This document shows positions 1-64,000 of a DNA stretch of 64,000 bases, piece after piece (the stretch's first letter is position 1; the number at the start of each line of letters is the position of its first letter). The notes beneath the pieces are model-generated. The model saw nothing but the letters and a program-made list of their open reading frames with translations. It did no database searches and was not told the DNA's origin. Origin of the DNA: Zopfochytrium polystomum. Taxonomy: Eukaryota; Chytridiomycota; Chytridiomycetes; Chytridiales; Chytridiaceae. The stretch is taken from positions 62,001-126,000 of the forward strand of contig JAIVFJ010000143.1 in assembly GCA_025765615.1 (NCBI GenBank), written 5' to 3'. Made by a program: the position numbers and the translations under genes.

Positions 1-515
1 CACGGCTGCGCCCTTTGACGGCTGCGACAGTTTTGGTGGCGCCAGTCGTGAACTGCCGCGACAACAGCAGCTTGCGGAGGGTCTCGGGGCGGGGGTTAGT
101 GTTTGGGGGACCGCCGGGGGATGGCAACGGCGTACGGGGGTCGTACAGCGAGTGTAGGAGTAGTTGCTGCTCTGGTTAAATTTATACTGCTGAAGACGGC
201 AACGTGCCAATGCGGCATGCGGCGGAGGAAGAGGAGAAAGAGCGTTGTAAACTAGGGCAAACGGGTGGGCAAATTGGCGAGCGTGTCAACAAAATGGCAA
301 GATAGGCGGTGAGTTAGCTGTGCAAGGTAGCCAGAAGCAGCGTCGGCGCCACAGGCATCAACGTACGTGGCGCCACTCGTCGTTGCGCGCTGCAAAATCT
401 CAGATCAATTTGACAGACGTGAGGGGTAGTTTGCAGCGTCGTGAACAACTCGACTCAAGAAGCAATGGGATGAAGGAAGGATGACGGCATTTATTCTTAA
501 AATTGAGACCCAAGT
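1..515. other. Flank without a recognised gene
   Basis: I see no convincing coding region here. The stretch holds the 3' flank of the minus-strand gene ending at 516; open frames overlapping it are antisense shadows of that gene. Confidence 0.5.
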
Positions 516-1379
516 TCAGGCCGAAGGCAACGCTGCAACAGCCTCCTTTACATACTGCTTCCAATTGTAAGGCGGGTGGCCAAGCAACTCGACCAAATCC
601 GTGGTCTCGACATACATTCCGCCCTTGGCGGACGCAGATTCGGTAGTAGTCGCTACCTCGACCACCCTCGGGTGCAACCCGAATCCCAAATACAGCTTTC
701 CCAACTCTTCCACAGGCATAAAGATAGACTTGACCGCCTTGCCGGAGTGCAGCGAAATCTCGTCCGCCAACTCCTCCATCGTGATTGCCTCGCCCCCGAG
801 CTCGTACACGACCTTCAGCGGCCTGCCCTCGTTGGCGAGGACCGCCGCATTCACGGCCGCCTCCGCAAAGTCCCGGCGCGGGGCGGGCGACACCTTCGCT
901 CCGTTCTTCGCGTTGAGGAGCGCCCCGGTCTTGGTGATCGTGGCGAGCTGCTCCGTCCAAATGTCGAGGTACAAGCCGTTGCGGAGGAACGCGTGCTTGA
1001 GGCCGGACGCCGCAATGTACTCCTCGGTAGTCGAGTGGTCGGGCCCGACGCTGATTTCCGTCGTCGGCGCGAAGAGCATGGACGTGTAGAGGATCGTGGT
1101 CACGCCGGCCTGCTTTGCGGCGTCGACAGTGTTGCGGTGCTGGAGGAGACGGTCACCCTTGTAGTCGCCGCTTGAGATGAAGATGAGGGTTTTGACGCCA
1201 GCGAGGGATGCAGCGAGGGTTGCGACGTCGGATTCGTAGTCGAACTTGCGGGCTTCAACCCCCTCGCGAACTTTCGACGGGTCGCGGGCGAGGGCGACGA
1301 AGGGTTGACCTTTGCCATGAAGGATGTCGACGATGATCTTTCCGAGATTTCCAGTGGCGGCGGAGACGGCGATGGACAT
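516..1379 (-). CDS. NmrA-like atypical short-chain dehydrogenase/reductase
   Basis: Uninterrupted 287-residue reading frame. The N-terminus is a beta-strand followed by a dinucleotide-binding loop, AATGNLG at about residues 7–13, and then an ARDPSK stretch (about 31–36) where NmrA and NAD(P)H:quinone oxidoreductase-like proteins contact the NADP ribose phosphate. A second strand with FISSGDYKGD and HRNTVDAAKQAGV matches the segment of this family that ends the Rossmann half. There is no classical YxxxK pair, as expected for the atypical NmrA branch. Length fits the family (about 280–300). Family knowledge says such proteins are cytosolic quinone or isoflavone-like reductases, or redox sensors that bind NAD(P) without catalysis; the sequence does not decide between them. 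The ATG at 1379 is the first before the Rossmann strand, and an AT-rich stretch (about 1440–1460) lies upstream. Confidence 0.85.
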   Translation of the reverse strand: MSIAVSAATGNLGKIIVDILHGKGQPFVALARDPSKVREGVEARKFDYESDVATLAASLAGVKTLIFISSGDYKGDRLLQHRNTVDAAKQAGVTTILYTSMLFAPTTEISVGPDHSTTEEYIAASGLKHAFLRNGLYLDIWTEQLATITKTGALLNAKNGAKVSPAPRRDFAEAAVNAAVLANEGRPLKVVYELGGEAITMEELADEISLHSGKAVKSIFMPVEELGKLYLGFGLHPRVVEVATTTESASAKGGMYVETTDLVELLGHPPYNWKQYVKEAVAALPSA

Positions 1380-2685
1380 TTTTGGCGGGGATGCAAGCTA
1401 GCAGAAGTGAAGTATGCGATGCGGGGTTATGAGCGAGTGTACGGGGTATTAATATACTACATTCATCGTGTATATTTGTAATTCCTGAAATAAAAAGCCG
1501 CCAGTTACCGGCTGTGGATCATTTGTTATTTTCTTTTTAATTATTTTCGTTTTTTTTTTTGTTTTTTTTTGAATCAACACTTTGCTGGTCTTTTTTTTTT
1601 TTTTTTCCGGAGTACCGACCAAACCACACACGGACACGGAACCTTGTTCCGCAACAGAAAGGCGAAGATGCTCTCTCTCTCTTACTCTCTTACTTGTTGT
1701 ACATGTTACATGTTACATGTAAATTGACAAAAGTGATGTATTAATATTGCTCGCTCCATCCAAACGGACGAAAGAACAACATCCGTGTTTGTATCATTTT
1801 CTTTCTTTTTTTTCTTTTTTCTTTCATCATATGACACTGTCCATTTCTTTTTTGGGAGATGGAAAAAAGGAAGAAAAAAAAAGAAAGAGGATATTCAGAC
1901 GATTCCAACAGTTGTAATTAAAACCGTAAAAGGTTTTTGGGGTGCTGTGCTCTGATTTTTGAACACTCAAACTGGCTTTGGGGAATGAATCGCTGCCCTG
2001 TTCCTGTTCTCGCTCGTCAGGCGGTCTGGTTGTTCATTCTTCGATTGCTATTTCCGCCGGCGACGCGACGCCGCGCTCTACCGCACCTGCTCGCTCATCT
2101 TCTTCACGGCGGGGCGATTCATCGGATGATCGGCGCTGCTCAAGTTTGCCTCGCACTCTACTCCCCCATCACAACCACAATGGCCGCCTTCCTCATCGTC
2201 GGCTCCGGCAAGGGCCGGCGTCGCCATCATCACGTCCATCTCCTGTTTCGAGTCCATCACGTTTCCGACGCCATGGAGGACGTCGGAAAGCATCCCCGCC
2301 GCGGCGCCTTGTTCGTTACCTCGTCCCTCGTGTCTTCCCACTCGGCGTTGCATCTGTCGGTGTCGGTCTGCGGATACGGCGAATATCAGCCTCGCAACTT
2401 GGCTGTGGGCCAGGTGTAAGGCTACGCGTTAAAATATCAGTCCCTTATTCTCTTATGATCATGTCATATGGGAAGCGTCACAACGGCAGCCGTTGTTGAG
2501 GGTGGTTGCAAGTAGCAACGATTGAAGATTGGGCGGCTCTTTTCTCCACCCCTTTCTTCCGTGCCTCAGCCCCCCACCAACACTTTCAGTTCCAACCCCC
2601 CTCCACTCCCCCCAACCACCCACCACAACTCACCAACCCTGAATACCTTCAACCCAACTACTACCTGCGACCGTGCGAGTGAAGA
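1380..2685. other. Intergenic region with T-rich homopolymers
   Basis: Divergent promoter region between the NmrA-like gene and the receptor gene. It carries long T and T/C runs (about 1549–1607 and 1798–1825). A minus-strand 91-codon frame at 2078–2353 and overlapping plus-strand frames of similar length exist, but none shows a motif and they overlap in several frames, so I do not call a gene. The last 170 bases before 2686 are pyrimidine-rich, as is common upstream of fungal starts. Confidence 0.5.
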
Positions 2686-5600
2686 ATGCTCTCCTCTTCC
2701 TCCTCCTCCTCCTCCTCCACCATCTCGTCATCCTCCTCCTCCCCCCAGTCCTCCGACCCCGGTTCGTCTCCGCCGCCTTCGGGCAGCTCAAGCCCGCCGG
2801 TCCCCACCACTTCGCCCGATTGCACCCGAACCTTCTCCTTTCAGTCAAAACACCATAAAATCAAGGTTGATCCGCTCAGCGGTCTGGACGATCTGATCGG
2901 CCGCGTCCGCTTGCGCCTCAACCTCGCCCGCTCGCTCTCGATCGAGATCGCGTACGCCGACGGCAACGGGGACGTGTACGTCCTCGGCCCGGACGATGAC
3001 CTTCCCAGCGTCCTCTCTGAAACCACAAAATTCCAGGTGAGCCGCCATTTTTCCAATATTTCTTGGCCTTCAATTGAAACGCTTCCCCAAAAAATGAGGT
3101 GACCGCGACTACTTCGGCTCTTACTGCTCCTGCTCCGAGTCCTTCTCCAACCCCGGCCGAGCCCGTCGCGTCACCAACGCCAACCGTGGATTTCGATTTC
3201 TTTTTTGACAACGAGAAACACCGAATAAAGTTCGAGCACGGCACCTCGCAAGATGCGCTCCTTTCACTTATCGCGAAACGCCTGGGTTCGCATGACCCCC
3301 TGAAAGTGACATTCAAGGACGCAGCAGGGGACGTCTGGGTCCTCGGGCCCGACATTAGTGTCGAAGATGTCGTCGCCCAGAAGTTCAGGATCGACGTGAA
3401 GGCGTTGCCCGCTCATTCACCACCCAAGGAGGACGACAACGCCTTGCGGAAACCGAGCAAAGGCCGCTCTCGCCGAGGGACAAACGCTTCGCTCCCGGGA
3501 CTCTCGGCACTATCCGAGGGTTTGCTAAAGACAATTTTCCCCTCGAAGGTCCCCTTCGCAAGTGCAAACTGGAAGTGCAGGCAGAAGTGCACCGTGCACG
3601 CTTACTTTGTAAGGTGAGACACTCCGTTAGAGAAAAAAAATATTTATTTCCTTACTCCTTGAACGCACCGACTCGAAGTTATCGACATAATTCAGAAAGC
3701 CACTTGGCCACTGCGCTTGCGCCAAGGCTTGAAAACGCGATTCGGGACGAGCAGATGGACACAACCGAAAATCCTGACAACCAAGCGCACGAGTTTAGAC
3801 ACGTCTTTCTCGACGTGGACTGTCTAGCCGATGGGGAGCCGTGGGACGAAAACTTCATGTTCGGACTGTTTCATAGCCAGGTCATTATTCTCCTCTGCTC
3901 CGAAGCCGGCATGGAGCAGATGAAGAAAGCCAGCGGTCGGCCCGACAACGTGCTCTTAGAGGTAGTTGTTCATGCGATTTTGGCTTTTTCGCTCCCGGGC
4001 CAATCTGAAACTATGTTACATAATTACCCACAGTGGGAATGGGCGCTTCATTTAGCCGAGAATGACAATCGCCTCATCCTGCCTGTTTTCTTGTCGCGCC
4101 AGCGGAGCGTTATGCTTGATGGGGATACTCAACGGCGTCAAGCTATCCTCCCTTTCAACACGTTCAAATTTGACGATTTCCCGGACGCCTTGCATTGCCA
4201 TCCGCGCAGTCCCAGACGAAAGACCATTCGGAAAACCATTCAGGATATTTTTACATTCCAAGGCCCAAAAGTCGACCCTAACGACTTCAACAGGTGAAGT
4301 TTGGTGGGCCGTTCTCTGTAAAACAAACCCGTTGACCATTTAAGATCCCCGTCGACCTCTTCAGGATCATCGTCGCAGCGCGAGAAATCATGAACCGTCG
4401 CCGTCTGAGTAAGCCTCCGGCAGCCCACGCTAGCGACTTCACCTTCGAGAGCGCAATGTTTCAAGAGCTTTTGTCCCCGCTCAGCGCCTCCGAATTTGCG
4501 ACACTGACAGAGTGGCTCCAGCCAGTACACGACCTTATGGATGAAGAGCGTCGTCGTTTGCTCGCGCAGCTTTCCCCAGGAACTCGGCAGTGGCTCTTTC
4601 CTCTCGTCCACCAGTTTCTGACGAACTCGCCTCACCGCTTGCTCCAGATTCACGCCTCGGCTGGCGCTGGAAAATCTATTATGGCGGCCGTCGTGGCCGA
4701 CGCGCTACAAGCCAGGAGCCTGCTCGGTGGCGTTTTCTTCGCAGGTTCGGACGGTCAGCTCGGTGGCAGCGTTCGCGCATTGATCCATACGATGGCGCAT
4801 GGCCTGGCCAGGATGAGCGGCTTTATTGGAAGGAGGCTTCTTGAGGAGAGTCGCAAAAATCGTGACTTACTGCATGGCTCCGTCCCCGAAGTTTTTGAGG
4901 CACTCATCATACGCCCCCTGCAATTATCGTTCCAGTCAAAGGCTCTCTTTGATCACCACAAGATCACGTTTATCATAGATTCAGTTGATGAATGTGGCTG
5001 CGATCTGCTCGAGCTGTTCCTGGACCCCAACAGCGGTCTGCCGGACCAGATCAAGCTCATTATTACGCGACATCCAGACGGTGAAGAGCTCCCTCACTTT
5101 CCCACGAAGCTCAAGGAGTCGATGAACAAAGGCTCCAAAATCATTCGCGTAGACGACCAAAACCTCGATAATTTCTATGATGTTCGCAAATATGCCCAAA
5201 CGTTTCTCAGCCCTCACCGCTTAAGGCGAGAGGAGATCTTGGACGGCTCCCGCCTCCTCGTTGAAAAGTCCGCCGCGACGTTCTTGCGCCTCGTCGTCGC
5301 CTGCAACATCCTTTTAATGGACGCTTCTTCTGGTGCGCCCGTCACACTCGAAATGATCCAAGCCATACCGTCCCGCAGCATCGACGAACTTTACCTCTGG
5401 GCGATGAAAAGCATGGCGAGAAACTTTGAGCACCCATATTTCCTTTTCCACGTCCTTGCCACCATCGCCACTCACGGACCGCTTACGGAGGTGGAAATGG
5501 AGGAAAAGCTATCCTTTCTCGGCAGCCTACAAGATGATGATTCTACTGTCAGACACGTCTGGATCGGCATCGCCGTCCGTAGACTGGGGCCAGTCCTTAA

Positions 5601-8498
5601 TGTCGACCCGTCCAACCGAAAACTTCGGCTAATCCATCGCTCCGCCAAAGCAATATTGGTGGACCCCATTTTCCTCGTCCCTACAAGCGCCCCCGTCATC
5701 ACAATCCCGCTGAACCCCGCCGTCGCCACTCCCACCACCCCGCGACTCCGCATCGAAACCCAGTGCGCCTCAGACAGCCTCAGCGTCCCTCTGATGTCAA
5801 GAATCTTATCCGCCGCAAGCACAATGACCGGGAGCGGCCACCCCCACCCTCTTATGCGAGGCGCCGCCAGGAGGAACGAGCGCTTCCCCTGTGACACTTG
5901 CAGCCGCCCCGTCCGCGTTTTCGAGCCGATCTTCTCGTGCGTCAAGTGCGACTATGACGAATGCGCACGTTGCTTTGCAGACTCAAACTCGCATCGCTCC
6001 GAAAGCGGTGGTGCGTATATATTCTGTGCTGAAGCCGTCTCACCCCCCCAAAAAAAAATTGAATGAATAGACCCGTCCATCATCGAACTTGGCACACCGC
6101 TCGAGAAAGCCGCTGCGCTGCTCAACGTCGAAGCCCATTGGGATGCTCACAGCCTCGCGACTGAAGTGAAAAACTTTGAGTGCAGGTGGATTAGGTGAGG
6201 CTCTTCAAATTTACCAACGCCTGGAACCCGATAGGCAATGCTCGATCCGCTATATTGAAGGAGGATCTCGGCAACACACTAATTACTTGAACAAATATAG
6301 AGTACCTGTGACGAAGTGCGACCGTCTCATGCACCCGGACCTGCTCGCGGTCCTCCCGGACTCATCTTTTGTCGCCTTCCTCTTCCATCGCGACCAAGGC
6401 CTTGTTCAAGTCTCGATCCGGTCTCCGCACTTTCGGTTGCTGCAGAACTACGCGGACTCGGCGCAGTTGCACTTAGGCGATTCCAAGTTTGGGACCATTT
6501 TGGCTGTCGACGACTCGTACAGAGATCGCTTCGGCTTCGTCGTCGCCCTCGTCGACCACAATGCGCCAAAGTACTTCGCACTCGAGTTCATTAGCGAAGA
6601 GAGGATCCTTCCGCTGTCCGACATCGATTACGAAGTAAGTATTGGAGAAGGGGTGTGGGGAGGGTTTGGGGTCGGTCGAGTTCGAGCTTAAATGTTCCTG
6701 TCGTGGCAGTCGGAGCTCCGTCTCCTCCCACCTCTGTGCGACGTTAACGGAAGCGAAAAGGCGCCAGGTTTGTTCACATTGCGACACCTTCAAACTTGCT
6801 AAATGCAATCTAACGCAGTGACCGATCTTGATGCTTTTTGGGAGCCCGAGAGAAGCCGGGAGTGGTTAGATTAAATTAATTCCGCTCCTAGTTGTTTCTT
6901 CGTTCCCCATTTTGCTTCCGCGCCCAAAGATAGCCATTGAGACCGACCACCCTTGGCACATGAAACCCCCACAGGTTGACCAATGACCAACTACTCGACG
7001 CCATTCTTCGTTTCGATCAGACCCGGAAGACCCTCGCCTCAAGCTTCGTCCGCTGGATCTCCGACCCAAAAAACAGGAAGAACGTTCTCCTCGCCGTGTC
7101 CGCCACGGTCCAGGTCTTCTGGGTGACCGTCACCGATTGGGTCGAGTTTCGCAAGGTCCAAACGCCCGGTGAGCTTTTCGCTTAAACGCTGACTTTCTGC
7201 GCGATGTGACTCATTCTCTGGCTCACTCTAAATCCCTCATCCTTGGTCCCGTTTCTAACAAAATCAACTGTACATAAACAACAAGTGCTCGACAAGCCAA
7301 TATTCGACTTCGAAGTTGAGCGGCCCCGCGGCTTCGGCGGCACCTCTCCGTCCTGTCCGGACTGTGCGACGCCTTACAGCGAAAAATGCGCCGGCTCTTG
7401 CCACGCACTGCGTCAGCGCAACGATGCGAAGGGCATAAGCGTAAGCTGGTAAGCGTATTTGCCGTCTCGGTCTCGTTTCGGTCTGACACCCCCAACCCCG
7501 TCTTTTCCCCGCTGCTAACTCCCCAAGGCTCGTCACCACACGGTCGACCCTCTTCTGCTCCGACGTGCCCGAATTCTCTGACTTGCTGCCAAAGGGCCCG
7601 CTCGGCGACCGGGACGCGTACACCATCGTGTACTCGAGCGCAGACGTGAGCACCTCTCTTCTCCCGATCGTTGCGCCGATTGGGTTTTCCTCTCGGGCGC
7701 CCTCCGACGCCCGCTAAGCCGTGACACACGTTAACCCCCCCAAAATGACAAATCCCTCAACCAACCTAGCTCAACCCACTCGGCTCGCACGCAGCTCCCG
7801 TCCCGCCAGCCATCCGGGCCGCCCTCGCCGCGGCCTTTGCCTCCATCCCGAATCTCCCAGCTGCCGAGCTCACGCCGGCCCCCGAGCCGCTGGGAGTACC
7901 GCGGTCGCTCACTCCGGAGTTGCCCCAATCGCCTGCGCCCACCGACCGGAAGGATTTGCCTGTCCCACCAGCCGCCATTGAGCACGCTTCGCTTCCTCGT
8001 AGGCCCAGCAACGCCACGGCCTTGGCCGTTTCGTCTTCGGTGAATGTCAACGCCAACGCAAACGGCGGAGCAAACGGCTTGTCCGGCGGGCCGAAATTCC
8101 TGGGCTTCAAGCTAAAGTGGCCCAACACCGCCTCCGCGTCGTCGACGTCGACGGTCGTCCCCTCGGTGTCCCCCTCACCTCCGCGGGTTCCGGACATTCC
8201 TCATCTCCCTCCTTTAAGCTTTCCAAGCGAATTACTTGCAACGCCGCGAGGCTCGTCGCCGCAGCCGTCGTTGCCTAGGTCCGACGTCGCCGGGGTCCAC
8301 CAGCTCGTCGCGCGCGCGTCGGACGTCCGCGTCCGCTCGGCCCGCGCCGTGGACGTCGCGAGGAGGCCGGCGGCCCAGGTCCTGTCTAGGACGAAGCGCT
8401 TCGCTGTCCTGCCCGTCGCGGCGGCGGCGGCGGCGGCGGCGCCCACGAAGGCCCCGCCGGCCGTTGAGGACTTTGTGACCGTGCCGCTGCTGGTGTAG
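2686..8498 (+). CDS. NLR-type receptor, PB1–PB1–TIR–NACHT–ZZ, about 1,606 residues
   Basis: Thirteen exons: 2686–3036, 3099–3613, 3679–3961, 4034–4293, 4365–6010, 6071–6194, 6301–6634, 6710–6767, 6819–6864, 6975–7168, 7286–7448, 7528–7645, 7770–8498. Together they give 4,821 nt, an intact frame. Seen in order: Ser-rich head; two PB1-like modules (about 48–117 and 147–222), each with an acidic GDV(Y/W)VLGPD stretch; a TIR domain (about 283–455) with box 1 YFVSYRH, then VFLDVDCLADGEPW, and LLEWEWAL carrying the candidate NADase glutamate E383; a NACHT ATPase with P-loop GAGKS (about 570–574) and Walker B FIIDSVDE (672–679); a winged-helix-like stretch; a ZZ-type finger (C979, C982, C995, C998, C1003, C1006, H1013). 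The last ~590 residues have no repeat I recognise, one Cys cluster (exon 11) and a Pro/Ala-rich tail. By family knowledge TIR–NACHT proteins are intracellular signal-activated switches. PB1 plus ZZ recalls p62/NBR1, so selective autophagy or oligomeric scaffolding is an inference. Confidence 0.85.
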
Positions 8499-9197
8499 TG
8501 GGGGGGGGGGGGAAACGCATTTTTACGAGTGTTGTACTGTTCCCGACTGTGCATCGGGCTTACAGCGTTTTGTTGGCGGTAATTATTATTTCCTTGAGGG
8601 CTATGCGCTTGGCTTACAGCGCTTTATCAACGTTTTGCTGTTTGTCGCGTTTGCGTGATATTCATAGAGGTGGCGCGGGAGGCAAAGCGGGGATAATAAG
8701 CACTTTTTCTTTTTGGCGGCGAATGTTTCGCAGTGGGGGTTCCCACAACGTTAGTTTGTTGCATTTAGCAACGCAGGTTTTGGTAACGCCGGTCAATTTT
8801 TGGAAAGGGGCAGGAACGGAAAAGAAGACATCCTTGTTCCTGCCTCTGCGAGTCCGGACGTGCGCCGAGAGCTCGAGCGTACGTGCCTGCCGCGGCCTCG
8901 AATAGGCACACAACACTCGCCCCCTTCCCCTCCAGTGAGTACCACCTCGACTCTTTGCCTTTCTTGTTGTTGATCCACACACACACCAGCTCCAGCAATG
9001 TCGTGACGAAGCCTCACCGCTGAGTTGTCCGGACTGGCACCGGAAAACACCATCACGCTCTGTATTTTTTTTTTATTTTTTTTATTTTTTTTTTTTTGGC
9101 GGGGCCAAACTACAGCGTATGAAACAAGAGGCTCAATCGAAATCAGCAATGAAAGAAGATTGGGGAACAAATAAGCAATTTGAAAAAACCAGGCTGG
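8499..9197. other. Convergent intergenic region
   Basis: Lies between the 3' ends of the receptor gene and the minus-strand surface-protein gene. It begins with a G run (8500–8512) and holds an A/T homopolymer cluster at about 9065–9097. No coding signal is seen beyond frame shadows. Confidence 0.5.
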
Positions 9198-10292
9198 CTA
9201 TTTGCTTGCAGCGAGCACCTTGTCACCAATCGGCAAAGAGGCCATCTCGCGCTTCTTGACGTTGTGCCTGCGCACAAGCAAGAGCGCCGACGCGGCGACG
9301 ACGACGAGCGCCGCCAGCACGATCCCCGCGATCGCGCCCGCCGAGAGCGCGGACGTGTTCGCCGCCGACCCGGATCCGGAGCCGGAGCCGCCGTTCGCCG
9401 AGTTTGGGACGGACTCGACGGCGTAGATGACGACTTCAAAGACGTCCATCTGGCAGAGGTACGGCGGTTCGGCGCCCTGCGGGATCGGGTTCCAGAGGAT
9501 GCGGAGCTCCTGGACCGCGTTGGCGGAGGAGGCGTTTGTGTTGCGGTTGCGGGTGAGGTCGACGATGTCGAGGCGGTCGTTGATTTCGAATTGGCGGTTG
9601 ATGCGGGATGTGACGGTGACAAAATGGTCCGACAGGCTGAGGGCGGTGAGCGGGGCTCCGACGGTGTTGGCGACGTAGAACTCGGGCCAGAGGTTGAAAC
9701 CACCTTAGGCGAAAATTGAAAATTGAGGGGGCGGTGGTTACGAAAAGGGGATGCGTGCGACGAGAAGTGGGAGAGCGTTTTACCTACGAACTTCCACGAC
9801 AGAAAGCCGTAGTCGATGGACACCTGCGTAGGGAGACAAGAAGGGTTGGTTTGAGCGTCGGGGGGGGTGTTTGAAGTCAGCGGGGAGGGGGGTCAAAACG
9901 GCGAGTCTCACGTTTTTCAGATCAAAGGTGCGGCCCTCGGGGAACTTGAAATGCAGCCACTCGGGGTTGCATTTACCGTACGTGTCCAAGTGGTCTGCTC
10001 ACAGGTCGATCGCAAAAGGGATTTGGAGGAGTAAGGGCCGAGCCTGGGAAGGACCGAGGGACGGTACGCACGCACGCCCGCAGGCAGGTCACTCACAGGC
10101 CTTTGACACCCATCTGGTGGCGTCGGCGTCGAGGAAGCCGGTCGCGTTCTGGGCGTTTGCGACGTTCTCTGGCGCGCAGCCGTTCTTTCCGACGGCGCAG
10201 GTGGCGGGGTCGTCGCTGGTTGTGTTTGCCGTGACGACCGAGAGCGGCGCGAGCGAGACGGCTGCGGCGACGGGCGGCGACGACGAGGTCAT
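9198..10292 (-). CDS. Single-pass surface protein with extracellular domain
   Basis: Four exons on the minus strand: 10292–10097, 9994–9912, 9823–9784 and 9703–9198 (825 nt, 274 residues). Intron phases agree and the splice sites are GTGAGT/CAG, GTGAGA/CAG and GTAAAA/AAG. The N-terminus is a weak hydrophobic stretch after MTSSSPP that could be a signal peptide, followed by a region with four Cys and N-glycosylation sites, then a beta-rich domain with motifs such as WPEFYVANTVG and RILWNPIPQG that look like a carbohydrate-binding or discoidin-like sandwich. A Gly/Ser linker (SGSGSGSA) leads to one transmembrane helix (AGAIAGIVLAALVVVAASALLLV) [shortened core: AIAGIVLAALVVVAAS] and a short basic tail. 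Function unknown; the layout suggests a surface sensor or wall contact protein. The true start could lie in an upstream exon. Confidence 0.7.
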
Positions 10293-10311
10293 TGTGGGCG
10301 TGGGTGTGAGC

Positions 10312-10314
<3 letters not shown>

Positions 10315-10368
<54 letters not shown>
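10315..10368. repeat. (GA)n microsatellite
   Basis: About 54 bases of nearly perfect GA, which reads as CT on the strand of the gene starting at 10292 and sits about 25 bases upstream of that start, probably in its 5' leader. Confidence 0.95.
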
Positions 10369-10373
<5 letters not shown>

Positions 10374-11046
10374 ACCTGCGTGGCTTGCTTGGCCTGTCTT
10401 TCCCTTCCGCTGGCTCGTGGCTCAGACAGGGCCTGTCTTTCCGGCGTGTTGATGATATTTATTTTAGCATTAGTCAGCTTCGAAATGCGAGACTCATTCA
10501 ATGGATACCATTGTTATTGCCCCTTACCCCTTCCATGAACGAACGATCAGGCTCACTGTAAAATTAAAATTTGACCTTACATGTAATTGGTTCAAGTTTA
10601 AAAGTGCGAAGCAACAAAAGCGGGTTTCAAAAGTCACAGGGCAGCAGCATTTACAAAAAAAAGTTTTGGGGGCGAGAATGCGAACCTTCATGGGGCCGGA
10701 ACAGGGAACGAAGGAACGACAACGAAGATAATCGGAAGACGTGGCTTGGACTACGTAAAAGACAAGGACGCTGGGGGGCAACTTTCACCCGCTTCCATAG
10801 TTATACAGTTTTGCTATAACGATTCAGAAGGCAGCGCAGCATTCGCGTTGTTTGGATTTTTGTTTCAAGCAACAGTGGCAGGGCGCATGCCCATGCCAAG
10901 AGATGCGCGCTGTCCCCCGAGTCCCGACAGCGCAAGGACGATACTGTCTCAAAAACAAGAAACGTAAACTTGAACCGAAGCACCGAAGCACCAAGCCGCA
11001 TTACCGCGTCGAGCGCAACTGACACCCCCACCCCCCACAGTGGAAC
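10369..11046. other. Intergenic region, nothing recognised
   Basis: No RNA gene, domain or repeat family is visible. Short frames on both strands have no motif. Confidence 0.5.
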
Positions 11047-12801
11047 TCATCCGCCCCCAATCATATTGCACTCTTGGCCGCCAAACAGACCCTTGATGTA
11101 CGCCACCCCAGCGGAGATGCTTACGCACGACGAAAGGCCCAGAGAGCACGCGACGAGGAACCAGACGAATAACTTTCCTTCCTCGCCGCGCGCATCCGCG
11201 ATCTCTTCCGGGGGGTCGGCCGCTTCGACGGTGTTTGGGCTCGAAATGGAAACCAAGTCTTGCACACGACCCAGCCGCCCGGCGTCGCGCCATCCTCGCA
11301 CCCACGCATAAAACAAGTAGTATCCAGCATCGACCGCGAGCTCGCCTAAGCCCACGGCCACCGATCGTACTAGCACGCGACTGGTGCTCAGAGGGGCAAA
11401 CCGCGACGCGCAGACTTCGGAAAGCTGTTGCACGGGTGTGTCGGGCACGAAGAAAAACGCAACTGCGACCAGCGCGCTGGCGTTGGCGCAGTGGACGGCC
11501 AGTCGGTGACTCAGGACGACCTCGGGGTGGAGCCGATCGTTGAGAAGCCTCATTGTCCCTTGCATCACTGGAAGCGCTGTATCATGTCGTGACTTGAACC
11601 ACAGCCAGAAGAGGATGAAGAGGTTTTTGACCGGCTCGACTAGAACTAGTCCCGCCACGACGAGGAAGAAACCACCGCCATTGTCTGCGGATACCCTGAG
11701 GGTTGTCACCACTGCAATTGTATGATAGACTGTTTACGGTTTACTGGCTCGCATTGTTAAGCTGCTTTCTCGGGGATCGAATTAAAATATAGAACCGAAA
11801 GACTTACAAGAGGTTACAAACATCGCCGGTAAAATGGTGTGGAGCGCAGTGTTTTCCGAAGAGCGCGTAGTCGACGCACTTTCCAATGCCTTTACGGGTA
11901 TCGCAACACTCGAAATGGACGCCATCACTGCTCTCGATACCGAACGGACCTTGTCCAAATTACTCTCCTTTACAACTACCCCTCGTTCGATCGACTTGAC
12001 CATGTGCTGATAACAAAGTTGCTCCAGCCCCAGCATTGTGATAACGAGCGGTAGTGATATCACGACTCTTGAAACATGTGCTGCCTCCGACAGATCAGAG
12101 AGGCTGACGAGCGATGCGATGAACCACATTGACGCGGCGGCGACCAATGCATCTACGACTCCATAGCAAACGCTCTCCAGTAGTTTCCGCATGCGAAGTC
12201 CGGAGCTCGGAACGTTAGATAATGAATACATGATCGCTAAGCCTGTGTGGTTTATTCAGCGGTTAGATCGATTTGCCCCCGGCTTTGATCACCGTTCTCC
12301 CAAAAACTCTTTACCAAACACTCGCAGGAAAGGCGACACAACAATGATCGCGGTCCTGTGCGTCGCCGACGCGACCAAAACCGCGCACAAAGCGGCGAAC
12401 GACACCCATCCGAGCGCGAGCAATCCCAGACGCTCCGAAAATCGCCGAGATCCGAGCTCTCGCCAGTCTGTCAGCGCCAAGTAGGTGGTGGAACTCAGGC
12501 ACTGTGTGATGACGGTGCCTCCAAGCAGGTACAGCGAGGGCGAGTCTGGCGGGCGTACCGACATGCGATCGCGCAGGGCCGACTCTGTCAGGGCCAGTCC
12601 GGTCATGGCGCCGGCGCAGACCGCGGTGCTGACGATCACCACCATCGAGAGACGAGCGAAGACGGCCATCGTATTGGAAGGGTCTGCGGGGATGCCTAGT
12701 CGAGAAGAGGCGACGGGGAGGTGTAAGTTTGTCAGAAGCGGAAGATCAGACAATTTTTTCTGTTGGACTGCGAGCACCGCCGACAGAACTTCGCGTGTCA
12801 T
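11047..12801 (-). CDS. Polytopic membrane protein of unknown function, 528 residues
   Basis: Three exons: 12801–12315, 12242–11808 and 11711–11047. Splicing (GTAAAG/CAG and GTAAGT/CAG) keeps one 1,587-nt frame, which is the main evidence that the three segments are one gene. I count eight or nine hydrophobic helices, for example around FARLSMVVIVSTAVCAGAM, LGLLALGWVSFAALCAVLV, VVISLPLVITMLGLEQLCY and KLFVWFLVACSLGLSSCVS. An acidic, polar loop (about SSPNTVEAADPPEEIADARGEE, residues near 480) [contains AADPPEEIADARGEE] separates the last helices. No transporter or receptor signature is recognised. It lies 1.5 kb from another multi-helix gene (14311–15303) on the same strand; the two may be distantly related but I see no firm sequence match. 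Confidence 0.75.
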
Positions 12802-14310
12802 ACTCAGTTGGTGTTTCGTACACTCAATACAGTGTCCTCACGAAACGGTGCCGCTCGTACTGATCAAGACGGAACAGGGTGACAAGTGCAAAGCCACCTC
12901 AGCCCTGACCAGGACAAACTAACCGATGAACTGCGCCGTACAAACCAACGCCCTTCACCGCAAAAAGCGGCACCGTCACGCCGCCGACTCCAGCAATCGG
13001 GCCACAGCCAAGTCTGCGGACATCTCCGACGACGGCCGCCTCGTGATCTCTTCACGAACAGAGTAGACCTTTACAAGGAAAGAATGCTTCATTGTGCTGA
13101 GTTAGCAAACCTTGTCACCTTCGCTCCCTCACCAGCGCGAGATTCCGTGAAGCTTCACCCTGCGGTCACTTTGTTTACCTCAATACAGAGTGCACTAACT
13201 TCGTCGTGCTGAACAGAAGAAGAGCGACGGTTTACACTCCTCCTCGGATGAAGAGTTCGTGGGTGCTTGTATTTCACTTTGTGTCAATGTACGAACTTTT
13301 GACGACAAAGAAGAGGATCGCAAAAAAATTCCCTTCCTTAAGGAGAAGGGAAGGAACGAACGAGGCCTCCCTTTATTAATAATAAACAGATTTTCAAATT
13401 CACGTAAGAGTGGACAGATAGAAGCCAATGAAAAGCTTAGCTCGAGAAGCGGCGGTTCTTGCCGACCAAGGAACGTGCTAATGACCTGGAACCTCACAGG
13501 AACGCGAACCCAAACAGCTTGACCCTTCGAGACCTTGGGAGTGGAGGGCTTCGCAGCAGACTTGACTTTGTAGTGTCGATCGAGGGGGCCACCGCCCACC
13601 TAACCCCCGGATCGTCCGTCAGCCGGGCTCCACCGGAGCGGCCACACAGTTGTGCGAGCTTCCGAACCACCGTGCCGAATCCGCACGCTCTTCTCCCGCG
13701 CCGCTGTCCTTGACCGCCATTCTTCTCATGTTATTGGTAACGGAGGATCGATCGTTCGTGTGACGGACTCCCGTGCCGCCCGTTCATCTCTTTAACTTAA
13801 AATGCGGACGTCCGTCTGCTCGAGATCTACCAAACCCCTCGCCTCACAACGCCCGCCGGCCATCACCCGCTATCACCGCCGCCACCGCCACCATAATCGA
13901 CTTCTCCGTCCGTCCGACGGTCACATCTATATAACCCTCAGTACCGTACCGAACCCCAATTTTACTTCTAGAGACCGCTGAGATCAAGCTGTACGCGAGC
14001 TTTTGTCGACTTTACGCCGAACGGAGTCCTAGACGTGGCCGTGCGGCTCGTTGAGTAATAGTCAGATAATAAGACTTCCTGCTCGTTGAGGGCCGGAAGG
14101 AGGTGGAAGGATGTGGGGACCTGGCAGCCCAATAAAAAATTACTGAAGACGATGTGAGACTTGCTATTCGTCATTTCAGGGTTCACATACTTTCGAACAA
14201 AGGAAGAGTTGGACCGGCTTGGGCAACAGGGGAGTGGGAAGAAACTGTGGTCAAAAAAGGTGGAACAAATCGAATAGCACACATCCATAAGGACAGCCAG
14301 GAAAAAACTA
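12802..14310. other. Intergenic region, no supported gene
   Basis: A minus-strand frame of 134 codons at 13195–13599 begins with a stretch that looks mildly protein-like and reaches a possible GT donor, but no partner exon or domain is visible. The rest shows no feature. Confidence 0.4.
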
Positions 14311-15303
14311 TTAAACTCCAATGAAACAAGGAAGAGCGAGCCACAACACCGCCTTGGCCACATTCAACCGCCATTCCGCTGAATCCAAATACGATGCTAT
14401 ACGGAGAAGCTCCCAAGAAACAAGCATGTGAACGGAAACCGCTGCAGTAAGAAACAAAAGAAAGGGGAAGTTGCGTGCAAACAATTCGTTACCAATCGAC
14501 GCGACTAGCAGCGCCGCTGCAGCGGTCAAGAAATTGGCCAAAACGAGAACCAGATAAGGCTTTGAAAGTGGGTTACCCAACTCGTCGGGCTCACAAATCC
14601 AAAACACGATTCGGAAAGAAATGGACGGAGCAACAAAGGTCACAAAGTAGACGGTCGGCAGGCCGACGATCGGCTTTCCCTCTTTCCCCGTCAGCAGGTA
14701 CAGCAACCAGGGCACAACGCTCGTCACAAGAACGACCGAGGCCTTTGCGACGTTGGCCGGTCCGCATGCAATAACGATCGCCGAAGCGCAAGCCAAGGAC
14801 GCGGCCCAGCGCACGGCGCCGGCGAGTTCGCGCGAAGACTCCACAAGCGCGGCGGCTGCCTTTCCCGCGGCGCCGTCGGCGGCGGTTGCGACAGTGCCTG
14901 CGACGATCTGGAACCGGGCGCTGATGGTGTCCGCAGCGTCGAGAACGCCTTGGCGTAGTTGTACGCCGAGCTCGCCCAGGCCGTTGCGGACCTGCTTGCC
15001 CGCTTCGGTGACGCCGCGGCCGACGTGGATGCCGGCTCTGTCGATGCCGACGGCAGCGTCTTTTCCTGCGTCGCGGACGCTGCCGGAGACCTCTCTTCCT
15101 GCGGCCAGGATGCCTATGGAGGCCTTTTCTCCTGCGTCCCGAATGCCCTTGGAGACCTCTTCTCCTGCGGCGCGGGCGCCTCCGCCAACGTTCTCACCCG
15201 CTTTTTCCGCCCCCTTGCGGATGTTGCCGGCGAGGTTGTTGATGCCGAAGAATGCGCCCAGACCAAGGGCGCCCAGACCAAGGGCGATGAAACCGAATGG
15301 CAT
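14311..15303 (-). CDS. Membrane protein with 11-residue amphipathic repeats
   Basis: One exon, 330 residues, from the ATG at 15303; an in-frame start at 15480 would add a non-hydrophobic 59-residue head and is less likely. The first 22 residues are Gly/Leu/Phe-rich and hydrophobic. Residues about 26–130 are a run of roughly nine 11-residue units with the pattern G-(I/V)-x-x-A-G-x-x-(V/A)-x-x, for instance GIRDAGEKASI, GILAAGREVSG, SVRDAGKDAAV, GIDRAGIHVGR and GVTEAGKQVRN. This periodicity is that of synuclein, perilipin and apolipoprotein helices, which lie along lipid surfaces. About six hydrophobic helices follow up to the C-terminus. Family not recognised; association with lipid droplets or membrane shaping is inference. 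It is divergently arranged with the collar-domain gene at 15593. Confidence 0.8.
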   Translation of the reverse strand: MPFGFIALGLGALGLGAFFGINNLAGNIRKGAEKAGENVGGGARAAGEEVSKGIRDAGEKASIGILAAGREVSGSVRDAGKDAAVGIDRAGIHVGRGVTEAGKQVRNGLGELGVQLRQGVLDAADTISARFQIVAGTVATAADGAAGKAAAALVESSRELAGAVRWAASLACASAIVIACGPANVAKASVVLVTSVVPWLLYLLTGKEGKPIVGLPTVYFVTFVAPSISFRIVFWICEPDELGNPLSKPYLVLVLANFLTAAAALLVASIGNELFARNFPFLLFLTAAVSVHMLVSWELLRIASYLDSAEWRLNVAKAVLWLALPCFIGV

Positions 15304-15547
15304 TGGACCTTTTCGACTTGGCCTCTGAAGCCCGATTTGCTGCGATTCAAGGTGAGGGAAATTCTCTTTCAAGAAGAACATGCGACTTTTTTTTTTATGC
15401 GCTGGAGGAGCGAAGTGCGAGTGCAGAATTTCCCCTGCGAGTGCAAGAGCGCCCCACCGCCCTTCTGTTGTCACATACATGTAAATATGGAGAAGGCGAA
15501 AGTAAAGTTGGTCCTTCCTTCATTCGGCGCACACACCGCACCCACAC

Positions 15548-15551
<4 letters not shown>

Positions 15552-15586
<35 letters not shown>
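15552..15586 (+). repeat. (CA)n microsatellite in the leader of the collar gene
   Basis: About 17 CA units ending 7 bases before the ATG at 15593. Confidence 0.95.
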
Positions 15587-15589
<3 letters not shown>

Positions 15590-15592
15590 TTC

Positions 15593-16360
15593 ATGGGGGG
15601 GACTTTGCAACTGTGGGTCGTGTGGCTCGATGAGGTTGCCTGGCTGGTCCTATCGGTGGTCGCACCCATCGTTCTCACCCTCATCTGGACGTCGCGCCAA
15701 GCCGACGAGCTCCGAGCCAAGCTCACAGCAGAGATGACCGCGCAGCAGAGGAAGCTCTACGGAGATCTGGAAACCCTGAAGCAAGACCTCAAGCTGCACA
15801 AAGACGAGGGTGATCATGATCGCGTGCCAATCGGTTCGATCGTCCTTTCGGCGTCCACATCAGAAAACAGCCCGATGAGCCGCCGACCAGACTTCCACCT
15901 TTGCGACGGCAGCATCGTCACGATCGGCGAGTACCCTGAGCTGTACTCTATTATTGAGGACTCGTACCGTGACGGCCGGCTGCAGCCCGAGGGGACGTTC
16001 TATCTTCCAGACATGTCGGACCGGTACTTGCGCGGCTCTCCGTCAGACTCGGGCTACCCGCGGTACGGTGGATCCCTAGAAGTGCAGGACGGCCGGGCGC
16101 ATGTGAGGTTTCATGCATCGACGAGTGCTGCCGGTAGGCATCGCCATAAAACCACAATGCAGGGGTGGTACGAGCGGCGCATGCCGTTCAACGGAGGGTT
16201 ATATACGATGATGGATTGCGATAGCCAGAATCCCAGTGAGTCTCTCACCGATGAAAGTGGCGATCACACCCACTCCTTCCGCGTTGATCAAGATGCAACC
16301 GTGACAGGAACGGTCGAGCCAAAGTTCATCTGTATCAAAGCTTACATTAAAGTGAAATAA
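15593..16360 (+). CDS. Membrane-anchored coiled coil with phage-tail-collar-like domain
   Basis: Single exon, 255 residues. One hydrophobic helix (about 13–32), then a heptad-like charged segment (about 36–72), then a domain with the signature of tail-collar and microcystin-dependent proteins: VPIGSIVLSAS (78–88), FHLCDGSIV (101–109), FYLPDMSDRYLRG (136–148), GDHTHSF near 222 and a closing strand KFICIKAYIKVK. By family knowledge this fold forms the receptor-binding tip of phage tail fibres as a trimer; the preceding coiled coil fits a trimeric stalk. No intron and the prokaryotic or viral distribution of the fold suggest acquisition from bacteria or phage, but neighbouring genes are intron-rich and eukaryotic, so contamination is unlikely. 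Cellular role unknown; adhesion at a membrane surface is an inference. Confidence 0.8.
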   Translation: MGGTLQLWVVWLDEVAWLVLSVVAPIVLTLIWTSRQADELRAKLTAEMTAQQRKLYGDLETLKQDLKLHKDEGDHDRVPIGSIVLSASTSENSPMSRRPDFHLCDGSIVTIGEYPELYSIIEDSYRDGRLQPEGTFYLPDMSDRYLRGSPSDSGYPRYGGSLEVQDGRAHVRFHASTSAAGRHRHKTTMQGWYERRMPFNGGLYTMMDCDSQNPSESLTDESGDHTHSFRVDQDATVTGTVEPKFICIKAYIKVK

Positions 16361-16451
16361 ATGCGTTTGATTGGGCCTACGTTATGTGTGCCCTGAAGCT
16401 CGATGGGAAAGCATACACGATCCTCACGTACCACAGCGTTATAGGGTGTTT

Positions 16452-17063
16452 CTAGAATTTTCCATAAATGCCGATAGAAATTGTGGGAATGAGAGAATTG
16501 AGAGAAGAAAGAAAGAGAGAGGGCCCAGTACCTGAGGCCATTGTCAGCATTTGCCACCGCACGATCATCGCAAATTTCCTTGATCCTCTAAGAGGCGGCC
16601 AGATTTGGCTGTAGGCATGATGTTTCCTGACACTGGTGTTGTCTCGTGTAACTGGAGGGTGTCCAGTAAAAACCACACCACAGTTATTTTGTTTATGAGG
16701 AGCCCTAAAATAGGAGTTTGCCTTGGGGATCCCATTTCTGTTGGAGTCGTCATTCAGGAGTCTTCTTGTTGACAGTTCCCCTGGGGAATTGGGACTCAAA
16801 GAGAGCACTCCGGACAGGCAAAGCCCAACGCAATTCTGACTCCCAGGACAAACAGAATTTAGAACATCGACGGCGGCCGACGACGGCACGTCGTCGTTGA
16901 CGACAAACGCATCGAACGCCCGCAGGCCCGGGGAGGCGTGCGGCGTCAGCCGAGGCGAGGCAGATGCTGCGACAGCCGTGAGGAAGGCCGGCGATTGCGG
17001 TGGCACGCGGGGGGAGGAGGACACTGCCATGATGGCCAAGAGGACTTCAACCTCCTGTCGCAT
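16452..17063 (-). other. Uncertain reading frame, perhaps a gene fragment
   Basis: A 203-codon minus-strand frame without recognised domain. It contains the 42-bp repeat at 16565–16606 and its upstream part overlaps the start of the repeat block at about 17028. It may be the 3' part of a gene truncated by repeat insertion, or chance. Confidence 0.25.
16565..16606 (-). repeat. 42-bp dispersed repeat, left copy
   Basis: Its reverse complement matches 24651–24692 at 39 of 42 positions. The two copies are inverted and bracket the 8-kb repeat block. Confidence 0.85.
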
Positions 17064-17335
17064 ACCAGGGGACTGCCACCCCCAGTTCTACATGCAGTCA
17101 GGAAGAAAAGGGCAGGCAAGGCAACTTCAGGCACAGGTTCACACAGTCAACAAGATGGGGGGCAGCTGCTTAAATAGGAAAGGGTTGGAATCACCAGGTA
17201 GGAGGGAAAAAGGAGGGAAAAAGGAGGGAAAACACATACAAAACAGCAAAACAATAAATAAAATAGTAAAGAAAAGAATGGGAGGAGTGAATCACCAAGA
17301 ATTGGGGCTGAGCCAGCCACACAAGGAAGACAGAA
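17028..17335 (-). repeat. Partial copy of the ~2 kb LTR-like repeat
   Basis: About 300 bases that correspond, in reverse orientation, to 18370–18690 and 20500–20800 of the plus-strand copies, including the segment with TATTTAAGCAG and the tRNA-like tail region. A 12-bp unit (GGAGGGAAAAAG) is tandemly repeated inside (17201–17235). Confidence 0.8.
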
Positions 17336-17555
17336 GATTGAGCGACTACAGTGACTGTTCGTCCAAGGTCATGGCCAGGACCGACTTGATGAGTTTGTGC
17401 GCAAACTGCACACAAGTCCTCTTGTGCAGCTCAGCTCATAGTTGTTTTGGAACATTTGTGGCAGCACTTCGAAACAATAAAGACTGCTTTGACAATCTAC
17501 AGAACATCATGAATGAGCTTACTGCTGTCTTGACTGCCCTTGAGGCAGATGAAGA
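17336..17555 (+). other. Unassigned segment between repeat copies
   Basis: Its open frame reads like a short protein piece with several Cys (CANCTQVLLC) and a helical end (NELTAVLTALEADEDV), but there is no start, domain or partner exon. Possibly a remnant of an element or host gene. Confidence 0.25.
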
Positions 17556-19300
17556 TGTGAGGACGACAGGCTGTTGAGCCTGCGACCTCAAATAAAAAGA
17601 GTATACCCCGCTTTTTTAACTGATAACTTGTGAGGATTATCAATTTGACTTGACCAAACAACGTTTCACAAAGTGACGTAACACGGCTGGACCCCATTTC
17701 CTATTATTTTCATGGGTTATTATTGTCCCTGCAAGCCGAACCACTGAGATTTGGACTGTCTCTTAGCCGCGGCCATGTATATTATTCATGTTATTATTAC
17801 GCACTAAGTTGCAGGACGAATGGCTCAGGCCGCTCTGCACTACTGGCCAGAGGCCCTCTAGCTCAGTGGTGTAGAGCGCTCCCTTCAATGGGAAAGGTGC
17901 TAAGTTCGAGACATGCTGGCAGTCACTGACTGAATGATGCAGAAATGCTAAGTTCTGCACAATGACTAAGCCTTGCTCCCCTCACTTTTGGAAATGGATT
18001 CGGATGATGTGCTTCAGTGGGTAGAAGTACAGAGTCCAGGTGTACGCAGAGCTAACACAGAGCTGCTACATAAGCTACCATGATGAAAGGCCTCATGAAA
18101 GGGTATGAGATCATAGGGGTTTTTCTCCTTTCTTTATTGATGATTTTTACTTATTTTTTCAATTAGTAGTTTATCCTGTTTTTCCTGTTTTTACTGTTTT
18201 ATCTTTTATTTATTTGTTTGTTTATTGTCTCTGTGTGTGTCTCTCTTTTCTTTTGTGGCTGTGAGTGACTGTCTTCCTCTTTGCACCAACCAGCTCTCTC
18301 CATCTCCTCCATCTTTCTTGGCAGCTGATGCCAAGAAATGCTCCATGATTTTCTGAGCTGTCTTCCTTGTTTGATGGCTCAGCCCCATTGTTTGGTGACT
18401 CACTCCTCCTCTCTCTTCTTTGTTGTTTTATTTATTGTTTTGTTCTTTTGTATATGTTTTCCCCTTTTTTCCCTTCCTTCTTCCTTCACCCTGCTGATTC
18501 CAACCCTCTCCTATTTAAGCAGCCCACCCCCCATTCTTGTTGCCCCTTAGAACCTGTACCTGAAGTCTTCTTGCCTGCCCTTATTCCTTCTCTGACTGTG
18601 TGTATGAGCTGGGGGTGGCAGTCCCCTGGTGTGTGACAGGAGAATTGGTTCTCTTGGCCATTTATGGCAGTGTGCTGGGTTCAAGTCCCAGTGCACCTCA
18701 CCATTCTGCACATACTGTTTAGGCTGGTCTGGGGTAGGAGCTACTTGATGATGGACGGTGGGAGGGTAAAACTGTGGTAGTGCCTCGCCGGTTCCTGTCA
18801 ATACATCACTTCAAATCCAGGTCTCTCAAGGTGATATGAATGAGTTGGCTGGTCAGGTATTATGTGGTGGTATGGTCTCTCTGGTATTCCTCCCTGTCCC
18901 TGGTGATGGTTCCTTTGGCCTTTGGTGGGCCTGGTTCACTGGGTTCAGACCCTCTTCCTTTCATGCTAATACCTGTGGTTGTCTTTGGTGTCTTCCTTGT
19001 GTGTGGGAGTGGGTATTGACCTTCCTTGCTTCTAAGACAGGTTATTCTCTCTGGCCTGGTGAGGCAGAGGTCTGTCTCCTGGTAGGATGGAGCAAGAAGA
19101 GTCCCACTGTCTCCCACCCTGGTTGCACCCTCTTCCTTGGATTGAGTTGGAACACTCTCCTTGGAGTGAGACAAGTTGTGTCTGGTTCTGTTAAGTGGAA
19201 AACAGTTCTGATTTGGTTCAACAGGCACCTCTGCACACTAACTGTTCCTTGTGTCTGCCCTTTGTCTCTCCAACCCCCTCCAACTCAGGGTTTGACTTGT
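17556..19300 (+). repeat. ~2 kb LTR-like repeat, copy 1 (3' truncated, diverged)
   Basis: Starts TGTGAGGACGACAGGCTG, like the termini of copies at 19722 and (reversed) 56993. Homology runs through the tRNA-like module, the T/C-rich stretch, the TATTTAAGCAG box, the second tRNA-like B-box region (GGGTTCAAGTCCC near 18678) and fades near 19300. No coding capacity beyond shadows. Confidence 0.8.
17852..17920 (+). repeat. tRNA-like module inside LTR-like repeat copy 1
   Basis: Shows an A-box-like CTAGCTCAGTGGTGTAGAGC, a possible anticodon arm and a B-box-like GTTCGAGAC. The acceptor stem is not paired, so it is not a functional tRNA gene; it resembles the tRNA-derived head of a SINE. Confidence 0.6.
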
Positions 19301-19721
19301 TGTTTATTTCTTTTGTTGTTTCTTTTGATGGGTTGTAGTGGCTTGTCACTCCCCTTACCGATTCAGTCGGTCTTACCGATCAAGTCGGTTCTGTCTCTGG
19401 TCTAACTTGGCTTTGGCCTTGTGCCCCAGATGAAACCCTTCTGTGTCTTGCACCAGAGGATTATGCTTTCTTTTGTGATTGTGTCTGTTTCATGCTTTGG
19501 TGTGAGAAACCCCTCTTTTGTGTTAGAGATTTATTTGTGTTTTTCTTGGGCTTTTTAAGACTCCAAATACACTTTCCTGTCTAGTGCCCCTAGACACCCT
19601 CCTTTTGCCCCTTTTCATTAGTCAGGATTGGTATTTAGGTCCATGCTCTAGTTTCCACCTATAGCCCTAGGTGAGGAGTTAGAGAGCACAGTCTCACAAA
19701 GAGGAAGACCACAGGAACTGC
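19301..19721. other. Spacer between repeat copies 1 and 2
   Basis: Low-information sequence with two nearly identical 14-base tracts (ATTCAGTCGGTCTT and ATCAAGTCGGTTCT at 19361–19395). No gene seen. Confidence 0.4.
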
Positions 19722-21688
19722 TGTGAGAAAGACAGGCTGCTGAGCCTGTGACCTCAAATAAATTAAGTGTACACCCACTTTTTAACTGGTAATTGTGAGG
19801 ATTACCACCCATCTTGATCCACGTTTTGCTGGCAAAACGTGACTAGGCTTGGATTCCTATTCTCTTATTATTTATTGGGTTTCCATACAGCCTCCGGCTG
19901 GCTCCATCTGTCTGCCTCTGAGCTCTACTATTATTATTTATTATTATTATTTATTATTGGCGATGTTGCAGACAGAAAGACTCAGTCTTAATTCTAATTG
20001 CTGATACAAGGCTCCCTTGCTCAGTGGTTAGAGCGCTCCCTTCAATTGGGAAGGTGCCAAGTTTGAGGCATGCTAGTTGACAGACTGAGCAGAAATGCAA
20101 AGTCCTACTATGCCTGGCCAATGGCCCCTCACTTTTGGAAATGACTAAGGAATGAAACACTTCTGTGGGAGAAGTGCTAAGCCCAGATGGACTGAGTTAA
20201 CAAGATGATGGCAGAGCTAACAAGCCCTACCACCTGCTACCATGATGTAATACCTCATAAAAAGGGTATGAGATCACAGGGTTTTTCTTTATCTTTCATT
20301 GGTGATTTTTACGTATTTTTCCAATTAGTAATTTATCCTGTTTTCCTGTTTTTCTTGTTTTCTCTTTCATTTCTTCCTTGTTGTCTCTGTCTGTGTCTTT
20401 TCTTTCTTGTGTGGCTGAGAGTCACTGTCTTCTTATCTGCACCAATCATTTCTTGCCAGCCCTCTCCCTTCTGTTTGCCAAGAATGCCCCATGAATCTCT
20501 GGGCTGTCTTCCTTGTTTGGCTGGCTCAGCCCCATTTCTTGGTGACTCACTCCTCCCATTCTTTTCTTTACTATTTTATTTATTGTTTTGCTGTTTTGTA
20601 TGTGTCTTCCCTCCTTTTCCCCTCCTCCCTGGTGATTCCGGCCCTTTCCTATTTAAGCAGCTGCCCCCCATCTTGTTGACTGTGTGAACCTGTGCCTGAA
20701 GTTGCCTTGCCTGCCCTTTTCTTCCTGACTGTATGTAGAGCTGGGGGTGACAGTCCCCTGGTGTGTGACAGAGGTTGAAATCCTCTTGGCCATCATGGCA
20801 GTGTGCTGGGTTCACGCCCCAGTGCACCTCACCAATTCCGCATGCTGCTTAGGTTGGACTGGGTAGGAGTCACTTGGTGATGGAAGGATGGAGGGTAAAT
20901 CTGTGGTGGTGCCTTTAGGTTCCTGTCAATACATCTAGTCAAATCCAGGTCTCTCAAAGGGATATGAATGAGCTGTTTGGTCAGGTACTGCTGCAGAATG
21001 GTCTCTCAGATGTGCCCCCTCCTCTCTGGTTGTTGGCTCCTGTGGCCTCTGGTGGGCCTGGTCTTCACTGGGTTCAGACCCTCTTTCTCTCAGATTAATG
21101 CCTGTGATGTCATGGTGCCACATTTGGGTGAGGAAGTGGGTGTTAACCTTCCTTGCTTCTAAGATAGGGAATTCCTCTGGCTTGGTGAAGCAGATGTCTG
21201 TGTCCTAGTAGGATGAAGTAAGAAGAGTCCCACTGTCTCCCAGCCCTGTGTGCCCCCTCCTTGGATTGAGTTGGAACTTCTCCTTGGAGTGAGACAAGTT
21301 GTGTCTGGTCCTGTTAAGTGGAAAACAGTTCTGATTTAATTCAACAGACACCTCTGCACACTAACTGTTCCTTGTGTTTGCCCTCTGTGTCCAACTCCCT
21401 CCAACTTAGGGCTTGTCTTTGACAGAGAGAGAGGCTTGCTCCATCGTGGTGGCTCCAACAGACTGGGGTCTGGCCACTTTCCTCCCCACTCTCTTGTCTT
21501 CTTCAGTTGGATTGGAGTGCTGCACTTAGTGCCGCTCCCTGGAGCTTGCTGCCTCTTGCACCTCCAGCATTGTTACCAGATTTCCCGACTTGTCTTGTTG
21601 GCATCATTGGATCATTGGTATCATTGGTAATTGTCCTTTCTGGAACTGTCCTTGAGCTTTGACAATGAAGCCTCTCAAAGAGTATATA
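19722..21688 (+). repeat. ~2 kb LTR-like repeat, copy 2
   Basis: Nearly full copy, closely matching the inverted copy at 54948–56993. It begins TGTGAGAAAGACAGGCTG and breaks off at a TATA box (AGTATATA, 21681) where the inverted copy continues into an R–U5-like end. Features along it: tRNA-like module (20010), T/C-rich tract, TATTTAAGCAG (about 20649), second B-box-like GGGTTCACGCCCC (about 20809). No protein is encoded. Confidence 0.85.
20010..20078 (+). repeat. tRNA-Leu(CAA)-like module inside LTR-like repeat copy 2
   Basis: GCTCAGTGGTTAGAGC resembles an A box and D arm. CTCCC-TTCAATT-GGGAA can fold as an anticodon arm with CAA, and AAGTTTGAGGC stands for the B box. Acceptor stem and B box are degenerate, so this is a tRNA-derived repeat head and not a tRNA gene. 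Confidence 0.6.
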
Positions 21689-23200
21689 GCAACAACCACA
21701 ACTGGCGTCAAGGGGGCAACAGCCACTGTGACAACAATGACGACTTCAATGATACACCAAAGTGACAATAACCACATTCTTTGGACACGTCACTATAACT
21801 TGCATGAGCATCACTTTCCTGGCCTTGTCTGCAGCAATGCTCTGCTTCAATCACTTAATGCTGATTTCTTAACTTCTCTTTCTAATGATTTTACCGATTT
21901 CCTCAAACTGACAACTCTCCTTCTTTCAAGCCTGTCAAGCCACCACTTGACTCTTACTGTCAATTATCCAACTCTCCTCCTGACAGTGCTCAAAGAAGTC
22001 ATCTACATGCATCCACCAAAAAGCCACGAGCGATTCACTCCTGATGAAAGAAACTAATCTGCAAACTCCCCAAGAGCCTCTATGGACTCCATCAATCTGG
22101 ACGAAACTGGTTCCTGACCCTTTGCAAGTTCATTGTCGAGAAACTCGGCTTCAATCAATCTCTTGCTGAGCCCTGCCTCCTCTTTCGAGTAGACCTCAGC
22201 AGCAAACATTTGAAATCATCTTTGTCTTTGTCGACAACATCAATGTCATGGCCAACACCCCAGCTCTTGTTGCAAAAATTGAGGATGCTTTTTGCGCTGA
22301 GTACAGCATGTCCCTCAAGGAAACCACTGGCAGCCAAGTGATTCGCATCCACCTCGAGCGCAACGCCAAAGGCATTTGGATGGGCCCAGACAAATACACC
22401 AGGACAATTCTCACTGAAGAGAAAATGTGGGACGACCTTGACATTGCATCAACTCCAATGTCTATCACCTTTATGCATGACGAAACGTCAATCAAACTCA
22501 GCGAGAGCAACTCAAGCTGGTATCGATCCACGCTCATGAAAATTCAATATCTTGCTACAGAAACTCAACCAGATTTTGCATTTGCAACAAAAGTACTCTC
22601 CCAGTTCCAACTGAAGCCACGCCAGTGCCATTGCAATGCACTCTGCCTCCTGCTTCATTACCTCTGAGGCACCTGGGACTACGGATTATTCTACAGGCGA
22701 AGCCACAAGCTGCTACGGCTCTTCACAAACAACACCCTTGAACCAGCTGCATACACTGATGCATCCTATGGGGGCAAACCTGGAGACCGCACATTGTGCA
22801 CTGGATATGTCGTTTTCCTCATGGGCGCTGCTGTCTCTTGGGTCTCACAAAAACAACATGGCATATCGCTTCCTCCATGGAGGCAGAACACTGCTCATTT
22901 TCTGAAGCCTTCCAAGAAGCACAATGGCTCCTAGCCTTATTATCAGAGTTGCAACTCACCACACAGCCGCCACTACCAATCCTCAAGGACAATCAATCTG
23001 CAATTGCACTAGTGCTCAACCCTCTCACACATGCTCGCACAAAGCACATTCATATATGTGCTCAATTCCTCCGACAAGGGGTAGCCACTGGAAAGATCAC
23101 TGTACGCTACGTTCCAACCAGCAACCAGATATTCTCACAAAACCACTCTTGACGTCTCAGCACCAGCAACTGACCTCACTACTTGGCCTCCAACCCTGAC
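21689..23200 (+). pseudogene. Ty1/copia reverse transcriptase and RNase H remnant
   Basis: Fragments in several frames correspond to the 3' half of a copia pol. YMHPPKSHERF near 22010 stands where RT has its E(V)YM(x)QPPGF segment; KLPKSLYGLHQSGRNW follows at about 22060; FVDNINV near 22230 occupies the catalytic YVDD position with the second Asp changed to Asn. The RNase H part shows YTDASYGGKPGDR (about 22755), SMEAEH (about 22870) and DNQSAIAL (about 22990), ending in a VRYVPTSNQ and DILTKPL stretch at 23105–23150. Frameshifts and stops occur throughout, so it is dead. Gag, protease and integrase are not present here. Confidence 0.85.
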
Positions 23201-23288
23201 TTTTCAAATACCCTTTCAGTTGAAGCCTCAGATGCTAACGCACGCTTTGCATAACGGGTGCTACACCTATGGCCATTGTGCAGGGGGG

Positions 23289-23668
23289 TGTTAGGCAGAA
23301 CTGACTGGTTAGCAGCAAGAGGCACAAGACGAACCCAAACCTATTGTGACTGTCAGTTATTGTTCTCATGATGTCCATGGGAGAGTGAGCCACTGCCAAT
23401 GCAGACCTGAGCGCTGGCTTGTGCTGATGACAAATACTCCAAGTATTGAGTGGAACAGAAACCCGGTGTCAACCGTTTTCCTCCTCCTCTGCTCAAGCAG
23501 ATAATATAGGAGAGGTTTTTACCCTGTGCCGGTCACGCTTGCCTAGCAACTATTACAGCTTGCATACCATCATTATGTATCAATTATTCATAACAGAGTT
23601 TTTCTCTTTCTCTCCATGTTGGGGAGAAGGACCACCCACAAACACACATCTCCACTTCATTACTATTT
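23289..23668 (+). repeat. Probable 3' LTR of the copia remnant
   Basis: Begins TGTTAGG immediately after a purine tract (CAGGGGGG, 23281–23288) that looks like the polypurine tract. Its end is not exactly defined; the last ~130 bases (from 23527) recur at 35592–35728. An internal ORF is meaningless. Confidence 0.65.
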
Positions 23669-24147
23669 ACATCCTTTCTTTGTAACATATGGCTTCAATC
23701 CAAGAGGAGATTTTCTGGGACAAGAGACCTATCCAATGTCGAAGCTCCTGCTGCGGCTTCACACTTGCATAACTCAGGAACATCAGCACCTTCCTGGACT
23801 CTACCCTGAAGAGAGCCCAAGTTGCAGAAGAGGCCTGAAAGGGGGAGATGATGTTATGAATTACCCTCTGAACGTCTGGAACCTTCTAGAACATTCCTTC
23901 ATGGAACCTTGTGGAACCTTCTGGAACCTTCTTTGCTTTCCTGACTTGTCTTGTTGTCATTGGTATCATTGGTATCATTGTACTACTAATTGCTCTTTCT
24001 GGAACCTTCATTGAGTCTTGACCTCAAAAGGTATAAAAGGGGGATGGAGGACCTGTCCCATCCCTCAAGTGAATTATTGTTTCCAATACAATCATCACTC
24101 CTCTCAGTTCCTTGTCTGCCTTGTCCTGTCCTGCTCTGTTCCTGACA
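23669..24147 (+). mobile_element. Ty3/gypsy 3' fragment with complete LTR
   Basis: 23669–23851 matches the integrase-coding region of the element at 31–35.6 kb (compare about 34843–34990 and 35462–35492) with an internal deletion. It joins an LTR at 23852–24147 that starts TGTTATGAAT and ends TTCCTGACA (296 bp, TG…CA). A TATAAAAGGGGGATGG promoter box lies at 24031. This is the only complete LTR of this family in the window. Confidence 0.85.
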
Positions 24148-25041
24148 TCACCTTTGCCAATCCTGTCTCTCGGCGTGCTGCAGGGAGCGTTATTTTTCAA
24201 GGTGGATCCCAATCAGATTTGAACTTCCATAGTCTCAGTTCTGTCAACCTGAGAAACCTTGCCGCCCAACTGCAACCCAGTCCAGCGTAGTTCAGTGGAC
24301 GGCAGCGAGGCATCATTGAGTTAGACTGAATTCAGGAGGCTCTGGATGTTCATCCGGACAACAGCAGCAATGGCTACTTTTTTGTCAACACTTTTCTTCA
24401 ATGAAATAAAAGTCATTATTCCCGATGCAACTTGAATTCCAGTGACAAGTCAGCTAGAGTGCTCCTCTGCGGTTGATTGGGTCCAGTCACCGTACAGTAG
24501 TTGTCCCATCTGATGGTCCGGTCAGGTGCATTCAGTTTCGCAGGAGCCCCATAGAGCACATCTCCCAACACAGATCTTCAATCTGGCAACCCCCAATGTG
24601 GAAAACAACCTTGTCAGTTCAGTTTTTTCTGTAACATATGGAGAGATCGAAAATCTGGCCGTCTCTTAAAGGATCGAGGAAATTTGCGATGAAAAATGCC
24701 GCTATCAACCCACCACCCACCTGGGCCTCAACAACGCCAGCAACCCGCACCTCTCCGGCATTCTCTCTTTGCACTCGTGGTCGGGGCGGCGGCAGCGGGG
24801 GGACTTGGCTGACCGACCGGCGGGCGTCAGGTGTGGTCCGATGGCTGATTAATATTGTTGGTGCAGCTGCAGCGACCAAACGGAGCAACAAAAGTGGTGT
24901 GGGGTCCACCAGGGTGGCTGTGGACGCCACACCACACCACCACCGCTTTGCCAGACTTTCCGGATCACCTACCTCCACCACCGCAAACGCGAAAAAGCTG
25001 AGCTGCCAAAGCCTCTCCACCCGCAACCCACTCCAGCGTCC
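24148..25041. other. Flank between repeats and channel gene
   Basis: Contains unique sequence, the right copy of the 42-bp inverted repeat (24651–24692) and the presumptive promoter and leader of the gene starting at 25042. No gene recognised. Confidence 0.4.
24651..24692 (+). repeat. 42-bp dispersed repeat, right copy
   Basis: Inverted relative to 16565–16606 with three mismatches; see that entry. Confidence 0.85.
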
Positions 25042-26948
25042 ATGCGCGCCATATCCAACCGCACCCGCGCTTCCCTCCTCCTCGCCGTCGCCGCGGCCGC
25101 CCATGCGGTTGCAGCCCAGACGCTCCTCACAGCCGCCGCGAACGCGACAACAGGCTTCCCCGACGGCTTCAGCATCAACACCACAGCGTCCGTCCAACTC
25201 GCGACGCAGTACCTGTTCAGCAACCCGGCGAGGCCGTACTACAAGCTCGACCCGCCGTACATCTCGCCCTCGACCGGTGAGGTCATCGATGCAGACGCCA
25301 GCACCACGATTGCCGTGGAGCTGGACGTCAACCGGATTTACGGCGTCGAGCCAAAGTCCAGCTCTTTTATTGTGAGGATCCGCGCATGGATTGCGTGATT
25401 ACTCGAAGCTTACGTTGGTTCGCTCACCCCCATTCCCTCCCCTTTTCTCACCCTCCCTTACCTCACCGCTTTCACGAACCTTTTTCGATTTTTTTCGTTG
25501 TTCCTTTTTCTTTCAAGCTGGACATGATGGTTACGCTCTACTGGGTAGATCCCAGGCTGGCATTCCAAAACCCCAATCTTGCGCTGGAGGTGGACCCAAG
25601 CCTCCCTTGGACGCCAGTCATTTCGTTCTCAAAGCTCGCCATCGACACGGCCAACGTGCCCAATCCCATTTTCGAGGACCTTTACATTTTTTCCGACGGG
25701 TCGGGAGGTGTACTCTGGATAAGGGTGAGAAGACTCCAACTGTGGGACGCTTGCTCCCCAAAATCAATGTACCTTCTCACCTCACCCTCATCACAACTAT
25801 ATTATTTCATCCCAATCCCACCTCCCACCTCCCACCTCCCCCTCCCCCAGCAACTCGTCCTGCCGTTCTCATCGAAATACAACCTCCACGGCTTTCCGTA
25901 CGACAATCAAACCCTTTCCGTCTCGCTCACTCTCGGCAAGGGAGACAGCGGCCGTCTCTTTTTGACACTGGTCGACGCCGACTTCATGGCAGACAGCTTT
26001 TCGTCCCTGTGGACCGTAAGTTATCCTCCACGTTCTTGTTTGGGGGCGGTGGGGAAGTCCAACGCCACAAATAACTCACCGGTCGTGTCCCGTCTCTTCT
26101 ATTCAGTTGACCAACAACCAGAGCACGGTTAATAAGGCGGGCGAGGCTACGTTCTCATTTGAAATTTCTCGTGTGCCCTCTTCGTACATCACCCGATATA
26201 TGTAAGCGAAGATTGCGGGGGGTAGGGGAGGGCATTTCTTTCAAACCAAGGGAAAATGCTGATCAAGGTACACCGCCTTGTGTCCCGGCCGTCAATCCAG
26301 CCTTCCAATGGCAATCCTCAGCCTCGTCAGCTGCACCACCTACTTTGTCGAGCCTTCGGCATTCCCGCCGCGGTTCACGGGCATGGTCGCCCTCATGCTG
26401 TCTGTCGTCACACTGAACGTGGTCGTGGCCCAAGAGCTTCCCAAAGTACGATGTAAGGGAGGGTTTTTTTTCGTTTTCTTTGTTGGTACCTGCGGCGTTC
26501 GCTCACTCCCGTCTGCCCCCCACAAGACCTGACGACCATGGATGCGTTCATCATCACAACATTTCTTTACGTGTTCTTCTCGCTCGTGGCGTCAACCCTG
26601 TGCTACGCTCTCCACACGTACGTAACCCAAACCTGCTTTCCCCGACCTCCCCCCCACCTCCCCCCCACCTCCCTTCACCTCCACACTTAGACCTCTTCGC
26701 CGACTTACCGCTCCCCTCCCCCAGGTGGAAATACACCGTCGCGTCCGCCGCGCTGCAAGCGTTCCTCCGGGTGACGGTGACGGTGTCGGTTGCCGCTCAA
26801 CTTTGGGCTTGTGTTTGCGATGAACAAGAGGTGGTTTTCGATATCTGCCGCGCTGTGCGTGGCGGGGCTGGTGCTGGCGGTGCCAGTGGGCGTTGGGCTG
26901 GCGTATTTGGAGGTGTCGAAGCTGAGAACGAGGCAGTTGGGCCGGTGA
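25042..26948 (+). CDS. Pentameric ligand-gated ion channel (Cys-loop/Pro-loop family)
   Basis: Eight exons: 25042–25371, 25518–25724, 25851–26015, 26107–26201, 26268–26452, 26527–26617, 26725–26770, 26829–26948 (1,239 nt, 412 residues). Seen: signal peptide (1–25); an extracellular beta domain with VTLYWVDPRLAF and W-rich strands; the family hallmark Pro loop GFPYDNQT at about 193–200; then M1 (after SYITRYM), M2 (PPRFTGMVALMLSVVTLNVV, ending AQELPKV), M3 opening with YLTTMDAFIITTFLYVF, and M4 (WFSISAALCVAGLVL) near the C-terminus. The two Cys that flank the Pro loop in animal receptors are absent (Ser and Leu), as in prokaryotic members. The M3–M4 linker is very short, also bacterial-like. 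The last intron (26771–26828) is weakly supported; without it a one-base shift would be needed to reach M4. By family knowledge it forms a plasma-membrane pentamer opened by a small ligand or protons. Confidence 0.8.
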
Positions 26949-27650
<702 letters not shown>

Positions 27651-28216
27651 ATGCGTGCGGTTTGCACACTGCATCCTCAGACTCGTTGTCGTCGCCGTCA
27701 TCGTCGCGCTCGCCGCCGCCGCCGCCGCCGCCGCCATCGAGAGGTGACGTCTTTTCGTCCCTTCTTCACAGCTAACAAACGAAAAGCTGAAACGTACACC
27801 CTCCTTCCCCGCGGCTCGCCTCCTCTCGCAGCCCCCAACCGACCGACCTCCACCGGCGGCGACGGACACACCGGCCGCCGGCGGCCTTCCGGTTCACAGA
27901 CGTCAGCCAGCTGTTGGACCCCATCGAGGAAGCCAGCCAGGAGGACGACGGCAGTAGCCACGGGGGGTCCCCGCACGCGGGTGGTGGTGCTGCCTGGGCT
28001 TGGAGCCGTCACGCGGCGGCGAGGCCCTTCCAGAGCCCGACAACCGCTCTGGTTGAATGTCCTCCCCAAGCGCTTTTTTTTTCCTTTTGTTTTTTTTTTT
28101 TTTTTTTTTTTCTTTTTGGAAAACAACGTCAACTTACAACAGGTTTTTGTATTTCTGGGTCTTCGCCTTCCACTTTCCACATCCAGCCGGCTGACCTTCC
28201 TGTTCCTTCGCGCTAG
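27651..28216 (+). other. Possible small secreted-protein gene, start disrupted
   Basis: A signal-peptide-like stretch, LRLVVVAVIVALAAAAAA, is encoded at about 27676–27729 and runs into a donor AG|GTGACG at 27741; a CAG acceptor at about 27830 continues in matching phase into FRFTDVSQLLDPIEEASQED. However, the hydrophobic frame has no ATG. The ATG at 27651 is one base out of frame, so the gene is either broken, mis-sequenced or has another first exon. Both strands are GC-rich and repetitive here. Treat as a lead, not a gene call. Confidence 0.25.
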
Positions 28217-28260
28217 AGTCATCCTTCAAGCTTTTCTTTTTAAGCGCCTCCTCGCCCACT

Positions 28261-28901
28261 TTATCGCTTCTTCCTTCCACCACCACCACCAGAAGTGCGA
28301 CCACCGCCGCCACCACCACCACCACCACCAGAAGTCCGACCGGCACCACCTCCGCCGCCACCACCGCCGCCGGTCTTTCCGTACGGGTAGTACGAGCCGG
28401 AGGCGGTAGCGGGCTTGTTGGGCTTTGCCTCAAAGGTCAGTGGGACCTTAAACACCTGTTTCGCGGTGCTGGCGATCCTGCTGCCCCAGCTACCACTGGA
28501 AGCCGGCTTTGAAGCGGAGGAAGAGGCGGGCGGCTTTGTCGGCTTGAGAAAGTCGCCGGGCTGCCGCCGCCCGCCGCCCGACGAGGAGGAGGAGGAGGAG
28601 AAGGACGACGACGCAGATCCGTGGCTGCTGCCTTCGGAAATGGACGAGAGGTGCGATTTTTGTCGGTCGAGACCGAAAAGGTTGAGGGGGTTGGCGCGGC
28701 GGTGGAGCGGGGCGGCGCGGAGGCTAAGGGGTGGGTTTAGTGATTCTGCGGGAAGAGAGGACGGGGCGGTATTCACCTGTCTGGGGCGGCGGCGGCGGCT
28801 GCGGCGGTCGGCAGTGCGACGGCGGCAAAGGCGACCACGACTAGGGCGAGAGCGAGGGCGAGGATCCACACCCTCGCTACAAGGGCTGCGACGGTGCGCA
28901 T
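28261..28901 (-). CDS. Small secreted Gly-rich basic protein
   Basis: Two exons, 28901–28777 and 28723–28261 (588 nt, 195 residues), joined through GTGAAT…CCTTAG with matching phase. Residues 1–39 are a strong signal peptide or anchor (ILALALALVVVAFAAVAL core). The mature part has a Ser-rich segment followed by KVPLTFEAKPNKPATASG and ends in a run of Gly broken by AGRTSG and RTSG and finishing GGRKKR. No catalytic domain. Gly-rich, cationic secreted proteins of this kind are usually wall or matrix components, which is inference here. The start at 28901 is the ATG that makes the signal peptide; the longer frame from 29127 is lysine-rich read-through of homopolymer. Confidence 0.65.
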
Positions 28902-29486
28902 TCCCGGCGGTAAGGTTGCGTTGTTCGGCGACAAGGGGAAGGTAGGAAGGAAGGAAGTAAGGAAAGGGAGCGAGCTGAGCGTAGGCTGTTCCCTTTGTGA
29001 CGCTGGCTGGCTGTTGGAACGGGTCTTCGGTTTTTCGGTGTTTCTCTTTTTTTTTTTTTTTGTTTGATTGCCCTTTTTCCTTTTTTTTTTTTTTCGGGAG
29101 ACAGAAAGCTTCCTGTGTTACGCGCAATATATATTGCGCGTCTATATTCGAACAGGCGTTTCTGTCTCTCCTCTCTGTCTCTCTGTCTGTCTGCCCTCTC
29201 TCTTCGATCGTTTGACCTCCGGCACGGCAGGGGGCGGACGTTGTTTGGATGCTTGGTCAAGCTAGGTTTTTGTTTTTGACTGAATTTGATTGATTTGTTG
29301 GTTGTTTGTGGCGCAAGAAAAAAGGGACAGATTTGGCAAGGGGAAACAGAAGGGAAAGAAAAAAGAGAAAAACACGCCCCCTGAAACACTCCATGGAGAC
29401 AGACACTAATCGTCGACAGGGGGCTAAGCACACGCGTTTTCGTTGGGCGCAGCACACAAACTTTTGCACTACAGAGACAGAGAGAT

Positions 29487-29549
<63 letters not shown>

Positions 29550-30497
29550 AGAGAAAGAGACAAGAGAACAAAAAAGCAGACCCGACATCCGCCGGATTGG
29601 GCGGATGTCCGCTATGACCTGGTAAGTGAGTTGAGCGAGCGAACAAAGAAGAGAAGAAAAAACGCGAGAGAGAGAGAGAGAGCGAGAGAGAGAGAGTCAA
29701 GGAGAGAGAGGGACAGGGAGGGAGAGAGAACTATGAGAGTGGGACAGGCCTTAGAAGTCGCTCCAACTTTTTGCGTCCCCAACGCAACGCATAGTAAAAA
29801 GCGTTTGGAGAAAAAAAAAAGGAAACATTGAAAAAACGTGAAAGACATTTGACAAGGCGTGATCTCACAAACAGACGCCCACTCAGGGTTAGCACGCCTG
29901 CCCGTTCATTATTATTAGTAGGAATCTCTATTTGACGGAAATCACCAAATCCAGTCGAATATTTTTTATTATTTTTTCTCCAGTCACAAGTCACTATTCC
30001 TTACATTTGATCACAATTTCAAGGCTCTGCTAATTTTTTCCGACTTTTCCGAACGATTTAACACATTTTCTATTAATTGCAGTGACGTTATCACTTTGGT
30101 CTGTCAGTTTTTGCTCTATTGGCTCGATTTTTGCTTCACGTATTTTCTATAACCACTTGAGGAACCTCTGTCGATTTCGCACTCCTGGCTATCTCGTACG
30201 AGTCTCAGCGAAGTTTCAAAGTTGGGAGCTTCGTTTCAGCCTTCCCAAGGGCTGGATCACGCGAACTTCTCGTTGGGAAGCAATCTCCTCTTCCTATGAT
30301 TCGATTTGGCTAATACTTTGCACACTTATTTCCGACTATATCTCGAATTTACCCTCCAATTTCAGTCCGGTTTAGGACATTTTGATAGACTTGGAGTATC
30401 GCGCTTACATAGATGGCGGAATTATGAGAAACGCGTTTTTCAGGACGCCATTTGGAGGATGGATGGTACTTATCAAGATCTAATTGCATACAGAATT
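28902..30497. other. Low-complexity intergenic region
   Basis: T-rich runs at about 29048–29095, GA microsatellites at 29475–29570 and 29660–29725, then AT-rich unique sequence to 30497 with no recognised gene. The last part may belong to the retroelement whose protease remnant follows on the minus strand. Confidence 0.45.
29475..29570. repeat. (GA)n microsatellite
   Basis: Imperfect GA run of about 95 bases; a second, more interrupted run occupies about 29660–29725. Confidence 0.9.
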
Positions 30498-31083
30498 TCA
30501 GCTCTCTATCTTGAATCGTCCAGGTGTTGCAATGCCACAACTGCTTCTCAACACCTTTGTTTTGCAGTATTTTGCAACAGCCTTGTTCAGTTGGGAGATG
30601 TTGGTCTCGTTACCATCGTTGACACGCTGGTAAGAGATGAGAGGGGTTTTAAACCATATTGTGACTCCACGGGGAGTCTGAGCCTTCCACATTAGGGCAT
30701 CATGTTCAAAAGAGATAATGGTGTGAAACTCTTTAAGGACAGGTGTTCCAAGAATGACTGCATGGGGACAATGAGGGATGACAGAGAAGCGGAACCATTT
30801 TGCACAGGCATCCCTTCTTCCAAAGTTGACCTTCACGTAAACATGACCCAAAATAGGCACTTGTCCGCCTATTCCTTTATTCATGGCAGGTCGACTCAAA
30901 GGAGTCATTACAGGTGATTTGCGTAGCTTCTCCAGAAATGCAGTAGTGACAACATTGTGATTGGAGCCAGTATCAACCAGGCAGTCAGGAAGAATACAGC
31001 CCTGGACCCAGGCTGAAACGCAGGCTACTGTTGCAATGTGGTTGTCGAGACTGACATAAGTCTCCAGATATGCGCTTGGGCGT
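30498..31083 (-). pseudogene. Retropepsin remnant of a second gypsy-type element
   Basis: Minus-strand frame (open from 31190) with the aspartic-protease active-site motif CLVDTGSNHNVV near 30965 and a second hallmark, AVILGTPVL near 30795. The spacing fits a retroviral-type protease monomer. Upstream it runs directly into the truncated LTR of the plus-strand gypsy element at about 31083, so its gag side is lost; downstream there is no reverse transcriptase in frame. It differs clearly from the protease of the plus-strand element and keeps the catalytic Asp. Confidence 0.7.
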
Positions 31084-31276
31084 ATCATTGGTATCATTGC
31101 ATTACCAATTGTTCTTTCTGTAACTTTCTTTGAGTCTTGACAAGTAAGACTCTGAAAAGGTATAAAAGGGGGATGGGGGACCTGTCCCATCCCTCAAGTG
31201 AATTATTGTTTCCAATACAATCATCACTTCTTTCAGTTCCTTGTCTTCCTTGTCCTGTCCTGCCCTGTTCCTGACA
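31083..31276 (+). repeat. 5' LTR of the gypsy element, truncated
   Basis: Matches 23957–24147 of the complete LTR, including the TATAAAAGGGGGATGG box (31161) and the CCTGACA end. The first ~100 bases are missing. Confidence 0.85.
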
Positions 31277-31316
31277 CCATAATTCACTTCACCCCCTCCT
31301 ACTACTCCCTGCCGTC

Positions 31317-32220
31317 ATGTCTGACCCAAACAACACCTTCCCTGATGCAACTGCCTTCCAAGCCTTGATGGACCAATTACAAGCCCTTTCAAGACAGACA
31401 CCTTCACCAGCAGCACCAGCTTCAACAACAACTTCACCAACAAGAACATCAAGCTCTTCCCCTGCCCCAAACCAACCAAGCAACAGAGCCCAAGGTTCCC
31501 AGCACTGACAAGTTCACTGGCCTGGCCAAAGATCTCAGGAACTTTATGGCCGCTGTGAAGAATGTCTTCCTTCTCCAACCTTCAAGATTTCCCAGTGAGC
31601 AAGTCAAGGTTCTTTTCACAAGCACCCTCCTGTCTGGTCAAGCTCAATCATGGTACAGATCTCTCCCAAGCACACCCACCACCCTGCAAGAGCTCTGGGA
31701 GGGGCTGGAAGCTACCTTTGGTGACCCCTACGCATCTTGGACAGCAAGATCCAAGCTCAAGCATATCAAGCAAGGAAAGCAATCTTGTGTGGCCTACACC
31801 AACCAATTCAAGCAACTAGCCAGAGACTCTGGATGCAATGATGCAGCTCTGATGGAGCTGTACCATGATGGTCTCCATGAGTCCATCCAAGTCATGCTCT
31901 CCCAGTCTCTGCACATCCCTGAGACCTTGGAAGAGTACATTCTCCTTGCCATCAAGATTGACAACAGACTCTTCTCCAAGAGGCTGAAGCAAAGACAAGT
32001 AGGAACTACATCAAGGCTTACCCCAGTCCCTCAAGCTCTTACAGTTCCTGAACCCATGCAAGTGGATGCAGTTGAGACACTTCCTAAGGGTCCTCTGAGC
32101 CAAGAGGAGAAAACAAGGAGGGCCCAGCAGGGACTGTGTTTCTACTGTGGCTCCAAGGTGCATGCTGTCAAGGACTGCCCAAGGAAGAAGCACCCAAACT
32201 CCCAGGTCCAGGCTCACTGA
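31317..32220 (+). pseudogene. gag of the gypsy element
   Basis: An N-terminal frame from 31317 (Pro/Ser/Thr-rich) stops at 31508; the capsid-like part is in another frame from about 31480, with FLLQPSRFPSEQVKVLF and a tryptophan-containing QSWYRSLP segment typical of Ty3 capsids. It ends with a CCHC zinc knuckle, CFYCGSKVHAVKDC, at about 32134. The frame change near 31500 means at least one indel. Confidence 0.85.
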
Positions 32221-33205
32221 GGGGCAATTCCCTGGACCCTCCTCCAAGCTGCCCCTGTTTCATCACCACCACCAGCACCACAAACACCTCAGATTCCAAG
32301 CCCCACCAACTCACCATGGATGTCAAGATTCAACTCTCACCCAAGTCAACCATCACAACCAAGGCCCTTATCAACTCTGGATCATCCTGCAACATCATTG
32401 ATGCCACCCTTGCCAAGTCTTGTGCCATTCCCACCATCAAGATTTCCACACCCCTCAAGGTCCACTTTGCCAATCATGCTCTGTTCAAGGAAATCGGCCA
32501 TGAAACCAAGCTAAACCTCCACATCCAAGACTTTCCACCATCCATGGTCAACCTGGAAGTATTGGATCTTGGCTCACCCACATTCTCTGTCATCCTGGGA
32601 TTACCATGGCTGCAAGCCCAGAACCCTGCCATTGATTGGGTCACTGGTCAAGTCCAACCTCCACCAATTGGAACAGTCACCCAAAACTCAAGTAAGCCTC
32701 CAAGTCTCATGCTTGCAAGTCCTTGATTCAAGGTTCACAGCCAGCCAAGACTCAAGTTCCACAGTTCACAGTTCACAGTCAAGATTCATCTAGAGCTCAT
32801 AGAGCTCACAGTCATGGCCAAGACTCTAGTTCACAGAACCCACAGTCAAAGATTCAAGAACCACAGTTCACAGTCCACATTCAAGATTCAAGTTCCACAG
32901 CTCACAGTCTTTGCCAAGAACAGAACTCTCAGTCAAAGATTCAAGAATCACAGTTTCCAGTCAATAATTCATGCCCCACTGCTAAAGAGCACAGGAACTT
33001 GGACCCATCAGACCTTTTGCTGGCATCCAAGCTACCAAAAGAATATCTCCCTTATGCTGATGTGTTTTCCAAGACCAAGGCAGACGTGCTACCAGCTCAG
33101 AGGCCTTATGACTGTGAAATCCCACTCAAGGATGAAACTTGCAGCCCACCTTTCAAGCCACTGTACCACCTCTCTCCACCAGAAGCCAAGGCCCTCCAAG
33201 AATAG
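32221..33205 (+). pseudogene. Protease region of the gypsy element
   Basis: Retropepsin-like segment with INSGSSCNIID near 32370, where the catalytic Asp of D(S/T)G is replaced by Asn, and VILGLPWL near 32590. A spacer rich in a degenerate repeat of CACAGTTCACAGT and AAGATTCAAG words follows (32725–32960). The frame then resumes with a linker (LPKEYLPYADVF) and ends in a stop at 33203 just before RT. Confidence 0.8.
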
Positions 33206-33214
33206 ATTGAAGAA

Positions 33215-34384
33215 ATGCTGAACAAGGGATTCATCCAACCTCCCAAGTCGCCAAGTGGAGCTCCCATCTTTTTTGTCAAGAAGAAGGATGGGGGACTGAG
33301 ACCCTGTGTGGACTACAGAGATCTCAATGAGATGACAGTCAAGAACCGCTATCCACTGCCTCTCATCTCTGAATTACTGGACAAACTGAGCCATGCAAGG
33401 ATATTTTCGAAGATTGACCTCAGAGGTGCCAACAATTTGGTCAGAATTAAGCCCCAGGATCAATGGAAGACTGCCTTCAGATGCAAATACAGTCACTTTG
33501 AGTACTTGGTCATGCCCTTTGGACTTACCAATGCTCCAGCTATTTTCCAAGGCATGATGAATGACATCTTCAGGGATATTCTGGACCTTTTTGTCATTGT
33601 CTACCTGGATGATATCCTGGTATTTTCGTCCAACACTGCAAGCCATATGGGACTTGTCAAGACTGTCTTGGAGAGACTCAGACAGCATCACCTCTATGCA
33701 AAGCTGGAGAAGTGTGAATTCCACAAGACCTCCATTGAGTTTTTGGGGTACATTGTGTCTGACAAAGGGATCTCCATGGCACCAGACAAGATCCAAACTA
33801 TTCTTGAATGGAAGGCTCCAAATTCCATCAAGGATGTTCAAAGCTTCCTTGGGTTTTGCAACTTCTACAGAACCTTCATTGCCAACTATTCTGCCATAGC
33901 CAAGCCTCTCACTGATCTCACCAAGAAGACGCACAAGTTTGAATGGACCCCAGCAGCAGAGCAAGCCTGGCTAGCTCTTAAGACAGCAACCACAAGTGCA
34001 CCACTCCTTAAGCATGTGGATCCCTTGCTTCCCTTCACCTTGGAAACTGATGCCTCAGACTATGCCCTCGGTGCTGTTCTGTCCCAGCCAAGCTCTCAGG
34101 ACCCCTCTGCTCCTCTGCATCCAGTGGCATATTACTCCAGGAAGCTGAACAGTGCTGAGTGTAACTACACAGTCCATGACAAGGAGTTGCTTGCAATTGT
34201 GGAAGCATTCAAATTCTGGAGACACTACTTGGCTGGTTCTAAAGGCATCTCTGTCTATTCTGATCACAAGAACCTCACCTTCTTCAGGGCAAGGAGGTTG
34301 CTCAAGCAGAGGCATGCCAGGTGGGCTGAACTGCTCTCTGAGTATGACTTTAAGCTGTGCTATTCTCCTGAACACTGTGGCTGA
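33215..34384 (+). pseudogene. Reverse transcriptase and RNase H of the gypsy element
   Basis: Well preserved 389-codon frame. RT motifs: [27 protein letters not shown] (usual Y/H replaced by N), MPFGLTNAP, and the catalytic [11 protein letters not shown] at about 33596. RNase [16 protein letters not shown] near 34047 and [10 protein letters not shown] near 34255. The frame ends at 34384 because of a one-base shift; the continuation TVADAPSRR is in the next frame. Confidence 0.9.
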
Positions 34385-35492
34385 TGCCCCGTCAAGAAGA
34401 ACAGACCTTGCACCTGAAGGGGGAGATGGTTTCACCCCACCATCCAAGACACACCTTTCATTGCTTCCTGACAGTGTGTGGGCCAATGCTATTTCCAAGG
34501 ACCCCAAGCCTCACAAGATTCAAATCAGCCAAGAGGAGGAAAAACTTGAGATACTCAAGACAAGATTCAGGCTCCATGGGCTGCCTCAGTCAATCATCAG
34601 TGACAGAGGACCTCAGTTCAGATCTCAATTTTGGAAAGCACTCACAGCAGCCCTTGGAATCAAGTCTCAACTGTCAACTGCTTATCACCCTCAGACTGAT
34701 GGACAAACAGAAAGAACAAACCAGACCCTGGAGCAGTATTTGAGGTGCTATGTCAGCTATCAACAGGATGATTGGCCCACCCTCCTTCTGCTGGCAGAAT
34801 TTGCTCTCAACAATTCTCTCCACTCAAGCACCCAGCCATCTCCTTTCTTTGCAACCTATGGCTTCAATGCAAGAGGAGATCTACTGGGACAAGAGACCCT
34901 ATTCAATGTCCAAGCTCCTGCTGTGGCTTCACACTTGCATAAGCTCAAGATCATCAGCACCTTCCTGGACTCCACCCTGAAGCAAGCCCAAGAAGATGCC
35001 TCAAGATTTGCCAACACTCACAGACTGGACCATGACCTTGCTGTGGGTCAGCAAGTTTGGCTTCTGAGGAAGAACTTGCAGACCAAAAGACCAAGTCCCA
35101 AGCTAGACAACCTCAAGTTGGGACCTTTCAAGATCTTGGAGCAAATCAATCCAGTCACCTTCAAGCTGGATCTCCCTGCATCCATGAAGATCCACCCAGT
35201 TTTCCATGTCAGCCTTTTGGAGAAGTTTGTGGCCAATTCCATTCCAGGCAGAGTTGTTCCTCCTCCTCCTCCAGTTGAGGTAGAAGGTGAAGAGGAATTT
35301 GAGGTTGAACAAATCTTGGATGCCAAGTGGTTTGGAAGGACACTCAAGTTCCTTGTCAAGTGGAAAGGTTACTCAGATGCTGACAACACCTGGGAACCTG
35401 AGTCAAATCTCACTCACTGCAAAGACCTTCTGCTCAAGTTCAAGACCAGGTACCCCACCAAGTTGCAGAAGAGGCCTAAAAGGGGAAGATGA
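34377..35492 (+). pseudogene. Integrase C-terminal half with chromodomain
   Basis: Starts with the RNase H tail (TVADAPSRR) and then jumps into the integrase core: SIISDRGPQFRSQFW (second catalytic Asp) and AYHPQTDGQTERTNQ with the catalytic Glu. The HHCC finger and first Asp are deleted (about 34500–34540). A GPFKI and PVFHVSLLEKF stretch follows, then a chromodomain at about 35290–35430 with VEQILDAKW, FLVKWKGYSDADNTWEPESNL. Chromodomains direct such elements to particular chromatin by family knowledge. Confidence 0.9.
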
Positions 35493-35591
35493 TGTTATGA
35501 ATCACCCTCTGGAAACCTCTGGAACCTTCTAGAACATTCCTTCATGGAACCTTGTGTGTCTGCCTTGTCCTGTCCTGCCCTGTTCCTGACA
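35493..35591 (+). repeat. 3' LTR of the gypsy element, internally deleted
   Basis: Starts TGTTATGAAT and ends TTCCTGACA, but the middle (U3 promoter and R) is missing: 99 bp instead of 296. Confidence 0.85.
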
Positions 35592-35728
35592 CTGTGGCAG
35601 TCACACTTGCCTAGCAAGTATTACATTGTGCATATCATCATTATGTATCAATTTTTCATAACAGAGTTTTTCTCTTTCTCTCCAAGTTGGGAGAAGAATC
35701 ACCCACAAAAACACATCTCCCCTTCACA
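35592..35728 (+). repeat. Copia LTR 3' fragment
   Basis: Matches 23527–23655 (shared tract around ATCATTATGTATCAATT and CAGAGTTTTTCTCTTTCTCTCC). It is the second place where copia LTR and gypsy sequence abut. Confidence 0.75.
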
Positions 35729-36218
35729 GGCAAACGGCTCAAAATTTTTTTTGGTCCTTTTCCTTTTCTTCCTCATTTTATTGAGAAATAAAAGCAGCCA
35801 ATCATCACCTGGCATTGGGATGTCTTTGAAACTTCCAAGGACTGGCTCACTGCTCACGCAAATAACTCTCTCTCGGTTGTATTTGCTTCATGATCACATG
35901 GGTGGGTGGTTTGGGGTGGGTGCAGTAGTGAGACTACATTCACAAAGCATGGCGCAACAATGATGGGTTCTGGGTAACCGTGGAAAGCAACGGTTGTTCT
36001 CAAACTCCCGCTAGTTTCTTGCAAAGGCGGGGGGGTCGAACCCCTGGTAAAAGTCGCAAAAGGGAAATCCACGCTCGAGGCTGCGGCTCGTGGCTCGCCC
36101 ACCTTGTATTGTGGTTCACCTTGAAGACGGAGAGGTGGACCCTCAGTTCTATTTTCCTGGATTGAATTGTGTTCCGTTGTCAGGTAAGAAGGGTAAAAGG
36201 GATGAAAGGGTTGAGTAA

Positions 36219-36264
36219 GTACACGCGCGCACACACACACACACGCACACACACACGCACACAC
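36219..36264. repeat. (CA/CG)n microsatellite
   Basis: About 46 bases of CA with periodic CG interruptions. Confidence 0.9.
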
Positions 36265-36981
36265 AATTGTTTCGTTCATTCCCAGCTCCATGATAAGAGC
36301 CATTTGCTCGACCCTCTGGAACGAAACGCCCATTTTTTCCCCCCTCTTTCGCATCAATCACCCATCCTCGTCTTCAGCAGCTTTTCCTGGACCGGGTGGG
36401 GTCGGTCACCGCGGGCGTGTGTGCTCGGGAGCGGACGAGTTTGTTCATGAATACAAACAGGCACCGCCGCGCATGGGTGGATTTTGTGCGTGTTGCCGGT
36501 CAGGCGAGTGTTTTTCCCTTTTTCCTTTTTTTTTATTTTTTTGTTTTGCGCAGTTCGGTGACGTTTGCGGTTGATTGTCTAGGGGTCGATTTTTGAAATT
36601 TTGCTGCTCCGTCCCCACAAGAGTCCCCTGCTTTTGTATTCTCGTTGAAACCAAGCCTTCACGTCAAAACCACACAGTCGAGATAGAACGCAGAGGTACT
36701 TTACCCCTCCCCCACACCACCACCACCATGGAAAATGACTGGGGAAAAGCCCGCTACAATGGAAGGGCCACTTTTTAAAAAAAATTGGGGTGAGAGTTTG
36801 CAGCAATGGGGTTTGGGTTAAAAGTTGGGTGTCCTGCTAACGTATACGCCATCCTGAAACCAACCTAGGCCTTTCCATTTGTAAATTATTTACTAGGACA
36901 ACCTTACCTTCCCATTGCACGCGAGATGATGATGGATGGAACGGGGATGTCCAGGGAAAGAGCCCTGGGCAGAAATCTACT

Positions 36982-37015
<34 letters not shown>

Positions 37016-37339
37016 TTGTTGTTGTTTCCGTTGGCACCAACGAAATGAGGGGGGCATTCGAACGAAATGGAACGGTGGCGGTGGGGTGAGTGGGCGGTTT
37101 TTGTTTGTTTTTTTTTGCTTGCTTTCTTTTATTCTTTCCGCCGTGCATGAGTTCTTCATTCGGCGGCGGGCTTCGCAATAATAATAGCGCTTTTCACGGA
37201 GGTTTTACTATTACACCCCAAATATCCACGGTTTCTTTTTTTCCCTTGTGTTCTTTTGATGTGCACAACGGCGGTGGCGTGAAGAGCGAGATGGTGGGAG
37301 GATGGAGGGGCTGAGATAGACAGACGAAGGCTGAGCGAG

Positions 37340-37352
37340 GGAGAGAGAGAGT

Positions 37353-37408
<56 letters not shown>

Positions 37409-37440
37409 GAGAGAGAGGAGAGAGGAGAGAGAGAGGAAGA

Positions 37441-37500
<60 letters not shown>
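37340..37500. repeat. (GA)n microsatellite cluster
   Basis: About 160 bases of GA broken by GGA and GAAGA units. Confidence 0.95.
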
Positions 37501-38130
37501 CCGACAGCATCAGTTGGAGCAAAACAACGGCTCAACCAAACCACACCAAACCCACTTCCTGACTGAGCCTGCCTCCGGCCGCCGGGGTCGCAACTTCCTT
37601 CTCCTTCCGACGACGGTGGGGGAAAAGGAAAGGCACAGACAGACAGCCAATGCAAAACAAACAACCGTCTCAAAAAGGAAACAAGCAGGGTGCCTCTTTG
37701 TCTCTCCCGAGCACGCCTCAAGAACTTCTTGGCAATGCTTGCCTTTTTCAGTAAGAGCGGGACGGCGAGTTGCAATGCGGCCGCCGCGCCAAGAATTTTT
37801 CGGTCGCGGCGCTTCAGAGCGAGGCCGCATTGCCGGAGGGGATGGGAAGGCGGATGGAGGGGGGAAGGAAGAATGAAACCGTGAATGAAAAAAACGTATT
37901 TACATTGAGAAGAGGTGTTTGGTGAATAATTGTTTATTTGCATGAAAAAATCAGTGAGAGAGAGAGAAAGTGTGAGAGAAAGCGAGGGAGACAGAGAGAG
38001 AGAGTTAAAGAGGGAGAGTGGGGAAAGAGGGAGAATAGCCACACACACACACACACACAGACTCCTGTCGCTTTCCCTCCCGAAGAACAAACATTTTTAT
38101 ATCAGCGCTCTCCCCCTCCACTCTCTCACA

Positions 38131-38160
38131 CACCCACACACACACACACACACACACACT
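38131..38160 (+). repeat. (CA)n microsatellite upstream of Reeler gene 1
   Basis: About 15 CA units 56 bases before the ATG at 38216; another CA tract lies at 38041–38061. Confidence 0.95.
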
Positions 38161-38215
38161 TTCCGCACCTCCCCTCACGCACACTCCACTCCACCCCACT
38201 ACGCACTCACCAGAT

Positions 38216-39217
38216 ATGGTCGCCGCAGCACTAGCATCCGCCGCGCTCGCCTTCGTCCTCGCCATGGCCGGCAGCCCCAACCCGACCACGACCGCGCTGC
38301 CCACCGGCGCGCCGCGGTGCATCATCAACGCAGCGGCCATCATGGCCAAGCACGGCAACCCAACCCAAACGCTCGGGTTCGCCATCAAAGCGCCGGCGTC
38401 CTACACCCCGGGCTCCACGACCGCGGTCCCCATCCAAATCAGCGGTCTGACGGCGTTCGCGTCGGGCGGGATCCTAGCGTACGTGAACAGCACGGTCAAC
38501 ATGAACGCGGGGACGGCCGAGTCGCACGTGGGTGCGTTCGCGGCGACGGGCAACATCCGAGCGCAGACGGCGAGCGCGTGCACTACGGCGAACGTGAACA
38601 ACGAGAACCCGACGTCGACCATCACGCACGCGGCGCCGCTGGCGAACACGGAGATCCAGACGCTGATGTGGACGCCGCCGGCGACGGACGTCGGCGCCGT
38701 GCAGGTCAACGTGGTCGTTGCGACGGGCACCGTGGGCCAGCCGTGGATGATTCTGCAGAGCGTCATGGTTGCGTCGGCGGGCGGTGGTGCAGGCACCACC
38801 ACGACGTCGGCGGCCGCGGGCGGTGGTGCTACTACTACGTCGTCGACCACTGCGGCGGCTACAACCACGACGACGACGAAGGCGACGACGACGGCGGCGG
38901 CGACGACGACGACGACGACCGCGGCGGCAACGACGACGGCTGTTGCGACGATGGGCGGAGCCGGAGCGACGACGACCGTGTCTCCGGTGACGAACAACGC
39001 GGGGGCGGCGACGACGGTGACCATCACGGTCGCGCAGTCGATCAACCTGGTCGTGGTGACGGCGCCCGCGGCTGCGGCCACGGGCGGTGCTGTTGCTGCT
39101 GGTGGCGGCGCTGCTGCGGGTGCCGGAGCGGCGACGTCGTCGTCGTCGTCGTCGTCGTCGTCTTCGTCTTCAGCGGCGGCGACGACCACCACCAAGAAGC
39201 ACCACCACCGCCGCTGA
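38216..39217 (+). CDS. Secreted Reeler-domain protein 1
   Basis: Single exon, 333 residues. Signal peptide 1–19. Residues about 30–180 carry the Reeler pattern: GAPRC with the first Cys, an early HGNP, SYTPGSTTAVPIQISG, FASGGILAY, VGAFAATGNIRAQTASAC with the second Cys, a THAAP strand, then LMWTPPATDVGAVQVNVVVA and a final W. The rest is a Thr/Ala/Gly-rich stalk encoded by simple GAC/GTC triplets and ends KKHHHRR; no GPI signal is seen. Reeler domains by family knowledge occur in secreted animal defence and matrix proteins; a fungal copy with an O-glycosylated stalk would sit at the wall. Paralogue of the gene at 40979, on the same strand. Confidence 0.8.
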   Translation: MVAAALASAALAFVLAMAGSPNPTTTALPTGAPRCIINAAAIMAKHGNPTQTLGFAIKAPASYTPGSTTAVPIQISGLTAFASGGILAYVNSTVNMNAGTAESHVGAFAATGNIRAQTASACTTANVNNENPTSTITHAAPLANTEIQTLMWTPPATDVGAVQVNVVVATGTVGQPWMILQSVMVASAGGGAGTTTTSAAAGGGATTTSSTTAAATTTTTTKATTTAAATTTTTTAAATTTAVATMGGAGATTTVSPVTNNAGAATTVTITVAQSINLVVVTAPAAAATGGAVAAGGGAAAGAGAATSSSSSSSSSSSSAAATTTTKKHHHRR

Positions 39218-40792
39218 TTCCTGATTGGTGTAGGGCCAGGAGGGGGGCGGAGGACGGCGACAATGCCGCCCCACCGTCCCATTTCCTCATGCACCTGCCT
39301 CCTGCAGGTTCAGGTTCAGGTTCAACGATTTCGTCTTCCTGACCTTCCATTCTTTTTTTCTTCTTCTTTTTTTTTTTTTTTTTTTTTTTTTTTTGTCTTG
39401 GCTCTTTGTTTGTTTGTTGTTTGTTTGTTGTTTGTTGTTTGTTTCATGCCAAGGTGTTTGTTTGCTCCTTGTTGCCTTTTTTCTTTTTCCTGTCTGTGCT
39501 TCGCCGTTGGCTTCTCTTCTGTCGCGCTTCTCGATCTCCCGTTGGCGCTTGCTGCTCCATCCGCTCCCCTCCCGAAAGCCTTCCATTCCCCTCTCGTCAC
39601 GGTATTTACGTATTTTTCGTGTTTCCCGCGATCGCACCCCGATCCCATTTCCCATTTCCCCGGCACACCGACACCCCACCCACCCACCCCCCCACTCACC
39701 CACGCGCGGTTGTTTGAACCATCGCTCTCCCCGTATAATTTTTTATGCCTGTCTCATTTTCCCTCTTTCCCTTTACCCACCAACTCACTCACTGCTCAAC
39801 CTGCGAAAGAGGGGGGGGAGGCCCGGGCTGGACCACCCTCCCCCCCCCCCGTATTTTCCTGCCACCATAGTTGTTTCCACCCTCCTTTTTTTTTCTCCAC
39901 TCATCTTCGTACCGTATCCCCGCACGATCACGTCCCCAACTCGAGCTTTCCCCATTTTCCCTTTCAATCATTTTCCCACCAAAAACCAAGGCCGTCTTCT
40001 CCTCCAGCTCCTGCGCGGGTCGCAGGGCGGGACCGTCTTTTCGCCTTTTGGTGGTGGTGGTGGTGGTTCTTTCTATTCTCTTCTTTTTTTGCTTCTTATT
40101 CTTCTCGTTCTTCTTTCTAGTTCTTGTTGGCCTCCAATAAGAAAAACCAAAGAAGAAGGAAGTTCCCTGCTGCCATCTGTTAAATATCATACTCAATTCC
40201 AACACCTCTGAACCATCCAGCCCGGACCGGTCAATTGGAGGAAGTTGAAAAAGAAAAGAAAAAAAAATACGTCGGTCATATTATGTCGTCAGAAACAGAA
40301 TACAAAAAAAAAAGAAAAAATTAATTTTTTTTTCTTTCTCATCGGATTTGCGGCCAACCTTGCTCATGCAACATCGGGACGCGATAAACATCTGCCACTT
40401 GGGCCGCGCTTGCTGGACCGCGCGTTTTATTATTTATTTTGTTCATTCACTTATTGTTTTTTGTCTTTTGTATTTTCTTTTCAGGTGTCCCTCGCAAGCT
40501 CCCGAAATGAGATTTCTGGATTATTTACTATTATTTCAACCAAAAATTTTTTTTTTTGTTGTCGGCTCTTTCCAAATTGGGTGACACAGGGACAAATTGG
40601 GAAGTAGTTTGGTCAGTTGGGGGCGAATGCTAATTTAGATTTAAGGCAAAGGCTGTTGTCTCTCCACTCAGTCCGCGCATTTTTGTTTGCAGCGGCGAGG
40701 TGCGCACTCGATCTTTCGAGTCGTCTGTCGCTGCTCCTGCCCCGACGCTCGTCCAGCTGGCAGCGCATGCAGCCAGAACAAATCTTACGAGC

Positions 40793-40834
<42 letters not shown>

Positions 40835-40978
40835 CAGAACGGGGAAAGGGAGCAGACGGCTGAATATAAAACCCATCCCAGCTTCCCGGCACAAGGACGG
40901 TCACACATCGAAATTAATTCACTTGCAGGCCGCAGCGTCTCTCTCCCCACACACGCACACACATACACACACACGCAC
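39218..40978. other. Intergenic region between Reeler paralogues
   Basis: Long T/C-rich runs (39354–39395, 39842–39850), GT-rich unique sequence and A/T homopolymers (40257–40335, 40545–40559). A GA tract (40797–40838) and CA tract (40950–40980) precede the next start. No gene seen. Confidence 0.5.
40797..40838. repeat. (GA)n microsatellite upstream of Reeler gene 2
   Basis: GA/CAGA run about 140 bases before the ATG at 40979; a CA run then extends right up to the start. Confidence 0.9.
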
Positions 40979-41804
40979 ATGCACGCCGCCGCGCTCCGCC
41001 TACTCAGCGTCCTCGCGGCCCTCGCGCTCCCCGCCGCCGCGCTCCCCAACGGCGCGCCGCGCTGCCTCATCAACCCCGCCTTCATCGCGACCAAGCACGG
41101 CAACCCGCAAGCGGCGGGAGGCGGGATGGCGCTCGTTGCGGCCTCGCCGACGTACACGCCGGGCGGCGCGGCGATGGCGATCCAAGTGACGGGGATCAAG
41201 GCGTTCACGAACGGTGGGATCCTGGCGTACGCGAACGTGACGAACCCGGCGATGGTGCCGGCCGGGTCGGTCGAGATGCACGTCGGCGCGTTCGTGCCGG
41301 CGGGGACCATGCGCGCGCAGACGGCGCAGAGCTGCGCAACCGCTATGGCCGCGAACGAGAATGCGCTGTCGACCGTCACCCACGCGAGCCCGATGAAGAG
41401 CACGGATTTGATGACGTTGATGTGGACGCCGCCGGTAAGGGTTTTTTTGGGGTTTTTTGGGGTTATTGGGGGGTTTTGGGCGAGTGTGTGTGTGTGTGAG
41501 ATAGAGAGAGAGCACCTGAGAAATACACAGAGAGTGTGCGTGTGTGAGTGGAGTGCTCACCAAACCCCTTATTTACGCACCTGCAGGCGACCGACGTCGG
41601 GCCGGTCCAGATGAACGTGGTCATCGCAACTGGCACCGTCGGGCAGCCGTGGGCCGTCCTCGCGCCCATCATGCTCACTCCTGCCGCGGCCGGTGCCGGC
41701 GGCGCAACCACCACGACGTCGCAGGCGGCCAGCAGCAGCACCACCACCACGACGGCGGCCGCGCCCAAGACCTCCTCGTCGTCTTCCTCTTCGTCGTCCT
41801 CAAG

Positions 41805-41836
<32 letters not shown>

Positions 41837-42144
41837 GCAGCTCGGCAACAAAGACGACGACAATGACTGTCACCGCAACCTCCTTGACCACGGCGACTCC
41901 CACCACTACGATGGCCATGTCGTCATCGTCGTCCTCTTCCTCGTCCTCCTCGTCGTCGTCGGCGACAAAGACGACAAAGACCAAGAAGACCGAGAAGACG
42001 AACGACCTGGAGGCGGCGCTGGCAGCGATCAAGGCCAAAGTGGAGGCCGAGGAGGCCGCTATCAAAGCCAGCTGCAGGGCCTTCGAAAGTAACGGCGGCC
42101 TTATATGGTGGGGATGCAAAAAGAGAGGGCTGACGTGCAAATGA
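40979..42144 (+). CDS. Secreted Reeler-domain protein 2
   Basis: Two exons, 40979–41434 and 41587–42144 (337 residues), joined GTAAGG…CAG in phase 0 exactly inside the WTPP/ATDVG segment that is continuous in the intronless paralogue. Signal peptide 1–21 (LSVLAALALPAAAL). The Reeler region shows GAPRC, YTPGGAAMAIQVTG, FTNGGILAYANV, VGAFVPAGTMRAQTAQSC, LMWTPP and VGPVQMNVVIATG. A Ser/Thr stalk of simple TCG/TCC codons follows. Unlike its paralogue it ends in a short helical, charged segment (LEAALAAIKAKVEAEEAAIK) and a Cys/Trp tail (LIWWGCKKRGLTC). The intron contains a GT/GA repeat. Wall or matrix role is inference. Confidence 0.8.
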
Positions 42145-43106
<962 letters not shown>

Positions 43107-43180
43107 GGTCACATGGTGTAGTTGGTTATCACGTCTGTCTAACACACAGACGGTCTCCAGTTCGAGTCTGGATGTGACCA
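43107..43180 (+). tRNA. tRNA-Val (AAC)
   Basis: All four arms fold. The acceptor stem GGTCACA pairs with TGTGACC. The D arm contains GTGTAGTTGGTTATCAC, an A-box match. The anticodon arm is TCTGT-CTAACAC-ACAGA with AAC, reading GUU valine codons. The T arm is TCCAG-TTCGAGT-CTGGA. Discriminator A at 43180, no encoded CCA, no intron, and a TTTT terminator immediately after (43181–43184). Confidence 0.95.
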
Positions 43181-43614
43181 TTTTCAGTTCGGGTGTGAAA
43201 ATCGAATCGCTGATGATCCTGTGCACAGTTTCGAGGTTTGGGCAGGTCTGCCTCCTGCCCGATCCATGTTAATTTCACTCGTTTTTTTAGGTGGTCGCCT
43301 AATGTGTTGAGGCTACCGCTGTAATCTATTCCGCCAAACAGGGAGGGGCAACCTCACTTTGGAGACTTCAGCCCACTCCCTTTTTTTCGAAAAGAGAATT
43401 CACTTATTGGCAAATTGTTGAAAGTTTTTCTCGCTAAAAGAGAGGGTGGTGGGGATGGATTTTGAGAGAGAAAAAAGGAGATCCCCACCACTTTCCCACA
43501 CATCCTTGACAAGGAGGGCTCAATTGAACCCAAAATTTTGTTTCTCCTGAAAACCGTGGGTGGCTCCATTGAGTCAAGAATTCTGACACTGGATGACTAC
43601 CAACAAAAAGAAAA

Positions 43615-43685
43615 GGCCCAAACGCAGTCTCAACAGTTCTCCAGATTCTGATTCTGGGGACCCCGGTTCGATTCCGAGTGCGGCC
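43615..43685 (+). pseudogene. tRNA-Gln(CTG)-like, 5' half degraded
   Basis: A perfect anticodon arm CCAGA-TTCTGAT-TCTGG with CTG and a T arm with B box GGTTCGATTCC are present. The acceptor pairs only over GGCC/GGCC and the D arm (A box) is not recognisable, and no T-run terminator follows. Either a decayed tRNA-Gln or an unusual intron-bearing gene; the first is more likely. Confidence 0.55.
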
Positions 43686-44219
43686 TTAATTTGTAGCCTC
43701 ATTGGTTTGGTTCTCCTCCCGACAACTGTACCTGCAAAGTTGCTGATCCACTGATACCGAAGGCTTCTTCGTTGTGGGTGTTCTTTCTGTTACGAACACA
43801 CACAATCATGGACTGAGGACTAGGATTTCATGGAGATACTCACATACACTCAAAGCGATAAACGAAATGGGCCAGGGAAGTTTTTGGCCCTCTCGCAACG
43901 ACCCAGGAGTCCTCAATAATTTTGTTCTCAATTGTCTAAGCTGAAAGTGGGATACGTCGCAGAGGGGTGTCGAACTCGCTGAGGTCGTTGACCAACTCCA
44001 CGCCTCCGGGTACCCTTCCACCCAAACTCGAACACAGTAATGTCGAAATTCCTCGTTGTGGGAAGGGTGTGGGTGGTTCACATGAAGATAACCACCTCCT
44101 CCTCCGCCACTTCTCGTCCAGCTGCAAATCATCTTTTGGCCTTGTAGATTGATTGTCTCACAAACTCTTCATCTTCAACGAAAAAACGCCCTCCACATCC
44201 TACACCAAACCGCGCCATC
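43686..44219. other. Intergenic region, nothing recognised
   Basis: No domain, RNA or repeat seen between the tRNA-like sequence and the 3' end of the coiled-coil gene. Confidence 0.4.
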
Positions 44220-44726
44220 TCACTGCCTCTTTTCGACCCTCCTCGCCATTTTCTGCGCAAACGCCGCCCCAGCCGTCGTCGAATGCGCGTCGCCCCGCCC
44301 CGCGTTCGGTCCGCCGCCGCCGCCACCGGCGCCCCCAGCCCCGACGTCCTTCCGAAAAGCGTCGCTCGTCAGCGCGATGCTCCGCGAGTGCACCGCCAGC
44401 TCGCCGACGTCCAGCGCCGCCGACAGGGACCGGGCGGTTTGCCCCGAGATCGCGGCGGCTAGCGACAGGGCGGCGACGGCGACGGGACTGTCGCCGTCGG
44501 CGCCGGCGAACGAGGCGGCGGCGGCGGCCGAGGGTCTGGCTGGCGGCGGGGGAGGATGGGCGCGGAACGGCGGCCAGTCGTTGGCGCGGCCGCCGGCGCG
44601 CGACGACGACTCGCTCCAGGGGCGGATGTGGAGGCGGTCTGTCTGGGCGAGGATCATGCGCTCCGCACCGTCGGATTCGAGGACGGGGACGACGACGGCG
44701 GCGGCTGCGGCGGCGGCGCGGTCGGC

Positions 44727-44762
<36 letters not shown>

Positions 44763-47700
44763 TTGGTGGGCGTTGGCGGCTGTGATGCGTTCGATGAGGA
44801 CCGTAGTCGCGGACGGGGTGCCCAGGCGGTCGGAGCGCGGGGTTTGGAGGCGCTTTGGGGAGTTGGGGGGCGGGTGAAGTTTCACGTTGACGTACGGGAC
44901 GGTGGAGAGGCTTGCGCCGGCCACGTTGAGGTGAAGGGGGGGCAGGTGGGCCTTGGGTTTGGGAGCGGTGGTTGCGGGTTTAGTCCACAAATGCTTCACC
45001 CTCCTTTGCTGGTGAAAAGTAAACTCACCGGTGTGGGGACTTCGATGCCGGCCAAGCCCTTGAACAGCCCAGACTTTTGCCGCCCGCCGCCCGGAGTCAG
45101 CACGACTCTTTTCGCGGCAGGCATTCGCGCAGAGTCTGTCCAGAGCATCTGGGCCGAGGTGACTCCGTCATCCTCGTAGCCGTCGGCGCCGTAGCCGTCG
45201 CGCCCCGCGTCGAACTCGTCCGTCGCGGCGGCTCTGCCGGAAGAGTCGCCGCCCCACTCGGCGCCGTCGGGGGGCGATTGCTTTGATGCGTCACTCCCAG
45301 AAGTGTCGGTAGGCGGCTCTAGCGGCTGACCCGAGGGGGCGGAAGCGACGGCGGCCGACAAGGACGGCCTCCGCGCAGCGGGCTTGGTCTCGCCGCGATT
45401 TTCTGAGGACGACCGAACGCGCCGGACGCTCTGCCCTCTGTCGGACTTTTGGTACGCCACCGAGGCCGCTCGCTGGCGCGGTACGGACCTATCAAAGGCT
45501 GGGATGCGGTTTGGCGAGGACGCGGCCCCGCCACCTACTGATGTTTGCCTCCCGTGATTCGGTTGCTTTTTGAGGGGGAGGGGGCGGGAAGAGAGTTGTC
45601 AAGTGAGAACCTACTTTTCTCTTGAGGGAGGGGGGGCAAATCAGCAATCCCCAAGACTGACCTCAGAAGGCTTTTCCAACGTCTTGAGCCTCTCCATAAA
45701 GTCGACAGCCGAACCCACCGACGACCGCCTCTGGAACACAGACCCCACGCTATCCCTCCGCTGCGCCCTCTTCCTCTCATACTCCAGCCTCTGCTCCTCC
45801 TTCTCCTCCTCCTCCCTCATCCTTCGACCCAAGGCCTCAATCTCCCTCATCACCATCCTCTTCAACCTCCTCCTCTCCATATCCTCCCTAACCCTGACCT
45901 CTGCGAGCGGCAATCCCGCGACAAAGCAGTCGACCTCCCTGTCGACCTTTTCCCTGGCGCGGAAGCGGTCGGCGGCCCTCCTGGCGGCGACGCGGAGCAC
46001 GCGGCGCTTTAACCGGAGCATGCGCCGCAGCCGGCTGCCGTCGAACATGCTCTCGACCGAGCGGAACCGCGCCTCCCACCGCTCGACCATGGCCGCCTTT
46101 TCGGCGACCAGCCGCTGCAGCGCGACGTCGTAGTCGTGCAGCTCGCGGCGGAGGCGGTGGGCGTAGTCACGCTCGGCGGCGGCGAGGTAGGCGGCGCGCG
46201 CAGCTTCGGGGGAGGACGACGAGGACGGTGAAAAGGGCTCGGTGGCGGCGAGGAGGGAGGGTGTGCGGTGCGGGACGGCCGAGCCGGCGCGGGTGTGGGG
46301 GGCGGCGGGGCTGCCGCCGGTGGAGGAGGCGGCGGCGGCAGCAAGGAGGAGGGCGTCGGGGCCGGAGAGGGAGATGGAGCGGCGGGCGACGGCGGACGGG
46401 GCGAGGGCAGCACGGCTGGGCGGGCGGGTGTTCGGTGCCGGCGGCGAGGTCGGGGCCGGCAGTCGAGACGGCCGCGGCGGAGGTAGGGGCGGGAGCGCCC
46501 CTCGTTTTCGCGGCGGACGGCGGGGTGGCGCGGCGCGGCGATAGCTTTGGGTCGACCGAGCCGGCGGCGGGGGGCGGCGGCGGGGCCGCCGCTTGGGGTC
46601 GACGGTCGCCCGGACGCGCTGGCGTGGGTGGGTGAGAACGCCGTAGCCGCGACAGCGGTCGTTGCGACGGTGGCTCTGGTGGCCGCGCCAATGTCGACAA
46701 ATAAGTCATCTTCGGCGCTGGATTGTGCCTCTTCGAGTTCAAAGAGTCGCGCTTTGAGGGAGAGGATTGTTTCGTCGTATTGCGAGATTTCCGACTGGTA
46801 GCGCTCAATCAGGTTTGCCATCTGAAGGCGCTCAACGTCGACGCGTTCATCAGCCTGCATCTGAGAGCGAGGTTAGTACCATTAAAAATAATAAAATAAG
46901 GGACTCGACGAATTGACAACAATGTGCCCTTACCACGTCCTCGACTTCGTGCTTTTTCGTCAACACGTAGTAGCGCGCGGCGATAAATTTCAGAGTGTTG
47001 AGCTCGTCGTCTTTCTCTCGCAGTCCCTTCAGCGCTTTCTGAAGTGCCAACGTCTTGTCGTTGACGATATCGGCATGCTCCTCCTTGACCTCCTCCAATC
47101 GAGCGGCAATCTCCTCCTACATTGGGCTCTTGAACACTTTGAACGAAAAAAAAAAAGGAAGAAGAAAGAAGCCCCAACCTTGAGCGAGGCCCGCAAGCTC
47201 TCGATCTGATACGCGCGATCTGCCTCGTAATTGGCCCTGGCGTCCTTCAACCTTCGCTTGTAGTTCTTCGCGAGGGTCTGCACGCGCTCCAGTGCGAGCC
47301 GGTGTACCAGGTTCCGCGCCTCGCGAAACTTTTGCCCGCAGCTGACCTGGAGGATCCGGTGGACGACGTCCAGATCCTGTTACGGACGGGGGATGTTAGC
47401 CCGCCCGCGGCCGCGTTTTCGGCGGGCAGTCAGCCAGTGTGGAGGAGCCAAAACAGAAAAAAAAAAAAAAAAAAAAAAAAAAGGAATGCACAAACGCGTT
47501 ACTTACCTCCCTCAACACCTCCGCGGCCCCGCACACCTCTGCCAAATCGACGTCGTCCAGCTCCGCGGTCTGGCACCCGCGATCGCGGACGAGCCTCCCG
47601 GATTTTTTTTGCGACGTACGACTCGGCGAGCTCGAGGGTTTTTTCGAGGACGCGCGAGGCCTCGGAGGCGTCTGCGACGGCTTTGACGATGGTGGTGCGA

Positions 47701-48077
47701 CGGCGGCGGCGGTTGTTGGACGAGGCGCGCGCGGGCGGGGGCGGGGGTGGCCGCGGGCGCGTCGGGTCGGGGGAGTACGATCCCGGGGGCGCGGAGAGGT
47801 CGGCGGCGGCGGCGGCGGTGGGGCGGCGGCGGGGTGGCGGGGCGACGGAGCGGCGCGTCGGGGCGGAGCCGAGGGCGGCGGCGGCGGTGGGGGTGGAGGG
47901 GGAGAAGGAGGGTCGGTGTTTTGGGGTGGCGGCGGCGACGGCGGCAGCGGCGTTGGGGCGCGTGGCGGAGGGTCGGCGTGAGCCGGGGGACGGTGACGGG
48001 GAAGCGAGGTGCTGCGAAGTGGAGACGGCGATGGACGACGCGACGACAAGGGCGGTGGACGCGGGCGGCGTGGACAT
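44220..48077 (-). CDS. Long coiled-coil protein, several exons
   Basis: Exons read with fair certainty: 48077–47507, 47376–47179, 47116–46934, 46860 to about 45663, about 45532–45029, and about 44990–44220. The first exon is a disordered Ser/Pro/Ala head ending in a helix (VADASEASRVLEKTLELAESYV). Exons 2–4 give a continuous heptad-rich rod, e.g. LERVQTLAKNYKRRLKDARA, EEVKEEHADIVNDKTLAL, ERYQSEISQYDETILSLKA; a second helical block (AYLAAAERDYAHRLRREL, then RMVMREIEALGRRMREEEE) lies near 46150–45750. The C-terminus is low-complexity with a polyGln run (about 44725–44765). Two irregularities: a one-base shift at an A8 run (about 47607–47614) and a GC-rich part of exon 4 (about 46250–46650) where the good frame changes. 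No enzyme motif. Such proteins are often centrosomal or flagellar, but that is inference. Confidence 0.65.
47458..47482. repeat. A-homopolymer in an intron
   Basis: About 25 A residues inside the first intron (47377–47506) of the coiled-coil gene, read as T on its coding strand, upstream of the acceptor. Confidence 0.9.
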
Positions 48078-49010
48078 CGTTCGATTCTGCAAGATCCTTC
48101 TAAACGCCGACAAACTCCTTTTTTTTGCTTTTTTTTTGTTTTTTCTTGTTTGTGCAAATTTCAATTGGCAAGTACCTGTACGTGAGTGCGCGTGAATTGC
48201 CGGGTGAGTCCCAAAGTTGTCGCTGTTTTAAACGATCTCTCCAGAAGCGACCCCCAGGTCCCTCACTCCTCTTGCAAGTTGCCCTCCCTCGCAAACAGAT
48301 ATATTGGTACGGTCCTGCCGTCCCTCGGCCCGCTTGCGGGCACGACGATGGTTAGAAAGTCAATGAAAAAAAAAAGATAAAAAAAGAAGAAACAGCGGAT
48401 AAACTCTGAGATGGCAAAGAAACTGGAGGGCCGGGGGGGTGCTGGTTCTAAAGGCCAACAAAGACGCGTTACCTGGCCCTGCGCCGTGCACGAACGTGGG
48501 ATTCGAGCCAATTCTTCTTCGTTCGCGGTGGATGTATCCAAAAACAAAACAAATAAAATGAAATGAAATGAAAATAAAATATTAAAATAATAAAACTTTT
48601 CCTCACTCACGCGTCGAGTAAAAAATAAATTTTGGTGATCCGGACATTGCTGTGTGTCGGCGCGTGTTTGCAGAAAAGGAATTCATGGCGCAGTTGTCCG
48701 GAAGAGCTTTTACGCAGCCATGGAATGAACCTCGCTCTCTCTGTATTACAGAGAAAAGAGAGACAGAGCGAGAGAGAGAGAGAGAGAGAGTCAGGGAGCG
48801 AGAGAGACTGAGAGACAGGAAGCGAGAGTCACTCGGATCAAAAAAAATAAAAAATAAAAAAGGGCCAGAAGGGCGCGGCTCCCTGCAGCAAGACAGCCGC
48901 CCAGAAGAAGACAGCCAGCAAGCCAATAATTATCATCACACCATCCAATAAAGGCAGAGAGACAGCCGCGCAGACAGGAGAAGAAGAAGAAGAAGACGAG
49001 GGTGAGAAAG
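48078..49010. other. Divergent promoter region
   Basis: Shared upstream region of the coiled-coil gene (-) and the pepsin-fold gene (+). It holds AT-rich pentamer-like sequence (AAAATGAAATGAAAT, 48547–48590) and GA repeats (48768–48830) plus GAAGAAGAA right before the start at 49011. No gene seen. Confidence 0.5.
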
Positions 49011-51348
49011 ATGCTACCCGCGCAAGCCCTTGCCGCCGCCGCCGCCGTCGCGCTGGTGGCCGCCGTCGCCGCCGTCCAGGCCGCCGCCCCCGCGCAGCCC
49101 TTTGGCTCCGACTTTGCCGCCGCCCCCCCTGCTGCAGCCGCCGCTCCCGCCGCTCCCGCCGCCGCCGCCGCCGCCCCAGTGATGGCCTTTGGCTCGGACT
49201 TTGCTGCCGTCCCTGCCCCCGTCGCCCTGGCAGCTGGAGCGCCGGCGCCGACAAAGACGGTTCCGACCGGGTCCTTCTGGGACGTCGTCGCCGCGCCGAG
49301 CGGCGGCGGCAGTTTCAACCTTGGCGGCCTCGGCGCCGTGGGCAGTGCCGGCGGCGGCGGCATTGCAGTAAGCGGGCCGCGGCTGGCGCAGTCCCCGCGC
49401 ACGGTGCTACAGGCGCTGCTCACTGCCCGTCGACAGGGCACCGCGACGCAGGACGTCCCAACCGACGACGACGACTACGACGAAGCTCCACAGGTGCAGG
49501 ACGGCAAGCCAGCGCCCGCGCCGCCCGCGCCGCGGCCAAAGCCGAGTAAGCCGCCGACGGCCACCAAAAAGCCGGCGGCGAGCAAGAAGCCGAAGTCGAC
49601 GCCAACGGGGACCAAGAAGAAGACGAAGCCCGGGTCCGGGAGCAAGAAGAAGCCGCCGGCGGGGCACAGCGCGACGGCGGCGCCGAAGCCGCCGGCGAGT
49701 AAGGTGAAGCCAAAGAGCAGTAGCCACAGCAGCAGCAGCAAGAGGAAGACGAGCACGGCGCCGCGGCGGACGAGTACCAGCAAGCCGACGCACGCGCCGA
49801 CGACCACCACCACCAGCAAGCCGCGGACGCACCTGACGCCGCCGTCGACGACCAAGAAGAAGACGACGACGGCGGCGGCGGCGACGTCGAAGCCAACGGC
49901 GACGACAACAAAGAAGCCGACGTCGACGTCAAAGAAGCCGACACCGACGTCGTCGTCGTCGAAGAAGCCCACGACGAAAAAGACGGCCACCTCGACGACG
50001 TCGACGCGCAAGGCGGCGATCACGCTGTACCCCGCGCGCGACGGCAGCGGCGACCTCGTCGGAACCGTGGGGATCGGCAAGCCGGCGCAAGAGTTTGACG
50101 TGTACTTTTCGACGGACTCGCTGCACTCGTTCGTCGGGTCGACAGAATGCACGACGTGCAACGCGTCGCCGTTCAGCAGCGTCTACGACCATGACGCGAG
50201 TGAGTACGCCCTCCTCGAAGACGACCCGCCCTACGCGCTGCTTTGTGAGTTTTATTTTTTTTTTATTTTTTTAAATTTTTTTTGTGGGTTGTCTCTCCTT
50301 TGTCTGCATGCTTTTCCCACTTTGGTGCTCACACAACCCCATTGCCCAACACTCACACATTTTCACCAACCCAACAGACAACGACAACGGCGTCGTCGGG
50401 CGCGACCTCGACTACTACGGCACGACGACGTACGACCTATTCCGCCTGTCCGCCTTCGGCCTCTCCGACACATTCATCGACTTTACCGAGCTACTCAACG
50501 CGTCGACGTCCACCACCTCCTTCGACGCGGCGGACGGTACCATCGGGCTGGGGCTGCCGTCCAACAGCGACCTCGCGCCCGAGGACTCGCTGCAGCCGTT
50601 CCTCCTGCAAGGATCCAACTACGTCCCCTGGTTCGCGGTGACGGTTGCGTCGGACCTGACGAGCGCCACGATCCGTTTCGGCGGCAGCGGTGACGACGAC
50701 GGCGACGCAGACGACGCCGTCGCCGAGATCTCGGCGGCGGGCGGCGGGTCCGCGGCGTACTGGGTCTACGTGGGGTCCGTCTACTCCGACGACGACGACA
50801 ACGACGACGACGGCGGCGACTTTTCGGCGTGGGTGGAGGAGAGCGGGTTGTGGGCGCTGGCGGTGGACGCTGTTGCGGTTGTGGGCGGGCGGTGGGACGC
50901 CGCGGCGGGGGACGAGTACGCGGCGGTGGTGGATATGGTGGAGTTGTACTTGGACACGGACGCGGCGGTGGTGCGGCCGTTCGCTTACGTGGGGACTGCT
51001 GACGCGGTCGGCGTGTTGCCCGGGGACGCGCTGGACGAGGTGGCGGGGCGGCTGCGGGGCGCGGCGTACGACGACGACGGGGTGCTGCGGGCGCCGTGCA
51101 GCGCCGCCGACGTGGACGGCGACGCGCCGGGGATCGTGTTCTGGTTCGCGAGCGGCCTCGCCGTCACGCTGGGCGCGTCGTCGTACCTGGTGCCGTTCAA
51201 CGGGACCGCGTGCTCTGTCGCTTTCTACGCTGACCCGTCGACTGACGTGTACCCCGTGCTCCCGCTGCATGCGATGCGTGGTATCGCCACCGTGTTCGAC
51301 TTGGAAGAGAAGCGCGTCGGGTTTGTCCTCGCGCCGCCGTCGTACTAG
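49011..51348 (+). CDS. Secreted pepsin-fold protein, catalytic motifs altered
   Basis: Two exons, 49011–50244 and 50378–51348 (2,205 nt, 734 residues), joined GTGAGT…CAG in phase 1. Signal peptide from MLPAQALAAAAAVALVAA. Two copies of a short motif, FGSDFAA, occur near 25 and 60. Residues about 150–340 are a Lys/Thr/Pro/Ser stalk. Then comes an A1 aspartic-protease fold: GTVGIGKPAQEFDVYFSTD, where the DTGS position reads STDS, GTIGLGLPSNSDLAP, a FAVTVASD…IRFGG strand, and AVVDMVELYLDTD where the second D(T/S)G reads DMVE. Closing strands YPVLPLHAMRGIATVFDLEEK and RVGFV match the pepsin C-lobe. So the fold is kept but at least the first catalytic Asp is missing: probably a non-enzymatic, wall-bound binding protein. 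An acidic Asp-rich loop (50690–50820) is inserted between lobes. Confidence 0.75.
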
Positions 51349-52629
51349 GTGGTCTACCACTCTGGTGACGGTGCACATCCACCTCGCCCCCGTGCTTGTT
51401 GGGGGGGTCAAGAGCGAAGCACAGAACCGTGGCAGTTCAACGAAATTCATATATTCCTTATTCGCGGACCGAATAAATCTGAAACAATATCAATATTCAA
51501 AAAGATGGGAAGGGGAAGAACATGTTGAATTATAAGCTAACTTCAAGTGAAAGCGATGTGACTCTGTCACAGCGGTTTCTCAAAACAACTAATTATTCTA
51601 GTCCCCAGTTACTATTCCTTCTCCTTTCCTTTATCATTTATCTCCATCATCACTGCATAGCAAATAGGTGTCTCTTCGTTATTACGTCATACTGAGCACA
51701 GCTCCACGTTGTTGAGCGCAGTTCCATGTGATAGGAAATGGGATTGCATTACAGCAGCATTTATCAATGCAGTTTTGCATATGGTCATTAACAGAAAATA
51801 CTGTGAGCAAATAGTGAGCAACTTGTGTCAACTTGTGCACCACAGTTTCAACCTCTTCAGTCTCCCACCACCTTAGTAGTCAACCTCTGCAGCAACCCGA
51901 AGCTCCTACTTACTTCATATTATTTTCTGTTCCATTTCAGTCATCCCGCATCCCACCGATTCAGCAAGCAAACAGAACAGCAACAACACGTGTGAAAGGA
52001 AACTTAAACAGACGCGCTGGGCCACCACCACTACCACTACCTGCATTACCAACACACTCAGTTTTTGTCCCCACGCGTCCACCGCCGCCTACAACGCTTT
52101 TAGCAGTGGGGAGGACGTTTTGACAGTCTTTTTTTGTTGCAGAAGCGTCGTGGAACCAGCAGAATCAGTCATTCAAAGCATCAGCCACATTGGAACCCTG
52201 AAGGTCGCGAATTTGATTCTCTACTTCTTTCAATTGCCTTTGGAATCGCTTACCGACTCAGGGAAGAGCTACTTTCGTTCTTTCTAACTACCAAATTGCT
52301 TGTTTCTCGACATCCTCCTTGCAGGATAGCAGCTGTCCACACTCCTACTGAAAATATTGTTTATATTTCACTCCATGGAGACAATGCTCGATACTCTGGT
52401 TACTATATTCCAATCACTATCGGTGAACTTTGCATTTCATTCCCTGGTACCCTGGATGAGAACGCAACTACAAATGGAATTATTCGAGAGTGATATGGAT
52501 GGAGACGTGGCAATGACAAATCTGGAGCCCAGCACCACCGCTGTGGCAAGCGCACCGCCACAGGGGTAAGATTATGATACAAACTTTGAATGGTAAACTT
52601 TCCAAAGTAAGGCAACCACATCTCTGAGC
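51349..52629. other. Unassigned region, possibly the 5' part of a copia element
   Basis: No gene supported. Sequence composition shifts to AT-richer after 51540, like the degenerate copia remnant that follows; an LTR may be here but I cannot define its ends. Confidence 0.35.
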
Positions 52630-54470
52630 TTCTTCAACTGCAAATCTCTGACCATGTTCCGATGACATACAACCTTATAGTTGAGCTCTGTGATCCATGC
52701 AGTATTACAAACCCTATGATGATTCGCTCAATAATCAATGACTACAAAATGTCAAGATGGATGACGATGAAGAATCTGAAGCATACTTTGGTTGTTTCAT
52801 GGCTGCTTTCAAGAAAGTTGCTGGCCTTGCCTCCAACAGCCACCACAAACTTCTTCACCAAACTGAGTCATTTGTCAATGCCGAAATTGTATTCAACACA
52901 GGGCTCAGTCAATCTTTGAAAGACCTTGGCGCTGTAAACTTTTTCATTACTTCTGGCCGTACTAACCATATAGGTCAACTTCACAATGAATTCAAGATTG
53001 TTATTGCCAACCTTGAATATGACAGTCAACGTCAGCAACTTCTCGCCACCCTGCAGCGCCAACATGCCTTCAGCATTCCCAGCTCCAGCCGCACTGAACT
53101 TGTTCATTACTCTTCCAGTAACGCTGCTGCAGCCTTCCGAGGTCGCAGTCGAGGCTTTGGACGAGGCAGATATGGTCCCCGTTACCGCAGCACCTTCTGT
53201 CCTCCATGCTTCCAACCTCGCCCACACCCATACACCTGCAATTCTTTCCCCACAAGCACCAGAAACTACCCCAACAGTTGCCACAGTCTCTCTTTCAGAT
53301 GGGGCTGTCCCCAATGCCCACCACGTATGATTACTCAAGGCGGTTCCGGATGTGGTGGCTCCAGTTCCAGTCAACCTTCTTTTTGTTGGGCAGTAGCTTC
53401 AGGGATAGTGGTTGTGGACGCAACCGAGCCGGTCCAAGTTCTGGTCCAGCTCCTGGCATGTGCTGCCAATGTGGCCAATTTGGTTATCAAGCTCAATATT
53501 GCACACAAACTCTTTCCACGGAACGGCAGCAACAACTGGAACAGGAATATCAAACCTTTCTTGCACAGCAAGAACAATAAATTGCCTTTGCACAGCAAGC
53601 TTTCCTGGCTCAAACCTCATCGGGTTTGTCAGAACCCCAATGGGATGCGGCGATGAAGTATGCTGATATGGATTCACAGTTTGACTAACTATGGATACTG
53701 TGATGCAGACGACTCAGGGGATTATTTAATTGGCCTGGGAACGAACCAGGCACACAAAGCAGCACTCCCTGCACAACCGACAGCTTCTCCCCCGATTCAT
53801 TTTCCTTTTATTATTGATTACAGCTGCGCTCTAACACTTGTCCAGGATTTTTCATACTTCAATCCAAAAACCTTTGTGTAGAAAACCACCACCATCAAAG
53901 TCGCGAAGGAAAACATTACTGTCAACCCTGTTGGTCATGGACCAATTACCCTTCAGCTTTCAACATCATCACATTGCCAAAGCCCTGCACGCACCAGCTG
54001 CTGGATTCAAATTACTGGGGGCGAATGACCTGATTGCAATTGGCCTGTACTTCTACTGCCTTGACTTTGGTCCTGGTGTTATTCGCAAACGTGGTGCTAC
54101 ACTGGATGATGACTTTGATGTTCTTCTTATGAAGGTTGCATATGGACTCAATTGGTTACCTCCCGCAGACAACATGTCTGCAAACTTTTCCAAGTCGCTT
54201 ATGGCCCTCATTGCTGTGAAATACCTTAGACTCTTTGAGCCAGCGCCTTCGAATCTTGAACAACAACTGATCTCCAATGCCCACCCAGCGGAGGATTAGA
54301 TCACAACAACCCGCTTGCATCAGCGTCTTGGACACCCCTGCTTCAGCGACTTCGCTTCATGCAGCAACGCAACACAACAGCAGACTTCCCGATGTTGAAC
54401 TATCAGATTTTGAGCACTGTGAAGCATGTATGACATGTTAAAGCACTCACACATCAGCAAAACTTGAGTT
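52630..54470 (+). pseudogene. Ty1/copia gag, protease and pre-integrase remnant
   Basis: Broken into several frames. A gag-like part (about 52630–53580) ends in an RGRSRGFGRGRYG basic box and a zinc knuckle CCQCGQFGYQAQYC whose His is Tyr. A protease-like stretch follows (IDYSCALTLVQDFSYFNP near 53815), with an internal stop at 53879–53881 and degenerate DSG. The pre-integrase signature LHQRLGHPCFSDF lies at about 54314 and the integrase finger Cys pair CEACMTC near 54425. No RT is present. It may be the 5' half of the same family whose 3' half is at 22–23.7 kb, but that is not shown. Confidence 0.6.
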
Positions 54471-54943
54471 CACGAGAGATTTCCTGAGGTCCTTGCATGC
54501 TGAACCACATGTGGTTGAAGAGGGATCCAAATTGCTCGTGTCGAAGTCTGCTGGAATTTTGTTTGGCTTGTGACTGCTTGCACATTTTTGAAAAAGTCGC
54601 AGAACGAAGACATCAGTTTGGAACAAATTGAGGATCTTCCTGAGGGTGACAAGATGGATGGAAGCATAGACAGGATGTATGACAGGATCTTCTCTGGCAT
54701 TGTCTGCCACAAAGAGCCATTTGGAGGTTGCGCTCAAGGCAGTGCTCTCCATCATTTTATTTGCATATGAACCTTTGACTGCAGCAGCACTAGTCTCTCT
54801 GTTAGACACCAAAGACCCAGAAAATGTGAGGAGATGCATCCACATGCTTGATCCAATCATAGTGCTTGATGGGACAAGGCATAGTCTTCATTATTGTGAA
54901 GATGTGCCTGGGTGTGCCCTCTTTGCTTCTTGCTTCTGATCCC
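54465..54943 (+). pseudogene. NACHT-receptor (NLR) fragment, broken
   Basis: Translation across two frames gives FTRDFLRSLHAEP, then LLVSKSAGILFVWLVTACTFL, EQIEDLPEGD, a (D)xMYDRIFS stretch, then AVLSIILFAYEPLTAAALVSLL, DPENVRRCIHMLDPIIVLDG and SLHYCEDVPGCAL. This series is the C-terminal end of a fungal NACHT domain and its winged-helix region (the usual SGGLFIWA, Ly..IL, PL....L, L..VL, LHxSFPDFL landmarks). A frameshift near 54730 and a missing start, P-loop and C-terminus make it a relic. It is flanked by the copia remnant and by the inverted 2 kb repeat. It is not a copy of the receptor at 2.7–8.5 kb as far as I can see. Confidence 0.7.
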
Positions 54944-54947
54944 CCCT

Positions 54948-56993
54948 TGTCAGGAACAGGGCAGGACAGGGCAAGGCCGACAAGGAGCTAAGAGGAGTGA
55001 TGATTGAATTGTAAACAATAATTCACTTGAGGGATGGCACAGGTCCCCCATCCCTCTTTATATACTCTTTGAGAGGCTTCATTGTCAAAGCTCAAGGACA
55101 GTTCCAGAAAGGACAATTACCAATGATACCAATGATCCAATGATACCAACAAGACAAGTCGGGAAATCTGGTAACAATGCTGGAGGTGCAAGAGGCAGCA
55201 AGCTCCAGGGAGCGGCACTAAGTGCAGCACTCCAATCCAACTGAAGATGACAAGAGAGTGGGGATGAAAGTGGCCAGACCCCAGTCTGTTGGAGCCACCA
55301 CCATGGAGCAAGGCTCCCTCTCTGTCAAAAACAAGCTTTAAGTTGGAGGGAGTTGGACACAGAGGGCAAACACAAGGAACAGTTAGTGTGCAGAGGTGTC
55401 TGTTGAATTAAATCAGAACTGTTTTCCACTTAACAGGACCAGACACAACTTGTCTCACTCCAAGGAGAAGTTCCAACTCAATCCAAGGAGGGGGCACACA
55501 GGGCTGGGAGACAGTGGGACTCTTCTTACTTCATCCTACTAGGACACAGACATCTGCTTCACCAAGCCAGAGGAATTCCCTATCTTAGAAGCAAGGAAGG
55601 TTAACACCCACTCCCTCACCCAAATGTGGCACCATGACATCACAGGCATTAATCTGAGAGAAAGAGGGTCTGAACCCAGTGAAGACCAGGCCCACCAGAG
55701 GCCACAGGAGCCAACAACCAGGGAGGAGGGGGCACACCTGACCAGCCAGCTCATTCATATCACCTTGAGAGACCTGGATTTGACTAGGTGTATTGACAGG
55801 AACCTAGGCACCACCACAGATTTACCCTCCATCCTTCCATCACCAAGTGGCTCCTACCCAGTCCAACTCAAGTAGCATGCAGAAATGGTGAGGTCCACTG
55901 GGGCTTGAACCCAGCACACTGCCATGATGGCCAAGAGGACTCCAACCTCCTGTCACACACCAGGGGACTGCTACCCCCAGCTCTACATACAGTCAGGAAG
56001 AAAAGGGCAGGCAAGGGACTTCAGGCACAGGTTCACACAGTCAACAAGATGAGGGGCAGCTGCTTAAATAGGAAAGGGTTGGAATCACCAGGGAGGACGG
56101 AAAAAGGAGGGAAAACACATACAAAAAACAGCAAAACAATAAATAAAATAGAAAAGAAAAGAATGGAAGGAGTGAATCACCAAGAAATGGGGCTGAGCCA
56201 GCCAAACAAGGAAGATAGCCCAGAGAATCATGGGGCATTTCTTGGCAAACAGAGTGGAGAGGGCTGGCAAGAAATGATTGGTGCAGATAAGAAGACAGTC
56301 ACTCTCAGCCACACAAGAAAGAAAAGACACAGACAGAGACAACAAGGAAGAAATAAAGGAGAAAACAGGAAAAACAGGAAAAACAGGATATAAATTACTA
56401 ATTGGAAAATTGAGTAAAAATCACCAATTAAAAAGATAAAGGAAACCCTGTGATCTCATACCCTTTTTATGAGGCATTACATCATGGTAGCAGGTGGTAG
56501 AGCTTGTTAGCTCTGCCAACATCTTGTTAACTCAGTCCATCTGGGCTTAGCACTTCTCCCACAGAAGTGTTTCATTCCTTAGTCATTTCCAAAAGTGAGG
56601 GGCCATTGGCCAGGCATAGTAGGACTTTGCATTTCTGCTCAGTCTGTCAACTAGCATGTCTTAAACTTGGCACCTTCCCAATTGAAGGGAGCGCTCTAAC
56701 CACTGAGCAAGGGAGCCTTGTATCCACAATTAGAATTAAGACTGAGTCTTTCTGTCTGTAACATCGCCAATTATAAATAATTATAGTAGAGCTCAGAGGC
56801 AGACAGATGGAGCCAGCCGGAGGCTGTATGGAAGCCCAATAAATAATAAGAGAGTAGGAATCCAAGCCTAGTCATGTTTTGCCAGCAAAACGTGGATTGA
56901 GATGGGGTGGTAATCCTCACAATTACCAGTTAAAAAGTGGGTATACACTTAATTTATTTGAGGTCACAGGCTCGACAGCCTATCGTCCTCACA
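54948..56993 (-). repeat. ~2 kb LTR-like repeat, complete inverted copy
   Basis: On its own strand it begins TGTGAGGACGATAGGCTG and ends CTGTTCCTGACA, so TG…CA over about 2,046 bp. The final ~110 bases after a TATATAAAGAGGGATGG box closely match R–U5 of the gypsy LTR (24040–24147), while the rest does not. Flanks show no obvious target-site duplication. Best read as a long solo LTR of a gypsy-related family or a composite of an LTR with tRNA-derived sequence. Confidence 0.75.
56652..56721 (-). repeat. tRNA-Leu-like module inside the inverted LTR-like repeat
   Basis: Same module as 20010–20078, with AAGTTTAAGAC in place of the B box; not a functional tRNA. Confidence 0.6.
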
Positions 56994-57665
56994 AAAGTAT
57001 TTACTGCCCTATCAGAAAGAGGGATTGATCCCAGACCCAGTTCGTTACACTTTCCTTACAGTTTGCAAAATACACAGTACACCCTCCAGCCACGAGTTTT
57101 TCAATGCCGCCGGCCCGCCGCTCAGTTAGACCTTCTTCTCGTCTCCTTCGCCCCCAAAAAAAGGATAAAGGATAAAGCAGCATTGCAGCACCCTTTTTTC
57201 GTTTCTGCTAAAGATTTTTTTTTCGTTTCAAGGAGGTCCTTGGGCGGGGAGGTGGAGGGTGCAAGAGTCAATTACGTCAGCCAAAGAAAGCCGCCGCGTG
57301 GGGCACGGGGCAAAACGTGAATAGCGACACTAAGTATTAAAAAAAAAGAAAACCACACACAGAAATGATACGGCTGGTTGGTGAGGGGGTTGAGGTCGAG
57401 GTCGAGAGCATCTAGGGACGGAAAAAAGCGCAGGCCAAGGGAAAAACACAAAGACGTTTGAAGAGAGAAAAAAATCCAAGAAAAAAATATCTCAGCAACA
57501 TACTTTTGGCCAAAAGGAAACAAAAACTACAACAAACAAAAAAAAACGCCGTGAGGTCGATTTTCTTTCTTACAGGGAGGGTAACAAAAGGATGAGGAAC
57601 AAGTGACAAATGAGACGAGTAGTGCGTGAAAGGGGGGAGAAACGAGCAGACCTGTGCGGTTCAGC
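56994..57665. other. 3' flank of the glycosidase gene
   Basis: AT-rich, with A and T runs (57152–57162, 57213–57223, 57339–57350). No gene recognised. Confidence 0.5.
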
Positions 57666-59369
57666 TCAGTAGTATCCGTAAAAGCCGACCTTGTCGTTCG
57701 CGGATCCCGACCTGCCCGACAGCGCGACGATGCGCATTCCAGCGGGTGGGGTGTTTGTGTAGCACTGGCTGGTGGTGGTTCCAATGTCGATGGACGAGCC
57801 GTCCGTCATCTTAAACTGCACGTAAAACACGCGGCGGCCGCCGCCGTACTGGCCGATGCACGAGATGGTGCTCGCGACGTTGACGCCGGGCGCGAGGGTG
57901 ATGGACTTTGTTGCCGAGGTGCCGACGTCGCCGTGGACCGAGGTGTACGTGTCCGAGGAGCGAGCGTCGGCGTAGGTGATTGCGATCTGGTCGACCCTGG
58001 TGCCGCCGGCGAGGAAGATCTTTGAAATGCGGGCGTTGCGGCCATAGGCGCCGACCCACCACGAGTCGTCGTACGGGTCTCCACCCGTGGCGCTGCCTTG
58101 CTCGCCGGACGCCCAGAGGTCGGTCGTGACGTTAAGGCCGTTGCCCGAGTAGCCGTAGGTGCTGTTGACCTTGTTTGTGCGGTAGAGCGCGTCGACAAAG
58201 GTGGAGGACATGCCGAGGCCTTCGGCGCCGTACCCGACGCCCGTGTCCGGGTTCCACATTTCCCAGACGCCGTTGACGGAGATGGCGGCGGCCCAGCGGT
58301 CGACGGCGGCGGAGGCAATGTCCGGGCGGTTTCCGGTGGTGAGGAGGGCGTGCACCACAAACCAGTTGGTGAATCCCCAGCTGGGGCCGCGCCAGAGGAG
58401 GTTGTAGACGTACTTGGGGTGGTAAGTCGACTCGGCCTTGCTGACGGACGGGAACGGGTACGCGGTCCAGAACTTGTTGGGGTCGATAATGTCGGCGATG
58501 ATGGCCGACCGCTGGTCGCTGGTGAGGGAGCGGAGGAGGAGCGGGAACAGCGACTGTATTGTCTGCACGGAGGACGACTTGAACGAGCCGTCCTGGTCCT
58601 TGAAGGTGGTGACAAAGCGTTTCAGAGAAGCGTCCCACATGCGTGACTTGATGGCGGCCTCGTGGGCGGCGTTTTTGGCGTAGTACTTTGCGGCTTGAAC
58701 TGGGTCGTACTGGGAGGCGAGGTCGCCCAGCACACCCCAGCCGGCGGCGACGAGGGTGTTGATGGCAATGTCCTGCACGACAAACCAGTTTGCCGTGATG
58801 GAGGACTCTGCCGACTGTCTGGCCAGAATCGCAGTGTAGTTGTTGTTCCACGTGTTTGCATAGTACGACTGCAGCTCGGGGAACTTCAAGTACAGGATGG
58901 GATAGTCGACGAGGTCGCTGCCAGTGGGGGTAAAGTGCCAGGCGGCGTCGTAGGCGGGGGACGCGTCGATGCCCGTCTCCCACGGGTGGACGGTCACGAC
59001 GAGGCCGTCGCCGAGATCCCTCGTGTTGCGCCACCAGTCGAGGTACGCGGCGACTTTGGGGACCTGCTCCTTGAGGAAGGTGACGTCGCCTGTGTTGTTG
59101 AAGATGGTCTGGAGGGCCCACGGGATGGTCGGCATCTGCGAGACGCTGTTTCCAGACCCCGAGGGCCACGATATTTCCTCGGGCACCATGCCGTTCGCGA
59201 CCTGGAGCAGCCGGAGGGGCAGCAGCAGGAGCAACAGCAGAAGCAGAAGCAGCGAGCATCGTCGGGGGTTGATATTGTCGTTGTTGTTGTAGTTGTTGTT
59301 GTTGGTGAAGGGAGGGGATTGTTAGTATTTTGTAGTTGGGCGGAACGAAGTAGAGGGAGCGAGTGGAGT

Positions 59370-59400
<31 letters not shown>

Positions 59401-60066
59401 AGTGTGTAGTGTGTGAACGGTGACGTGTTCACATTGAAGGGAGGGTTATGTTTGTTGCGCGGTTGCCGGAGTTGGGAGGGGCTGGTGCTCCTCCTCGATC
59501 GGTTGTTGGTGTGTGTGTCATTCCTCTTCCGAACACGTGTGTCCGCGGCGCGTGTTCGTCCCCCTCTGCGACTGTCCCTCTCTCTCTCTCTCTCTTCGGT
59601 CACTCTCTCGCTCTTTGGCTCTCTCGCTCTTTCGCTATCTGTCTGTCTCCCCCTCTCGCGGACTCCCCAAGCTTCCCGTCTCCGCACCTCACTCACACCT
59701 CACCTGCGCAGCCATCAGCGTCCTAAACTCGGTGATGGCGTCGTCGACGTTGCGGTGCGTGTTTGCAATGATGGCGCCGCACGAGTCCCACAGCCACTGG
59801 CCGGCGCCGTACTTGAACAGCGACGGCTGCGTAAAGTAGTATGGGCTGCCCGAGTTGGCCGTGCCCTTGTTGGCCTGCCGCTGCAGGTACGAGTACGCAG
59901 AGTAGATCTGCGTCGCGTGTGTCGGGCAGAACTGCGTCTCGCTGCCCTCGGTTGTGCCGCCGTCGCTGGCCCCCGCAGAGACGCCCGCAGGCGCGCTGCT
60001 GCCGACGAGGAGGAGGGCCGCGAAGGCGGCTGCTGCTGCTGCTGGGCTGGCGTAGGAGACGCGCAT
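57666..60066 (-). CDS. Secreted GH63-like glycosidase with jacalin-like lectin domain
   Basis: Two exons, 60066–59704 and 59201–57666 (632 residues), joined GTGAGG…CAG in phase 0; the junction LMAAQ/VANGMVPEE reproduces the family's conserved (x)AQ…NGM(V/I)P segment. The intron is 502 bp, far longer than others here, and contains a GT microsatellite (59371–59402). Signal peptide 1–30. The catalytic (alpha/alpha)6 barrel shows QWLWDSCGAI, HPWETGIDASPAYD (candidate acid D200), YNLLWRGPSWGFTNW and WEMWNPDTGVGYGAEG (candidate base Glu), as in GH63 and mannosylglycerate-hydrolase-like enzymes. From about residue 490 a beta-prism follows: VDQIAITYAD, ITLAPGVNVAS, VFYVQFKMTDG, GMRIVALSGRSG, which is the jacalin pattern. 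It should act outside the cell on an alpha-linked glycan, with the lectin targeting it; the exact substrate cannot be read. Confidence 0.85.
59371..59402. repeat. (GT)n microsatellite in the glycosidase intron
   Basis: About 16 GT units inside intron 1. Confidence 0.95.
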
Positions 60067-60082
60067 ATGGGTGGATGGGGTT

Positions 60083-60101
60083 GTGTGTGTGTGTGTGTGC
60101 G
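60083..60101 (-). repeat. (CA)n tract in the glycosidase leader
   Basis: GT on the plus strand, therefore CA on the coding strand, starting 17 bases upstream of the ATG at 60066. Confidence 0.9.
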
Positions 60102-60272
60102 CAATCAATCAACTGCAATCAATAAAATCTATCGGTCAGTCTCGCGGTGCTTGGATGCAAGCGGGTGTGTAATCGGCTTTATAGCCCGTGTCGGAAGAAA
60201 CTTGGGTGTTTGTCTGTCTGTCTGTTGGGGGCCTCCTCTCTCTTTTCTCTGTCTGGCAGGCCACTGGCCCGT

Positions 60273-60303
60273 CTCTCTCTCTCTCTCTCTCTCTCGCTCT
60301 CTG

Positions 60304-60334
<31 letters not shown>

Positions 60335-60376
60335 CTCTCTCTCTAACTCCCTCCACCCTCCCTCTCTCTCGCTCTG

Positions 60377-60420
<44 letters not shown>

Positions 60421-60440
60421 TCACTCTCTCTCTCTCTTGC
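60273..60440. repeat. (CT)n/(CA)n compound microsatellite
   Basis: CT runs, a CA run (60307–60331) and further CT runs over about 170 bases, 200–370 bases upstream of the glycosidase start. Confidence 0.95.
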
Positions 60441-61073
60441 TCTTCCTTTTTTCCCCCGTTTTCCCGCTCCGCACGGCATGCAATTTTGAAGCCAAACGTG
60501 GAGTCAGCTGGCACCTTTTGCTGCAGGCTGCCACGCAGCTTGCTTGCCGTGTGCAACCAACCAAACCATGCCACAACAACAACACTCGGCTCTTGGCGGC
60601 GCCGATCGGCCGTGCAAATGAATGAATGAAACGATTATGCCATATGTCTGCGCCTATCTGCAGCAAAAGTGAAAAGAGAGAAAAAAAAATTTTCTTTTCC
60701 TTTTTTCTCCCGCGCAGCAAGCATTTCTTTTCGTTTCTTTTCTTTATTTTTTCTTTTTTTGTGAAAACGGACAATTTATTTCCATTGCAGCTCAATGAAA
60801 AATTCAGCTGCGCGTGATGGTTTACAGCTTGTTTGTTTTGTTGTTTGGACCTTTATGGATGGTCACGCAGCGCACGCGCGGGCGCGAACGTGCGCCAGCT
60901 GAGGGGGGTACCCGACAGACAGACAGACAGACACACTCAACGAACAGGGTTGATTGGCGGATCGTGGCGCGCGGAGCCGGAACTGAAAACAAACCCTCCA
61001 TGGACCGACGAGGAAGCGTGCCGTCACCGTCCGCCTCGCTGGAGGACCCCGCCTTGAGATGGGGGGATATTGC

Positions 61074-61104
<31 letters not shown>

Positions 61105-63221
61105 AAAGAAGAGGAATTACATATGCATCAGATTGAAAATTCACCTCGGCTGTTAAATTGAATTGGGTCTCATTCGTATCATTTACTGGCGCAAAGTTTT
61201 GCTTGTCCATTTGTTCAACCTGAGTTGAAGAGGTTTTTAGTTTTTGAGTGAAGATCAGAGGAACTCTCACGATCTTCAGCTCCACCTTCGCAACATGTCT
61301 CCATTTGCAAACCTAAAGCACGCATGCACCACGGAGGAGCAAGATCCACACGATTGAGTTCTTTTGTTTCTTTCTCGTCCTGAGCTGAGTCTTTTTCCAG
61401 CCCGATTCTCTTTGCTCCACTCTTGTCCTTCTGTCGCTTCGGTAAATGGCTATAAAATAAGAGTAACGATTAGAATGGCGGGACGGAGAAGAGGCAGATC
61501 ACTGGCGTACTACGTCGACCTTGATTGTAACGTCAATGTTCACATGTTTACGACTGCCAGCCTCCAGAACATCCCACATATGTGCCCATTCGTTGTCCGA
61601 TCGCAGTTGCTGAATGCTCTTATTTTTCGCCCCAATGTGGGCAGCGTTTAGAATGTACCAATTGAGCATTACGCCCAATGGTCTCCATCTGTCCAAGAAG
61701 GCAGTTCAAGCTTAGGCACGCTGCAGGCCACACAGATGACCTCTTGAGTGAAGCTCTCAAAAGAAAGGGTGGAGTCAAACTTGTGAAGTCCACGCCACTG
61801 ACAGTCGTCACAATCCTCGGATTACTTTCTCCAGTCTGACTGAGGAATGTTAAAGTCAACTGGACAGTGAATTTCGGTCGCTTTTCGCCCTTGCCATTGA
61901 TGACATGCGGACCAGCCTCGTCAAAGGGCATGACACTGTCCTCAACAACACCATCTTCAACAGCACTTGATTCATTCAAGCGACTGTTGTCGACAGGGAG
62001 AGGGTCAGGCTGTTAGGCGTCGAGGTGATCACCATTGAGAAGGACAGTATCATCAATCTCTACTAGATCAGTGGGCTGGATGGTCTCGTGGAGGTCGAAT
62101 CATTGCACGAGTTGAGTAACTTGATTTGACAAGTCCTTCCACTAATTGGCGAGAAGAATTTCGAGAGTGTGGTGGGCGGGTGGGGTGACAAAATCTTTTT
62201 ACTTGGTGGCCACCGATTGAACTTTTTTCGTGCCAAAAAAAATCATGCGGCGCCAACAATTTCGCAAACGACTGTAAAAAGGATGGGTAATATTTGCCGG
62301 GCGCCAAAGTTTATGTGCATGAATGAAGGAGAGTCAAGGAGGGGGTTTTACACTCTTCCGGGTTTCCTGCTCCTTCGCAGCATCTGGGCTTCTGGGCCAT
62401 CCAAAGTGTCACACCCCCCAAGAAATAATTGGCTACCCCATTGTATCCCTGTATTTTCCAGGGCCTGCCCCGTGCCAACAAAAGTCACTGTCAAAGCCCA
62501 TTCAATCGTGTGAGAACACCCGGCGATGGTGATGGTCGTCGTTTGGAACGGGCGAGCAATGTGGGATTAGCGGTTTGGGTTCAAAGGCGCGTACAATAAT
62601 ACCCATGTCACCTGTTGAGCACACCAACCGACGTGTCGCGCGCCGCTGTCAAAGAAGTGGGTTTGCTGAATGTGTCACGTCATATTTGTTCAAGGGAAGG
62701 TAGTATTGGAGACAAACAGGAACAAAATGTGATCAAAGGAAAAAATTTCTTTGTTTGGGTGGGGAAAGAGGATAAAAGAAACGACGCAGACAAAGTGGGA
62801 CACAGCCAGAGCGAGAGATAGATTTGCGAAAGAAGGGAGAAACGAGAGGGACAGACAGACAGAGAGACAGATAGGTGGGTGCCTGTTTCAAAGAAGAAGG
62901 AGAAAGAACCACAATCATTGCAAAGAAGTCACCCAAGGCAACTCTTTCCCTGCTGCCCCGCGGCTCCATCGACGCAGGGCAACAGTAAGCTTCACCTGCA
63001 GCCAAGGGAACGCAATCTCTAGCGCTTCCCGCCAACTCTAGAATCCTCGCAGGATCATCGGCTAACGACTTCGTCGTCGTCGCCGTCGTCGTCGTCAGCT
63101 GGTATCGCATCATAGAAAAGAAAAAAAGAGTTCTTTAGATCGTCCGATTGAAGGCCTCGGCTCGCACCCGGGCAATCCGTCCGTCTCCGTCCCACCCTTC
63201 TCCCACCAAACAAACAACCCG

Positions 63222-64000
63222 ATGCCGCGCCCATCCCGAAACCGACGACCCGCGATCCGCAGCGGCGCTTGCCGCGGCCGCCGCCTCCTCGCCGGCCTCT
63301 TCCTCGTCGTCCTGTTCTCCGCTGCGCTCCCGCTGGCGACGGCGGGCGGCGGCGGCAACAAGACCACGACGACGTCGCAGGCGCCGAAGCCCACCACAAC
63401 GTCGCAAGCCCCGCAGCCGCAGCCGACAACGACCACCACCGCCGCGGCGCCGGACCCGCAGCCGACGACAACCGCTGCGCCGCCGCCGGCGACGACGACG
63501 AGCGAGGACGCGCCGCAGCCGAACCCGACGACGTCGCAGGGGGGCGCGGCGACGACGGACGGCGGCAACCCCGCCTCCGCGGCGGCGTCGGATGCGATGA
63601 CGACGATCACGGACAGCACGGGCGGAGTGACGATTGCGCCGCGGTCGTCGGCGTCGTCGTCGGTTGGGGGCTCGGCGACGATTGCGGCGCCCGGTTCGCG
63701 GAGCAGCAGCAGCAGCAGCGGCAACGGTTCTTCGTCGGCGTCGTCGGGGGGCAGCGGCAGCAGCAGCGGCAGCAACGTGAGCGGGGGCGGGTCGTCGGAT
63801 TCGACGGCGTCGTCGACGTCGAGCGGGCTGCCGACTGGGGCGGTGATTGGCGTGGCGGCGGGGCTCGCGGCGCTGTTTATTGCGGTCGGGCTGATTCTGG
63901 TGGTGCGGTCGCGGGCGCGGGCGCGGCGGGCTGCGGCCGGCGGCGACGACGTCAAGATGCAGGGGCTGGAGGACGGCGGCGTGTTTGCTGCGGCGGGGTC
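63222..64000 (+). CDS. Mucin-like single-pass surface protein, partial
   Basis: Frame open from the ATG at 63222 to the window edge (259+ codons), so the C-terminus is missing. A basic head (MPRPSRNRRP) precedes a signal sequence (LLAGLFLVVLFSAALPLATA). A long Thr/Pro/Ala/Gln then Ser/Gly-rich stalk follows, containing repeated TTTTSQAPKP-type units, then a transmembrane helix (GAVIGVAAGLAALFIAVGLI) at about residue 210 and a basic stop-transfer (RSRARARRA) with the start of a cytoplasmic tail. This is the layout of fungal wall-stress sensors and signalling mucins, but no WSC or other head domain is present, so function is inferred only from shape. Long antisense frames on the minus strand are shadows of the GC-rich codons. 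Confidence 0.7.
   Translation, partial: MPRPSRNRRPAIRSGACRGRRLLAGLFLVVLFSAALPLATAGGGGNKTTTTSQAPKPTTTSQAPQPQPTTTTTAAAPDPQPTTTAAPPPATTTSEDAPQPNPTTSQGGAATTDGGNPASAAASDAMTTITDSTGGVTIAPRSSASSSVGGSATIAAPGSRSSSSSSGNGSSSASSGGSGSSSGSNVSGGGSSDSTASSTSSGLPTGAVIGVAAGLAALFIAVGLILVVRSRARARRAAAGGDDVKMQGLEDGGVFAAAG

Follow-up and report, generated by a model that had tools for sequence, protein, structure and literature searches.

Plant proteins that unite PB1, TIR and NB-ARC domains have been described (PMC9786959). In the available text of that source, the two proteins AsTIR19 and AsTIR57 of Arachis stenosperma carry an N-terminal PB1 together with a TIR and a nucleotide-binding domain, and are truncated TIR-NLRs. 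The gene described here lies in a 64-kb stretch of DNA of the water-living chytrid fungus Zopfochytrium polystomum (the window, meaning the whole stretch that was analysed) and has the same kinds of domain, with a NACHT-type NTPase in place of the plant NB-ARC. Pfam at E ≤ 1 returned neither NB-ARC nor LRR, the families of plant TNLs, for the window protein. The union of PB1 with TIR in plants and in chytrids is presumably convergent.

p62/SQSTM1 and NBR1 share other parts of the layout, since they carry a PB1 with an acidic segment and a related kind of finger, and they are not known to have a TIR or NACHT. In the window protein the ZZ match stayed under its cut-off and UBA was absent from the Pfam results at E ≤ 1. 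p62 has been reported, in the available part of the source, to stabilise NOD2 oligomers in trans through its UBA or TRAF6 parts and not through PB1 (PMC3577775).

Among fungi, Podospora HNWD proteins (HET–NACHT–WD40) combine a TIR-like effector, NACHT and WD40 (PMC12881547). They have HET where the window protein has TIR, the available text mentions no PB1, and their WD40 repeats are absent from the window gene; neither HET nor WD40 was returned for the window protein by Pfam at E ≤ 1. TIR domains have been reported in Chytridiomycota NLRs by a paper that, in its available part, cites others for this (PMC9815663); “PB1” occurs 0 times in its main text. By text search, “chytrid” is absent from the available text of a source cited for chytrid TIR-NLRs (PMC7075850). 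As far as their available texts go, a 2014 survey had no NLR hits in chytrids (PMC4986451) and a 2025 survey gave NLR numbers down to one in Chytridiomycota species (PMC12258605). Neither the PB1–TIR–NACHT layout nor its expansion into a family was found among the literature matches listed, which were mostly without subscription papers and preprints. An earlier sequence-only reading had called the combination undescribed. This held for PB1–TIR–NACHT among those matches, but chytrid TIR-NLRs (PMC9815663) and plant PB1–TIR–NB-ARC proteins (PMC9786959) are in print, as the available parts of these sources state.

Gene model and domains

The features of the window gene are listed below by window position.

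2686..8498, + strand: whole gene, 13 exons, 4,821 nt CDS, 1,606 aa
2686-3036, 3099-3613, 3679-3961, 4034-4293, 4365-6010, + strand: exons 1-5
6071-6194, 6301-6634, 6710-6767, 6819-6864, + strand: exons 6-9
6975-7168, 7286-7448, 7528-7645, 7770-8498, + strand: exons 10-13
2836..3024, + strand: PB1a, aa 51-113, exon 1, with the acidic OPCA-like segment YADGNGDVYVLGPDDDL
3192..3407, + strand: PB1b, the second Pfam PB1 stretch, about aa 149-220, exon 2
3594..4293, + strand: TIR in exons 2-4 (about aa 283-469), interrupted by introns after FV|S and LLE|W
3959..3961, + strand: E383 codon, which ends exon 3; candidate NADase glutamate
4579..5067, + strand: NACHT-type NTPase, NPHP3_N at aa 542-704; own-genome match C143:66579-67067
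4654..4677, + strand: Walker A-like ASAGAGKS, aa 567-574
5068..5667, + strand: remaining NTPase-linked region, to about aa 904, common to paralogs
5836..5973, + strand: C1_2/ZZ-like zinc finger, aa 961-1006 (HxHPL, CxxC, FSCxxC, CxxC)
6071..7645, + strand: tail module without a Pfam family, aa 1019-1364, exons 6-12
7770..8498, + strand: exon 13, Pro/Ala/Ser-rich C-terminal tail, aa 1365-1606, open frame, least certain exon

The 13-exon frame of exactly 4,821 nt that the sequence-only reading had proposed was borne out, as splicing at GT/AG gave 1,606 aa with no internal stops. Automatic splicing with weak codon scores produced a 16-piece gene, which was over-split and was dropped for the in-frame 13-exon chain. 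The codon score of exon 13 was no better than that of another frame, a run of GCG triplets lies within the exon at 8418-8441, and a search of the genome for its relatives matched itself alone. Exon 13, with its predicted join to exon 12, is the weak point of the gene model. The Ser-rich start of the protein is also predicted and is unproven. Rfam at gathering cut-offs gave no match in the 64-kb window. Judged on the DNA, the observation that the window gene is a real multi-domain frame was confirmed.

The proposal of two PB1 domains was upheld for the two as a pair. The whole protein scored 24.9 bits with Pfam PB1 over two stretches (cut-off 23.6), but each domain alone fell under the cut-off, PB1a with 19.1-19.7 bits by the ends chosen and PB1b with 17.6. 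The case for two PB1 domains is made by the score of the two stretches together (33.2 bits), by alignment A3 and by paralog PB1s that passed the cut-off (27.8 bits for PB1a of paralog C110 and 24.7 for the PB1 of paralog C171). All 10 rows of A3, from eight genes, matched Pfam PB1 at E ≤ 1; D48 and D59 are nearly invariant in it, and the acidic OPCA-like segment is conserved. The PB1b domains of the window gene and C110 are 47% identical. In self-polymerising (type I/II) PB1 domains, strands 1 and 2 hold basic residues opposite the OPCA. The A3 rows have basic residues from the first conserved Phe to the Ile column, ahead of the acidic segment, and a strand-1 Lys is not evident. Head-to-tail PB1 assembly is possible on this pattern. 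Searching the PDB with the family PB1 profile at E ≤ 1 gave 11 matches, nine of them PB1 chains and two unrelated and weak; the PB1 chains included an NBR1 homolog (the best, E 4.5e-5), Cdc24, PKC zeta and Par6. The single-sequence PDB search returned no PB1 chain.

The TIR domain was identified with Pfam TIR_2 at 28.4 bits on the whole protein and 36.0 on the segment (cut-off 28.0). On the window protein, the profile searches placed both TIR and the PB1 pair over their cut-offs. TIR_2 was matched at E ≤ 1 by 11 of the 11 rows of alignment A2, in which the E383 column is nearly invariant. The glutamate that had been picked out as a candidate NADase residue is conserved: it is present in 16 of 17 genes with a readable TIR (window included), and one paralog (C90) has Gln at that position. 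An intron directly after the Glu codon is also found in C171; in other paralogs it was judged from the gap between matches. We take E383 to be the counterpart of the known catalytic Glu, by motif. Many TIR domains have a Trp four residues before this Glu, and the window TIR has an Asn there. A single-sequence PDB search for the TIR returned ubiquitin hydrolases alone, at E above 0.02, and no TIR chain. As the family TIR profile likewise drew no PDB match at E ≤ 0.01, the candidate NADase function is read from the family and the Glu. The window TIR may cleave NAD, and the receptor may polymerise.

The NTPase had been called NACHT, and this name holds by way of NPHP3_N, which Pfam placed at 54.4 bits (cut-off 24.8); the NACHT family proper reached 13.1 (cut-off 26.7), and the latter passed in C171 with 30.9 bits. 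The first position of the Walker A-like motif is Ala in the window gene and Gly in the 12 other genes scanned. The cysteine-rich segment after the NTPase had been read as a ZZ finger, and this name did not hold: on the whole protein ZZ scored 14.2 bits (cut-off 21.4) and C1_2 scored 30.2 (cut-off 26). On the finger piece alone C1_2 rose to 36.6 and ZZ, second-best at 18.7, was still under its cut-off. By these profile scores the finger is better called C1/ZZ-like. It shares the open exon 5 with the NTPase.

The tail module matched no Pfam family. In its own genome the module matched, besides itself, one RING-finger protein, at C93 (37%, E 2e-10); with the C110 tail as query, the window tail was found (32%, E 8e-4). 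At the C93 locus (L056), positions 455-1795 hold a frame with a RING finger (Pfam) and the same unnamed tail module, and no NACHT. The tail module may be a sensing or binding module. With regard to the layout of STAND/NLR proteins, the window protein has a P-loop NTPase and an N-terminal effector, the TIR. C-terminal superstructure-forming repeats were not found, as Pfam returned no repeat family and the motif scan no WD motif.

Paralogs and relatives

In the assembly that contains the window (80.16 Mb, 761 contigs), six-frame searches found at least 132 places like the C171 PB1 and at least 128 like the C171 TIR exon. The window PB1s or the Pfam PB1 model as query gave 35 places each, an under-count compared with the at least 132 found with the family PB1. 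For NPHP3_N, the best 150 of 231 candidate places were used. Linkage was counted on the same strand, with NPHP3_N 0.2-2 kb downstream of TIR and PB1 0.3-1.5 kb upstream. Among the matches listed, 93 TIR places had NPHP3_N downstream, and a PB1 was present upstream in 85 of them, the window included. When the PB1 and TIR places were put at random, PB1–TIR pairs averaged 0.14 and never exceeded 2 in 200 trials, so the linkage goes beyond chance. The 85 triples involve 84 distinct PB1 places, and one gene may account for two of the TIR places (e.g. C12). C110 is outside the 85, its PB1 and NTPase being absent from the matches listed. An earlier count of 33 triples came from hand-picked lists in which the window, TIR matches in second exons and further rows were missing, and it was discarded. 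Some loci are near-identical, such as C66 and C191, and could represent second haplotypes or recent duplicates; the number of genes per haploid genome may therefore differ from 85. TIR domains had been described as rare in fungi, which is not so in this genome, with at least 128 places of the subfamily and 85 Pfam TIR_2 places. From sequence, the family has the look of an extensive intracellular sensor repertoire, here in a fungus of an early branch.

Like the window gene, C171, C200, C146 and other paralogs have PB1, a TIR with an intron after the Glu codon and a NACHT-type NTPase. They differ in having one PB1, in the models read, and WD40 repeats instead of the finger and tail. WD-repeat motifs were found downstream in 10 of 11 sampled paralogs, C110 apart; the remaining locus (C60) ends too early. 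The same motif scan found no WD motif in the window gene or C110. The C171 model is PB1–TIR–NACHT–WD40 with 1,604 aa, and its first 847 aa passed the cut-offs for PB1, NACHT and NPHP3_N, while TIR_2 remained under (27.0 against 28). At this locus (L057), positions 3675-5132 hold a WD40 array of 11.5 copies, with a period of 126 bases and 67% matches. No regular repeat array was called at L059. The frame of C200 (L058) is broken within the TIR exon in comparison with C171, by a pseudogene or an assembly error.

Protein-database relatives were P0001, P0002, P0003 and P0004; two of the searches behind them scored the best 8000 and 7993 candidates. Only one Z. polystomum protein, P0004, was among the matches, against dozens of loci in the genome. 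P0004 is DFJ73DRAFT_851612, and all of its 1,193 letters were found in C110. It joins PB1b, TIR, NTPase, finger and tail in one independent deposited gene model, the order of the window gene. In both genes a further PB1 lies upstream; that of C110, the one scoring 27.8 bits, was omitted from the deposited model. Pfam at E ≤ 1 returned no PB1 for P0004 itself, its PB1b piece scored 19.7 bits, under the cut-off, and the C110 finger scored 20.1 with C1_2, under the cut-off of 26. NCBIfam gave nothing over its cut-offs on P0004 or P0001. Five intron places of P0004 were matched by eye to the 12 of the window model (FI|S, LLE|W, before IIV, before the tail and after ECRxxR); the others differ. The two genes have diverged to 41% identity in the NTPase region (window aa 509-904, tblastn), and a 15-row tree of this region paired them at 100/100. 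Of the 12 inner branches of this tree, which was made without loci having short NTPase pieces alone (L038, L041, L043, L045 and L046), 6 have good support; the branch leading to Athelia is very long. This sequence evidence sets the window gene and C110 apart as a divergent pair, each with two predicted PB1s, finger and tail, and no WD motif.

P0001, from Entophlyctis sp. JEL0112, is a TIR–NACHT–WD40 protein that is 35% identical to the window protein over 599 aligned TIR and NTPase positions. It differs in its WD40 tail, and the deposited protein begins inside the TIR, so the N-termini are not comparable. Dinochytrium P0003 has a TIR with ankyrin and LRR matches, and Athelia P0002 has NTPase and WD40 among its best 25 families.

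Predicted function and alternatives

The layout PB1–PB1–TIR–NACHT–C1/ZZ finger–tail belongs to a divergent member of a large PB1–TIR–NACHT(–WD40) family, whose domains, order, expansion and conserved Glu are shown by the searches above. We predict that the window gene encodes an intracellular receptor of the STAND/NLR type, a TIR-NLR scaffolded by PB1 that acts as an immune or non-self switch, and give this reading a probability of about 0.58. It draws on the domains, the order in P0004, the linkage in 85 of 93 TIR places, the Glu in 16 of 17 genes and the precedent of Caenorhabditis elegans TIR-1, for which the available text of the source describes higher-order assembly of a TIR NADase (PMC8923663). 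The points against it are the PB1s that are each under the cut-off, the PB1 that Pfam did not return for P0004, the lack of a TIR match in the PDB, the changes of Trp to Asn and of the Walker Gly to Ala, the lack of a repeat sensor and the TIR_2 score of 27.0 in C171.

If this reading is correct, the NACHT module would keep the protein inactive at rest. The C-terminal module (finger and tail; WD40 in most sampled relatives) would sense a cue, and this would set off nucleotide exchange and oligomerisation. The PB1s, with their acidic OPCA-like segment and the basic residues near their start, would nucleate or extend the assembly, either homotypically or between family members. The clustered TIRs would then use E383 for NAD+ cleavage or to make a nucleotide signal, and the cell would die in a regulated way or be defended against mycoviruses, parasites or non-self.

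A different role for the TIR is possible but unlikely: it may be a non-enzymatic adaptor, with PB1 and TIR building only a signalling scaffold for the recruitment of other TIR proteins; the genome has several families of these. The 85 TIR_2 places, the stronger of them beside Sel1-repeat or STAND-like frames, the Gln of C90 and the Asn in place of the Trp of the common TIR motif would fit an adaptor, but the conservation of the Glu in 16 of 17 readable genes argues against one. The gene itself could be a join of two, a PB1–TIR–NACHT receptor and a tail gene, or exon 13 at least could lie outside it. We consider this improbable. Exon 13 has no frame-specific codon signal and no relative in the genome, and the tail module also occurs in the RING protein frame without NACHT; however, the finger lies in the open exon 5 of the NTPase, and the deposited C110 model unites NTPase, finger and tail with matching intron places.

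Two other explanations concern the process in which the receptor would act, and each has only a very small chance of being right. An autophagy or cargo receptor of the p62/NBR1 kind, with PB1 and zinc finger, might have gained TIR and NACHT. The PB1 and ZZ-like finger, and the NBR1 homolog as best PDB match of the PB1 profile, point this way, but ZZ missed its cut-off where C1_2 passed, UBA is absent from the Pfam results at E ≤ 1 and the nearest relatives are NLR-like, so that the p62/NBR1-type autophagy link suggested by the sequence-only reading is unsupported. The gene might also serve allorecognition (vegetative non-self) rather than immunity, like the HET–NACHT–WD40 genes of Podospora. 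This would agree with the effector–NACHT–WD40 layout of the sampled relatives and the 126-base WD repeat array of C171, but the window gene has no WD motif and L059 no regular array, and we know of no fusion incompatibility in chytrids.

Within the PB1-scaffolded TIR-NLR reading, a more specific and quite tentative idea gives the window gene and C110 the role of hub or “helper” NLRs. The pair, with two PB1s each and no repeats, would serve as a dock, through PB1, for the PB1–TIR–NACHT sensors, most of which seem WD40-ended, and would seed a mixed PB1/TIR filament that burns NAD+. If this is true, a plant-like sensor–helper logic arose separately in an early fungal branch and was wired by PB1. 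In the family the assembly domain PB1 is coupled directly to a TIR effector, and approximately 85 PB1–TIR–NACHT places in a chytrid assembly would make early-branching fungi a place to study the origins of TIR-NLR repertoires outside plants. A response to viruses could be tested because a cultured Z. polystomum strain, WB228, exists, from which dsRNA and total RNA have been prepared according to the available part of the source (PMC7482067); the strain of the genome may differ.

Other features of the genome and window

Much stronger TIR_2 scores than that of the window were found at three other TIR places (L009, L011 and L016). The TIR of L009 lies beside Sel1 repeats, that of L011 is also over the ThsB_TIR cut-off, and that of L016 neighbours a frame in which DUF7779 and a STAND match under its cut-off were found. 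At C18:431070, C67:207370, C98:201695 and other places, TIR_2 lies upstream of NPHP3_N in open frames of approximately 405 aa; this group is perhaps a second, shorter TIR–NACHT family.

In the window itself, the receptor gene is adjoined by an NmrA-like NAD(P)-binding protein at 519-1397 (- strand). The reverse transcriptase and RNase H of a retroelement, Ty3/gypsy-like by eye, lie at 33206-34381 (+ strand). At 57669-59321 (- strand), a glycoside hydrolase (MGH1-like/GH63) and a jacalin-like lectin domain share one open frame.
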